Position numbers and translations under genes: made by a program
In this document: piece after piece, positions 1 through 64,000 of the stretch
How the letters are laid out: each line of letters begins with the position of its first letter
Numbering within the stretch: position 1 is the first letter of the stretch
Notes under the pieces: generated by a model
What the model was told of the DNA's origin: nothing
What the model saw: only the letters and a program-made list of their open reading frames with translations
Databases searched by the model: none
Origin: Haliotis asinina
Lineage: Eukaryota; Mollusca; Gastropoda; Lepetellida; Haliotidae
Assembly (NCBI RefSeq): GCF_037392515.1
Contig: NC_090280.1
Span: 23,875,118-23,939,117, forward strand
Length of the DNA: 64,000 nt
Direction: 5' to 3'

Positions 1-545
1 CAAGGATTGTGGGGCACTGTTGAAAAGATTCAGTGAGAGTTGAGATTAGGGTTGTGGCACTGCTGGTAAGGTTCAGCCTGTGTTGAGGTGAGCGTTGTGA
101 CACTGCTGGTAAGATTCAGTTAGAGTTGAGGCGAGGGTTGTCGCACAGCTGGTAAGATTCAGTCTGTGTTGAGACGAGGGTTGTTGCATTGCTGGTAAGA
201 TTGAAAGAGAGTTGAGGAGATATTTGTGGCACTGCTGGTAAGATTGAGTCAGGCATGAGGCGAGGGTTGTGGGGCACTGTTGAAAAGATTCAATGAGAGT
301 TGAGATCAGGGTTGTGGCACTGCTGGTAAGGTTCAGCCTGTGTTGAGGTGAGAGTTGTGACACTGCTGGTAAGATTCAGTTAGAGTTGAGGCGAGATTTG
401 TGGCATTGCTGGTAAGATTGAGTCAGGCATGAGGCGAGGGTTGTGGGGCAGTTTTGAAAAGATTCAATGAGATTTGAGGTGCGGGTTGTGATACTGCTGG
501 TAAGGTTCAGCCAGAGTTGAATACTTGTAAGATTCAGTCTGTGGT
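1..545. repeat. Minisatellite, ~43 bp unit
   Basis: About 12 imperfect copies of a unit like ctgctggtaagattcagtca with agagttgaggcgagggttgtggca. The core ctggtaag recurs every 42-45 bases. It probably lies in the intron or flank upstream of the first NIT2 exon seen here, and the array may begin left of the window. Confidence 0.9.
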
Positions 546-883
546 ATGGCAGTGGTCATAACACTACAGGCACAGCGGGGGTTGTTCAATAAGGACACAC
601 AGGTTGGGTTGGGGTTTCAATCCATTAGTGAGTTAGTCAGAACAAGACATCTGTGGTGGTACTAGGGCACGAACTGACTCAATTGCATCTGTAATAATGT
701 CTGGTCAGTGTCGGTTTGCTGTGTGTTGTGCTGGTGATGTGCTCAACCTTAGTATTTCACACAAGGTCAATCAGGTGTAAGCTGTGGAGTGAGCCACAGC
801 TACCCAAAGGCAGTTAAATAATATTAAGGTTAAATTAAAGTCAAGTCAACAAGGAGGTAAATAAAAAGTTTATTTCATCCTCC

Positions 884-920
<37 letters not shown>

Positions 921-952
921 TCACTCACTCACACTCGCACACATGGTTAATA
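546..952. other. Non-coding; TC/AC microsatellite
   Basis: No gene is seen. A compound (TC)n-(AC)n-(TCAC)n microsatellite lies at 881-940, directly beside the left end of the Tc1 fossil. Confidence 0.7.
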
Positions 953-2291
953 TATACTGAGTCAAAAAAGAAACTACACAAAATGTAATTTTTAAAATAA
1001 TAAAAAAAATTTCTCTGATGATACAGCTATATATCCGAATTGGGATCCCTATCTTTCGACTCTAAAAAAATGTTAACAAAACCCACTCAAACCCACCCAT
1101 TTGTCGTGCAAATGACGTTAGTGCCAAATCAGGTTTTGCATTTGCAGTCAATCATGTGAACTTTGCATCAAAATTTTCTTCCTTTGAATGTGTTTGCATT
1201 GGCCTCAAGAATTGTGGCATGAATGTGCTGTTGGCATGTTGCAAGGGGGAAGATCAGTTATTGACATCGCAAGAGCAATGGAACGCAGCCGTTGTACTGT
1301 GTATGACCATGATGACTTGTGAGGTTGTCTACCACAAACTGGCACCACCTCTGATCGCCCAAGGTCAGGTTGTCCATGTGTGACATCACAAGCGAAAGAC
1401 TGTCAAATCGTCCTTCGTCACCTATGTGACAGATTTCTGCTGGCCACACAAACCAGGGCTGAGATGTTTAGAGGTTGACTGTCCTCACAGACCATTCAAA
1501 ATTGGTAGTGGCCTGCCAGTCTCCAATCTCGATGTCCATATCGTGGGCCAATATTGACGCTGTTTCGTCAAAGTCTGCTGTGGGCCCAAAGTCACCTTCG
1601 ATGGACCCAGAGAGACTGGAATTGAGTCACCTTTAGCGATGAATCCAGGTTTGCCCTCAGATTTGCAGATGGCAGGGATAGAGTCTGGCGATGTTGTGTA
1701 TAGGAAGTTGACAGATTCAGGGGCGGAAGTTGCATGGTGTGCAGTGGTTTCTGTGGGAACAACTGTACCCGACTTCTGGTCATCCGTGGAAACCTCACAG
1801 CTGCTGCTTACCACGACCAGGTGCTTACCCCTGAACTCGTTCCTTTCATGGCGACTCATGGCCCAGGTCTACAGTTCCAGCATGATAATGCTCAGCCGCA
1901 TATCCGATGTTGACACTAAATTTCCTTAAAAACTCTGGTATCAATGTCATGGACTGGCCATCGAGGTCCCCAATAGAGAAGACTTCGTGGTCTTAGGAAC
2001 CATCCTCAGAATTTGCAGGAACTTGGTGCCGCAATGGCGCAGAATCCCCATCCACGTGTTCACGCGTCGTGAATATTGAACTGACAAATTTCAAATTTTT
2101 TATTCTTGTGACTTGACATACTGTATATACACCCAGTTTTTGGAACAGCAGTGTAGCCTAATGGAACCGATTGTGGCACTGTCAGTGTATCGATCTCAGC
2201 AATGAAATAATAACAATTTAACCATCCTACCATCCCTTGTTCTATTATAGTGTCCTGACGAAAAAATGTGAAGTTTCTTTTCTGACTATAA
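953..2291 (+). mobile_element. Tc1-like transposon fossil
   Basis: The degenerate terminal inverted repeats are ctgagtcaaaaaagaaacta (957-976) and the reverse of gtgaagtttcttttctgac (2268-2285). The left end is preceded by TATA. Between them, broken frames from about 1215 to 2060 show Tc1 transposase features: an N-terminal helix-turn-helix region (VIDIARAMERSRCTVYDHDD), TFSDESRFALRFADGRDRVW, QHDNAQPHIR, and a truncated DWPSRSP-IE where the family has SPDLNPIEHLW. There are many stops and a deletion near 1960. It lies between the upstream minisatellite and the first NIT2 exon seen here. Confidence 0.8.
1215..2060 (+). pseudogene. Broken Tc1 transposase
   Basis: Several in-frame stops and frameshifts. 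The first catalytic Asp (FSDESR) and second (QHDNAQPH) are visible. The third-acidic-residue segment has lost bases, leaving RSP-IE. It is clearly inactive. Confidence 0.75.
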
Positions 2292-2455
2292 ATATATATT
2301 TCATGGAAAAAACCCATGCATATTTTAGTGCTTTCAAAGTTTCTTGTTTTGATAGAAAACAACCCTTTCATGCCTGCCTCTTAGTTGTCAATAGAATAGG
2401 AATTCATGGTTGTTCTTTTGATTGTTGTAGCAAGTGTTGTTTTTGATTCCCCTAG

Positions 2456-2576
2456 GAATGTTTCAATTCCCCATACGGCACCAAGTATTTCCCTGAATAT
2501 GCTGAAGCCATCCCTGGACCATCCACCCATGCCTTGTCAAAAGCGGCCAAGGAGAATAATGTCTTTGTTGTGGGAG
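2456..2576 (+). CDS. NIT2: NIT2 exon with catalytic Glu
   Basis: The acceptor is cccctag and the donor is G/gtaagg. The exon begins in phase 0 exactly at the GAA of the catalytic glutamate (E-C-F-N-S-P-Y-G) and ends in phase 1 inside V-G-G. Confidence 0.92.
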
Positions 2577-5500
2577 GTAAGGGATATGTTCTGTCATTGT
2601 TTCCTACACAGGCACACTTTACATCATTGTGTCCTACAGAGACATGCGTTACATCGTTGTGTTCTACACAGGCACACGTTGCATCATTGTTCCCTGAAGA
2701 GGCACACACTACATGGTTGCATCTTATGGAGGCACATGTTACATCATTGTTTCTTACAGAGGCTTATGTTACATCATTGTTTTCTACAGAGGCACTTGTT
2801 ACATGGTTGCATCTTATAGAAGCACACATTACATGGTTGCATCTTACAGAGGTACAGATTACATGGTTGCATCTTACAGAGGTACACATTACATGGTTGC
2901 ATCTTATAGAGGTACACATTACATGGTTGCATCTTATAGAGGTACACATTACATGGTTGCATCTTATAGAGGTACACATTACGTCATTGTTTCCTACAGA
3001 ACCACATGATACGTCATTGTTTCCTACAGAGGCATATGTTACATCATTGTTTTCTACAGAGGCACACATGACATGGTTCCATCTTACAGATGAACACATT
3101 GCGTCATTGTTTCCTGTGGAGGCACATGGTACACCATTGTTTCTTATTGATGCACATTTTATATCATTGTTTCCTGTGGAGGCACATGGTACATCATTGT
3201 TGTTTGAAGGGCTGTATATTGTTTCATTTGTCCAGGTTCAATCCCCGAAGAAGAGAATGGCAACTTCTACAATACCTGCACTGTGTACGACCCTGAAGGA
3301 TCACTCATTGCGAAACATAGAAAGGTGAGGTGGGACTCAGTGATTATACTTTGAACATGTATGGGTTTCCAAAATACTATATGATATGTGACCTCGTCTG
3401 AGATTACTGAAGTCGAGGATTCTCCCAAATTGTGAACATAATGTATTCAGATGAAGGCAAAATATGTTCAGCTGAAAACGTCATGTGACAAGATGAAGAC
3501 ATGTGTCCAGATGAAGACAATGCTGTGACCAGATGAGGACAATCCTGTGTCCTGATGAAGACAATTAAATGTCCAGATGAAGACAATCCTGTGACCAGAT
3601 GAAGACAATCCTGTGTCCAGATGAAGACAATTAAATGTCCAGATGAAGACGATTCTGTGCCCAGATGAAGACAATCCTGTGTCCAGATGAGGACAATCCT
3701 GTGTCCAGATGAGGACAATCCTGTGTCCAGATGAGGACAATCCTGTGACCAGATGAAGACATGTGTCCAGATAGAGACTGTCATGTGTCAAGATGAAGAC
3801 AGTCATGTGAGATGAAGACAGCCATGTGTCCAGATGAAGACAATCATATGATGTGATGAAGACATAATGTGTCCAGATTAAGAGAATCGTGTGTCCAGAT
3901 GAAACCAAACATGTATCCAGGTAACGACATGTGTTGAGATGAAGACAATCATGGGTCTGAATGTAGACAGTCATGTAACTAGATGAAGACGTATTTACAT
4001 AAAACAGGTCAATCATGTGTCCACATGAAGCCAGTGATGTGACCATATGATGACGTGTTCAAATGAAGACAATCATGTGACCAGATGAAGACAAACATGT
4101 GACAGATGATAATTATGTGAGCAGATGAATATATGCATGTGATCAAATAAAACAATCATGATGAAGACACTCTGTAAAGAGATGAAGACAGTCGTGTGTA
4201 AAGATGAAAGATTGTGTCGTCAGACGTAAATATGATTGGATATATTCCTAGATATTCCTAGATAAATTGTGAGTAAGCGAATAAGGGTTTACAACACTTA
4301 TTAATTTTAAGTTGTGAGCACTTTAACCTCATCCCGAGATAAAGAGATCGTGTTGCTAGAGTCATGTAAGTACATGATGAAAATCAAATCTCTGCTGATG
4401 GAAGGACGGCATAGTTTTGTTTGTATTTCCAGGTACATTTGTTCGATATTGACGTCCCCGGCAAAATTGCTTTCCAAGAGTCTGAAATCCTGTCTCCCGG
4501 CAACCAGCTGACGTTCTTCAATACACGTATGTAAAATTCTATGGTGTATTGCTAAAACATCGAAGGTGCCAACAGTACTTCATCAGATGATAAAGTACAC
4601 TTTTTTGCATGTGTTGCACTGTATTGACATCCCTACACCATTCTCGTCTTCCTCTCATTATCAAACACACACTTGGTAACTGATATCACGATGCATATCA
4701 GTTGTTATTGCCTCGTACAGTCTTCTGTTACTTTGTTTGCAGTTGCTTTTCTGGACTAACAGGCTTCCTCATACTTTAGCTGTAATAATTCAGGGCAAAA
4801 GGGCACTTTAATACACTATATGTGTAATATTTGTTGGTTATAATGGCAGTTCATTTTATACAAGTCAGCTATAACTGTTAGAGGTGACTATTGCAACATA
4901 TTAATGCAGTAACAATAGTCTATTGTGACCAATTATTGCAATACTATTACGCTAGGGGTGAAACGGTATACTGTGGTATAGGTAGAACCACAGTATTTTA
5001 CCTTCAGCTTGATATACCATAATGCAATCCAAAATTTTGGTATTTTCGGTTTTCATACTGACATTTTATTAATATCTAAATATCTAGAAATCGAATCATT
5101 TTGTAAACATAAATGCATTTCTTTGCTAGACGGCTGTTGGTTTCCTGGAAGGAAGCTTTCATATACTGAACAAAAAATTTGTTCCGCAATATGTACCGTA
5201 CTGTGGTAAGAGTGAGTCGTTTCACCACTGCTAAACAGTGGTGTCCATTTTTTGTTGTTCATATTTGATCTTTGCATAATTGTCATAGAATCCAGCCTGT
5301 TTGGTTTGACACTAGGTTAATAAAATATATACTCTTTTTGGAAAAAGACCACCTCCGTGGTGTAGTGGTTAGAGCATCTGCCTGGAGAATATATGGAAGA
5401 TCGAAGGTTAAATCCCTGTTTGTATATGGTGCTTGTTTGTACTTGTTGATCCCTGCCTGGTGCTCATAATACAACAAAGACTGGGACTAGATTTTCGAAG

Positions 5501-8500
5501 CTAAGTTTGTGCTGAGATGGTTGTAAGTCAGTGTTAATGTATGGGACTTATGACTGTCTTAGCGCTAAGAGAGCTTCGAAAATGTGGGCCCAGGTCAGCT
5601 CGGAGTCAGTACAATGAGTGAGGTATTAATGCTTAACTGACGCATAGGATCTCTGTGACCCAGCACTATAGCCAGCTTCAGTCTGGTAGTACAAGCATCC
5701 ACACATACTTGTGCTTGTTGTCATATGAGAGAGATATTCTTAAGGATAACTTTCAACACTATTATTTTCACCACAACTCACCTCATTTCACCTTACTCAG
5801 AAACATCTGCTAAGAGAAAAGAGTAACAACTCAATAATCAGTTTGTCCACATATAATCATTCTACAAAGTTTGATCTTAATTTTAGAAGGAACATACTTT
5901 GTTTTTCAGCTTTCTGCAGGATTGGGGTAGGCATCTGCTACGATATCCGTTTCCCTGAAATGGCCATGCTGTATGCCCAGAGAGGTTTGTGTCTTTGCCT
6001 TGTATGCCTGTGTACCATTCATAAATTTCCTGGCATGGGATTCGAACCACAGACCTTCTAATCTAAGGCTGGTCACTTTGTCCACATGAGCAAACCTGAC
6101 AAGGTACTGATGTCACCTGTACTACTACTTCAGTGTGTATCGTTTGCATGTAAACAGTGATGTTTTCATCTTTGAAACATAGTTACTTTTTTAGTTTCTC
6201 TAGTAGATGCAATTATTATATGTATACTTTATCTGTTTAGAAAAGTATGCATGTGTATGTGCTTGATATACCCCTGCTACGAAGTAACAGGAGTATGCAG
6301 CGTTCGTTCTGTCCTTCCATCTTTCCATCCTTCTGTCCATCCTTTTTCCTGAAACCTTGTCTGGAGCATGTGTCATAACATACATGTTAATCATTACCCC
6401 TAGATGTGCCTTTGCTATTTTGAAGTTTTTTCAGAATTTTGTTTTGTGCTGTTTCCATGGAAACCCGACTTAGTTTCTGATGTGTTTGATGGTTTTGTCT
6501 GGAGCATATGTCTAAAGCTTTACATGTTAGATTCACCAAACTTCACACACATAGATGTGCCTTATGCTATTTTGAATTTTTTTCAGTATGTTGTTTTGCA
6601 CTGTTTCCATGGAAACACGACTTAGTGGCAAATGTGTTTGATGGTTTTGTTTGGAGCATATCTCTTAAAGATACTAGGTTCACCAAACTTAATGTTCATG
6701 TTAATTACACATAGATGTGCCTTTTGCTATTTTGAAGTTTTTCAGAAATTTTTTAGTTGCTGTTTTCATGGGAACACAGCTTGGATAATTAGTTAATCAT
6801 GGCCAAATAATTATCTAACATGCATATAAAGGTTACTAGAGTCAAGGAGAAAATTTTGTGAGCTGCTGATCCTTGTCACATTATATATATCAATATTAGT
6901 CATTTCCATGTCCTAAAGTGGGAAGCAGGGGTATATGAGCTGTGCTCACTGCTACACTTGTAATAATAAAATGTATTAGTTGTAATTTTTAGCAGTAAGA
7001 AGGCTGTGTTAGCTATGAGAAGATCCTTTACGATTTGGGTTGGACATGGTCTTCAGCAATGTATGCTTGTCAGCAGTATCACAGCTATATCATGGCAGTC
7101 TGTAAATAATCAAATCTGGATCAGAATGTCAAGTGACTGACATCATATGACATTGACAAACCGGTACATTCAGGTACATGGCGGTGGTAAATATTCAAAT
7201 CTGGACCAAACAATCCAGGGATCAATAGCATGGGCATCTATCCCTGAAACTGGGAGCCAATCAAGCCCGCAAGTCTGCCCACCTGATCCCGTTAGTTGTC
7301 TCTTAGTCTCACAACAAGCATGGGTTGTTGAAGACCAATTCTAACCTGGATCTTTGTGCGTTTTGTTTTTGTTGTAAGCTGTGTTGTGGTCCTCATGGTA
7401 GACCATGTTGTAACCTTTGGTTTAAGCCTTATCATAATCTGTGTTGTCCATGTTGAAATCCCAGGTTGCAAGTTGTTGCTGTACCCTGGGGCCTTCAACA
7501 TGACCACGGGACCCGCCCACTGGGAGTTGCTGCAGAGGGGGCGTGCTCTTGACAACCAGATATACGTTGCCACTGTATCTCCAGCCAGGGATGAGAAGGC
7601 ATCATACATTGCCTGGGGTCACAGCAGTGTTGTCAGTCCATGGTGAGTGTCGGGTCACAGCAGTGTTGTCAGTCCATGGTGAGTGTCGGGTCACAGCAAT
7701 GTTGTCAATCCATGGGGAGTGTTGGGTCACAGCAGTGTTGTCAGTCCGTGGAGCGTCTGATCACAGCAGTGTTGTCAGTCCATGGTTAATGTCGGGTGAC
7801 AGTAGTGTTGTCAATCCATGGTGAGTGTCCGGTCACAGTAGTGTTGTCAGTCCATGGTGAATGTCAGATCACAATAGTGATGTCAGTCCATGGTGAGTGT
7901 TAGGTTGATGCTGCTTGAGCTGTGTTTTAAGTGTGTTGTCAGTTAATGGGAGACTCCCTTGGTATTCAGCGTAGTGAGCGTACGCTTTAACCACTAGGCT
8001 ACCCCACCGTGCCAGAAATACTTGAGATAGTGTTGAGAGATGTGTAGCAAAATTGAGATTGTAGAGATACTGACTGATATTGATGTGATATATGTGGATG
8101 TTGTGTTGAGATATTTAAGACGTATTGAGGGAATCAGCTGGTTCAAAGATATTGAGGCATTGATATTGAATTAGATTTAGGTGTTGTGGTTACATGTATT
8201 GTGTGGTTGTGTTAATGTTAAGATACCGAGGTTGTGTTAAGATACTGAAGTTGTGTTTTATGTTTCAGGGGTGAGGTTATAGCCACTACTGAGCACCAGG
8301 AGACTGTGGTCTATGCAGATATAGGTACTGTAGCTCACCTAATTCAAAAACAGAGGAAACTGTTCAGTATGAAAATGCACCACAATCCAAACAGAACAAA
8401 TTTAAAACACAAATTACAAAGGTTTTAGCAGAAATATTTTTTTTGTTATAGATACTAACAGCATTTTGAAAGTAAGTGTTGTCTGGTGTTCCAAGTGAAT

Positions 8501-8901
8501 GTGAGGGAGTGACTGAGTTTAGTTATAAAACACACACAGCAATATTCAGTATTCCAGCTATATAGTGGCAGTCTGTAAATAACTGAGTCTGGACTAGACA
8601 GTCCTGTGATCAACAGCATGAACATCAATCTACACAATTGGGATACGATGACATGTGTCAAGCAAGACAAGCAATTAGGATATGATGACCAGTCAAGACA
8701 AGAATGGGTTGAAGACCAATTCTAACCTAGATTCAGGGGCCAGGGGGTACCAAGAGACTGCTGAATGAATCACTGACTTGGTTCTATGTTTCAGATGTGG
8801 ACTATGTAAAGGAGGTCCAGCAGCAGATCCCAGTACACAGTCAGAAGAGGCAGGATTTGTACAGGGTGGAAGATCTCTCTGACCTAGTTGGGGTGGAATA
8901 A
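2456..8901 (+). CDS. NIT2: Omega-amidase NIT2 (nitrilase superfamily), 3' seven exons; 5' end outside window
   Basis: Coding exons: 2456-2576, 3236-3324, 4433-4526, 5910-5984, 7465-7642, 8269-8324, 8795-8901. All have AG/GT boundaries and the phases join without a break. The family enzyme hydrolyses alpha-ketoglutaramate and alpha-ketosuccinamate to 2-oxoacids plus ammonia, in cytosol and mitochondria. The product runs [20 protein letters not shown], then [66 protein letters not shown], and ends LVGVE. The nitrilase catalytic triad is present: Glu (codon 2456-2458), Lys (3322-3324) and Cys (5936-5938). About 42 N-terminal residues, up to the family motif SLP, are missing and must lie left of the window, since a Tc1 fossil fills most of the DNA just upstream. 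Every conserved block seen is intact, so the gene looks functional. Identification is from remembered family motifs, not a search. Confidence 0.95.
2591..3225. repeat. 30 bp minisatellite in NIT2 intron
   Basis: About 21 copies of a 30 bp unit like ggcacacattacatcattgt with ttcctacaga. Two variant classes, one with catcattgtttcc and one with catggttgcatctt, occur in blocks. It fills nearly all of the 659 bp intron between 2576 and 3236. As 30 is divisible by three and the units lack stops, several frames stay open. Confidence 0.95.
3236..3324 (+). CDS. NIT2: NIT2 exon ending at catalytic Lys
   Basis: It encodes [19 protein letters not shown] and on to AKHRK. The last codon, AAG, is the catalytic lysine, followed directly by the donor gtgagg (phase 0). 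The acceptor is ttgtccag. Confidence 0.92.
3440..4220. repeat. ~22 bp minisatellite in NIT2 intron
   Basis: About 35 copies of a unit like gtgtccagatgaagacaatc, increasingly degenerate after 3840. It lies in the intron between 3324 and 4433 and keeps long frames open on the minus strand ([14 protein letters not shown] type repeats). These are not genes. Confidence 0.93.
4433..4526 (+). CDS. NIT2: NIT2 exon, [11 protein letters not shown] block
   Basis: The acceptor is gtatttccag and the donor gtatgt. It encodes [20 protein letters not shown] and on to FFNT, the conserved nitrilase segment after the catalytic lysine, ending in phase 1. Confidence 0.92.
4527..5345. other. NIT2 intron, unique-looking
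   Basis: Intronic DNA with no gene. A small hairpin-like region around 4960-5220 (ggtgaaacggtatactgtgg against gtaccgtactgtggtaagag) suggests an old MITE. Confidence 0.4.
5346..5425 (+). repeat. tRNA-derived SINE head
   Basis: It has box A-like tggtgtagtggttagagcat and box B-like gaaggttaaatccctg, typical of a tRNA-derived SINE. No intact cloverleaf is seen, so it is not called a tRNA gene. Confidence 0.55.
5481..5593. mobile_element. Palindromic MITE (TTCGAAGC family), copy 1
   Basis: It starts ctgggactagattttcgaag and ends cttcgaaaatgtgggcccag, two inverted arms with the inner motif cttagcgctaagagagc. It is the same family as the copies at 42731, 42841, 43175, 43265 and 44963. It is in a NIT2 intron. 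Confidence 0.85.
5910..5984 (+). CDS. NIT2: NIT2 exon with catalytic Cys
   Basis: The acceptor is gtttttcag and the donor gtttgt, which is weaker than usual. It encodes [20 protein letters not shown]; the cysteine of G-I-C-Y-D is the nucleophile. Confidence 0.92.
6240..6955. repeat. Dispersed repeat with ~155 bp internal triplication
   Basis: It begins near ttgatatacccctgctacgaag and ends near agcaggggtatatgagctgt, so the ends are partly inverted. Inside, a unit starting tagatgtgccttttgctatt recurs at 6400, 6553 and 6713. Copies one and two carry gtttccatggaaac, and copy three has a mutated form. It is in the NIT2 intron between 5984 and 7465. Confidence 0.75.
7040..7355 (+). repeat. Dispersed abalone-type repeat (tctgtaaataatcaaatctg family)
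   Basis: It contains ctgtaaataatcaaatctgg twice, then gatcaatagcatgggcatct, cctgatcccgttagttgtct and acaacaagcatgggttgttg. Other copies are at 8535, 23610, 31740, 32613, 58317 and 60330. Confidence 0.75.
7465..7642 (+). CDS. NIT2: NIT2 exon, YPGAFN...SVVSPW
   Basis: The acceptor is gaaatcccag and the donor TG/gtgagt. It encodes [20 protein letters not shown] through [11 protein letters not shown]. The last 26 bases of this exon are the first copy of a 36 bp minisatellite that continues into the intron. Confidence 0.92.
7617..7905. repeat. 36 bp minisatellite spanning NIT2 exon 6 / intron junction
   Basis: Eight copies of a unit reading ggtcacagcagtgttgtcag then tccatggtgagtgtcg. The first copy (7617-7652) is the end of the exon plus its splice donor. 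The next seven repeat both exon tail and donor, with the donor core kept as gtgagt in several copies and damaged in others (gggagt, gagcgt, gttaat). Confidence 0.95.
7965..8013 (-). repeat. SINE fragment (5' head)
   Basis: gcgtacgctttaaccactag and gctaccccacc match the reverse of the tRNA-like head of the full SINE at 57418. Confidence 0.7.
8269..8324 (+). CDS. NIT2: NIT2 exon, [11 protein letters not shown]
   Basis: The acceptor is atgtttcag and the donor gtactg. This short exon encodes [18 protein letters not shown] and completes the W codon split from the previous exon. Confidence 0.9.
8535..8735 (+). repeat. Dispersed repeat, tctgtaaataactgagtctg family
   Basis: It carries attccagctatatagtggca, gtctgtaaataactgagtct and gtgatcaacagcatgaacat, then tgaagaccaattctaaccta. 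It lies just before the last NIT2 exon. Confidence 0.75.
8795..8901 (+). CDS. NIT2: NIT2 terminal exon
   Basis: The acceptor is tatgtttcag. It encodes [20 protein letters not shown], then [15 protein letters not shown] and TAA. This matches the family C-terminus with its Q-Q-I-P-V and Q-K-R-x-D-L-Y signature. Confidence 0.92.
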
Positions 8902-8931
8902 ATCTGTGTATCACCCAGCAGGTGGAATAAA
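8897..8931 (+). terminator. NIT2 polyadenylation signals, the first overlapping the stop codon
   Basis: AATAAA occurs at 8897-8902, overlapping the TAA stop at 8899-8901, and again at 8926-8931 in a near copy of the same sentence (ggtggaataaatct). If either is used, the 3'UTR would be only some 15-50 bases. A further ATTAAA lies at 9072. Confidence 0.5.
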
Positions 8932-9104
8932 TCTCTCTCTTAGGCAGCACATCATAGTTTCAGTTGATGATCAGGGTAGAGGATGGATAAATACGTTGAT
9001 ACATCATGTAACTGATGTTACTGTGTGTGTTGGTGGTGAAGGGGTGCGATCTGCTGTGTGTTGGATCTTCCATTAAAGCAGGCATAGTTAATGACTGTGA
9101 TTAC

Positions 9105-9470
9105 TCTCATACACAGAATGCAAATAGCTGGAAAGCATGGGTTATTTCACTTATACTTAGAGGCACAATGCCACACTTTTCCCGATGTTGTTTTGGCTTA
9201 TGTTATACATATATACTGGGGCATATGCACTGATTTTATCTTCGTATTGATACAATACAAGACTTCTTATCTCTTACAACTTGCTAGATATTGTTAGTTG
9301 AAACATGGAGGTGAATAACTTCCAAACAGATAACACTTGCCATATATGGTATAGAAATGATTCCCCTGTACATCGAAATCTGATGTAGTGATAGTGTGCT
9401 TTTAAGAAACAAGTCGCTGAAAATTTTGACAATGTTTAAAATTTGCTATGACCAGGTTTTGTGTTTTTAG
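9105..9470 (+). repeat. Dispersed repeat shared with 32990-33300
   Basis: Blocks such as aacttccaaacagataacac and ttgccatatatggtatagaa match aacttccaaacagcaaacac and ttgccatatatggaatgtaa near 33150. The match is diverged but in the same order over about 200 bases. Confidence 0.65.
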
Positions 9471-9494
9471 AGCTTACAAGATGTGTTAGTATAG

Positions 9495-9975
9495 TGTTTT
9501 GGAAGCCTGTGATGTGAGGAATCAGGTTGAGGTTGGTATTGTGGTTACTTTAGGGATGGGATGAGGAATGGTGGGGTTGTAGTGGGTTGTGTTAGGTGAA
9601 GTGGGGTTGAGAGGAAAATTTGGTTTGTGGTTGGTTGGGATAGGGCTGAGGTGAGGATAGGTTGGGTGGGTTTGGTTGCAGTGGGTAGGTCTTGTGAGGA
9701 GAAGCGTGTGTGTGTGCTTGCTTGCATGCATGTGTGTGAGAGAGAGAGAGACAAGGGTGTGTGGGTGTGTGGTTTGGAGCAAGATGGGGTTTAGTGAGAT
9801 GGGATTTGGCATGAGAACAGGGTTCATGGGGACTGAGATGAGGTTTGAAATGGGGTAAGGCTTAGGGCTGAAATGAGTTGGTTGGGATCTGGCAGCAGTG
9901 GACTGGGTTAGAGTTATGGTGGGGAGTTGTCATGAAGTTCGGTGTTGGGTGAGGTGGGTTATAGTGGTGTTTTTT
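9495..9975 (+). repeat. G/T-rich low-complexity tract
   Basis: Strand-asymmetric DNA built from gttggg, ggtgag and gatgggg words, with a GT/GA microsatellite at 9706-9770. It keeps long frames open on the minus strand by composition only. It has many runs of three or more G. Confidence 0.8.
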
Positions 9976-10254
9976 TATCCAAGCTGTATCAGAGATCCAG
10001 TAAAATGTTATTTGATTGTTTTAAATCATTTGTCATTTTGTGCATGATAACATATTCCTATGTTTGTTATCTTCTTAAAATTAGTTATATCTGAATTTAT
10101 ACAGAGCTTTTTACTTTGTATTTTGGTGTTTTGTGCTATCAGTTACCTACCATGTTGTTGCACCTGCCTGTATTTTGTGAGTTGTGAAACTCTGTACCCC
10201 TCACTATGTTAGTGAACCTTTATAACATACGTATGACGTACATAGACTTAGTCC

Positions 10255-10515
10255 TGTCTAGATATTGCTTCTACTATTACAAGCAAATTAAAGATTTTTG
10301 AAGATTTCAAGATTCTCCTAACGCCACGTTTTTGCTCTGTATCTGTGTTATCACTAGAAAGAAAGAGTGGTTTTGCAGGGAGCATTTGTAATATTACTAC
10401 GAACAAATTAAAGATTTGTATTTTTTATGATTCTTCTAACGCCACTTTTACTCTAGTATTTGGATGTGTAGGATAATATCAGTGTTATCGCATGCAGAAA
10501 GAAGTGGTTTGATAA
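10255..10515. repeat. Tandem duplication, ~128 bp
   Basis: caaattaaagatttttgaag with cctaacgccacgtttttgct (from ~10284) is repeated as caaattaaagatttgtattt with tctaacgccacttttactct (from ~10404), both followed by a gtgttatc...agaaagaa...tggttt block. Confidence 0.75.
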
Positions 10516-11930
10516 GAAAGTAACTTGGACGTGTTCCAAATTTAGAATGTTGCACTCGTACAGGATGTGATTTGTTGAGGGATGTGCAGATTTCACCTTC
10601 CTTGTCTTGGTGTGCATTGTACCCATGCCATGTCAATTGCTGTGATATTTAAGATAATATGTGCTTATGTCCTTTACATTGGTGCCTACTCTGACAGGAC
10701 ATGTGGTTGGCTGTCTTTCCATCGTGCATGTAAACGAATATTTGTTGATCTGATCGTTGTAATTTTGTTGTACATTATCATTGTAGCTCATAATACCAGG
10801 ACCGGTGGTCTGACTTAATACTCCTCATTGCAACCATCCGAGGTTGCCTCCATATTGGGTGACCCTGATTTGATCAGTTAATGATTGGACTCTGTTGTCA
10901 GCAATCTGAAATGATTTTGTTTCATTTCCTTGTGCCATGAGTATTCATGTGTGCAATCTGACTAAGCTGCTATATCTCCAGCGCTCACATTTTGGGAAAC
11001 CAACACTTACTCATGGATCCATCCTTGATGCACTTTCTCAGATTACCTGCATTGGATTTTGATTGAGCAGTCAGAGGTCATGGTGGAAATGGGTGAGAGA
11101 AAGGGTTAGTTATTGATAGAGGTCATAGAGACTGATCATTGTTAACTAAACATTGACAATTATCATGAAATATCAGAACCATAACATGGCACCAAAATGC
11201 CAAAAGCGTCTGAAAGAAATAATTGTGTTTCACATGACTGGCGAGTAGTGACATGTTTTCTGCATGGTTTATTAACAAAGCATCATTCTTAACATAATAA
11301 AGTCCTAAATTTGTATTGCATAGTGAGAAAAATGAAACTTCTGTCACAAAAGTACAGTATTATCAATAACACAGCTTCCATATCGATTGTCATTAATTAT
11401 CTTTTCAGTATTTCTGATTATCAATCATTTTAGTCACCCCCAATGAGAGGTGAGGTGGACTCGATGATTTGTCATGGTCTTCAGACAGTTTTTCAATGTT
11501 GAATTTTGTGAACTCATCTTTAAGTGTTTGGACTGGTTGGTATTGAGGCTGGGGCGTAAGTCACATTTTGATTGGTCCATGAGATGAAATAGAACAGCAA
11601 ATCAAATTTGTTGATGAAGGAAAGGGCTGGTAATTTGAGAATTCCTGGGATGGATCCAGAATTAGTTTGGGCTTACCGAAATGAAGGTGACCTATACTGT
11701 AATTTGTACTCTCGCAAATAAATTTTGATTAAACTACAACCTTATCCTTATGTTTGTATTTTATTTGGAACAGTGGCTGAGAGACATACAAGACCTTTAC
11801 AACTGGCTGATTTCACAGGTGGATATTGCAATAAAATTGTGATGCGTTATCACAGATACAACATTCACGAAAAAATGGCGAGCATGACTGCATGTGAGTC
11901 ATGTGAGTGTGAATTAGTGAGGGAGTGAGT
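10516..11930. other. Intergenic, nothing recognised
   Basis: No exon-like frame with conserved motifs was found on either strand. It lies between NIT2 and TLCD5, which converge towards each other. Confidence 0.4.
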
Positions 11931-11933
11931 GAA

Positions 11934-12160
11934 GTTAAGAAACTAAGCAAAACAAAAAGGTAAAACACCATGAAAAAAAGTAAGAAAACATGTCTGATTT
12001 TGTGAAGTATTTTGTCATTGCTGGTAATATGATGAACATATATATCAGGTCACAATTTTTTATGATTTAAAAGTGTATTATAGCCTAAGAAACATACTTG
12101 GCCAAGTCGATTTCTAGCCATGGGCCAGTTGCTATCATGCACACTGACTATAGATTGCGG
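11934..12160 (+). repeat. Dispersed repeat shared with 31007-31310
   Basis: Shared words in order: aaactaagcaaaacaaaaag/gtaaaacaccatgaaa, then gatgaacat...tatcagg, gtgtat, and at the end gccagttgctatcatgcaca against gtggttattttgcacaccga. Confidence 0.6.
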
Positions 12161-12925
12161 GTGAGGTTTATTTCTTGGTTCATTTATGGAGAAGTGGAAT
12201 GGTTCTCTTCATCCTGTTCAGGATTATTGTTTTTATATATACACTTGTGGCAGCTTGTACTGATGCTTGCACCAGTCATATAGTACTGAGCCACTGTAAT
12301 AACATGCCATTGTTTACCTGGAATATCCCACTAGAGACAGAAAACTGACTGCAAGCCAAGGAAGACCTGTTTCATTATCATCCAGGGTAACAAGAGCATC
12401 ATATGTTAACAGACCACTCTACCATATGTTTGTTAATAGGGTAACAAGTAGCATATGTTAACACAACAGCCAAGCAGGGTAACAAGTACTGGGATATCAT
12501 TCTTTATCTCACCATACACATTAATGTGGTTTTGTGATTGGCCTTGGTTAAAAGTGTGGTACATTGCAATATACCCCAATGTCATTAGCAACTCATTCAG
12601 TACTTGGTGGTAGTTATGTGTTGTCTTGAATAACGGAGATAACCAAAGTATTGTGAATGGATATCGATGGAAGGGAGATAATCCTTCTTGTGTTGTCTGC
12701 AAAATCTAGTGATGGCTGCGAAAACATTTGATTGTTTTTCCAATAAATAGATTTTGACAAAACGTTCAAATGTAGTCCCTGTGAATATTACGAACCTGAA
12801 TTACATTGTGGCGACTGACGATATCCAAGGGGAAAAAACAGCAAGATACGAATCGGTTGATTCACACAGGTTGGCTTGCTTCAAACAGTTAAAAATTAAC
12901 ACTGAGGTGTCGCTAAGATAAATAC
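12161..12925. other. Intergenic, nothing coding recognised
   Basis: A short imperfect tandem of agggtaacaag...catatgttaaca occurs at 12380-12490. Otherwise I see nothing. Confidence 0.4.
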
Positions 12926-13031
12926 GTTGTTCACTGGTCCCTCTGGGACCATGGGTGGGGGTACCCTTGTTTGTTCCTGGAGCTCTTGTGGGTACCTCAA
13001 CCCATACCCCGGCTTGTGACCAGTGAACAAC
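12926..13031. mobile_element. Small foldback element (~106 bp)
   Basis: The left arm gttgttcactggtccctctg ggaccatgggtgggggtaccc (12926-12966) pairs with the reverse complement of 12990-13031 (gttgttcactggtcacaagc ...gggtatgggttgaggtaccc). The outer 15 bases are perfect. It is probably a MITE. Confidence 0.8.
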
Positions 13032-13659
13032 TTATAGCATCCCACAGCAAGTGATCAGACTGTTGAAATCTCAAAACTGATGCTTGCTTCATTACAATGA
13101 ACAGTCATTGAAAAAAGCACAGTTTTATAGCACTGTTTTTCAGATTTTGCATCTAGATTGTTATTGCAGATGTGTGTAACATGATGCAGCTCGATACTTT
13201 TAGGTGATGACTGACATATCATGGACATACACTTCCTTGAGTCTTCAAGAAATATTTAATCATGACTTTTCGGTTAGTGACAAGTATTCAGGCCCTGATA
13301 CCTTTGAATATATGTTCCATTGTCAGGTGTTCAAAAAACTTACAACAAAATAGTTTGTGTTTTATTATGAGAAAAAGCCATTGATTGCTTGGCATGTTGA
13401 TCAGATCAGCACCATCAACAACCCAACTAGTTATTCAGATATACTATTTTAATAAATAACAGTAGAGGAGCACACAGTTATCAGGTTTCATCAGATATAC
13501 ATGATGTGTAGCAGCACAACAATGGTAAGTATACACACTGGAACAAACAGGTTGATATATACACATACTCAAGGCTAACATGAATATCACACAATACTTG
13601 CTTATTTCCCACCATCCTCTATAAGGCAGGGTATGATGTCACCATTCCATTATGACACT

Positions 13660-13806
13660 TGTGTGAGTTTCGTTTTACGTCCTTTTAGAAATATTCCAGC
13701 TATATTGTGCTGAGGGACAGAAATCGTCATCACACATTGTTCCCCTGTGGGGAATCAAACCTGGGTCTTTGGCGTGATATGCGAACACTTTAATCACTAG
13801 ACTACC
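13660..13806 (-). repeat. SINE copy, reverse orientation
   Basis: Reads tttcgttttacgtcctttta, aatattccagctatattgtg, gtggggaatcaaacctgggt and actttaatcactagactacc, the reverse of the full SINE at 57418. Confidence 0.85.
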
Positions 13807-14116
13807 CCATCACACATTATGATGCTTGACCATAGTTTTATTATGAAAGTTTTTCGTATGGTAGAATGAAATTTGTCATTGAGTCAAGTACTTTCAGTAT
13901 TAAGGAATTGTTAGCTAGGGTAGTGATGAGAAGGACAGAAACAGTGACGCCATTTCGAAACCATGGTGATGAAGATACAGAATGGAACTATGATACCTTG
14001 ACTATCGAGGATGATGTGACATGATTGGCAGGATAATCAATAAAGGTCAAAGGTCAGTTCAAGCAGTTTCGAAACCTTTGTTATCAACCTCAGACTAGAA
14101 CCTTCACCGTAGCAGT

Positions 14117-14276
14117 GAGTGAGCGAGTCAGTTTTACGCTGTTTTAGCAATATTCCAGGCGTAACACGGCGGATGACACCAGAAATGAGCTTCACACATT
14201 GAACCCATATGGGGAATCAAACCCATCTTTTGCGTGACAAGCGAACACCTTAACTACCAGGCAACCCAGACGCCCC
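14117..14276 (-). repeat. SINE copy, reverse orientation
   Basis: Near full length: gtgagtgagcgagtcagttt, tgttttagcaatattccagg, atggggaatcaaacccatct, caccttaactaccaggcaac. Confidence 0.88.
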
Positions 14277-14369
14277 AGTCACTCTAACAATGCTCAAGAT
14301 AACATTTTCATAGTAAGGCAAACATTGTGCCTTTTCAGGGGTGATTTACTTTTGTTGAGTTTTATGTAT

Positions 14370-15295
14370 TAAAATATTGTCAGAATACTCCAGACTGATC
14401 TTATTACACCATCCCATCCCAATATGTGCCCATACCAAATATTTTGTCAGAATGCTCTAGAAAGAACATATGATACCACTCCCTTACAATATGTGCCAAT
14501 ATCAAATATAATGTCAGAATATTCCAGACAGAACTTTTTATACCACACCCTCTCAATATTGGCCCATACCAAACATATTGTCAGAATAATTCAGAATGAA
14601 CATATACCATCCCCTCCCAATACTGGCCCATCCCAAATATATTGTCAGAATACATCAGACAGAACATACTATACCATCCCCTCCCAATATTGGCCCATAC
14701 CAAATATATTGTACAGAAAATCCAGGTATCACACATCATATCCTCTCTCTCCCAATAATGGCCCATACTGAAAATACTGAAAAATGATTTGGGCAAACAA
14801 ACAAACAAACAAAATCTGTACAGAAAATGTCCAAAAGATTCATTCTGAACATTTCACACCATCTCCCTCCTAATACAGATCCGTATCAAAAAAAAAAAAA
14901 TACTGTCAGAATAATTCAGGCATCACATATGAACTGAATATTTGAGGCAGAACATATCAAACCACGTCCCTCCCAGTATAGCCCCATACTAAAAATATTG
15001 TCAGAATATTTGAGGCAAAACATATCAAACCATCTCCATCCCAATAGCGCCCTATGCAAAGAATGAGTCTGAATATTTAAGGTAGAACATATGATACCAT
15101 CTCCCTCCTACCATAAGTGCATACTGAAAATACTGTCTGAATATTTAAGGCAGAACATATCAAACCACCTCCCTCCCAAAATAGCCCATTGTTAAAAATA
15201 TTGTCAGAATATTTGAGACAAAACATAAAAAAACATCTCCCTCCTAATATAGCCCCATACTCAAAAATACTGTCAGAAGTCCTAAAGGCAGAAAA
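14370..15295. repeat. ~67 bp minisatellite
   Basis: About 13 copies of a unit like attgtcagaatattccagac, agaacatatnataccatc and tccctcccaatatgggccca. The core tgtcagaata recurs near 14380, 14446, 14511, 14579, 14645, 14903, 14998, 15064, 15133, 15201 and 15269. A poly-A run and an (AAAC)n sit inside the array. Confidence 0.92.
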
Positions 15296-16345
15296 CAGAT
15301 CCTGAATATATAGAACATACTTGATGCAGTCATGGATAAAAAAGAAAAACAAATCCAAAGATCAACTTATGACCTGTGAATGAATTTGGAAACAGTGTAG
15401 CAACAGCATACAGGAGGGATAAATTAAATTTATCATAATGCACTTCTGAAAAAGTCCAATAGACTTGAATGAAGAGACTGTGATACCGGGGTGGAATTTC
15501 CAACCTTTCATTATGTGTCACTGTCAGTGATCAAGAGCTGACTTTACCACATTTAGCAGTACCAGTAATTAACCCAGGTGAGAATCAAACAAAGTACCTT
15601 AGACAAGACAAGCAAACACTGCAACCACTTGGCTAACCATTAAGTAGCCATTTTCTTACCCCATTTGATCAAAGGTTCAGCTATTTGGCAGGCTAACAGC
15701 AGCACTGAAGATATTTATGAACAGGCACCTCCTTACTGCAATAGAGTTGGGGCAGATTCTAACACCTTTATGAAGCAAGTGATGATAACAGTTTTAGCAT
15801 CTACACCAAAATGCTGCATCTTTCTGCATGAAAGTTTTGTCCATCCACAAAATCTGTTCCTCTTCATCATAAGAACTTCTAAACAATATTTAAGGAAGTT
15901 AAACAACAACACTGATTAAAGTAAAAATTAACAAACATATATCAATGCAGATGTTTTACTTTCATGTTCAATTAATTTGTTCTTTTTTAGCGAATTGCTC
16001 AACACTAGATGTATCATCCATGTTCATTTATACAAAAGACTTAACACGGACAGTGCAAACAGTAGTAGAAAAGGTTTCAGTATTGTATAAGAATATATAA
16101 ACAAAATATCAAGATTCTTCAAGAAATCTAAAACACATCATAAAAAATATATATATTTAACAAAATAACTAACACATTTGTCAAACACATCATAATTCAG
16201 AATATTTTCATGTACAAATTCCTTAAAAGTTTGAAGAAAGCTGCAAAGACAGCACAGTACAAGCTATAAATCACAAACACTTCAGACATGGTTATCACAC
16301 AGCATCCTTAATCTCCAGGACTGCATTTCAGTAAACCTACACATT
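15296..16345. other. Intergenic with old SINE fragment
   Basis: A degraded reverse SINE or tRNA-like fragment lies at about 15540-15645 (aacccaggtgagaatcaaac, caaccacttggctaaccatt). The rest is A/T-rich, with no recognisable gene. Confidence 0.5.
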
Positions 16346-16349
16346 TATC

Positions 16350-16970
16350 TGAATCTCAGTCCAAGTAAACTTATCCTCAGTACTTTTTGTTACACTCCAC
16401 TACTGAGTCTAACAAAAACCTTATGGAAGGTCGCGTCAGGTAACCTTTGAGGTTGACCAATCAGAACACAGCTTACCAAATCGCGAAAGTGCACATTCGC
16501 ACATACCTTTTGAATTTTTTATCTTGAAAAGGTTCGTACCTGAACGATTCTGAATGCTATTTAGTGTACGATCGCTTCCGAGTGATGCAACCATGACAAC
16601 TGTGAGTGAACAGTCGCTGAAAAAAGTGTTTTTGGCAATACTAAAGGATGTCATCTTGTGGAAATATTAGGTAATGGTAACTATGTCAACAGAAACCCCA
16701 AAGCGTATATACTGCAGGTCAAATAACTGTGTTATATGCTGATTTTTGTTTGTGGAGAGATCTGTGTCGGTGACCTGAGTATTTTGAAAGTCCCTCCGAT
16801 CCCTAAATAGTAGCCGTTGTCCGATTGGTTAAATCTATTTAACCATCTCACGTTTGATTGGACGGTCATTGGTCGCTCAAAGGTTACCTGACACAACCTT
16901 CTACTAGGTTTTGACTCAGTGGTGGAGTGTAACAAAATACACTGAGACTAAGTTTACTTAGACTGATCTG
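16350..16970. mobile_element. Foldback element, ~110 bp arms
   Basis: 16350-16463 reads ccaagtaaacttatcctcag, ttgttacactccactactga and gtcaggtaacctttgaggtt. The reverse complement of 16862-16970 reads ctaagtaaacttagtctcag, ttgttacactccaccactga and gtcaggtaacctttgagcga. The middle ~400 bases include a 25-codon frame (16592-16669) beginning ATGACAACTGTGAGTGAACA, of doubtful meaning. Confidence 0.85.
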
Positions 16971-17680
16971 AATCTATTCCTGTGATTCTTTCATAAACTT
17001 GTTCCCTTCAAACAGCAACAATCAGGAAAGGGCAAGGGGGTAACTCATGCTGACTAGAAACCCAAAGCCTTTTTTGGACATGAAGACATCTTTTTCAAAA
17101 TTTTCATATTTTGAATTTTCCTTCAACTTGCAGTTTTTCAGTTCTGAAATTCACAATCTTTACAACAATTAGTGGGACTGACCGCCATGTTGTTGATTTT
17201 CCTGCCCCAAATCAAGGCTGGTTGGTAAGTCTGATATTTTGACTGATATGTTTTTTGGTGAAGCAAGTCAAACAAGCACATGGAAATTCAAGGGCAGGTA
17301 ATCTGAGATAGTGATAGTAACAGGAATGGATCCAGTATAGTGTAGGTATGGTGAAATGCTAGCATTGAAGACGACAATGAAGACAGAGAGGATGATCACG
17401 TTATAGTTACCACTGAAGCACCGTGAAACACATGTCCACTTGAAAGTCTTACTGTGGTCAGTGTTGCTTCTAGTGGAAGAACACGAAGAATGTGCCTCTC
17501 GTCTCACAGATGATCACCTCAATCAAAGAGCTGCTTCACTCAGAAATAACTTCATTCTCAGCTAAAAAACATAATGAACAGTATTTTAGAAACACACTGT
17601 GAGAATGAATATGCGCCTGTAGGTATAGTGCAGAGTCGCAGTCTACAGCAAATATAACAACAAGAACTGTTCAGTGTAGT
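16971..17680. other. Intergenic, nothing recognised
   Basis: No conserved exon. It includes gactgaccgccatgttgttg at about 17175, a YY1-like word, without other promoter signs. Confidence 0.35.
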
Positions 17681-17682
17681 GA

Positions 17683-17800
17683 GGTTTTAGGATGTTTTTA
17701 GCAATATACCTACAATACCAAGGCAAGGAATAGCATACATGGATTTCATACATTGTACCTGTATGGGGACATGAACCTGATTCTTTGGAGTCAAGAGAAA
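17683..17800 (-). repeat. SINE fragment, reverse orientation
   Basis: gtttttagcaatatacctac, ggatttcatacattgtacct and gtatggggacatgaacctga follow the reverse SINE order. Confidence 0.6.
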
Positions 17801-18377
17801 ACACTTCACACTCTGCTAACCCACAGTTTACAGTACTGGGAACTAGCAAGGATGAACACAAATGTACCTTGGTCATATGTCATCACGTCAGATCCAGGTG
17901 GGAGGCCAGAAATGCATGCTTTAAACATAGTGAAATTAATAACTTTCTTGCATTTCTTCTTGAGGGACCATTCACAATTAATGGGTAGTGGGTCGGTGGG
18001 GGTTCATGTTGATTTTAAGGAGCGGTGTGTGTGAATGTGTCTGTGTGCGACCTATTTTGTTCTAGGGAGGTAGGGTTGGGTGTCATTCAAATTGTTCATA
18101 CATAAAATCATCCCCTTATGAAAGGCCCTGTGCTACACTGGCAATAGATTTCACTTAATGTTAATGGTGGAATTCAGTACAAAACATATATCAATTCTGT
18201 AATGATTGGCACCTGCATTTTCAACAGGGTTTCTAACTTAGCTGATGTCATGCAGACAACATTGTCTAAAATCCAAGTTCAAGAACTTTATGAAAGAGGT
18301 TTTGCTGTGACAGAAAGGACTGCAGTAAGAAAAAACATTCCCTTCAGTCTAGATCTGTCTAACATCATCAGCTGTCT
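17801..18377. other. TLCD5 3' flank, nothing recognised
   Basis: No exon or repeat could be named. Confidence 0.35.
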
Positions 18378-18480
18378 AACATTTGTTAGAGGACTGACTC
18401 TGTGTGCTGATGATTAGATGCTTGACTCTGAGGATGTGGGTTCGAATCCCTGATGGCACTCAACCCAATAAAAGCACTAG
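18378..18480 (+). repeat. tRNA-like SINE fragment
   Basis: tgctgatgattagatgcttg and gtgggttcgaatccctgatg look like boxes A and B. No acceptor-stem pairing is evident, so it is not a functional tRNA. Confidence 0.5.
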
Positions 18481-18798
18481 AATCTGTACTTTCCTGAGAA
18501 ACTGTTATCCCAAATATAACATGTTACATTTGTTGCCTTTCTAAATAGTATTGTGAATTTGTTAAGCAATCAATGATTTCATCCCAGTACTTCTGAGATC
18601 AATAGTGCTGGCAATATTCCAAATTGAGCATAACTTGATTCATTACATTATCAAACTCAGAACAAAATGACAAAAATTTGGTATGGGAAAGTATTTGGAA
18701 ATTCCTGTAAGGGTTACTGAACAAATATTGTTCCTGGGTTGACTTCAAGTGTTCGACCCACTGCTATCAGGTGAACATAGGAAATATGCAAGAGTGCA

Positions 18799-19472
18799 TT
18801 ATACATTTTTCTTGTCCACCTCAGGCACCAGACAGGAGATGTGACTGTGAACTATTCCATTGATAATACCATCACTTCCATCTGGTGTAGGTGGCTTGCC
18901 CATCTTCAAGTACCCGTTAGGCTTCTTCAGCTCTCCCTGAGATGGAATATCTTCCAGTGTTTCTGGGTGTGTACACACCTTCTCACCAACTAACTTATCT
19001 TCTGTCTTTGCCATGTCAGAATCATCTGAAAAACTTTCACTTTTTGTGTCTGACACTGAACCAGAATTTCTATCATTTTTCCTTTTCCTCTTCCACTCAT
19101 TCCATCTTTTTGTATATTTCCTGATGGCATACTGAACAATGGCTATCCAGAACACCCAGCCTATAGCATAAATACACGCACCACCAAATCGGCCGAAGAA
19201 ATCAGTCGGCTGTTGAAAGTAGCAGTACAGAAGTACTGTCCCGACACCGATCCTTAACATGCCAAAGGACACCATGAACAATATGTCCACTATTTCCCCA
19301 ACAATGGTGTGGTACTGTCCTGTCTCTCGGAGAAACCAACGGAGCTGCAACAATGGGTTTGTGACTTCAGCGCCACAGATGGTGGCAACAAGCTCAGTGC
19401 CATACTTCCCTACAACCAGGCAGACCGTCAGTCCAAATATACTGAGAGCATGGTGGGCCATCATTGCTGGAC
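18799..19472 (-). CDS. TLCD5: TLCD5 terminal exon
   Basis: The acceptor is cgtttgtttcag (minus strand) and TAA is at 18801-18799. It encodes PAMMAHHALSIFGLTVCLVV through the basic and acidic C-terminal tail ending EVDKKNV. The His pair of AHH is the conserved TLC feature. Confidence 0.9.
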
Positions 19473-21602
19473 CTGAAACAAACGGGTAACCACGGTAATG
19501 CAAGACTGATTGTTATCTCTGGTATAATAGCTCACAGTGTCTGAGTGAGTGAGTATGGTTTTATGCTGCTTTTAACAATATGCCAGTAATATCACAATGG
19601 GAACACCAGAAATGGGCTTCACGCAATTGTACACATGTGAGGAATCAAACCCAGGTCTTTGGCATGATGAGTGAATGCTTTAACCACTTGGCTAACCCAC
19701 CAAACAGAGGATATTAGCACCTAACGTGAACCTCTTACATTCAAACAGGGCTGATCCGTTCAAACCAGCATTTTGAATTTTTACATCTATCCTAAGTGTA
19801 TTTTAACACAGACTACAGATCACAGAGATTGATCATGGTTAACAATATATATCGCTCATCAAGAACAAACACTCAGCAAAAATGCCTAAACAATCATAAT
19901 CTTGATTTAGAATCGGCCCATGGATAAAGATATTAGCGATCACACAATTTTTATACAGAAAATCATTAGCAATTTTTTTTTATCAGAGATGATTACCCAG
20001 TACTAGGACTGTTCTGACTAATTGTAATAAACAGCTGACGTCTGATTTCCCTGAAAACATAAAAACTCATTTCAGTCAGTCTGAAAGGGAGATAATCCCC
20101 TTGAGTATGGAAGTTATCTCCCGTAGACATCCTAGAATGCACTGACCCTCAGTTTTGAAGTAGAGACACCAGGAGAAGTCGAAGATGAAGTAGCCGAGGC
20201 AGATGGATGTCGTCAGGTATTGGAGCGGTGTGTTTGGGCCTCCTGTGGGAGAAGTTGTATTAGACACTGTTTAAAATAACTGCTGGCCCACAGGCTCAAC
20301 ACTGGTTGTTATTCTATCGGGCCCGGGGGCCCAGTGCCAGTTGTTATTGCATCGGGGTGGCAGTTTCAAATATTTGCAGGTCCTTATGGCTTTTAGTGAA
20401 TTTTCTGTTCATTTGTTTTTTCAACCACAATCTATCACCTATTATATTTATTAAAGTTAAAAAAACATCCATGATTCATCATATTAAAACAACTTCCAGT
20501 TCCACTTCCTGGTATTTCAGACATTGTGCATCACCAGTCTTTACTAAAATACAAATTTCTCTCTGCCCCTTAGTCTTTGCCATCTGATTTTGTAGATACA
20601 GTCTGAAACTGTGTTTCAGTGCAGTGTATTTTGTTTTTATTGGTTTGACTTTGACACAATGGGCCTGCAGATTTCATTCAGGGCCAGTAGATTTTAAAGC
20701 CTGCAGGTGGCAGCAGGCCCTCATGGCCAGTTGGCAAATTATAGTATTGCTAACACTGGTTCGACAGCAGATCCAATGAAAGAAGAATATTATGTGAGGT
20801 CAGCTAGCATGGACTGCACTATTTCAGGTACAGGGGGCCAGACACTGCACAATTTCAACTTTCTACTTTCATGGACAATTACTGAAGGACAGGTGAAACA
20901 ATTTCCATCTGTGGATTTATCTTTTGCATATTTTGTTTGTGCGTCTCCATTTGCTGTCACCGAAGATCTAGCAATATCATTACCTTGATAATGACAGATA
21001 TTACTGGATGCCTCACTGTTGTTCTTACACTACCTCTATAGCTGTCTTACTCTTAACACTAGACACAACAAATTGTAAAATACACTATAAGCTCTGTATT
21101 AACTCTTACACACAACAAAATTTAATATGCATTTTAAGCTGTCTTAATGATTCAACAAAACAATATGTCAAATGCTTTTTCAACTGTCATAATAATCATA
21201 CAAAACAAAACGTAACATGCATCCTAACCTCGGCATCAATACTTATGCACCACAAAATGTTAAATGCATTTTTAAGCTCTGACTTAATAATTATACAAAA
21301 CAAAACATAAAATGCACTTTAAGCTGTTTCATAAGTTGCCTGTTATGACTAGCAAACCCGAATAATCATGGGATTATAAATCAAGCAGCACTGCTATTGG
21401 AGTGATCCTGACCTGCATCAGTGAAAGGCCAGGGTCCTTGGATGAAGCTGCACCAGGCTGCTAAGGACGTGATGAGGATGGCATGAATAGCGGTGACGGA
21501 GCGACAGTGCCACTCACAACTCCGCCCTGGGTTGAGTCGACACAGCAGCAGATACAACAGTGTCCACAACCCCAGGCAGCACAGCACCAGCAACAGTGTC
21601 AT
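18799..21602 (-). CDS. TLCD5: TLC domain-containing protein 5 (TMEM136)
   Basis: Three coding exons: 21602-21413, 20242-20147, 19472-18799 (960 nt, 319 aa). All junctions are AG/GT and phase 1. The protein starts MTLLLVLCCLGLWTLLYLLL and shows the family blocks GPWPFTDAG, GGPNTPLQYL, LGYFIFDFSWCLYFKTEG, MMAHHALSIFGLTV, NPLLQLRWFLRETGQYH and MLRIGVGTVLLYCYF. Five or more hydrophobic segments fit a TLC fold in an internal membrane or the plasma membrane; the biochemical role of TLCD5 is poorly known. After the last membrane segment (QYAIRKYTKRWNEWKRKRK) there is a Ser/Asp/Lys-rich tail of about 90 residues, which makes it longer than the vertebrate proteins I recall (~245 aa). Identification is from remembered motifs, with TLCD4 as the nearest alternative. 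Confidence 0.9.
19540..19700 (-). repeat. SINE copy, reverse orientation
   Basis: tgagtgagtgagtatggttt, aacaccagaaatgggcttca, aggaatcaaacccaggtctt and gctttaaccacttggctaac. It lies in a TLCD5 intron. Confidence 0.88.
20147..20242 (-). CDS. TLCD5: TLCD5 middle exon
   Basis: The acceptor is cttctcccacag and the donor GAGG/gtcagt. It encodes GPNTPLQYLTTSICLGYFIF and DFSWCLYFKTEG, phase 1 on both sides. Confidence 0.9.
20285..20760. repeat. Dispersed repeat shared with 26806-27225
   Basis: Ordered shared blocks: ggcccagtgccagttgttat / ggcccagcgtcggttgttaa, aacttccagttccacttcct / aacttccagtttcacttcac, attttgtttttattggtttg in both, and gcaggtggcagcaggccctc / gcaagtggcagcaagccctg. Confidence 0.8.
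21040..21335. repeat. ~58-60 bp minisatellite in TLCD5 intron
   Basis: About five copies of a unit like ttaataattatacaaaacaa with aacataaaatgcactttaag ctgt. Confidence 0.85.
21413..21602 (-). CDS. TLCD5: TLCD5 first coding exon
   Basis: The exon starts at 21610, after the acceptor tttttgtgtttcag. The first bases, ATGTGACGATGACACTG, contain a start-stop pair (ATG TGA, 21610-21605) just before the chosen ATG at 21602-21600. The chosen start gives a hydrophobic N-terminal segment and then CRLNPGRSCEWHCRSVTAIH, as in the family. The donor is GCAG/gtcagg. Confidence 0.88.
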
Positions 21603-21639
21603 CGTCACATCTGAAACACAAAAAGCAATCTTACACTAG

Positions 21640-22689
21640 GGACTGACAGAGTGCTTACTTTGCATGACAAGGCACGGAAGATACTGAAATGGCAGGGATA
21701 AATATTTTTAGAGTGCCTTGTGCTAAGACTGCAGCATGAGACACTCATAAAAGTAATGCCCACCATGATTATTTAATGGAAAAGTTTGACCAACACAAAT
21801 GATTCAAAATCTATTTTTGTACCCCATGAAACTGTTAACATCACCATTTCTCTCCAAAGTGGATAACAGGAAACCTTGTCTTGGATGTCAACATAGTTTG
21901 TGGGTTACGCCATTCACACTATCACGAAATGACTGAAATCAGGGTCTTGAATGCGGTCTAATTGTGGTGATCCTATCAGATCTTATAAGATCTCAAGGTC
22001 AGTCATGACAATCATGTTGATGGTGAACAAAATTTGGACGATTAAAAAATTTTCTATTGTTATCCGTCAATCATGATTATTGCATGTTGAATCATGTTGC
22101 ATCATAACAAAACACAAAATCTCGCTTACTTCCAAATTGTGGTGAATGGAATCAGTTGTGGACAAGACAAAAACCACAATGGTTGTGGGTTGAAGTGTTC
22201 ACTCTGTAGAAGTTCAAGAAACAAAGGTAGCCCATGACCAGTCGGGCTGTATGTATATCCGACAGTGTGAACCTAGCATTAGTTTATGGGTCAAGGACAA
22301 CATGAAGCTGAACTATTCTTACAGTCATTATAATGCTCAGGAAATCCACACCAGAAGTTTGCAGATGAACATGAAGTTTACGGATTTATTGAACAATACA
22401 TTGAAATGGCATATTGTTGTAAACTGGATCATCAAAAAGTATGAGTACAATTATTTTCATGACGACACACCAAAATTTTGTAGCTGTTGCCCTATAACAT
22501 CCTGTCTTACTGTCCAACCAACATTAGAATGAGGTGTGTGAAAGATGTGTAAGTGAGAAGGGACTGGGGAGCGTGTTGTGAACTGATTCATTATCTACTC
22601 AAAGGGGGAACAGGGTTGAAAACATCACAATCTTCACACTCTATATTTGGTAGACAGGGTCAAGTCATTCATTCACAAATATGTGAGGT
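21640..22689. other. TLCD5 first intron, nothing recognised
   Basis: No exon or named repeat. atcaaatcatgttgatggtg and atcaatcatgttgcatcat style words recur at 22000-22110, suggesting an old degraded repeat. Confidence 0.35.
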
Positions 22690-23530
22690 TGCCTTCAATG
22701 TCATTCCGTACATGTGCACTATTTCCGACAGCACAAGCAGTGCACTAAAAAAGCCAGTGATGCTACTGATATATCTGTCAGTACCTTGCGCAAAATATGT
22801 GACAAACGTAAATGCATTCCAGTGATGGGTACCAGCAAGTTCATAAGCCATGGGAAAGTGTGTACTCCAACCAAAGGGAAAATTGAATTTGACGATTTTT
22901 ATAAAAGTGCAGTTGGGAAGTACATTCAACACTGCAGCACAGTACAACCGAGACAATGCCAACACAGACAAGCATTATGAAACTGGCTACTGACAATTTG
23001 GGATACTCAATGAGAAAACAATGTGAAAATGTTTAAGAAAAACTGGTTTCAAATGGCGGAAAACTTGTTCAGACAGACAGGTCCTAATGGAGCGAAAAGC
23101 CATTGTTGCTTGGCGTTTGAGATATCTAGAATAATTTGACAGTACTGTAACGAAAACCATCCAATCGTGTACATAGACAAAACATGGGTACACACCCATC
23201 ACATGGTATCAAAATGTTAACAAACAGATGAGGGAGCTGTTGGCGGAATTCGGGTACCATCGGGGACAGGTCCAAGATGGTTTATAGTCCATGCTGGCAC
23301 ATATGAGGAGTTCATTCCTAATGCTTCCTTGATACTTAAAAGCCAAAGAAAAGAGCAGCTATTGCCATGATGAAATGAATTTCAACAATTCCTCTAAGTA
23401 ACTGCAAGAAAAACTAATCCTAATTCCTAATCTGCCCAAAACTGAACAATGCCCTTTACCATAGCAAACTCTTAGACAGAGCTCCAACAACTGCCAACTG
23501 GAAATATCAAATCAAATTGAGGCTACAATA
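22690..23530 (+). pseudogene. Degraded IS630/Tc1-like DDE transposase
   Basis: Reading across broken frames gives DISVSTLRKICDKRKCIPVM, FYKSAVGKYIQHCSTVQP, KNWFQMAENLFRQTGPNGAK and then PIVYIDKTWVHTHH, WFIVHAGTYEEFIPNASLIL and KSQRKE. This order matches an invertebrate DDE-superfamily transposase with PIVYLDETWVNTHH and IVLHAG motifs that I know from aphid and mollusc genomes. The catalytic DE of D-E-T-W reads D-K-T-W here, and stops follow. It is a dead copy in the long TLCD5 intron. No terminal repeats were found. Confidence 0.6.
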
Positions 23531-23609
23531 GCATGATATACTTTTTACACTTTAATGTTGAAGGCTGAATTGCTTGCAGGAAGGCAGGGGTACTTTAATA
23601 CACTGTACA

Positions 23610-23850
23610 AGGTTGGTTGGTTGTGTAACACTGCACTCAGAAATATTCCAGGTATATGGTGGCAGTCTGTAAATAATCAAATCTGGACCAGACAATCCAG
23701 TGATCAACAGCATGAGCACTGATCTAACAGCTGGGACACCATAACATGTCAACCAAATCAGACCACCAAATCCTGTTACTAAATGTTAGTCACATCTATG
23801 ACAAGCATGGGTTGCTGAAGACCAATTCTTACTGCATCTTCATGGGTCAG
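23610..23850 (+). repeat. Dispersed repeat, tctgtaaataatcaaatctg family
   Basis: atattccaggtatatggtgg, cagtctgtaaataatcaaat, gtgatcaacagcatgagcac and catgggttgctgaagaccaa. Confidence 0.85.
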
Positions 23851-26350
23851 TTATATATAAATCTGAATGTTCCATATTATATTAAAAACAACCACAAAAT
23901 TGTTCTGACTTTTAAAAATGTGAGCATTTAAAAGATAATCATTTTCAGGAAAATTCAATGGCCAGATGCAAATAATTAAGAATCCCAAATCTTCTTACTG
24001 GAAAGTATTTCAATACAATTACATCAAACAGCAGCTCAGCTGCAAGGAACTTCATGTGGAAGGAAAGATGAGAGTAAAGCAAGTGACTGACGAAAAAACA
24101 AACCCGTTCATCAAAAACCATCTATCACTGAATGTACTGAACAGTGTTGACAGAGCAGTCGCTTCATAAGAGTGACAATTTCACCCATTACATATGATAC
24201 AGATAAAACACACATGGAATAGGAACTCAACTCATTCACAATACAGCACTGATATGAGATACTGACTTAAATAATCATAAAATTGTGTAGCAATCCTAAA
24301 TTTGCAGATGGTACTTAATTAACTGATTATCATTCTAATCAAGTGGTGTCATGTTATGGCCACTATAAATAAATATTGCAGTTTATAGCAGTTGTTTTAT
24401 AACTGTTCCAGTCTTTTCTGTACTTTAACTGTCGATGTCACTCATATCTCAGTTCAGTGTCCGACACTTGGCTGTACTGTTATGATAAGGACTCTTGATA
24501 TTTCCCTGTGGACTGCAACTTTTACCATTAATAAAAGTGCACATCAATGGTAGTTAATTTTCATCAGACAATTTTCAATAAAAGTTCATTTCTGGTCCTG
24601 ATTTGACCCTCAAATCTGCAGCAAATGTCAGTAGAAATTCACAATTTCAATTTAAAATATTTTATGTTTTCTTAACATCAAGAAAAGTTTCAAGTAAAGC
24701 ATTTTTCTATGATACCAGTCCACTTGCCCGTGTTTTGTGTGGAATCCTATATAAATCCAAGTGTGAAGCACAGATGTCATTTCTTAGTCAAATAACATGT
24801 ATATCGAACACTTAACAATAAGAACTTTGTGGTCATAAAAATATACCGGTACTACTGTGTGGAGTTATCAAATTTGCCATGTGTGACAATAAGGCAGCAA
24901 ACAAAAGCATCCCTGATATAGCAGCTGATATATCAAAGCAGTTTTTGAAAAATAACTAAAGAGAAAAATGCTTCATTATCATATCACATAACCAGTACTT
25001 AAGTATTTAAACACTGCACTTTTGAAAAAGCTGCTTTGCCCTCTGACCCATAAACCTACTACTATGAATTGTCATGTCAACACCATGCAACATAAAGATA
25101 TGTTACAGAAAGGGACTACAACATGTCATGGTTACTTGGATTTTCCAAACTGGGTTGAATTCACACTTTTCTCACAGGTACTGGCCTGGTATTCTGGGAT
25201 TCAGATATATTTCTAGGACACTGACTGACTGCCATAACCATTACAGATAGATTATAGAGATTGGCTATGATAAAGAAGACTGTCAAATTCCGAGTTGAAA
25301 GATGATGAAAATTTTGAAATCAAAAGATATTTCTTTTGTGAATCAGTGTATCCTCAAAACAAGATTACCAAACAGACATAATCTAATTATTGTTCAGTGA
25401 GCCTTCCACATACAACCATTCCGTTTAGATCAGTTTAGTCACAATACTAATAATACTATTAATAGTGAGCTCAATTAAACCTGACAACTACATCCTTCAG
25501 TTTATTAAAATTTAGGAAGAACCTAGTTAGTCACCTACTTGAGTTTACCTTGTCAGTGAGTCGATGTATATATTATGTATGGCATATTTACATGGCTGAC
25601 ATATGTGTTAACCTCAGCATTATATATATTATAAGCTGTATACATCATGTCTATGTCACCTGTTATCAACATCAGCTGAGATAACACTATCTTCTGTTAT
25701 CAGGTTATCAGTCACAAGGGTAAGACCAAACTGAAGAAATGTTTCATCCCTGTTTCTCTACCACAAAGTTCTCCTCCCCATATCATGTTTTACCCGTTAC
25801 TGACCGATCTCATCCTTAAACATGTCATAGTAAAATAATTACTTGATATCAAATTAGGAACAAAATGCTTACTGAATGAAATACATCCCATTTTAGAAAC
25901 AGTCTCATAGTTTCCCGAGTAAGGAGCCGTGTTGCTCCTGATGTTTCATTTCTTGCACTCAACTTGTAGGAGAAAAAGGGGAAAAGAAGTAATGGGGCAA
26001 AAGTAATAAACTCAAAAATATCTGTATATGATAATATATTCATTCAACAAGTCATAACAATATTATCATAAAAAAAACTACATAAATGCCTCTGAAAAAT
26101 ATTTGAACCTATGTCATAAAATTAACGTAATTATTCAAGCATAATATGTGACGTAATACAATAAACAGATCACAACACTATCATCTGTAATGGCACAAGA
26201 TCAATCCCACAATCCAATAAAATGTTAATCTTTCCTGTTCTTGTGATCCAATTGAGCACAGCACCACACTCAAAAGAATAATTAACTTGAAAGTAAAAAA
26301 TCTAGTTAATCTTAAGTAAATGGAGAAGAGGATGATGTTAAAACATTTTA
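23851..26350. other. TLCD5 first intron, A/T-rich, nothing recognised
   Basis: About 2.5 kb with no coding signal on either strand. Short frames here lack family motifs and are explained by composition. Confidence 0.4.
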
Positions 26351-26354
26351 CTGT

Positions 26355-26460
26355 CAATGAAAGTGAAACAGTATTTATAAAATACATTATAAACAGGATG
26401 TTTTTACTTCTGATGATAAAGTGAAACAGTATTCATAAAATCAGGGATACTCTATAACAG
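26355..26460. repeat. Dispersed repeat shared with 29250-29330 and 57594-57715
   Basis: gaaagtgaaacagtatttat, aaaatacattataaacagga and gatgataaagtgaaacagta match cgatgaaagtgaaatagtat, aaatacaatgtaaacatgat and gatgaagtgaaatagtattc near 57600. Confidence 0.75.
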
Positions 26461-26805
26461 GGATTGGTCACTCGCTTGCTTTCCTTACCATTTCTACTAA
26501 TTAACGTGTGCCTCGTCATGCTCCACTGCACACGTCGACTTGGTTTGTTCTCAGCGCAAATCGGCTGCGCTTAACTGTATTTCAACCAGTTTATTGTCGG
26601 AAACTATCGGCATCTCCCGGAGTAATACTCGGTAAATTGGAGTAGGCTCCCCTGAATGTTGTCACAACAAGCTGGTTACACTTCCTGTCGCTGAATGATG
26701 CATGTGTGGATTAATGAGAGGACTTGAGAATGTGTTTACACATTGCCTTGTTCAAAGACTCTCTGTTTATGTGACAATTTTGATACAGCGTTCGAAACGA
26801 TCGCC

Positions 26806-27225
26806 AGCCCAGAGGCCCAGCGTCGGTTGTTAATCAGGCCAACAGTTTCAGTTATCTGCAGGCCCTTGTGGTCTTCTGTCAATTAGATCTCATTTCTTTT
26901 CAACTAGCATCTTGCCCATAATTTGTATTAATGTTCAGGAATTATCCCTGATCCTTCATGTTAGGATAACTTCCAGTTTCACTTCACAGTATTATATATT
27001 CAGTGCCGCATAGGAATGTCAGCAGTCTATAACTAATGTAAACTTCTCTGTGCTCCATACACTTCACTAATGGATTTTGTAGGGACTGTGAAACTCTCTA
27101 CAATGAAGACTATTTTGTTTTTATTGGTTTGATTTCAACAAAATGGGTATGCAGACTTTAAAGACTGCAAGTGGCAGCAAGCCCTGATGGCCAAATGGCA
27201 AACCAAAGAACTGCAAACACTGTTA
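26806..27225. repeat. Dispersed repeat, second copy of the 20285 family
   Basis: See the copy at 20285-20760; the blocks are collinear over about 400 bases. Confidence 0.8.
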
Positions 27226-27759
27226 TTATATGTATTTGAAATGATCTGTTACACAATTAAAATGTATCATTATGTTTCAGTGGTTTTCTGTTTGTGTGGA
27301 ATGCTTAGGCTGCATAAAAATATGTTTCTCGGGCACATTCTTTTCAAAAGTGACGAGTAAGACTTTGATTTTTAATTTTTGATAGAAAAAATGTGATGAG
27401 GGAGGAACACATTTTTATTTCTTTTTCCTTCAGGAATACAGTTTGGAAAGTTAAGCACATGTTAATGAGTTGTAGATTCAGTCACTCTCATTCTTACAGA
27501 CACTCAGTCTATAATGGACAAATGGACGGTCGTGGCAAAGTCGAAATTATTTTTTTTAAGAGGGCAGTTAATGAAGATGACCAGATGTCTTCCTGCATGT
27601 GCGCAATTGCATGGATACTGACAGAATGTCAACTGACAGTCACTCCCACCTAAAAAAACAGAAAGTTTAAAACCATCACAAAGCGTTAAAAAGTCCTTTG
27701 CAGTTTTGTCAAATATCAACAATAGTTTCAGAACTAAAACATTCAAGCATCAAAGGCAT

Positions 27760-28925
27760 CCATGGCAGATTAGAACAGATCAGATATGTCATACCTCACA
27801 CTTTCACCAGATAGAATATTCCCCTCAATACTTAGAGGTGTATTTGAAAGAAATGAATTTTAGGACGACTGAACACATTCAAACATTGGCTTGTAGAAAT
27901 GAGTGATCAGATCAGATCAACGATATGTCATATTTTTCACACACATGAAATACTTGTGAACGTATACACTCTACCAATTATTTTTTAATTCATAAAATCA
28001 TCACTATTACTTCCAAACACCTCTTACCAGATGGAACGTTTCCCTAACAGAAATTAAAGGTGTGTGTGAAAGAAGTTTTTTGAGCAATAACTAGAAACAC
28101 TCAAAAAATGCTGTGTAGTATTTCAATGGCGGATCAGAACAGATCAGCGAGATGACACGTTTTTCACACACCTCAAATACATCCTAACAATATGTTTAGA
28201 TTATCAAATTATAAATATTACCTGCAAACACCTTTCGGGTCATAGTATATTCCCCTCATAAATATTTAAGGTGCATGTGAAAGAGGTTTGGGAGCAATAA
28301 CTAGAAACACTCAAAGTTACACTATTTCAATGGCGGATCAGAACAGAACCGCGAGATGGCACATTTTTCAACACCTCAAAAACACCCTACCGATTTTTTG
28401 TAAATTATAAAATTAGCACTATTACTTCCAAACACCTTTCACTAGATGGTATGTTCCCCTAATGGAAATTAAAAGTGTATGTGAATGAAGTTTTTGAAGC
28501 TGAAACAAAAGCACTCAAACAACGCCGTGGAATATTTCAATGGCGGATCGGACCAGATCAGCGAGATGGCACATATTTCACACACCTCGAGTACGTCCTA
28601 ACAATTTATTTTAGATTATGAAACTACCACTATTACCTGCAAACACCTTTTGCCTGATGGTAAATTCCCCTCATAAAAATTAAAGGTGTAAGTGAAAGAC
28701 GGTGATGAGTAATATCTAGACACACTTCAAACAACGGCGTGTAGTATTTCAATGGCGCATCAGATCAGATCGGCGATCTGCCACATTTTTCACACACCCC
28801 AATTAAACCCCAACATGTTTTTAAGTCACAAAACTATCACTATTGCTTGCAGACACCTTTCAACTAAAGGTATATTTCCCTGCTAAAACATAAAGGAATG
28901 TGTGAAAGAAGCTTTTATTGACGAA
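27760..28925. repeat. Satellite-like array, ~200-215 bp monomers
   Basis: Five to six diverged monomers. Each has a head like tcaatggcggatcagaacag with atcagcgagatg, then ttttcacacacctcaaatac, aacacctttc...tattcccctcataa and aaaggtgtatgtgaaagaag. Head motifs occur near 27763, 27905, 28130, 28330, 28540 and 28750. It lies in the first intron of TLCD5, just downstream of its promoter. Confidence 0.88.
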
Positions 28926-29072
28926 ACTCAGTCTATCTTCGCTGTGTACCGACAATTGAAGCCAGAGAGTTACAAGATGCCGACTTGAAACTTTACTACA
29001 AAGATATTTCCTTATACTGACACTAATTACAAATATGTGACTAGAACTGAAGTAACAGAACAGGTGACTTAC

Positions 29073-29260
29073 CTTCTACGTGTAGGTTCCGAGTTGTCAC
29101 AAAACTCAGCGAATGTAATCAGCTGTTGAAAATGAACCGAGCTCAATCTTAAATACTAAGCCGCCGCCATATTGTCTCGACCGGTCACGTGACAAAGCGA
29201 GACATACGTTCAGCGGTTTTTCGAGGAGTTTCACCTCCCCTCTCTATATAGGCTCCCTGA
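29073..29260 (-). promoter_or_regulatory. Probable TLCD5 promoter and untranslated exon 1
   Basis: Read on the minus strand: TATA-like cctatatagagagg (29242-29255 region), the palindromic E-box GTCACGTGAC (29191-29200 region; the consensus CLEAR/USF site), a YY1-like caatatggcggcggc, and then an exon ending ACACGTAGAAG at 29073 before the donor gtaagt. Joining it to the acceptor at 21611 gives a 5'UTR of about 100 bases. The link is inferred from orientation and splice sites only. Confidence 0.5.
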
Positions 29261-29980
29261 TAAAATACAGTAAGAACAAAGTAAATAACTGGAGAACAGG
29301 ATATTTTGTAATAGCTATTTTTCTGATAACGTTTTGACTCATTTCTTCTTTTTTGAATCACTGGACCTACTTACATATGGATAGTATGTGAAAGAGTGGA
29401 AACTTGGCCAAGGGTTTATGGCATGAGGTTGCCAAAAGACACTTGCTCTATGTATAGCTGAGAGCCGCGGTGATGTCCTATACTGTCAAAACATGACCCT
29501 GCATCGTGGCCGAGAACACCACCTTCATAAATCCTATTCAGAATCTTGTGACCAATTACTCCTCATTTTTCCTTTTGACTTTTTAAATGTATACCCCCTG
29601 GGTTTTGGACTGATCCATGTACTGACATGTGAGTCAGTGACAAAGTTTAAACAATAGTGCAACACAAAACAAGCAGATGGCTCATGGTTGGCAACGTCAA
29701 ATACTCACTTCAGTTATTGTGAAAACTTTAGTTTGAAAAGAAAATCCAGGGAACCTGTAGGAATCTAGACTTGCTTCATGTAAGGCTTTAGCACTGCAGA
29801 GAAGGTTTGACATTAGGCAAAATAATGTGGTTCAGGGACTGTGACCGTGAGACAGACTACTTCAAATATACACGTTCACTAACTAATATGGCAAGGTTCT
29901 TACTGGAGCTTTCGCGAGTGGTTTGCCATTTCGGGATTTGTATTTGTTTACGTCGGATGTTCGGCTAGAATATAGACACC

Positions 29981-30133
29981 ATGGTGGACAAGCATTATCA
30001 GAATAAGAAATCCCGAACCGGCTCATATGAATGTTCTTATGATATATTTAAAATCTGGGAAGTGACAGGAACTATAAAGTCGGCATTCCATGAAGGAAAT
30101 ATGTTGTCATCTTTGGCATTACCTGCAGACTAG
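29981..30133 (+). CDS. Small ORF with strong start context, unrecognised
   Basis: A 50-codon frame with start context gacaccATGGTGG, encoding MVDKHYQNKKSRTGSYECSY and ending LSSLALPAD. It sits between the divergent promoters of TLCD5 and the RIIa gene. No family is recognised and there is no membrane segment. It may be chance or an upstream exon. Confidence 0.2.
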   Translation: MVDKHYQNKKSRTGSYECSYDIFKIWEVTGTIKSAFHEGNMLSSLALPAD

Positions 30134-30394
30134 AACCACATAACGCTCAACTCGTCGCGAAAGCAACAAGTGTTTTCTACATGGAGGCTGCCATCTTGGT
30201 TACACCGCTTAAGAGTAGGCAACTCATCGGTTGGTTAAAAAATGAACATCTGAACTGTTTCGAGAAAGGATTAATATTTGCAGATGTCCGTGTATATAAC
30301 AGTACACTGTACATTGAAACCTTTTCTTTGTAGGGCGTATTACAATACAATTATTGTTTTTCTGAAACACATTTTCGCTGCTGGTCTATAATAA

Positions 30395-30487
30395 CATTGT
30401 GACGTCATTGTAAATAACGGGCGTTTACCTGGAAACGCAGATACAAATAAGGTGATGAAAATTCACACTTCTCTGAATCAACAATGG
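30395..30487 (+). promoter_or_regulatory. Probable promoter / 5'UTR exon of the RIIa-domain gene
   Basis: CRE octamer TGACGTCA at 30400-30407, and an RFX X-box-like palindrome gtttacctggaaac at 30423-30436 (two mismatches from GTTTCCATGGAAAC). An exon-like end caacaatg follows, then the donor gtaagt at 30488. The next good acceptor is at 32287. Confidence 0.45.
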
Positions 30488-31006
30488 TAAGTGTGCATAT
30501 GCATCCCCCTGTATATAAGACAGCGCACTTGCTTAGTTGACTTTGTTTTGTTTGTCATCTTCAGTTGTCATAATCCCGCAGACAGCCTATTTAGGCGGTA
30601 TATTCAAAATCGAACAAAACGCACTCCTCTAATGTGTCCTCTAGCTACTTCTAGTTGTTAAATAGCCTAATGCGCCTGGTTTCGTTGTGGCCAATATTTA
30701 CATAACACGATATCCAGAACTACATATTTCAATGTAAACATGATTGTTGTAACAATATTTTCAAAGAAATTGTACGTGTGCATTTTCCCCGTTATTAGCC
30801 TTGGTGTATTTATTATACAATAACAGACACCAGTGTGCGAAATAGTTTCAAATTTTTGCTTGGCTGGGCAAGATTACTGAATACTGGACACCTTCTGCCA
30901 TCTTTGAAAGCAAGCAAGTTTTAGCCGGTCCGGCTAACTATGTCCAAAAGTTACCAGCCCACAAAATTAGTCACTAGTTCGAAATTTGATTAATATTGAA
31001 TAAAGA
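30488..31006. other. Putative intron 1, nothing recognised
   Basis: No repeat or exon could be named. Confidence 0.35.
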
Positions 31007-31310
31007 AACTAGGCGAAGATTACAAACAGGTAAAACACCATGAAACAATAAATCCAAAAATACATGGCTGAATTTCTGAAATATTCTGAAATGATGATGA
31101 TGATGATGATGATGAACATTTTTATCAGGCTATTTGAAAGTGTATCTTAACACAACAAGTCGAAGAGTGTGATGTATTTACAAAATGACCCCATGAAAAT
31201 TCACTAGCGAGTTCGATCATTAACTGTGGAGATTTACTGGTCCGACTGGAATTTTCCCTGGCATGGACCATCCAGACCAGTGGTTATTTTGCACACCGAC
31301 AGACACAAAC
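31007..31310 (+). repeat. Dispersed repeat shared with 11934-12160
   Basis: aaagaaactaggcgaagatt, aggtaaaacaccatgaaaca, a (GAT)n run at 31093-31112, and gtggttattttgcacaccga. Confidence 0.6.
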
Positions 31311-31432
31311 TTCTATTTTTTGCCATTATAATAATACTTCAGATAATGGAAGTTACAGTACCAAAATTCAGAAACTTTTGAAGTAAAATCCAACCAATAT
31401 AGCTATAGGAATATCGGATACCTTGTATCACA

Positions 31433-31497
31433 TCACCCTAACCCTAACTCAAACCCTAAATGTTGCCCTAAGCCTAAACTAAACCCTAACCGTAGCC
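31433..31497. repeat. Degenerate interstitial telomere-like repeat
   Basis: caccctaaccctaactcaaa, ccctaaatgttgccctaagc and ctaaactaaaccctaaccgt: eight or so variants of CCCTAA, the metazoan telomere hexamer, in the putative first intron of the RIIa gene. Confidence 0.75.
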
Positions 31498-31739
31498 AAA
31501 TGTAAGCTTGCTTGCTTTCAAAGTTGGCAGGTGTCAGGTATTCTGTAATCCAACCAGTACAGTATTACTGCTTAAATCATGGTTATTGAAAACATGGAAG
31601 AACAAATATTTGGCCCTCCCTAAAAACAGTAGGCCTGAAGTAAATGCATCCATTAGTAAATGTAATTTTAATTACCACATACAAAATCCAAATGCTACAT
31701 TTTGTTGAAATGTGGCACTACTGGATATCACTGATGACC

Positions 31740-31995
31740 TTGTTGGGTTGTAACCCGTGAAGGTCCGGGGTAGAATAGGCCTTCAGCAACCCATGCTTGC
31801 CATAAAAAGCGACTGTGCTTGTTGTAAGAGGCAACTAATGGGATTGGGTGGTCAGACTCGCTGACTTGGTCAACACATGTCATCGGTTCCCAGTTGTGCA
31901 GATCGATGCTCATGCTGTTGATCGCTGGATTGTTTGGTCCAGCCTTGATTATTTACAGACCGCAGCCATATAGCTGGAATAATGCTGAATGTGGC
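31740..31995 (-). repeat. Dispersed repeat, reverse copy of the tctgtaaataatc family
   Basis: aggccttcagcaacccatgc, cttgttgtaagaggcaacta, gcagatcgatgctcatgctg and ccagccttgattatttacag. Confidence 0.85.
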
Positions 31996-32287
31996 ATAAA
32001 CCTAAACTCACTCACACTCTTCATGAAACTTCTCTTTTCTAGTACATTTATGTTTCGATGATCAATTTCCAGTATATATATATTGCTTTGATATCCATTC
32101 ATCCCTTAGCTCTGCTGCTTTCAGCTATATTGTATAATGGTTCAAGTAGTGTAGTGTCAAGTGTCACTCTTTAGGTAGCATCAAATATACATAGGAAATA
32201 ATGTCCAGTAAATTGCTTGTGTATCCATCACTTACAGTCATCTGTGCATTTTCATAATGTGTTTCATTAAGTATTTTTGTTGAACAG

Positions 32288-33833
32288 ATTCTACCATGAG
32301 TTCACCCTATAGTGAGCACCACAAACACAGAATACATTCACCAAATCAACGACGACCACCCCCAGGCACCATGAACGTGGCTGAGAAAATGTACTGGCGG
32401 CAAAAGCTGCCCCTAGGCTTCCAGTATTACCTGGAGCGTATGTCTCGCAGCATCATCAGGGGGCTGCCAGACAATGTCTATGAATTTGCAGCTGTATACC
32501 TAGAGGAAAAACTTGTAGAGAGAAATGGTAGGTTGGTCCATATATTCCCTTGTTTAAAACAAATGGTATTCACTGATCAATATTTCCAACAGGAGATATC
32601 AATGTCATGAACATCATTCCATACAATTAGGATACAATGACCTGTCAACCAAGTCAGCGAGCATTACCACCCGATTCTGCTAGTCGTCTCTTACAACAAG
32701 CATGGTTAGTGATAAAAGAACTGAAGTTTGACAAGATAATCACATGGTGCCAACATTAGAATATGATGCTACATGCACTGCCATTGTTAAAATTTAGGCA
32801 GCAGAGGAGACTAGACAGTTTAAAAAATTATGAAATATCAGGAAGACCTTCACATGCCTTCATTGCAATGGATATACATTGTATTGCCAATGTGACGTTA
32901 AATATCAGCTCACCTAAGTAGCATGCCTCCATGACGAAAAATGTTTACAACATTTCATAATAAATTATGATGATGGTTAATGCCAACACACAATTTCAGA
33001 CATTTTCAATAATATTTTGGTCTGTATATTATATTTATATCGAAGCATGTGCACTCACTTTTGCTTTCTATTGATGCAATAATAGACTGAATATCCCTTA
33101 CGACTGGCCTGAAATGGATAATTGAAACTTCAAGAGGACAACTTCCAAACAGCAAACACTTGCCATATATGGAATGTAAACAATTGCTCCATACATTGAA
33201 AACTGTAGCACGTGGTGTTGTCAGTGTTTGTTGAATATATTTTCAGTCACTAGTTTACAAACATTCTTGTGCCAGACATAGGCATCATTTTGTCTAGGAG
33301 TGATTACTGTCTCCAAAGGAGCGAGAGGATATTTGTAAATAGCGCTCCAAGGCACATAACTCTGTAGGGTTTGGTTGAAATAATGTTCAACTGGTCAATT
33401 AATGCACAAGTCAATTAATGCAATGTTGCCTTAATGATTCATTCCAATTTTTTAAGTTGAGATGGTAATGTCAACAAACTTTGGAATAAATTATTTGGTA
33501 GATTCCCTGAGCCCTGACAGCTAGTATTATTGAGAGAAATGCATTATTTGTGTTTTAGGGATGTGTGGTATGAAATAGTGCCTTTAACCAGGGAGCCTAT
33601 ATAGAGATTTATAGAGTATCCCTGCTTTAACAAATGCTAGCAGAGGAAAATGAACAGATCTTAATCCTATTTCTGCCTTTCTGCACCCATCAACACAAAT
33701 GTTCCCCATATTTCAGCTGAGATCCAGCGCCTGCCAGATGTTACCTACTTTGACAAACTGAAGAAGAAACATTCCCTTGCCCCATCCGAACAAGGTGACG
33801 TAACCCAGAGGGAGAGAACTCTGCAACAGAGAG
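32288..33833 (+). CDS. RIIa (R2D2) domain protein, 5' two coding exons
   Basis: Exon 32288-32527 (ATG 32296) and exon 33717-33833; the join is phase 1. Residues 1-77 begin MSSPYSEHHKHRIHSPNQRR and contain LPLGFQYYLERMSRSIIRGL then PDNVYEFAAVYLEEKLVERN. This is a clear RIIa dimerisation/docking helix pair with the P-D-N-x-Y-x-F-A-A-x-Y signature of SPA17, CABYR and RIIAD1-type proteins, which bind AKAP helices in sperm flagella and cilia. The second exon gives AEIQRLPDVTYFDKLKKKHS and continues to QRERTLQQR, ending in phase 1 at the donor gtgagc. No later exon could be fixed, so the gene is partial here. The basic, Pro-rich N-terminal extension is longer than in SPA17. Confidence 0.8.
32296..32527 (+). 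CDS. RIIa gene, exon with the docking domain
   Basis: The acceptor is ttttgttgaacag at 32287; the start is in accATGAGT at 32296. The domain spans about residues 39-77. The donor is AATG/gtaggt. Confidence 0.82.
32613..32710 (+). repeat. Dispersed repeat fragment
   Basis: acaattaggatacaatgacc, tgtcaaccaagtcagcgagc and cgattctgctagtcgtctct match the tctgtaaataatc family. Confidence 0.75.
32990..33300 (+). repeat. Dispersed repeat, second copy of the 9105 family
   Basis: Collinear with 9190-9470; see that entry. Confidence 0.65.
33717..33833 (+). CDS. RIIa gene, next exon
   Basis: The acceptor is ccccatatttcag and the donor gtgagc. It is 117 bases, open only in the frame that continues the upstream exon, and encodes a charged linker with FDKLKKKHSLAPSEQGD. 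Confidence 0.75.
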
Positions 33834-34457
33834 GTGAGCAACACGTAATAATGAAAAGTCATCTTCTCCAAACACCAAGTGATTGCATGAGGTGCTTAAT
33901 CAGAATCTGATTAAAACCTGAGATAACCCATGCTGCCTGTCAGGCACTAGAAGGTTATTGTCACATGACTTAATCCAACTGAGTACCAATTTTCTGCTGG
34001 TTGAACAGAGGCAATTTTGAACAAAGCTGCCTCAGGTGAGACCACATGTATCACGTGTGTTTCGTTATGGGGCAGGACTGAAGTCCTAAAGTACTGTCGG
34101 AAATAGTTGTAAAAATGTTCTTTCATGTTTATCTCTACAATTTATGTTGTTGATATGTGAAAGTGTAAAATTCCTGTTAAAGAACGAATAAACTCAATTT
34201 TTTGGTACTCATTTTACCACTGCACTTGAAAGACTTCTGGTTAGTCATAAACGGAACGCCATTTTTTAATAAAAAAAATGTGGTTAATTAATACCAAGCG
34301 TTTAAAAGTTGCTGAAAGCCGTCTGTTTCTCGTTCGTAAACGAAACCCGCAAAAAGAGCTCTGCAGTGACGTCACAGAAGGAACAATTTTCAGTTAGTTG
34401 TATAGAAAATGTGTTGGAAGCTCGTCACTTTGCTGATTTCTCGATGTCACCAAACAC

Positions 34458-34554
34458 ATGTCGAACTGTTGTGTTGCCGTCAATTGCTCCTCGGGGTCGG
34501 GTGATGGTGTCAGTATGCACAGATTTCCTCCGAACCCCATAGTTTGTGCTTAAA
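34458..34554 (+). pseudogene. THAP zinc-finger N-terminus, truncated
   Basis: ATG at 34458 gives MSNCCVAVNCSSGSGDGVSM then HRFPPNPIVCA and a stop. C-x4-C followed by H-R-F-P is the start of a C2CH THAP domain. The second half appears only as broken traces (LNWLLWKPVVYAKL in another frame at 34548-34590), without the closing C-x2-H. Confidence 0.5.
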
Positions 34555-34974
34555 TTGGTTGTTGTGGAAGCCTGTGGTATATGCTAAATTGGATGGTTCG
34601 TCCCTTACCACGCTTCCAGGAATGAAAATGGAGTTTAAGTTTCATCGAGTTTATAAAATCAAGACTACTTACTACACATTGCTGACCAAAAGGATTTTGC
34701 ATGAATGTATACGCTTTCTTCCTCGGAAGCAAGGTGGGGGTCCAAGTGACATCAATATTGCAAGTAATATTATATTGACTTCCACCTCGCTTCCAAGAGT
34801 GAAATTGTTATGTCATAAGCAATGTCATGCAAATTCCTATTGTCCATCAATAAAATACATATTTTACTACCAATAGAAAGTAATTTTGATTTTGTAAGTT
34901 GGTGAAAACAAGCTTGAATAGCATTCATCCTCAGACTGGGTGCCGCCATTTGTTGAAAATCGTGAAGTCACGGA

Positions 34975-35095
34975 CTAAAGTCCATTCGAATTAGTGACGC
35001 CGTCGGTTCCAAATGCATTCCCGTGCTTCGAATACTCAATAACACCCGGAAATTGGCCAACACATGATGTTTATCTCCTAATTCGCACGCACGCC
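34975..35095 (-). repeat. Dispersed repeat of the 'ttggccaatttccgggtg' family
   Basis: The reverse complement reads aggagataaacatcatgtgt, tggccaatttccgggtgtta and gcacgggaatgcatttggaa ccgacggcgtca. Copies are at 45670-45755 and 47300-47425. Confidence 0.85.
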
Positions 35096-36369
35096 CTAGT
35101 ATATGTCGTCTGTATCATTGCACTTCACGACGAAAACAATTATTCTGTTGTTAAACTTAAAACAAATTAAAGTTATAGGATCAATGTCAGACTATTACCT
35201 TGTTCGAGGTATCCATCAATATCCACAAAAATGAATGATATATAATTCATCTGCAGATTTCCCAAGTGATGTGTCTTTTAACAGTCTAATTAATATACGA
35301 TAACATGGTGTATCGTGTCAGTTTTTTCACATTGCTGTATAGTCCCATTGGTCACTCAAGATAGCACACCTGGCAACTAGTTGCATAATGTGCGTCATTC
35401 TTTTAAAAAAGTAATTTAGTTAGCCAATAAAGAGCAATCAATCAATGCATTGGCGGTTAATCCTTTGAAAGAAGGGTGTTGTTTTACATAAACACAGACA
35501 CGACAGAATGTATTGAGTATAGACTAGTAAATGTACATACATCAACACTACCTTTTGACAAATCCCCATGGCATTTAAATCAGCATAAAATTAATTAATC
35601 AACCAGCGTGTTATCGGTTAATCCTTTGATCGATCCAGACACAAGAAATGCCAAATGGGGACTTTTGTGGGTAATCTAAGTGGCGTTACCACTAATTATA
35701 CCTGTTATAAATTCATTAACTGAGCATCAAGTTTGTACAAACCTGTAAACGAAATAGTTTACCCCCTGAAATGTAGATGAATTCTGTAAAGACCCTCATA
35801 TCTATACCTACTATTACCTCACCTGATTGTTTGAAATTTCGTTTGTGACTGAGAATTGTGCACTTTTGACAAAAAGGTCGATTTAAGGTAGTTAAAGATC
35901 GAAATGAGCAGTTTTAATATCAGGATTTCAGTTATTAACGATGTCAGTGAGTGATTTATGCATTTGCACCCCTAGAGTGTATGTGATCTTTAAACTAAGT
36001 TGTGCCTAACTCAAGTAACTACAGTTCCAGTAGTAGGGAGAGTGAAAACATGAAAAAAGGACATTACTGAGGACAGATTTGTGCAGAACTGTGCGGATTT
36101 TTTCAGTCCAAAGCAACGTATTTGGAACAGACCATGGCTTTATGCAAATTAGTGTCCAATGACATTGTATTACAAAGGGCACTTTGTTTTACCCTATTTT
36201 ACGAGTAAACATGCTTTTCTGGATATCCTCTTACACATTCCACTAAATGACCAGTTAGACCGAAGTGAGATATTTCGACATACACTATTTGCAGTTGTGT
36301 AAATTTGAAGGATACAATGTAACTGCCTAAAAACATTTTTTTTTTTATTTCCGACAGTACTTTAGAAAC

Positions 36370-38250
36370 TCTCAGGACTCAAACTGCCAAGTACAGTCAC
36401 CCACCCGAGGACTGCCCCAGTTTCACATTGCTTCAACTTCAACTGAATTGTGACCTGAGCTCTGTGCACAGTACCACATGCTACCTTTTATGTATCATAC
36501 TGGTCTGCATGCTTATGCTTTTATGAAATCACTGGACAGAGTTGCAGCCATATCTGCTGCCAGAATTGTTTGATCATGGCTTCAGATCCCAGATTCAAAC
36601 TGCAATTCTTGGTTTGTTTGTATCATAGCCATAAGCTGTTACTGATATAGCTGTTACTGTTCAAAAGTGACCTTCAAACAGCTTTCTCATTCAATCGCTC
36701 TGATTGATGAGGGTCAAGTGGTAACCAGGGAAATACAGATGTAAGGCCAAGTTACAATCGGGAATATCCCCTTGAACCTGAGCCATATGTCATGAAATGA
36801 ACACCCCTGCACCCCACCCTTAGGATGTGCCCCTGGTGTACTGGTAGATGAAAGCAGTGTCAGTATTTCTGAGTATTGTCATTGTTGCTTCATGCTGTTG
36901 GGCCTTTTTGTTTATATTGTGATCATATTGATGTGGAGTGATAAATATTTTAAGACTGCTTCAGTTGTTCAAAAGGTTACAAATGTTTTTTTTGTGATGT
37001 GCGTCGGTAACAAACTTTCTGTTTTGATGGCTCCATTTGAACATCAAGGTGGGCAGATCTCAACTCAGTCACAGGGTGTAGTTGAACTGATCACTGCAAG
37101 TGTCAGCTCCACCCTTTAGAGATTCTTAGAGTTTCTGCTCCGCTCCAGCACGTCTTATGTCACATTGACAGGGCTTGGTCACACCAAAGACCTCAATCAC
37201 AGTTATTTACACCACAGGTCACTAATTGTTGCATACTTCTTGACTATGCACACATTCCTTCTAACCTTTACATAACGGAATAGAGATACGGCTTCAGACC
37301 ACCTCAGAAAATGCATGATGGATTTCTCTCATAACAGGAATATATATAAATGCACTTATTTAGGAGGGTGCCATCAGGCGTCAGGCCAAACCAACAATTT
37401 TGGTGTACCTCAGTGAAAGTAAGTGTGCCCTTTCCTTTAAAGTTTTGATGATCCATTTAAACATAAAACATCACAACAATTTTGTCATTTCAATATATTG
37501 TTCAATAAATCAGTAAACATCATGTAAGCCTGCTAACTTGAGAGGTGGTTTTCCTGGACACTGTGATGACTGCAAGAGTAGTTCAGCTTTATTTGTCCTA
37601 GACCCATAAACTAACCCACAAACTATGTTATCATCCAGCATGGGATATCCTGTTATGTGAAGTGGCATTCAAAATTACCACACCTGTGTTAAGCTGTGAG
37701 ATGGAGAATGCCACTGATAAACAGTTTCATGCAATGCAAAAATAAGCTTTGAATCCCTCAAGCTGGTCAGATTTACTGTATTTTCCATTAAATGAATCAT
37801 AATCATGGTGAATATTTTAAACATTTTAGCTGGCCCTTCGGGGCACATATTTCTTCCTTGCCACATCAATATTTTAGGTAGCATGTCACACAAATTAAGC
37901 ACTATTTTGACTGGGCAGCTTTGGATATTGACAATGTGGCTTGAAAAGTACCCACTATTTGTCCATTTATTGAAATTCTGTCCTGAAGACGTCTTTGTAA
38001 TCTTTAACTTCTCTTAAAAGGATCAAGACAAGCGTTGGTTTCTTAGTGGAGACAGCATAGGTAGTCTGCTATTGGAACAATCTGACCTTACATAAATGAT
38101 AAACTGAGACCATCTACATTTGATCACTTTGAGATGGAACTTATGCAGTCACTAAATACAATCAGAGCAATACCACACATCAGCAGGAAGTAATGGTTTT
38201 GATGCTCCATGGAAATTAATGAAAATAATGTAAGTTAAAACCTCCATGAG
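36370..38250. other. Intergenic or intronic, nothing secure
   Basis: A strong donor-like gtgaaagtaagtg at 37415 follows an open stretch from 37364, but its phase does not fit the RIIa gene (see rejected items). No other exon is convincing. Confidence 0.35.
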
Positions 38251-38252
38251 TA

Positions 38253-38405
38253 GAAGTGAGCATGAGTACAGTTTTACGCTGCTTTAGCAATATTTCAACA
38301 ATATCATGGCAGGGAACACCTGAAATGGACACGATGGACCTATGTGGGGAATCCAACTCAGACCTTCGGGTGACCAGCAAACGCTTTGTCCACTGGCTAC
38401 TACTC
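38253..38405 (-). repeat. SINE copy, reverse orientation
   Basis: cagttttacgctgctttagc, ggaacacctgaaatggacac, gtggggaatccaactcagac and gcaaacgctttgtccactgg. Confidence 0.85.
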
Positions 38406-41246
38406 CATGGGTTATGTTTTCACCTGAAACTTTGTGAGCTGACAAAAGACTATCTACCCAGCATCTCCACATTCTGATTATTTACTGATTTCAAGTCAAG
38501 TTTTGTCCCTATTGTGTATGTATTGACTTTTCTGCTGCATTTGCTGATGCTGTTTGCCTGCTGTGTCCTATTTCCTGGCTCACACAAACATATTATTGAA
38601 AAATTCTGGTCAAATAAACTACATGACTCACACTCACAGCTGTCTTCCCACTTTGCTGAAATTGATAAAGTGACCTTCATATATAAGTAATAGGTTATTG
38701 AAATAACTGTAAACCTATACAATCTGAGCTTTGAGTCACTCCTATGCATAAACCATGTCACCCAGATCCAGTGCACTGTTTTATCAATGAGCAGTTGCTG
38801 GAAAAGTGCATTGGACTGGTAGGCAATGCAGGTGCATGACATTACTGCTGGTTCTAAAACATGTGCAAGTGTAGCGCGGTAACTGTATCATACTTCCACC
38901 TTAAACAATACAATGGCACATTAACCTCTGACCCATCTGTTTATTTAGCCACATGGGGCTTAGCTGAGGTTTGCAGGAGAGCTCAGCACTAGCATCTTGG
39001 TCCCAGTTTCATATAATGTCACCAGGTAACTTGGATGATTGAGAACGTTCCTGAATTGATAAATTATCACTAAATAACAAGCTATCGGCAACATATGGAA
39101 CATAATATGTTATACTGGGCTTGTGTGAGCAAGTGTGTTCTGAAGCAGTCGTAAAATCCCAGGGTTGCTTGTGCCCAGTAGCAGACGATACTTTGCCCAA
39201 CAGGTTCTGAGCCACTTGTAACGACATCCACATTCTTAGTAAAAAGCATCCAGTATTATTTTCTCCTTTTGCTATTCTTGTCTTTGGCTGCAGCGGAATG
39301 CTGGACGCATCGTTTTCTGAAAGGTCACTTGTTCGTGGTGTCAGGAGAGATAGGTATAACTATAATACCGTATACATTTGTAGCAAACATGGTGCAGCCA
39401 TGCATCGTTTCACATATGCGTGTCGTTAGAATGGGTGAGTTCAGACGTTGCAGTTTCAGGCTACCGATCATAGGCGGGTACACAAGGTGGATGGCGGTGG
39501 GATGGGATGGTGACAGTGGTGCAGGGGTGCGCACTCCTTTTGTCCTGAACGTTTTTTAAATGGCCACTGAAACATCTGTCAAAATGAAGTGTGCACCCAC
39601 CGCTCTCAAAAACTTGCATCCACCCCTACCGAAAACAGTATTTCGGTTTTGTCTCAAGGTCTCCACATTTCCCAACCTTGTGTTTCCACAAGATCAAATT
39701 CAGCTGTCCTTGAAAGGAGAACTTCCTGCGGTCGCTTCTTTCAAACAATTGTCTGATATGTTTTAGGAAGAGCTAAACGTACATAATTGAACATACTTGA
39801 TCATTTTAAGAATGAAGAAAAGCAACCCTTAGGAAACAAACTCCGGAGGATTTGCATGTTTGGCCGTTTGTGGCCATGCTGTTAACCACTTGCTTGCTTG
39901 GTCCAGACTCAACTAAGTACACATAACACACGGTACCAATCATACTGAAGTAAACTCTCAGCCACGGGAGTGGTAATAAATACCACAGTGTTTGTAAACA
40001 TATTTTCAACATGAACAACTGATTCTGATTTTGCGAGCGGCTTCTGTCAGATTGTCTGGAGCATTCTAACCAAGGCTGGAAGTCTACCAATCTCGTTGCC
40101 ACCAGCAGCATCTACAGACAGATATTTCTAGTGTTTCGTTCAGTGGTATTGTTGGGTATGTTGTACATGAAGATATGCCAGGGACAGATAAAACACCACA
40201 ACACTGACTGATTCAAGTTACATCCGTGGCATTTACATGACATTTGTTTTGGAAAGTCATGTGAACATTGCTCGTGTAACTGCATGAATCACATAGCAAC
40301 CAGTTGTAGATAGCCGGACGCTGGGTACATAAACAGAGCCTTGCCGCTTGACACTTCTCCATTACACCAGTTACATAGCCCAACAGTGCTGTCATTTATT
40401 GATATTTACTTTTTGAGTGCATGGTGTTGACTAAAAGTATACCCATGCCTCACGATACGGGTACCGTATGTGGTACACAGGCTGTAGTTGCACTGACCTT
40501 GAGAAGTCGGTGTGCGTTTCAACACGATACTCACTGAATACGTTTCTAATCACACCTTGTGTTTGGCAATGTTACCGATAAAAGCTACATTGTGAAAGGT
40601 AAAGATATAGACTGACGGTGTGTGTGTGTGTGTGTTTTAATGTGTCCATACGGCACCGTCGAAAATGCATGTTTTGTATGACTAACGTTGACTTGAGTAA
40701 CTTGAGAAATTGTGAGCTGTCCAATACTGCCCTTTCGGGGCCACTGACATGTTAAAGTATAAACTACATTGTCATTCGTATTGTGTTCGTGGAAAAGGAT
40801 AACAGTGGAGTTGAGGCATTAATTGAAAACTAGTTACTCAAGTCAGTACGTTTTCAGGGAATTGTTTGGTATGAGGGAAGTGTTTATTAAAGTGTGCACC
40901 ATGATCGCTAGACCAACGCTGTCTCTGAATGTACATAATTTTGATCGAAACAAATACGTCAGTTTAAACCGAAATGGAACCCCAATGATACGAGAGAATT
41001 AGAACCCGAGGAAATCTGGACACGCTTCATATAATTTATGGACTTCAGCATTGCAGGGAGGGCTGGGCGGAAGGGAAAATAAAATATGGTTTAGAGACTG
41101 TGAGACAGACTACATGATCGCTTGATGATTCCTTAAAACTGTAACAGCCAGTCCTCGTCATGTAATTTATCACTGTCACCGGACTGGATGCTTATGTAAC
41201 ATTACATTTAAAATTAGACCATTTCCTTCTCGATGTATGGTCGTGA
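38406..41246. other. Intergenic, no gene recognised
   Basis: A (TG)n run lies at 40617-40635. I searched both strands for exons of the neighbouring genes and saw none. Frames here lack conserved motifs. Confidence 0.35.
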
Positions 41247-42066
41247 TGTGTGTGAGTGAGTATGGTTTTACGCCGCATATAGCAATATTCCAGAAATATC
41301 ACGGCTGGGGATACCATATATGGGGAATCAACCCGGATCTTCAGCGTGACGAACGGACGCTTTAACCCACTGGAGGCCACAGGGACATATGTGTCCCCCC
41401 TCTTCATCCCTCACTCTAAAGTCAAATAACATTATAAATATACCACGCACATATATATACTTCACAGTTTTAAATTCTGCGGAAAATTCCCCCATTTCCT
41501 GATACCATGATCTATTATATCAGGCCAAGCTATAAAGTGCTTAAAATTGCCTTTCAAAATAGGCTTCATCGTAAATGTTGCCATTTTTCACAACGCACAA
41601 AATCGCGATTCAGAACGTTATTTGCTGTATGTTTTGAAATATGAAAATCGGATAATTAGCGCATACATCCATTTCATATACACTAATGTTGTTCAGATAT
41701 CAAGCTGTATTTTCTTCGCTCACAATTGTCGTAAAAATGACAAATTAAAAAAAATCGTAGCAGTGTGCTTTTATTGGTGCACGATAAAAAACCGTAGAAA
41801 TTTACTGTTATTTAACGTACACAAAAGTTTTGGACAACATTTAGCGGTGTCTATTTCGCAAATCTCTGAGGTAGTCGCAGTTATATTCAAACCAACGGAT
41901 AGAAAATTAAATATTCTATATATCTGTGCAATTTTATAGCCGTAGGCAGTTCCATGACGACGCGAGCGCAAATCTCGCACAAAGTTCACTTTTCAGACCT
42001 TACGAAAATGTGCCTGAAAAAAACTCGGCATCCCGGGGGTTAACCACAAGACGACTCCACCACCCC
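41247..42066 (-). repeat. SINE copy split by an insertion
   Basis: Left part 41247-41361 (gtgagtgagtatggttttac, atggggaatcaacccggatc, acgaacggacgc) and right part 42044-42066 (ccacaagacgactccaccac). Removing 41366-42043 restores the gctttaaccac...caccccac order of the other reverse SINEs. Confidence 0.85.
41366..42039. mobile_element. TTAA-flanked 674 bp element (piggyBac-like MITE?) inside SINE
   Basis: TTAA at 41362-41365 and 42040-42043 flank an insert starting CCCACTGGAGGCCACAGGGA and ending GGCATCCCGGGGG (reverse: CCCCCGGGATGCC). TTAA duplication with C-run/G-run ends is the piggyBac hallmark. It contains a subterminal palindrome gggacatatgtgtccc and a 130-codon A/T-rich open stretch (41547-41939) with no recognised motif, so it is probably non-autonomous. 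Confidence 0.75.
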
Positions 42067-42730
42067 AGTTCGTAATGCATGGATGTGCTGTGTAAATATG
42101 GTCTTTGGACATATGTGTTCTCTGGGGTTTTTTAATGTATATGTTAACGTATGTTCTCCGTATACGAACAGTACCTGTGTTTACACGAACACATGTTCTC
42201 TGTATGTGAACATTTTTGTTTGTTAGTTTTTTATTTTTAATTCTCTTGAATGTTTGTCTTTTTCAGTACCTGACTGCTTAAAAACATTGAGAGTTCGAGT
42301 CGAACTTGGTATAGCCCACCCCATCGATTTACTTCACCCCTCATTAAAATCATATTTCAATTGTGGGTCAGTTTGCTGCCAAGCAATCCATGTGACAGCC
42401 CCGGGAGATGACAGTCCTGCCTTAGTGCACTCCCGTGTTTAATTGCGCCCACAAAGTACACCGCGGTTCGTTGCTTGAGGAGAGTAATATTGAAACGATA
42501 ACTCGACATGTTGTAATGATTCTGTGTGCACGATCTAGCGATATTAGATAATATTCCAAGTATTCCTGGAAGGAGTGTAATCATCATGTTGATAATAGGG
42601 ATCGCAGATAGTGAAAGTTGGCTTCACTCGGTCAACCGATAACCTGTTTGCATAGATATCTTATCAATAATTAGAATCATTATTGCTGAATAAAAACAAA
42701 CGCCATTTTTTTCAGATACCTGAACGACCT

Positions 42731-42838
42731 GGGCCTATATTTTCGAAGCCCCCTTAGCGCTAAGATAGTCGTTAGTGCCATACATTAACATAGACTTACG
42801 ACTATCTTAGCTCTAAGAGAGCTTCGAAAATCTTGGCC
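42731..42838. mobile_element. TTCGAAGC palindromic MITE, copy 2
   Basis: Arms gggcctatattttcgaagcc and gagcttcgaaaatcttggcc, with inner cttagcgctaagatagtcgt / acgactatcttagctctaag. Confidence 0.92.
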
Positions 42839-42840
42839 TT

Positions 42841-42947
42841 GGGCCTACATTTTCGAAGCCCTCTTAGCGCTAGATAACCGTACATTGGTGTTAATGTATG
42901 GCACTTACGACAATCGTAGCGCTAAGAGAGCTTCGGAAATCTAGGCC
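42841..42947. mobile_element. TTCGAAGC palindromic MITE, copy 3
   Basis: gggcctacattttcgaagcc ... gagcttcggaaatctaggcc, directly after copy 2 in tandem. Confidence 0.92.
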
Positions 42948-43174
42948 ATGTTAAGACACGGCGTCTGGTAGTAATTTTAAATGTCAATATATTCAGTTAG
43001 TAATGAATGGGTTGGGGCTAAATATACGGCATTCAGATTACGTGCAGATGTGAGCGTTTGCTTGCTTGCACCATGGGTAATGACGATTTTGTTTTATCTG
43101 TCCTGGCGCACTGTTATAAATGTCGTAGTTAGACAATGGGGCGTAGTATCTCACTCCCTGTAGCCCGTGGGTCA

Positions 43175-43264
43175 GGGCCAAGATTTTCGAAGCTCTCTTA
43201 GCGCAAAGATAGTTGTAAGTGCCATACATTAACATTAACTTACGACTGTCTTAAATGTAGGCCC
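43175..43264. mobile_element. TTCGAAGC palindromic MITE, copy 4 (right arm truncated)
   Basis: It starts gggccaagattttcgaagct and stops after cgactgtcttaaatgtaggc, lacking the final TTCGAA arm. Confidence 0.85.
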
Positions 43265-43357
43265 TGGACTTAGATTTTCGAAGCTCGCTTAGCGCTAAGA
43301 TAGACGTAAGTTTATGTTATTGTATGGTACTTACGACTATCTTAGCGCTAAGAGAGC
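43265..43357. mobile_element. TTCGAAGC palindromic MITE, copy 5 (right end replaced)
   Basis: It starts tggacttagattttcgaagc and reaches cttagcgctaagagagc, where a different hairpin element begins. Confidence 0.85.
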
Positions 43358-43457
43358 GATCCACGAAACGTTCGTAGCACTACGGCATTCGTAAGCCTGT
43401 GATAAACTATAGAGTTACTACAGGTCGTAACGGTACGAAAGCTTTGTGTATCGGGAC
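43358..43457. mobile_element. Second hairpin MITE family (CGAAACGTTCGTAG type)
   Basis: gatccacgaaacgttcgtag pairs imperfectly with ggtacgaaagctttgtgtatc. Related pieces are at 52145-52200, 52970-53015 and 53333-53450. Confidence 0.7.
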
Positions 43458-44962
43458 CCAGTGTTTGTCATTTGGTAGACTGCTACCAGGGATCAAACCA
43501 TTCTTTCAGACTCTATGTAGTCACTCCATCCACTGGACTAACGGATCCTAAACTTTACTGACTGGAAACTAATGAAGTACCCTCGCCACGCACATTTGCT
43601 CATATTTCTGTTGTATATCGTTTAGGCAGTCCGATTACTCTTAAATTGTTCGCTCGTCACTGAATATTCTCTTCGTTTCCCAAGAACAGAAATATTCAAG
43701 TTAAAAAGAGGCGTAGACCCGAAAAAACTCAGTGAGGGACAATCACAGTCACTCCAGCTCGATTGATCACCTGATCGGTATTGTAAATTATAGAGCTTGC
43801 AAGTTATTCCCACTTACTTTAAGAAGTCGTCTACTACCCTCTCTCCTTCGGGAAATACACTCGGTGTATGATACCCGTGCTTGCATAATAGCCTCTGTAT
43901 ATTACCCACAGTGTGTATTACACCAAGGCTACTGGAGGAAATAAAACACGATTAAATGTAGAAACAAGACCTGGAATGGTGTTTCATTTCAATTTCAGTC
44001 GTACAGTTACAGCATGTTTACATTATATTTAGATTTACAAGGCTGTAACTAGATCATGTAGGTGATAAAGAAAATAAGTGCTCAGCAAAAACTACATTGA
44101 CAGCACAGCTGAAACAGTTGTGTTAATCTCATTGGGATGGGTTGAGAGCTGCATGCCGAGATATAAAGAACGTCGCAGATACGTAAGCTCCGAGTTTGGC
44201 ACAAACCAGTGTTATCAAGTTATCACGCCACGTGGTACGCGCTGGACTGGTCTCAACAATAATACACCCATCTTGACTTCATATCAGAAGGTCAGTCTAT
44301 TTGGAAAATTAGCCCAAAGGCCCGGCGCGTCTTGATGACTTGCAGGCACTGGCGAACCTGGGCTGAAGTCGAGGGAAGCTGATGCAGCCTAACCTCGCCC
44401 GGGGATTGATGGATGCACCAATATGTCACCACTTATCTCATACAGATGAAAAATTCTTATTCACGTAAATCCACATTCTGAGATAGACTGATTTATCATT
44501 TGTGTGTCTGAAAAAGCTGTTTGCTGTCAGTACCCAAGCAGATTCGGGTCTGAAATCTAAATTAGTTTTTTCCTCAAAATGAAACCAAGCTGGGTTAGGT
44601 TACGATAATATTGCTATTGCAAAAGTTTGACAGCGATATTTTTAAAACAGCACATGGAGATTATTTTAGAAGCCCTGCGCGATATATTAACAGGAAAATC
44701 GCTTCAGCAATTGGTGATGAAGAAACATGTCCAGTGTCCCACATCGATGACAAGCCTCTAAGATTGATGAAGTTATGTCGCTATTAACCACCGTGAACTA
44801 TAAACAGGATTAGATATCCGGCATGTGGTCATGGAACAAATCGGGACAATGCGAAGGAGCTCTATCAATGGTGGTTAATTTTGTTAAAGTTCACTGTCCC
44901 ACTGGGTGTCAGTGTGACCTGTACGTGGATGTCACACCAACACACACCAACAACAAGCAAGT
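43458..44962. other. Intergenic, nothing recognised
   Basis: A degraded reverse SINE-like tail at 43490-43550 (accagggatcaaaccattct, ccatccactggactaacgga). No exon is convincing. Confidence 0.4.
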
Positions 44963-45061
44963 CTGGGCCTAGATTTTCGAAGCTCTCATAACGCTAATTT
45001 AGGCGTAATTTAATGTTAGTGTATGATCTCAGCACTAAGAGAGCTTCCAAAATCTAGGCCC
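44963..45061. mobile_element. TTCGAAGC palindromic MITE, copy 6
   Basis: ctgggcctagattttcgaag ... gagcttccaaaatctaggcc. Confidence 0.9.
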
Positions 45062-45235
45062 TGGATTAATTTAACATACGGTTCTACTGCATTGTCTTGC
45101 AGTTGTGTGAAGTCATTTCGTACAGCTGAAAGATGTAATGTCACAGCTTTAGCGTGATCGTTGATTTAGGGCTGTAGAGTAATACGGGTTCAAAACTCAA
45201 AAGTGGAAATTAAGGTTTAAAGTTTCTTGGTTAGG

Positions 45236-45345
45236 CCGGGATGCTGAGTAACCTAATGGTTAAAGTGGCTGCTCGTCACGCTGAAAACCAAGGTTCGATT
45301 CCTCACATGGGTCCAATGTGTTTCATGGGTCTCGGTGTTTCATTT
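45236..45345 (+). repeat. SINE 5' part, plus orientation
   Basis: gtaacctaatggttaaagtg, gctgctcgtcacgctgaaaa, aaggttcgattcctcacatg and ggtccaatgtgt. Confidence 0.82.
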
Positions 45346-45669
45346 AATGTACATACCCCCTTGTAGTACAAACCAATATTAGCGATTTGATACTATGATC
45401 GTTTTTGTTAAACAACTTTTCTCCTGATTGGAATACAATTCTCAGAATCAATTGGTCATTTGGCAAGGTAAAATTATGAGGATTTCGCAATCTTAATTTA
45501 ACTTTATTCGATTTACTTTTTTGTGTAAAGTGAACTCCATCGGTATGTTTTCATTGCAAACAGACTATACATTCGTAATGAATCTTTGAATTCCCACGCG
45601 ACCTATTGCTCACTTTTCATGTCAGCTGTCATGTCTGTATGGCCAAGTCGTGAAGATGCTATCAGTAGC
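45346..45669. other. Intergenic, nothing recognised
   Basis: Nothing could be named. Confidence 0.3.
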
Positions 45670-45977
45670 ATTAATTTAGGAGATACACATCATGTGTTGG
45701 CCAATTTCCGGGTGTTATTGAGTATTTGAAGCACGGGAATGCATTTGGAACCGACGCAGTGAATAGTCTTGCAGTTTCCGGGAATCTGATACCATTTGAT
45801 CATGTTTTTCAACCAATCAGATTACAGAACACAGTAACTTTGGGTTTACAATATTTGTTAAGTCTGTCAAAAATTGTCATTTATGACCACATATTGCCAA
45901 ATCAAGCAAAATAGATGTTGTGAAATTACTACCATTCGTTTTCTTATCTGAAATATACATTCAATACCAACAGAAAC

Positions 45978-46076
45978 TTATTACTCACCCGCTAAAGATA
46001 CAGAGACTACTAAACTAAACTATGATAACTTTGTAAAGCTGTTAAACAGTGATATCTTCAACGGGTGAGTAATAAA
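45978..46076. mobile_element. Small foldback, ttattactcacccg ends
   Basis: cttattactcacccg (45978-45992) and its reverse complement cgggtgagtaataa (46062-46075) flank about 70 bases. A related half, tgagtgagtaataaac with ctaaacagtg, is at 47597-47633. Confidence 0.6.
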
Positions 46077-47114
46077 TCACTGTTTAGTAATTAAATTTTT
46101 ATTGTGTTCATTAAAATTCTGGCAATCTGATTGGTTAACTGGGAACATTTCTTTTGAGTTCATTTCCCAATGAATCTGAAAAAAAATAAGCCACGCCCAC
46201 CGAACCGGACTACTTTCGGACCTGAGGAATGTCGGGGAATACCTTTACACAGCGAGGGAATTCCCTTGCACTCGGGTACCTTATTGAACTTTGGGTAAAC
46301 ACTGAAGTGATACATTGTGATTAACATAAACAAACAACTCAAAATTATCCGTGAACGTTAATAACGTTGCAACGCATCGACAAGAGCATGAGCACGATGG
46401 AACATCAGTTCATGGCATCGCAATCCCAGTCACATCACACCCTCTTTCTATTTGCGCAAATACTACAATCTCAGTTCCACTAACTTCATATCATCGGGCT
46501 TCATTTCCAATTCTCACTTTTCAAACTGTCTCTTTCAGTTCGCAGGTAGTATTTCAAACGTTTGAACTTAAAACTTTGCCGATACCGGGACGCGTCACGT
46601 TGAGTTGTTCCACCCTGATTCGCCGACCGATGTTAGCTTGGTTGACTGACGGCTGTTTGGGGGTGCTGTATGCTGATTGGCTAATGGTTTGGTTGGCGTG
46701 TCATTTTATGTAAATAAGTCACCTGAGTCATGTCACGCCATTACCGAATTCTTACACCGAAAATGTTAATCGGTGGTAACAAAGACATCTGTTTCGATGA
46801 ATGTGATTATGTTTAAAGAAAATAAAGTTGTTGAAAGGTATAGTATTTGTTTGCTGAATTTAATCATAAGGATTGAGAGTGTTTTTCTTTCGTTTCATTG
46901 AAGTATGAAACTAAAAACCAATGTGCAAACTTTTGTAAGAATCCGCTAATCCTTAAATAATTGTACATTGTGTATTGTAAACCAAAAGTTACTGTGTTCT
47001 GTAATCTGATTGGTTGAAAAACATGATCAAATGGTATTAGATTCCCGGAAACTGCAAGACTATTCACTGCGTACTGACACGTAAACAATTGTTTTACTGT
47101 GTCATCAACAGTGG

Positions 47115-47474
47115 TGACGTCATTCAAATCATATTGTGACGTAAAGTTAGAATGACGTCACAAATGAGCAACTCCAGATGCTACAATGGGAACCAGCTGA
47201 TACGGCCAGCTGATGACACTTCACTGCTGTACCCCTACTCGATGTAAACGAGTGCAGACAGTAAAACCCCTTTTCTTTACTTTTTTGTTTACAATGTCGA
47301 TAAACATCGTGTGTTGGCCAATTTCCGGGTGTTATTGAGTATTTGAAGCACGGGAATGCATTTGGAACCGACGGCGTCAGCCGGAGGTTTCAAATGAAAT
47401 ATTCCCGTGCTTATGTTTATCTCCTAAATAACATCGCGTGATGTCGTATGTATGACGTCAAAGTTATGACGTCA
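47115..47474. promoter_or_regulatory. Cluster of four perfect CRE octamers
   Basis: TGACGTCA occurs at 47115-47122, 47153-47160, 47453-47460 and 47467-47474, with a near match TGACGTAA at 47137-47144. CREB/ATF-family factors bind this palindrome. No adjacent gene is recognised. Confidence 0.5.
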
Positions 47475-47842
47475 CAATGCTAATACCTCTGTCACAATAG
47501 TTTTTGACCTTGCTTGACTCGCGGAAAGCAGTGTGAAACCACACTCGTTGATTTCTTAGAAAAGAAGTACTTTGCTCGATATTATTTTGCTAATGTTGAG
47601 TGAGTAATAAACAAAATACTAAACAGTGTTCAGTGTAACCCCATATTTATCAAAATCGTGAATGATATCGGTATCGAACTCGCTTTCGCTCGTTGCATAC
47701 CAAAACCATTCTCTCGTTTCATAGATAATGGTATCACACGGGGCATAGTTTTTTAAATATTCTCTATAATCCTTCTAGTGCAGCGTGTAAGTAGATCAAA
47801 CTGTAATTGTACTATCGGCCTCAGGGCCAACACTGCTAAATA

Positions 47843-49204
47843 TACTCATGGAAAAATTTAAGGGAACGCATGTTTCTTTGGGCAATTCAATATTTCTGTT
47901 TACTAACTTCAGCGTCGTGTATTATCGTTTTCGTGAAGAGCAGTTCACTCAAACTCACCATAATGCTTTCCATGCATGTGCACTACATGCTCCTAAAGTT
48001 ACATGCACTTAGATTTACACGTGACGTGTATGTGCACTGTCAAACACAACGGTTAAAAACATTGTTAACATGGCGAGACAGTACTTAACTTTGGCACAGA
48101 AATGGGAGGCAACTGGCATGGTTAATGGTGGAAGCTCATTAGGACAGGTTGCAACAACTTTTCACAAATCTGTTAGCGTGATATCCAGACTTTGGAATCT
48201 CTATAGAGCGACTGGTGACGTCAAAATGAGGCGTGGTCGGGGACGGAAAAAGAAAACCACCCCACGGGATGACCGGACCCTACTCCTTATTGCTCTGCGA
48301 GACAGGTTCAAATCATCCTCCAAAATCAATACGGAATTCAGGCGAAGAACAAACGTCAGAATTTGTTCATGTACAGTGCGTAATCGTCTTAAATCGGCTG
48401 GTCTAAAAAGCCTCAGTCCATTGGCTAGAATCAACATGACTGAGCAACACAAGCGCTTGAGACTGCAGTGGGCACGGAACCGTGGATGAAGAACCGTACG
48501 TCAATGGAGAAACACCATGTTTAGTGATGAGAGCAGGTACACACTTGACCATAATGACGGTCGAATTCGAGTTTGGAGACGCGTTGGGGAACGTCACAGT
48601 GCCTGCACCATTAAACAGCATGATCATTTTGGAGGGGCTCTGTTATGGTGTGGGGCGGGTTTCCCTTTAACCACAAAACAGATCTTGTGCGTCTTGATGG
48701 CAGGATAACAGGTGTACGATATCGTGATGAGATCTTGAACCCGACTGTGATCCCTTTTGCGCGTACAGCAAGTCGAATGTTCGAGTTCCAGCATGACAAT
48801 GTCCGCCCTCACATCGCTCATGTTTGTCGGGACAGACTGAGGGCTGCAGGTGTCCGGGTGTTGCAATGGCCGGGTAAAAGCCCTGATCTTAACCCCATCG
48901 AACATCTTTGGGATGTTCTTGGCCGCAATGCTCGGGACAGACCTGTTCAACCCAACAATTTGGATGAACTTTTCGTGGCTGTCCAGGAAGAATGGCGTAG
49001 AATTCCGATTGGTACCATCCGTACACTCATTCGCAGCATGCCACGACGATGCCAAGCAGTTCTCCAGAGACATGGGGGACACACTCGATATTGATTTTCA
49101 TCACTTGACATAAGCCTTTTCGTCTGTATGATCTTTTCTCTTACTGTTTCAAAGATTAAAAGTCACGGCTATTTCATGCGTTCCCTTAAATTTTTCCATG
49201 AGTA
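47843..49204 (+). mobile_element. Tc1-like (DD34E) transposon, full length
   Basis: Perfect 30 bp inverted repeats: 47843-47872 starts tactcatggaaaaatttaag and 49175-49204 is its exact reverse complement. It is flanked by TA at 47841-47842 and 49205-49206, the Tc1/mariner target. The element is 1362 bp with one broken transposase gene. The identical ends suggest fairly recent insertion. Confidence 0.95.
48070..49094 (+). pseudogene. Tc1 transposase, one stop and one frameshift
   Basis: It starts MARQYLTLAQKWEATGMVNG, with an N-terminal helix-turn-helix (SLGQVATTFHKSVSVISRLW), a basic hook RRGRGRKKKTTP, then FSDESRYTLD, FQHDNVRPHIA and SPDLNPIEHLWDVLG, and ends HGGHTRY. The spacing between the second Asp and the Glu is 34, so DD34E. 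A TGA at 48487-48489 interrupts the frame just before the first catalytic Asp. A frameshift near 48640-48650 (in the family's V-M-V-W-G-G segment) moves the rest to another frame. It is inactive as it stands, but only lightly decayed. Confidence 0.93.
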
Positions 49205-49206
49205 TA

Positions 49207-51040
49207 TAATCGACCTATTGTCCGACCGTACTTTTGAGAGGAATCTCATGAATAATATTGTGCAATATCGTCATTATCTGAAAGCCTTCAGACGCATACT
49301 CCGGAGAGATGTCCTGTAAACCTGACGCTGCGTCTAATTTATACATGAACATATACTCATTAATCAGATGAACCGCCATGCATTTAGTTCAATTGAACTG
49401 CAGAAAATACATAGCTCTTCAGGGACGGGAAAACATGATATTCAAATATAACATAAACTCAAATGAAGTAAGCATGCATATCACATTTTATGTTTGCAGC
49501 TTGTACAAAGGTTTGAGATGTTGAATAAAACGAGTCACCGAAGACAGATTCACCGGGATGTGGTGAATATACATCGGAACTAGTCCTCACATCTTTCTAT
49601 AAGATAGTCTTTTAGAAGTGCTCCTTGTGAGGTGTTTGGCACAGTCATTATGCGGCAGGCAGGGAACCTGATCTGGATGTGCCAGGGGATCGGGGAAATA
49701 TTTGTACACATAAACACAGACCATACCAGTGTATGGTGTTTCACATGACACGAGCAGTGGTTCTCATTTAGTTATTTTACGAAGGAAAAACGTGATTAGT
49801 GTTAATTTAAAGATTCTATACTGTTTTGCAAATGACAAGGAATATTGGGTGTAGACGATATCCACCAGTATCAGAAAATGAAGCCGGGACGTGGTAGTTT
49901 CAAGTGTTAGCTCGTCATCAAAACATGCCAAAAGATCGGTGTCCGATTTCCACGTGGGCACAATGTGAACATCTCATTTACAGACACAGGGCTTGGCGAG
50001 ACCTGTTGACAAACAACGTTTCATTTTCGTAGTTTCATGGTTGTCAGCAGACACAAAGGAACAGAAAGTCCTTGCGGGATTAATAAATTGCCGATCTAAC
50101 CATCCGCAAGTTAGCATGATGTTACGACTGTCAAGAGCTGTGACATGCAAACATGGTTGCACACTTGGTCTAGTGTTGGCGGTTCCGCAGTTTGGAAATA
50201 TACGTTTGCCACCGGAAGTTAACTGGGCCCCGTTTCGCGTCACGCAAGTTGCGCGCGCTACTTTTATTACGTGACCCCAACAGCGTGTGAAAACCGGAAT
50301 GGCAACTGCATGTTCGTCACAGCAGGCTGACCGTACATCTGCATGGTGATGCTGGCATAAAGATATAGGCTGGTGTTCCCGTCTAACCTGAAGGATGTTT
50401 ACTCACACCTTGTATCCTCATTTCTTCATACTGATAATTGATAAGACCAATAAGACACAAGACTGAATTGTGCATCAGACGTCTAATAGTTTAAAATAAA
50501 CATCTTGTTATGTTGAATGTGAATATGAACTTCGAATACAGGCGTGTTGTTGGTACATGTCATGCTTTCCGTGTGCACGTTTTCCCAGTGTTCTTACAAG
50601 CTGTAAATATCAGATGAAATCTGCTAGAACGATGGAAAGGTTTTTGTTTGACATCAAGAGGTAATGTGTTCACCTATAGCCTATACTATATATCCGATGA
50701 TTTGTTCGTGTAGTTGGTAGACGGTATGGGAAAACATCATACTTCATATTCTGTGTGTCAGTATTATCGCCCCAGAAAAACACACGAGAAAGTACTTTAG
50801 TAGTGTCAAACACGTACAATACACATACACTCTCAATTTGTTGTAAAGTATAAAGGTTATTTGAAATATCAAGTTTCAATATGACCGGCACGACGCCTCT
50901 GAGGTGTGTGGACTGTTTGTGAAGTCCCAACTTTGTATCCAAACACATTGTTGCAAATCAAATTTGACTGTTATTACCTGTTACTGATCTGGACTTAATT
51001 AATCAATTTGCAGATCATGGCAGGGCACACTAGTGCGCTC
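49207..51040. other. Intergenic; CpG-rich patch at 50150-50290
   Basis: Most of it shows nothing. 50205-50285 is unusually CpG-rich, with the ETS-like accggaagt and gcgtcacgcaagttgcgcgc, which looks like a promoter. It is followed by a short frame starting ggaATGGCAACTGCATG (50299). No gene could be attached. Confidence 0.35.
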
Positions 51041-51335
51041 CTTGCATTAGAAGTACTTAAACATTGAAACATCATGCATCTTAATGTACAGCTGTACAAG
51101 TAAGTCACCCCACCGCTCCTTGCATTAGAGGTACTTAAACATTGAAACATCATGCATCTTAATGTACAGCTGTACAAGTAAGTTACCCCACCGCTTCTTG
51201 TATTAGAAATACTTAAACATTGAAACATCATGCATCTTAATGTAAGCTGTACAAGTAAGTTACCCCACCGCTCCTTGCATTAGAGATACTTAAACATCGA
51301 AACATCATGCATCTTAATGTACAGCTGGACAAGTG
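51041..51335. repeat. 78 bp tandem repeat, ~3.8 copies
   Basis: Units start at 51041, 51119, 51197 and 51274 with cttgcattagaagtacttaa, then cattgaaacatcatgcatct, taatgtacagctgtacaagt and aagttaccccaccgctc. The copies are over 90% alike by eye. The unit contains the palindrome gtacagctgtac. Confidence 0.95.
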
Positions 51336-53332
51336 TGCATCACCAGCTTTAGTGAGCAGTGAACACATCTGAGAGTATTTAATTGTGAAACAAGCTGTTT
51401 GTGGATTATAGGAGCATAATTTTTTAATACATTTTTGGATAATATTCTTGTAGCTCCCATTTTTCTACAATTCAAGCGTTAATTGGTCAAAAAGTTTGGT
51501 TTAGAGTAATTAGCTGTCTTATTAAATATTTGCGAATTATCTGTTTTATGTGTCAGTGTTATTAGGTTCTGTGACACTGGCGTATTAAGCTCAGTGCATC
51601 AAAACGATAGGGTGGAAACAGACCTTTTGTTAAACAATACAGACATTGTATGTGTCAAAGGCGCCCTCTACCTTGGAAACAATAGTCAATAAACATTCGT
51701 AACAACATTAAGCTCCGCTGGCTTGAAGCGGATTACAGAACATCTGGCTGCAACATTGACGTCCACAGAGCATCAAGCAGAGAAGAAAGCAATAGCCGAT
51801 TCTTGAACGCCAGAATAGGCATAGTCGGGGGTTGTAATGATGAGACAGTCACTAGAACTTGGGAATGATCTTTAACCCCTAGATAATTCTGTGCTGAGAA
51901 AATCGTAGCAATGTATTGGCGAGAACTAAGCATTGAGCGTCTATACCCAGTTGGAGGCGCGATTGTAAAGCAAGGTCTGCATCTCGGTCGTGTATTGGAA
52001 TGTTTAGGTGGGTTTTTGTCGGGGTTCGTGTTATTTTCTGCCGTGTGTGCCAAGTAGAATATTCAGTCAGTAGGTTTTATTATTGCGTCTCATTTGTATG
52101 GAGCTATTGCGCCTTGCTTTTCTACTGTGTGTTGCTGAGTCGGTTTGGGTCCTGATACACAAAACTTTCGTAACGATAAGCCCGATTATAACGCTTATCA
52201 GTTGGGGTGAAACAGTATACCGCATTGCAATAAAAAATCGGTGTTTTCGTGCCACCATTTTACTAACCTTTTTAATCCTTTACTATGTGCATCCATGTTA
52301 ATTATAGTTTGAAAAGTCCCTTCGTAGTAAAACCTGATGTGGTTATTTATCATCATATATTCTACAGCCGATATTTATCAAGCACATTCAGAACCGTAAA
52401 TGTCAAAGTGAAGTTTCTGTATTGATTCGAGATGAACGGTTTTGACGATGTTTTCCTCGGCTTCTTTAACCACTGTGATAAAGTCAACATCAGACATTGA
52501 CAGCAGATAATAACCAATTACATATCTGCATAACACGTGAAGGTCATACACACTGTAATGAACACGCGTCACTCAGAAGTAAGTGATAGTTTAATTGCAC
52601 AACGATGCAGCTCAACCCCTAGCTTTTGATTAGGAAAGGAAGCATCAGCCACCCTTTCTATAACACCATTCTCAGTGAGGAGCTCAGCGCTCTGTGATCA
52701 GTGATCAAAAGTGTTATCAGTTAGAGGTGATTGATTGTTTGTTGGTAGAAGAAACACACCATGCATAGTGTTATATTAACTTGAGGCGGAACAAATAAGT
52801 CAAGTAGGGACCGCTTTCGGAGCCCGTTCTTGACAGTCTTATGTTAACTACATTGTCTCTCCAATGTTGAATTGTGCATACACTAAATCATGTTCAAACC
52901 CTACGTGCTCCCCTCCTGGAGCCACATCCAGGAAACGTTTGTACAATTATGATATTTATAAGCCAGTTTTAAAGTATAGAGTTACGACAGCTCGTAAGGT
53001 TACGAACGCTTGGGAAAACAGCTTTATGAGCATAACCGTCTTGGTATTTGACTAACCATTGTAAAATCGTTATGCCATTTCCCACATGCCCACTAACACA
53101 ATGTAGCCGAGTAACATTATGTAGATCATCATGCAGCTTATCAACCCTGGTTTTCGACCACCTTAGCGCTAGGATTTCTATGTAATAGTGCCCCCTGGTG
53201 TTGCATCTTATCCAGCAGAGAGAGACGCACGTCTTTGTGCCGCAATTCAGAATGCAATGTTGAGTCGAAATGGGACTGTCCAATAAACTATCGTTGTGGG
53301 TTCGCATCCTGTTCGCTCTGATTTTGTTTCCT
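51336..53332. other. Intergenic with MITE fragments
   Basis: Pieces of the CGAAACGTTCGTAG hairpin family at 52145-52200 and 52970-53015, half a TTCGAAGC MITE at 53150-53170, and a tRNA-like SINE trace at 53290-53310 (gtgggttcgcatcctgttcg). No gene is recognised. A 106-codon minus frame at 51733-52053 has no family motif. Confidence 0.45.
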
Positions 53333-53450
53333 GGGCCCTTATTCTCGAAACGTTCGTAGCCGTAACAATTCTTAACTTTTATCGTAGCCAATGTGTTAAG
53401 AATGGGCTTAAGAAGTTCGTAGGGCTACAAACGTTTCGAGAATAGCTAGC
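53333..53450. mobile_element. Hairpin MITE (CTCGAAACGTTCGTAG), near complete
   Basis: gggcccttattctcgaaacg with ttcgtagc pairs with gggctacaaacgtttcgaga atagct. The inner arms are aattcttaac / gttaagaat. Confidence 0.8.
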
Positions 53451-53544
53451 CTGGTTCCCGAGCTTATTCACCATGCATATTAATCGCCTCCATAATAATA
53501 CATCCCACATAGACACGGGCCTCACAATAAGGCAGACTGAAAAC

Positions 53545-53735
53545 ATCAAACATGTTCCGTATCTGACAAAATGACATGTCTATAAAAAGGGTAATGTTGC
53601 CTCTCTAAACTGGGCTGAACCCATTCCGTACCTGAATGAATGACATGCTGACATAGCCTCTCTGACTGACTTGGACTGAACACGCTCAGCACCTGACAGA
53701 ATGAGATGTCAAGGAGAAAAGATTGCATATCTGCA
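53545..53735. repeat. ~64 bp minisatellite, left part
   Basis: ctgacttggactgaacacgc, tcagcacctgacagaatgag and atgtcaaggagaaaa. It continues at 54769, so the array is split by the long inverted repeat. Confidence 0.85.
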
Positions 53736-54768
53736 GGCCCCCCTAAGTAATTGAAGGAATTACAGCAAATTTGAAGGAATTGCATCTCAAATGTAAACAA
53801 ACGCAGCCCACTCGCGAAACAATTGCAGCGATATCGGTAGTTTAGCGGTAATAACAGAAATACATCGGCCCTATCGGAAGCAATGTCGGTAATACTGGAA
53901 ACACGATCGGCCATCTTCGGAGATTTTTCGGTCGCGAGCGGAAACTCACGCAGCAAAACATGGCGTCGTTGGAAGAAGCGCCCGTCTCGGTGAGATTTGT
54001 TTTTAGTTCCTACTATTACATTTTCATACTTATCCATCTTTGACCACCCGCGTTGAATGCGTTTAGGTATGAGGTGTTGTCGGGGCAATAGCTTATGTTT
54101 TTAGGAAAAGATTGTCACTGCAGAAGAGTGTCACAAGTCATGCCCCTGGAGATTGTTTACATCTGAACATCGAAGTCGTGCCGATGATTACGAACATCAT
54201 GAACGTGCGCCATGAAGAAGTTTATGAGCCATAATTTTTCTTGCTACGAAGTGCAATTGACAAATTTAAACACATTTTACAAAAAAAATGATGTTATATC
54301 TGGCGCACGTTCGTAATCATCGGCACGACTTCGATGTTCAGATGTAAACAAACTACAGGGGCATGACTTGTGACACTCTCCTAGAGTGACTATCTTTTCC
54401 TAAAAACATAAGCTTTTGCCCCGACAACACCTCATACCTAAACGCATTCAACACGGGTGGTCAAAGATGGATAAGTATAAAAATGTAATAGTAGGAACTA
54501 AAAACAAATCTCACCGAGACGGGCGCTTCTTCCAACGACGCCATGTTTTGCTGCGTGAGTTTCCGCTCGCGACCGAAAAATCTCCGAAGATGGCCGATCG
54601 TGTTTCCAGTATTACCGACATTGCTTCCGATAGGGCCGATGTATTTCTGTTATTACCGCTAAATTACCGATATCGCTGCAATTGTTTCGCGAGTGGGCTG
54701 CGTTTGTTTACATTTGAGATGCAATTCCTTCAAATTTGCTGTAATTCCTTCAATTACTTAGGGGGGCC
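53736..54768. mobile_element. Long inverted-repeat element (arms 477 and 468 bp)
   Basis: 53736-54212 and 54301-54768 are near-perfect inverted copies around an 88 bp loop. The 9-base arm length difference is one internal indel (gaacatcatgaacgtg versus gaacgtg). Outer ends: ggcccccctaagtaattgaa. The visible differences are few and include CpG-type transitions (cccgcgttg/cccgtgttg). No transposase is seen. Confidence 0.93.
53960..53989 (+). other. First-exon-like segment in left arm (mirrored at 54544-54515)
   Basis: caaaacATGGCGTCGTTGGAAG ends in GTCTCG/gtgagatt, reading MASLEEAPVS before a consensus donor. It is preceded by the promoter-like word cggccatcttcgg. The same segment sits on the minus strand of the right arm, so the two face each other. 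No protein family is recognised. Confidence 0.35.
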
Positions 54769-55130
54769 TGTCTGAAAGACTTGGACCGAACACGCTCAGC
54801 ACCTGACAGATTGTCGTGTCCAGGAGAAAATGTAGCCTGTTGGATTTATACCGAACATCTTCAGCACTTGTTCAGTAATGTGTTCCCTGTGTGACTGACT
54901 TGGACTGAACACGTTCAGCACCTGACAGAATGACATGTTAACGGGATAACGTAGCCTCTCTGACAGACTTAGACTGAACACGCTTAGCACCTGACAGATT
55001 GACGTGTCCAGGAGATAATGTAGCCAGTTGGATCAGTAATGTGTTTAAGAAATATTGCAGCCTGTCCCACTGGCCCAGACTCAGCTCGTTCTGCCTCTGA
55101 CACATGACGTATCCACGAAGTACCTGAGCC
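54769..55130. repeat. ~64 bp minisatellite, right part
   Basis: gacttggaccgaacacgctc with agcacctgacag recurs near 54793, 54858, 54919 and 54982, with diverged copies to about 55100. Confidence 0.85.
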
Positions 55131-55711
55131 TGTCTGACCTCCTGTCATTTAAAAAGGTTGGAGGCCTGTTATTCATGATAATAAACAATGTCTGTTTCTA
55201 AAAATCCTTCCAACCTTTAATCAGTTTGACTAAGATTTAACGTGCGTTAATGGGCCCGCTTATCACAAACAGCTTGGCAAGGATTATATATTGCTCCAAC
55301 ACCTGTCGATGAAGTAAGTGTATTACTGTGCAACCTTGCCACAGTTGGACTCATTCATATGACAAGAAACCCCAAACAATTGATGTTATTGTTTTGTCCA
55401 GGACTTTCACCCCTTCCCAAATGTAGGTTGCGATATGAAGAACAAGTCATATATTCATACTTATTTCAGTAAAAACAACGTATTTATCCTGGACGAGATC
55501 TGAGTATATTCGTGAATGTTTGCAAGTCATGAATCAAGATAGCTAACAACGTGCTGTAAATAATGAGCCCATTTGTCGCAAACCAGTGTTTGATAACACG
55601 GATGTAATGCCGCCTTGCGCATGATGACTTATTGTCGGAAACATTACACAATGAACCACCCGATACACAGTCTACAATTACACATGTTCATCTTGTAGGT
55701 CATTACGTAAG
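55131..55711. other. Intergenic, nothing recognised
   Basis: Nothing could be named. Confidence 0.3.
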
Positions 55712-55858
55712 CGGAGACGTTGGATTAGCCGTGTGGTTAAAGCGTTCGCTCGTTACACCGAAGATCCAGGTTCCATTCCCAACATAGGTCCAGTGTGTGA
55801 AGCCCATTGCTGGTGTCTCCCGCTGTGATATTGTTGGAATATTACACAAAGCGACGTA
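55712..55858 (+). repeat. SINE copy, plus orientation
   Basis: gattagccgtgtggttaaag, cgttcgctcgttacaccgaa, gatccaggttccattcccaa and gttggaatattacacaaagc. Confidence 0.9.
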
Positions 55859-57417
55859 AATTCATACTTACAAGAATGGGGACATTTACCATCTGGCTAA
55901 CTGGACATGAATTGTGGGTGAAGTTTGAAATATCTGGATGAAAAGTATCAGACATGCAAGTTATTGACGCTAACATTTTATATTTCTTATTCTTTAAGAT
56001 CCGTGATTTTATCAAATGTACAAATATGTCTAAACTGAATGAAAAGGGTCGATTATTCGAACTTTTGTGTTTGAGCATAAGTATACTATTTTTATCTACA
56101 TTGCAAAATCTGCTGTGGTTGAAGAACTGCTCAGTTTCAAATTTGAGAAAATGGTACTTGAAAACATCAAATTCCGCCTTTTAATAGTACATGTTGGTTT
56201 GCACCTGTACAGGGAGTCAAAACGCGTAGTTGAAATGGACAGTCTGATTCTTATTCATACGGACATTGGTAAGGTTTACAATGTTTTGTGAAGTTTGCAT
56301 ATCTGGCGGTCCCCCATTTGCTTCTTCACACCTTGTCCATTCAATATATTGTGTTATTTGGTTAGCGTGTCAGTGAAGTCATTGACAGCGCTGTGAGATG
56401 CCACGCAGTCTTAAAGGCTACTGAAGTTAACATGGCTAATTGCTGTTTCCCCTATACTTATCACATAACACGTCATTCACAGTTCAAAATATGTTTTTAG
56501 TGTTTTTGACGAATCCGACCCCGAAGGTCCTGCATATTTGAATTCAGCACATGTACCAGCAGACTCCATTGTGAAAGGCTATATGTGAGCATGCTTCTAT
56601 GAAAGGTGTGATGACTGTTTGATCTTGATTTCTTAATTGCGAGTTCTTGCTTGAGTAATCGTCGTGGTTTGTCTCGTATGTCTGCTTCTTGTGAACAAAT
56701 AACTGTCGACCTTGACACACATTACGTACGTATTGTATATTGTCAAGCATTGTTTTTTGTGTGGTAACGACACAGACACATATGTGCTCGTGCCGGGCAA
56801 GTGTAGCCTTATGTCACCTATTAACCGACTTCCTGTGATAAACAGCCATCTACCTGGGCACCGTCACGGGAGCTCGCACGTCGTGGGTCACCCCATTCAA
56901 ACCTACCGTAGCACTCCGTTACCCAGCTGCAAAAAGTGCTGACTCGGGGAAAATATCCCTTGCCATTCTCGCTGACACTGCAGTGGTTAAAAACATGTTT
57001 TAAACTGATTTGTCCAGAATGGTAAAATTTGTCACGAATCTGGCCTTTTTCTTTTGTTGTGGAGCATTGCATTCGTCCGAGAGAGTGGCACCTTAGCGTA
57101 GACCATTGTTTATAAGTTAGCAGTTTCTTTGCAACAGCGACTTTGCATGTAATAACTGACAGAGAGGGAATGTTTTATTTACATGTAATTCGTATAAACG
57201 GTACGTGTAAGTACATAAAATATAATGCAGTGAATACAAACGACTAACTGCCGAACGATTTATGAGTGTCAAAAAAGTGAAATAAAGTAAAATGTTACTA
57301 TACTGTTAAAAATACATGCCAGAGAGTTTAATATAACTGGTAATTGACAACGGTTCTCTCTCTCTCCCTCACACGATGTTTTTATAACTTTGTTGTTGAA
57401 TTAGTTTTTCATAACGA
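55859..57417. other. Intergenic, no gene recognised
   Basis: Open stretches occur on both strands at 56820-57070, but none shows a recognisable domain. Confidence 0.35.
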
Positions 57418-57590
57418 TGAGGGCGGTGGGGTAGCGTAGTGGTTAAGGCGTTCGCTCGTCACGCCGAAGACCCGGGTTCGATTCCCCACGTGGGTACAAT
57501 GTGTGAAGCCCATTTTCTGGTGTCCCCCGCCCTGATATTGCCGGAATATTGCTAAAAGCGGCGTAAAACTTAACTCACTCACTCATAACG
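57418..57590 (+). repeat. Full-length tRNA-derived SINE
   Basis: Pol III boxes: A gtagcgtagtggttaaggcg, B gacccgggttcgattcccca. The body is gtgtgaagcccattttctgg and gatattgccggaatattgct, with tail aagcggcgtaaaacttaact and (cact)n. It is the best-preserved copy and a reference for the others. Confidence 0.95.
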
Positions 57591-57593
57591 ATG

Positions 57594-57715
57594 AAAGTGA
57601 AATAGTATATATAAAATACAATGTAAACATGATGTTTTCATTTCTGACGATGAAGTGAAATAGTATTCATAAAATACAGTAACGAACCGGAGAACACGAT
57701 GTTTTATAATAGTTA
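57594..57715. repeat. Dispersed repeat, copy of the 26355 family
   Basis: Two internal units, gatgaaagtgaaatagtata... and gatgaagtgaaatagtattc..., then aaccggagaacacgatgttt. It directly follows the SINE tail. Confidence 0.75.
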
Positions 57716-58316
57716 AATGACTTCTGTCTTCCTATGACTCTTTTCCTATGACTTTTTTACCATGACTTTTTTTCCGATCACCGTTTTATCTTCAGTGTGG
57801 GTGATTGTCATGACATGGCAATGACGTGTTGTAATAATGTTTACATCTCATCTACTACATGTCTAACAATCTCGGTATGTCGTGACCACGCATGCCTAGG
57901 AAAACGTCACGGTGCATTCATAGACAGAAGTCGACAGTTTTCAAATATCTGTTGTAATGCGTCCAGCAGTTTTATGGGTGACATTGGACTATCATAAGTA
58001 CCGTTTACAGTTTAGCATGACTTCATTGTGTCTGATATCATGGCATCACAACAACTACTACATTGTAAACTGAGTTTATTTGCCCTTACGTTTCTTTGCA
58101 AATTGTCACACATTAAAGCGTCAGTATTGTCCTTGTAGATTCACATTACCTTTGCTCCCAGTTCACGTGCACGTCACTATCTATCATTATTAACACTATT
58201 TATCATTGTAAGGGAGCGGCATTGATAAAAGCGCGTTTTATGCTTGTTTGCTAACCCGTCATGCTCACACGTAGAAATAAGTTTAAACCACTATGTGTCC
58301 ATATCTGCAACGACAC
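57716..58316. other. Intergenic, nothing recognised
   Basis: A short (ctatgactttttt)n tandem lies at 57733-57775. Otherwise nothing. Confidence 0.35.
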
Positions 58317-58465
58317 GTGAAGATCCGGCTAAGAATTGATCTTCAGTAACCCATGCTTATCGTAAGAGGCGACTAATAACTTGGTTTACAGTAACGTGAC
58401 ACATGTCATGGTATCCTACTTGCGTAGATCAATGCTCATGCCTTTGATCACTCGATTAGTTTACA
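58317..58465 (-). repeat. Dispersed repeat, reverse copy of the tctgtaaataatc family
   Basis: gtgaagatccggctaagaat, cagtaacccatgcttatcgt, aagaggcgactaataacttg and gcgtagatcaatgctcatgc. Confidence 0.82.
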
Positions 58466-58574
58466 CATCGACGCCAGTTAGCTGCGAAATCAACACCGAG
58501 TGCGTGCTGATGGTTATTTTATTGTGTCATATCGGAAGAATTAAAAGCTGTCAGGTCGTCCACGTCCAAGATGT

Positions 58575-58722
58575 GTGGGGCTGGGGTAGTCTAGTGGTTA
58601 GAACGTTTGATCGTGTTCCATTTTCCACATGGGTATAATGTGTGAACCTGGCGTCTGTCTCCCACCGTGATATTTCTGGAATATGGCTATAAGTGGCTTA
58701 AAACCCTTCTCACTCCCACCAC
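58575..58722 (+). repeat. SINE copy, plus orientation
   Basis: ggggtagtctagtggttaga, cccaccgtgatatttctgga and atatggctataagtggctta. Box B is damaged. Confidence 0.88.
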
Positions 58723-61700
58723 TAACCCAGAGACATGTGAATAGTCAGAAATTAAGGTGATACCGTGAGACTGTTGTCCATCACACAACACATGACCGTG
58801 ATTCAGCCAACATCTCGAGGTTCATCATATTACTATGTTCCTGATCCACAGATCTGTGTCAACTGTCTGTTAAGTCTGTTGAAACGTCAGGTGTCGGTAT
58901 TAGTCATGCGGACATGTGATACTAGCACAGCAACAGATGACTGGGCTTCATATTTAGTTTGCATTGAAATTGACGTGTTCATGACCAATTGCTTTACCTA
59001 CCAAGGACGTATAGGGTGCTGTGTGTTTGACAGATCAGCGTGGTGCTTGTTGCATCACCCTTGCATATACGTAGCACCAGGTTGAGGCTGGAATCTGTGG
59101 GAGACTGTCTGGTTTTCACTGCAGTCTTATTGACATGCTAAATATATCAGATGAAACAATAATATCGTCATGGTTATTCCACCTGTGTGGGCAATGGAAC
59201 TATGAGTATGTTACGATATGTGTTGCACTCTGTGATGCTACTATGTCTTGTTATCTTTGTTATAATGTACACCAAAGAGATTGTTGAAAACGATTCAATT
59301 CAGCTGAAATTGTTTCGTCATAAAAGTAGTACATTGCTCACAGCGCGGTCCCTCCTCGGACATGGCACATAATACACAATTCAAAGGGCAGCATGAAGTA
59401 ATGGAATGGCCATTGAGCTTCTGGGAAATCTGTCGTGGGGGAGATATGGTGTGAGACCCCAGCCTCTGATGAGGTTTTCAGAATTTAAGATCAAATAACT
59501 CCTGGTTTCAGCTAGGTTATTATCTCAATGTTAACATCTCATCAAAACCAGATATTCTGCCTCGATATTAAGCTTCGTGTCTGGTTAAGGATACTCCGAC
59601 CCTTATTTGGCCATGTCAGGGCGGCATAAATTCTGAAGTACTAATCAGCCTCGGGGCCTTCTAAATGCTTTTACGGAGGCCAGATTCATCTTTGTAATTT
59701 ATACATTCGGAAAAGTGGAATAAGAATCTCTGGAAAAAGTGACGTCATGCAGTATTTTCTTTTCATTTTTCAACTTTATAACATAACTGTTTTATAATTA
59801 AGGGAGGAGTGGCAACTTGTTCGCAGAAGTGGTAAGATTGACCTTGTTGTCCGTCCATTGTAAACGTTACAAAAACAATCATCTGGTATTACTAGTATTT
59901 AACATGTAACTGCATGCGTGTATGAACCACAGTTTAACAACGTATTATGACCTTTTCATTTTCAGTATCGACTTCGAGTCTCCACTTGTTACAGTCTTAG
60001 TGATGGGGAGTTTGCCTTTTTCAATCATCAGTTCATAATATAGTCACAGGCACTAGGTTGTCCGCAACGAACGCTTGGCTGGAGAGTGATCAGATCGATT
60101 TAGAAAGCTGACACATGATTGGTCCTCAAAGTTCGCTCAAGAGTCTCCCGAAGCGACCATTTATACTTAAAAATTAAGTGGAGAGGTATTGCATCAGAAC
60201 TAAAGATCTCGTTTGGCTTAGATTGTCAGTAATACTCATTGTCAAAAGATAAAAACCCTTTCCACATCCACAAGAAACAGAGTTGATTTTACAATTGTGA
60301 CTCTGTCATAAACAGATGTTTGTTTCAACAGTATCACAGCTGTACCATGTTGTAACTTATCGAGTCTGGGCCAGACAATACAGTGATTGCCACCATGCGA
60401 TACAATGAAAGAGTCCGTGTTTATGACTCACTTTGAAGAAGTGATGACACCAGGTGTTCGCGAAAAGGTGAGCGTATCCTGGCTCTCGTCCGAAACATAT
60501 GGTAAATCTGGTTAAATGTCCACCTGAAATAATTCGGGAACGTAGGATACAAGTCGAACCAGGGATTTGCATCGGACATAAACTTTTTAGACAGTAAGTA
60601 AATGTGTGAAATGTCGGTCATACAGGGAGACTCGCTGATGATAATATCACTACATTGTGTTATGTAAATGTTTTGTCAGTCTTGGACTTCATAAACAATG
60701 GATAACACCACAACACTTGGATTCGTCAATGTGCAATTTAACACCACATCCCGTCAACTAAGTTATTAAGCTGGAGACCAGCAATAATGACATGCCACCA
60801 TTCCGCAGACCAATAAATTGACATCTTTGAACAGTTGCCATTTCAGGAGGCCCCATATTTGTATATCAACAACGAAATCAATTGATGTTTCTAAGTTATC
60901 GAGATACAAGAACAGCTGAAACTTGATATTTGATTGATGACAGGTGCACGTATTGCACGTGATGATCACTTTTGATACTCATCTAAAATCAATGCATTGT
61001 GCTCCCGAAAGGTTAACATAATCAATCAAACAAATACAGTGATGGTATGAATGAATATACATGACTATTACTTGTTTATAATCCTGGGCGTTGCGATGCG
61101 TGTATACTTTTGTCACTTTGTTTAAATTGTCTTCTGAGTGGGCAGATGCTTCATGGCCCATAATCAACTGATCCTCTGCAGAGGTCCCACATCGATCTCC
61201 CAAGTCACATTTTTGTTATGTTAAAATGTGAGCGACACCGATCGTCTCAAATATAAACAAGAATATTCGATCACTGTGGCAACAGGTTGCTATTTAGAAT
61301 ACATATGTAACACGGAGACCACCTGATACAACTGCTTGTACCTAACAGGGCAGAAACTAAAGATGGCAATTTTTCTCGGAGACGACAAAAATATTCATTG
61401 CAAAATGTGCACCCAGCACATTGCATCATGCGCCGAAGAGACACGCACCGGCAGAATTGCCACTAATCGAAGCCAAAGCTCCACTCCGTGACAAACGGGG
61501 GGCTGATCGACGGTGTGTTTGATTTAACACTTTATAAATATGCTAACCGAGTCTGGCGTGTGTCCCCACAACATCTCTCGACACACAGCTAGGGACACCA
61601 TGTCCCCTATTCTCTGCCCTCATCGGGTCAGGCCAACCCATCCTCCACTACCAATAAATGACGGCAGCTACCAGTAAACTCACTGAGGGGAGCTCCACCT

Positions 61701-63148
61701 CCTGCCTAGTTGTAGGACTCCGCATGATCCCCACACGCACTTAATCATTTGGGTAACCCCGGTAATTAATCACACAGTACGGATATCGAATAAAGCTTTT
61801 CTAGTTTGGTGCAGCTAACGGTATATTTTATCTAACTACGTAGTGACTGACCTTGGTGGTTTGGGTCGATAGGAGCAGTTCAACAGATGGCAATATGATA
61901 TACATACCATGGAGCATTTTATTCTAGAACAGGCTCATATCTGTTTACCCTATCTAATAGGTACGTTTGTATTAGTGTTATTTCTGGAGGTACAGTTAAG
62001 TGGATAAGGTATCTGCATACGTAACAACTCGTCAGGAGGCATGGCCGACGATGCCAGAAATATATCTGGTAGGGACCAAGGAAACGAATGGTCAACACGG
62101 TCGAACTGGTACAATCTCGTTTAGTTTTTTTCTTCAAGTTAACCCCAGTTAGTCATTAGAAATGCATCCGTTATCGAGGTCTGATTTCGGCGTTACTTTA
62201 TGCCTAGTCAGTGTATTCTTTTCTCGCCTCGAGGAGAATGGGAATGTGTTCCAACGGGAAGAGTGTACCAGCAGGTGTTTGGTCAGGGGGTTGTCACGAT
62301 CGTGGAGAAATGCTGAGTTTGCAGGTTATGTTTCCACGTGGCTACCCACACCCTCATGGTCAGGATAATACCGAACACACAATATCACAACAATAATACA
62401 CGTCATGAGCACTGAGTAGGTACACGAATCACTGCGCCTGAAAACCATGGTGTTCAAGGTCCTCAAAAACAATTTTTGAGTAAATCGATCTTGAGGTGTT
62501 TTCAAATCTATTCGATCATTTTTTTTATTTGTGCACTTACATCCGTGTATATCAAATAGGCTTAGATAATATCCAAACGTATGTGCAAGGTGTTTAAATG
62601 AATAAGAAATTAACGAAAAATGCTTGGCGATAAAACACTAAGTAGATTTGTAATTTTGTTCAGAAGCAGAGTGTTCTATACATCAGAAATGCAGCTCACT
62701 GTACCAGTATTGTATGGGTATTTCTCCCGTACCAGGTTTAATTTGTGTTGTTTTTACGTGTTTTAGTTTCAAAGCCGACGAATTACATAAATAAATAATA
62801 AATAAGGGCAATGTTCCAATGTTCCATAGGTATGTCTATCATAGTGATAATTACTTCCAGAGTGTTTAATCTCCATGTCACGTGATCAAACTGGATTTGC
62901 TGATTGGTCCTTAGAACACTCTGGAACTAACAGTTTGTGTTGTTTTAAGGAAACAAAGCAATGTAAACCCCTTTAAGACTCTATGTCACGGTGAAATTCT
63001 GCATGGAGATGAATATGCGTTAATACATACCCTGAGCTTCCTAACCCAATTTTGACCAAATGTGGACATGGAACACTCTAGTGTCCAAGCAACGCGATCC
63101 AGATTTTGCTCTAACCTGTGTTCCAGGAAGTGAACTTTCAGCGTATGT
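58723..63148. other. Long intergenic stretch, mostly unrecognised
   Basis: Holds the small ORF at 59202, a fragment of the tctgtaaataatc family at 60330-60400 (cagctgtaccatgttgtaac), and a G/C-richer block at 61340-61700 with a 42-codon frame at 61363 (MAIFLGDDKNIHCKMCTQHI...). No exon of a known family was recognised. Confidence 0.35.
59202..59372 (+). CDS. Small predicted membrane-anchored ORF, unrecognised
   Basis: A 56-codon frame MSMLRYVLHSVMLLCLVIFV then IMYTKEIVENDSIQLKLFRH and a short end GHGT. It has one hydrophobic segment at residues 4-24 after a short basic start, like the signal anchor of Golgi type II enzymes. It stops without a clear donor and has no family match, so it may be chance. 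Confidence 0.25.
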   Translation: MSMLRYVLHSVMLLCLVIFVIMYTKEIVENDSIQLKLFRHKSSTLLTARSLLGHGT

Positions 63149-63215
63149 GCGTGAGTGAGTGAGTTATTTTTACGCCGCCTTTATCAATATTCCAGCAATG
63201 TCACAGCGAGTGACA
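63149..63215 (-). repeat. SINE 3' fragment, reverse orientation
   Basis: gcgtgagtgagtgagttatt, tttacgccgcctttatcaat and attccagcaatgtcacagcg. Confidence 0.85.
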
Positions 63216-63689
63216 ACTCTATGTACGTAACTACTTTACTTTAAAACCTATTCCGACAGTCGGGTAGCTTATATGGAGACGGGACATTAATGTCAGTGTT
63301 TTTCGTATTGATGGATGGTTTGTCAGAGGTTAATGAAATATCGCTTTTTGTCGAAACAGGGGTTCATATGCATTGGTCTCGTTGTTTGTGGGGCAGTATT
63401 GACTTTAAGACTCAAGTAGGTGTTGTCAGATATTAGCCTTCAGGTCCTTCTTGAATGTCCTGGGGTTGTCGTCTGTATACATTGCCCGTAAACATTGATG
63501 ACGTGTGTACTTGGCAACATTTTTGGTAACCGTCCAGCAATACGACTGGATGTATTACCTCATAAGTCCTACACTTCTCATGGCACAGAGATCGCGGAGT
63601 GCCAGTGCCCTATTGGGTTTTCAGGTCTAATCAGGTCATGTGTTGACTCCGTCCGGTCTTATATGTTTTAAGGCACTAGTGACTGTATC
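63216..63689. other. Intergenic, nothing recognised
   Basis: Nothing could be named. Confidence 0.3.
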
Positions 63690-63998
63690 TTAAAGGTCAA
63701 ATTATTGCGTATGGGTCTATCAAGGTATACCCACATGTCATTTGGGACCCAGTAAATTGTAGCCACGTGTGTGAGCGCCTTACATGCGTATCGGACATTG
63801 TATGGTCACGTACGTTAACGTCAGATCTGTGAGACACGCTATAGTCACATGTGTGGACGTCAGGCATGGTTTAGTCAAATTTGTGGACGTCTGACATGGT
63901 ATCATGATCGCATGCGCAACGTCGGACGTGGTATTAGTCACGTGTGTGGATGTTAGACATTGTATAGTCACAAACGTGACGTCATTCCAGGCTGGCAT
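63690..63998. repeat. ~30 bp minisatellite running off the window
   Basis: Units like atagtcacatgtgtggacgt with caggcatggt, at least seven degenerate copies, with many cacgtgt and gacgtc words. Confidence 0.8.
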
Positions 63999-64000
63999 GG

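Follow-up and report, generated by a model that had tools for sequence, protein, structure and literature searches.

A gene-like 1-kb palindrome in Haliotis asinina is very probably a foldback transposon of a dispersed non-autonomous family

Introduction

Target site duplications (TSDs) are about 8–11 bp long in Mutator-type foldback transposons and 8 bp long in the P superfamily; in hAT transposons, they are usually 8 bp long, and the ends usually start with CAG. Galileo, a member of the P superfamily in Drosophila, is described with 7-bp target sequences and includes non-autonomous 2T copies that consist of two long terminal inverted repeats (TIRs) and a short middle, along with solo TIRs and nearly complete transposase copies (PMC3573991). 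Tetris, a non-autonomous foldback element of Drosophila virilis with internal tandem repeats and 8–10 bp TSDs, is known from three complete copies, and no autonomous partner is reported to have been found (PMC4079207). In maize, Mu killer, a derivative of MuDR present at one locus, has both ends from one gene-bearing end of its parent, with the 5' part of the gene inverted, and silences that parent; hairpin RNA is proposed as the means, and antisense transcripts are also offered (PMC3440606). The TIRs of the lancelet ProtoRAG, which generates 5-bp TSDs, carry CACTATG and are described as having promoter activity, with transcription regulated by a GCCATCTTG element (PMC7481187). The CACTA-Chapaev-Transib group is characterized mostly by CA..TG ends and by 2–5 bp TSDs, and hAT5, in which membership rests on the transposase, by 5-bp TSDs (PMC12730594).

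Here we describe a 1-kb palindrome in the abalone Haliotis asinina, within a stretch of 64,000 nucleotides (contig NC_090280.1, positions 23,875,118–23,939,117; hereafter, the window). We consider it very probable that this palindrome is a non-autonomous foldback DNA transposon from a family of several hundred, inserted into a minisatellite. It is likened to the 2T copies of Galileo by anatomy but differs in having 5-bp TSDs and in that no coding copies were found. With Tetris, it shares the non-autonomous foldback organization with no autonomous partner found, and it differs in TSD length, in copy number, and from the internal tandem repeats of that element. As in Mu killer, both ends would come from one gene-bearing end of a parent, an origin that we infer for the Haliotis element; whereas Mu killer is a single locus with demonstrated silencing, the Haliotis family comprises hundreds of copies, for which silencing is putative. 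ProtoRAG is similar in its 5-bp TSDs and in its GCCATCTTG element, to be compared with GCCATCTTC in the Haliotis arm, but the Haliotis element carries CAGGCCC in place of CACTATG, and the promoter in its arms is a candidate. The 5-bp TSD is also shared with hAT5, whereas the transposase that defines hAT5 is missing from the Haliotis element.

Anatomy of the palindrome

The inverted repeat recognized in the preliminary description is genuine (Table 1); it begins with CAGGCCCCCC and finishes with GGGGGGCCTG, each end being located 2 bases further out than originally described. Aligned over 53734–54210, the two arms show 458 identities, with 10 substitutions and a single gap of 9 bases. This identity (458 of the 468 aligned positions) is much higher than chance could produce. 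Nine of the 10 substitutions fall in the inner part of the arms (9 of 179 aligned positions vs 1 of 291 outside; Fisher p 0.001). Given that the arms account for 949 of the 1037 bases, the element consists almost wholly of long TIRs. No transposase is present inside the window copy, which contains the arms and the loop only, the frame in the right arm being 123 aa long. The ATG frame and donor-like motif noted previously are indeed found in both arms as mirror images, and the long RNA duplex that had been claimed agrees with the predicted fold of the element alone, a single long hairpin (−901.8 kcal/mol, an energy given without shuffle comparison for this sequence of more than 1000 bases).

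Table 1 Features of the palindrome and of the surrounding tandem array (window coordinates).
Feature	Position	Strand	Basis
Inverted repeat, 1037 nt	53734..54770		
Left arm, 479 nt, begins CAGGCCCCCCTAAGTAATTGAAGG	53734..54212	+	Arm self-alignment
Loop, 88 nt	54213..54300	.	Arm self-alignment; first 32 bases searched in genome
Right arm, 470 nt, reverse complement of left arm	54301..54770	-	
TSD, left copy, TCTG (ATCTG assuming the usual 5 bp of the family)	53730..53733	.	Flank comparison
TSD, right copy, TCTG, one base below the usual 5	54771..54774	.	Flank comparison
ATG frame MASLEEAPVS, then donor-like GTGAG at 53990	53960..53989	+	Sequence, genome matches
Mirror of ATG frame, right arm	54515..54544	-	Sequence, genome matches
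GCCATCTTC, one base from the GCCATCTTG element of ProtoRAG ends	53910..53918; mirror 54586..54594	+	Sequence; PMC7481187
Tandem array of ~69-bp units (target), left part	53549..53733	.	Repeat analysis, flank joining
Tandem array of ~69-bp units (target), right part	54771..55033	.	Repeat analysis, flank joining

A dispersed family with target site duplications

We searched the assembly that contains the window (1,143,192,487 bases in 159 contigs). The 24-base end of the element yielded 1132 matches (560 + 572) at up to 2 mismatches, and the first 32 bases of the loop yielded 364 (183 + 181) at up to 3 mismatches, against 0 for the control in each case. The further arm copies and foldbacks with identical ends that the preliminary description suggested looking for are thus abundant, and the loop matches would mean that the genome contains about 360 loop-bearing elements. 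A 565-base query returned 1169 first-look candidates, and all 40 that were scored cover the left arm and the loop at 99–100%; having been selected by likeness to these parts, they give biased estimates of the mean divergence and of the difference between left and right arms. Among the 39 copies fetched, 36 are full-length, and three (L019, L045, and L046) are truncated. Every one of the 36 full-length copies has CAGG..CCTG ends and a perfect TSD outside CAGGCCCCCC...GGGGGGCCTG, of 5 bp in 33 copies and of 6 bp in three. Judging by the flanks, 33 of the 36 are independent insertions; three copies have one flank pair in common and two copies another, so that the rest are segmental duplicates. 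With 36 full-length, TSD-bearing copies on many contigs, an assembly error, previously named as a potential refutation, is unlikely.

The first ends listed on C1, which were selected for a perfect 24-base match, represent 30 loci, with 14 distinct copies that span the element, four of them already in the set. Among the ten further copies, a TSD is present in eight (5 or 6 bp) and absent from L063 and L069. The TSD sites are AT-rich (G+C 27% over 41 TSDs). Separately, five loop copies in one orientation, the first four 57–58 kb apart, are located in C6:4883577-5150254, perhaps as parts of a large tandem duplication in which the element is included.

The window copy resides inside the ~69-bp tandem array, with TCTG on both sides. 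When the flanks are joined with TCTG kept once, they align without gaps over 58 nt to a neighboring tandem unit; because the joined flanks restore a repeat unit, we conclude that the palindrome entered the array by insertion. Joined 35-base flanks score 70 when 4 or 5 bases are dropped vs 56 when none is, whereas for 30-base flanks, keeping TCTG once rather than twice brings little gain (51 vs 49, and 46 vs 46), the right side alone being aligned when TCTG is kept twice. The TSD of the window copy is 4 bp long, not 5, which would be consistent with the loss of one base from a 5-bp TSD. This 4-bp TSD, the two TSD-free copies among the ten from C1, and the small gain with 30-base flanks all count against the transposon reading. 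Beside the target array, at 53340–53444, there is a short palindromic element of MITE-like appearance, with 25-bp inverted ends that are 92% complementary.

Single origin and conversion between arms

Divergence from the consensus averages 0.88% over 38 aligned copies, which were chosen by similarity, and ranges from 0.4 to 5.2% in the C1 copies. In ten copies compared, up to 5.2% away from the consensus, the same loop is found with only a few differences. Because the loop is common to copies even at 5% divergence, the foldback has a single origin and was inherited afterwards, and it predates the insertion in the window.

Across 48 copies, we identified 171 private arm variants, 22 of which are mirrored in both arms, compared with about 0.36 expected by a rough formula that assumes independent hits; the mirrored variants are found in six copies (L048, L054, L063, L064, L065, and L071). 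This excess of mirrored variants, observed while the loop is common to the copies, points to conversion of the arms by each other. Mismatches between the arms number 257 of 13776 positions in the outer part vs 439 of 8391 in the inner part over the 48 copies; for the ten C1 copies by themselves, the counts are 70 of 2773 and 80 of 1595, respectively. The preliminary description offered a young inversion or gene conversion as the cause of arm similarity; conversion gains support from the 22 mirrored variants among 171, whereas a young local inversion is contradicted by the TSDs and by the loop common to copies that differ by about 5%.

The gene-like stretch of the arms

The arms include a CpG-rich stretch with an observed-to-expected CpG ratio of 1.47, compared with 0.58 for the window; this value is reached by 12 of the 1275 sliding windows, four of which are within the element itself. 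Together with the ATG frame and the donor-like GTGAG, this stretch makes the locus look like a local inverted duplication of the first exon and promoter of a host gene, either young or kept alike by conversion, as originally proposed. Such an event at this site is exceedingly improbable because hundreds of dispersed copies with TSDs contradict it and identify the palindrome as a mobile element. Moreover, the stretch with the promoter, ATG, and donor belongs to the dispersed element: the exon-like 35-mer, from the ATG to the donor, has 787 genome matches (391 + 396) at up to 3 mismatches, with 0 for the control. The diverged ends L053 and L060 have lost the ATG by deletion, and the ATG/donor stretch is no more conserved than its surroundings in the biased sample of copies compared. 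No intact gene with this first exon, as had been suggested, was encountered; among the perfect 35-mer copies that lack a partner, one was read, and it proved to be a fragment of the right arm (97.9% identity to the right arm vs 94.6% to the left), ending at about arm position 451.

The gene-like stretch is therefore probably a passenger that came from the 5' end of a parent transposon, although it possibly derives from a host gene. In the latter case, as in Pack-type elements, a transposon would have captured a host promoter and first exon, and the arms would come from a host gene rather than from the parent. The gene-like features within the arms agree with such a capture, and so do the outermost 79 bases, which are the least variable (0.58%, in copies chosen by left-arm likeness) and are the only part of the element matched by the solo end L074. 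We nevertheless regard this origin as unlikely, given that no host gene with the exon was seen and that the sole unpaired perfect exon copy read is the right-arm fragment.

Search for a parent element

In the stretches read, we found neither an autonomous copy nor a transposase with such ends, which likewise counts against the transposon reading. Candidate parent ends were rejected on inspection: in L053, the arm is cut short beside LINE-like frames (identified by eye), and L060, L066, and L074 are solo or truncated ends, with no transposase frame recognized by eye in about 4 kb more of sequence at L060 and L066 or in 1.5 kb at L074. A search with L074 recovered only itself and foldback ends among the 40 scored of 841 candidates. 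The only pair of perfect ends 1.85 kb apart among the matches listed (C1:21727735-21729585) belongs to a foldback that contains about 0.8 kb of additional DNA. In the diverged solo end L060, at 1040–1110, the inner part of the arm folds back on itself about CATGCCCCTGG, leaving a short loop; an additional strand switch, independent of the first, may have taken place here.

The genome contains 134 hAT matches. A scan of 30 of these with 1.5-kb flanks revealed one end-like match, a truncated foldback beside another hAT. Comparison of 131 hAT matches with 197 element places (196 from the listings plus L101, which was roughly placed and whose proximity to a hAT had been noted beforehand) gave three pairs less than 6 kb apart and none at 6–60 kb, which would be more than expected by chance. 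L101 is a truncated arm that starts 164 bases past the end of the homology of that hAT family; the C9 hAT has a 3' boundary, CAGGGCTCTACGG, in common with a C4 copy and unlike the ends of the element. The foldback near the C2 hAT has both ends. A hAT parent remains a candidate.

Exact patterns had no match in viral or prokaryote contigs, blastn against phages and Rfam likewise gave no match, and a literature search on CAGGCCCC with transposon words retrieved nothing relevant, as judged by title. The mobility enzyme is probably borrowed from another element.

The main role of the family might alternatively be to silence the source of its transposase through hairpin RNA, in the way that Mu killer silences MuDR. 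The predicted long, near-perfect hairpin would suit this role, and Mu killer, as described, combines two ends from the transposase-gene end with an inverted piece of the gene (PMC3440606), but the parent, hence the target, was not found and spread by transposition alone explains the anatomy; we consider this role highly unlikely.

Other features of the window

At 48025–49094, the window contains the relic of a Tc1-like transposase, with matches to HTH_Tnp_Tc3_2 and DDE_3 in two separate frames. The region 45676–47379 includes a 100-bp inverted repeat (45754–45853 and 46973–47072, 98%); a sequence of ~80 bp is present at three places, in this region and at 34995–35081, at 97%, and, with the inverted repeat, perhaps represents another young element. 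A frame on the minus strand at 18799–19512 encodes a TLC domain (PF03798, E 4e-11).

Discussion

The long-TIR make-up, the dispersed TSD-bearing copies, and the lack of a transposase inside are those of a foldback (two-TIR) non-autonomous transposon. Because the TSDs are 5 bp long, Mutator-type and P-type foldbacks and the usual 8-bp hAT are disfavored: neither the Mutator-type length nor that of the P superfamily or Galileo was found, all 36 full-length copies having 5–6 bp. Transib and ProtoRAG agree in the 5-bp TSD, but the ends of the Haliotis element lack a CAC-type heptamer; hAT5 agrees in the TSD as well. The combination of CA..TG ends and 5-bp TSDs would be compatible with hAT5 or with a lineage resembling CACTA-Chapaev-Transib.

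We propose that a transposase supplied in trans would recognize the ends, excise the element, and insert it with a 5-bp stagger, as suggested by the TSDs. The foldback form probably goes back to a strand switch in which one terminus of a longer parent, including the promoter and first exon, was the template for the opposite terminus; the form arose a single time, as shown by the common loop, and the element was amplified afterwards. Conversion between the arms keeps them alike, with hairpin or gap repair as a candidate route. The mobility of the family refers to past insertions, and present activity is putative. A more far-reaching scenario, which we hold to be quite improbable, sees the family as several hundred Mu killer-like hairpins scattered over the genome and made from promoter and first-exon sequence of their own vanished parent. 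Their transcripts would be ready dsRNA, so that the family could repress the source of its enzyme as it spread and might have led to the extinction of the parent.

The foldback transposon reading implies that a palindrome with the appearance of a gene is a mobile element of an ordinary kind. In this high-copy family, some of whose members are young, conversion between arms becomes countable, and foldback families can seed rearrangements and hairpin RNA.
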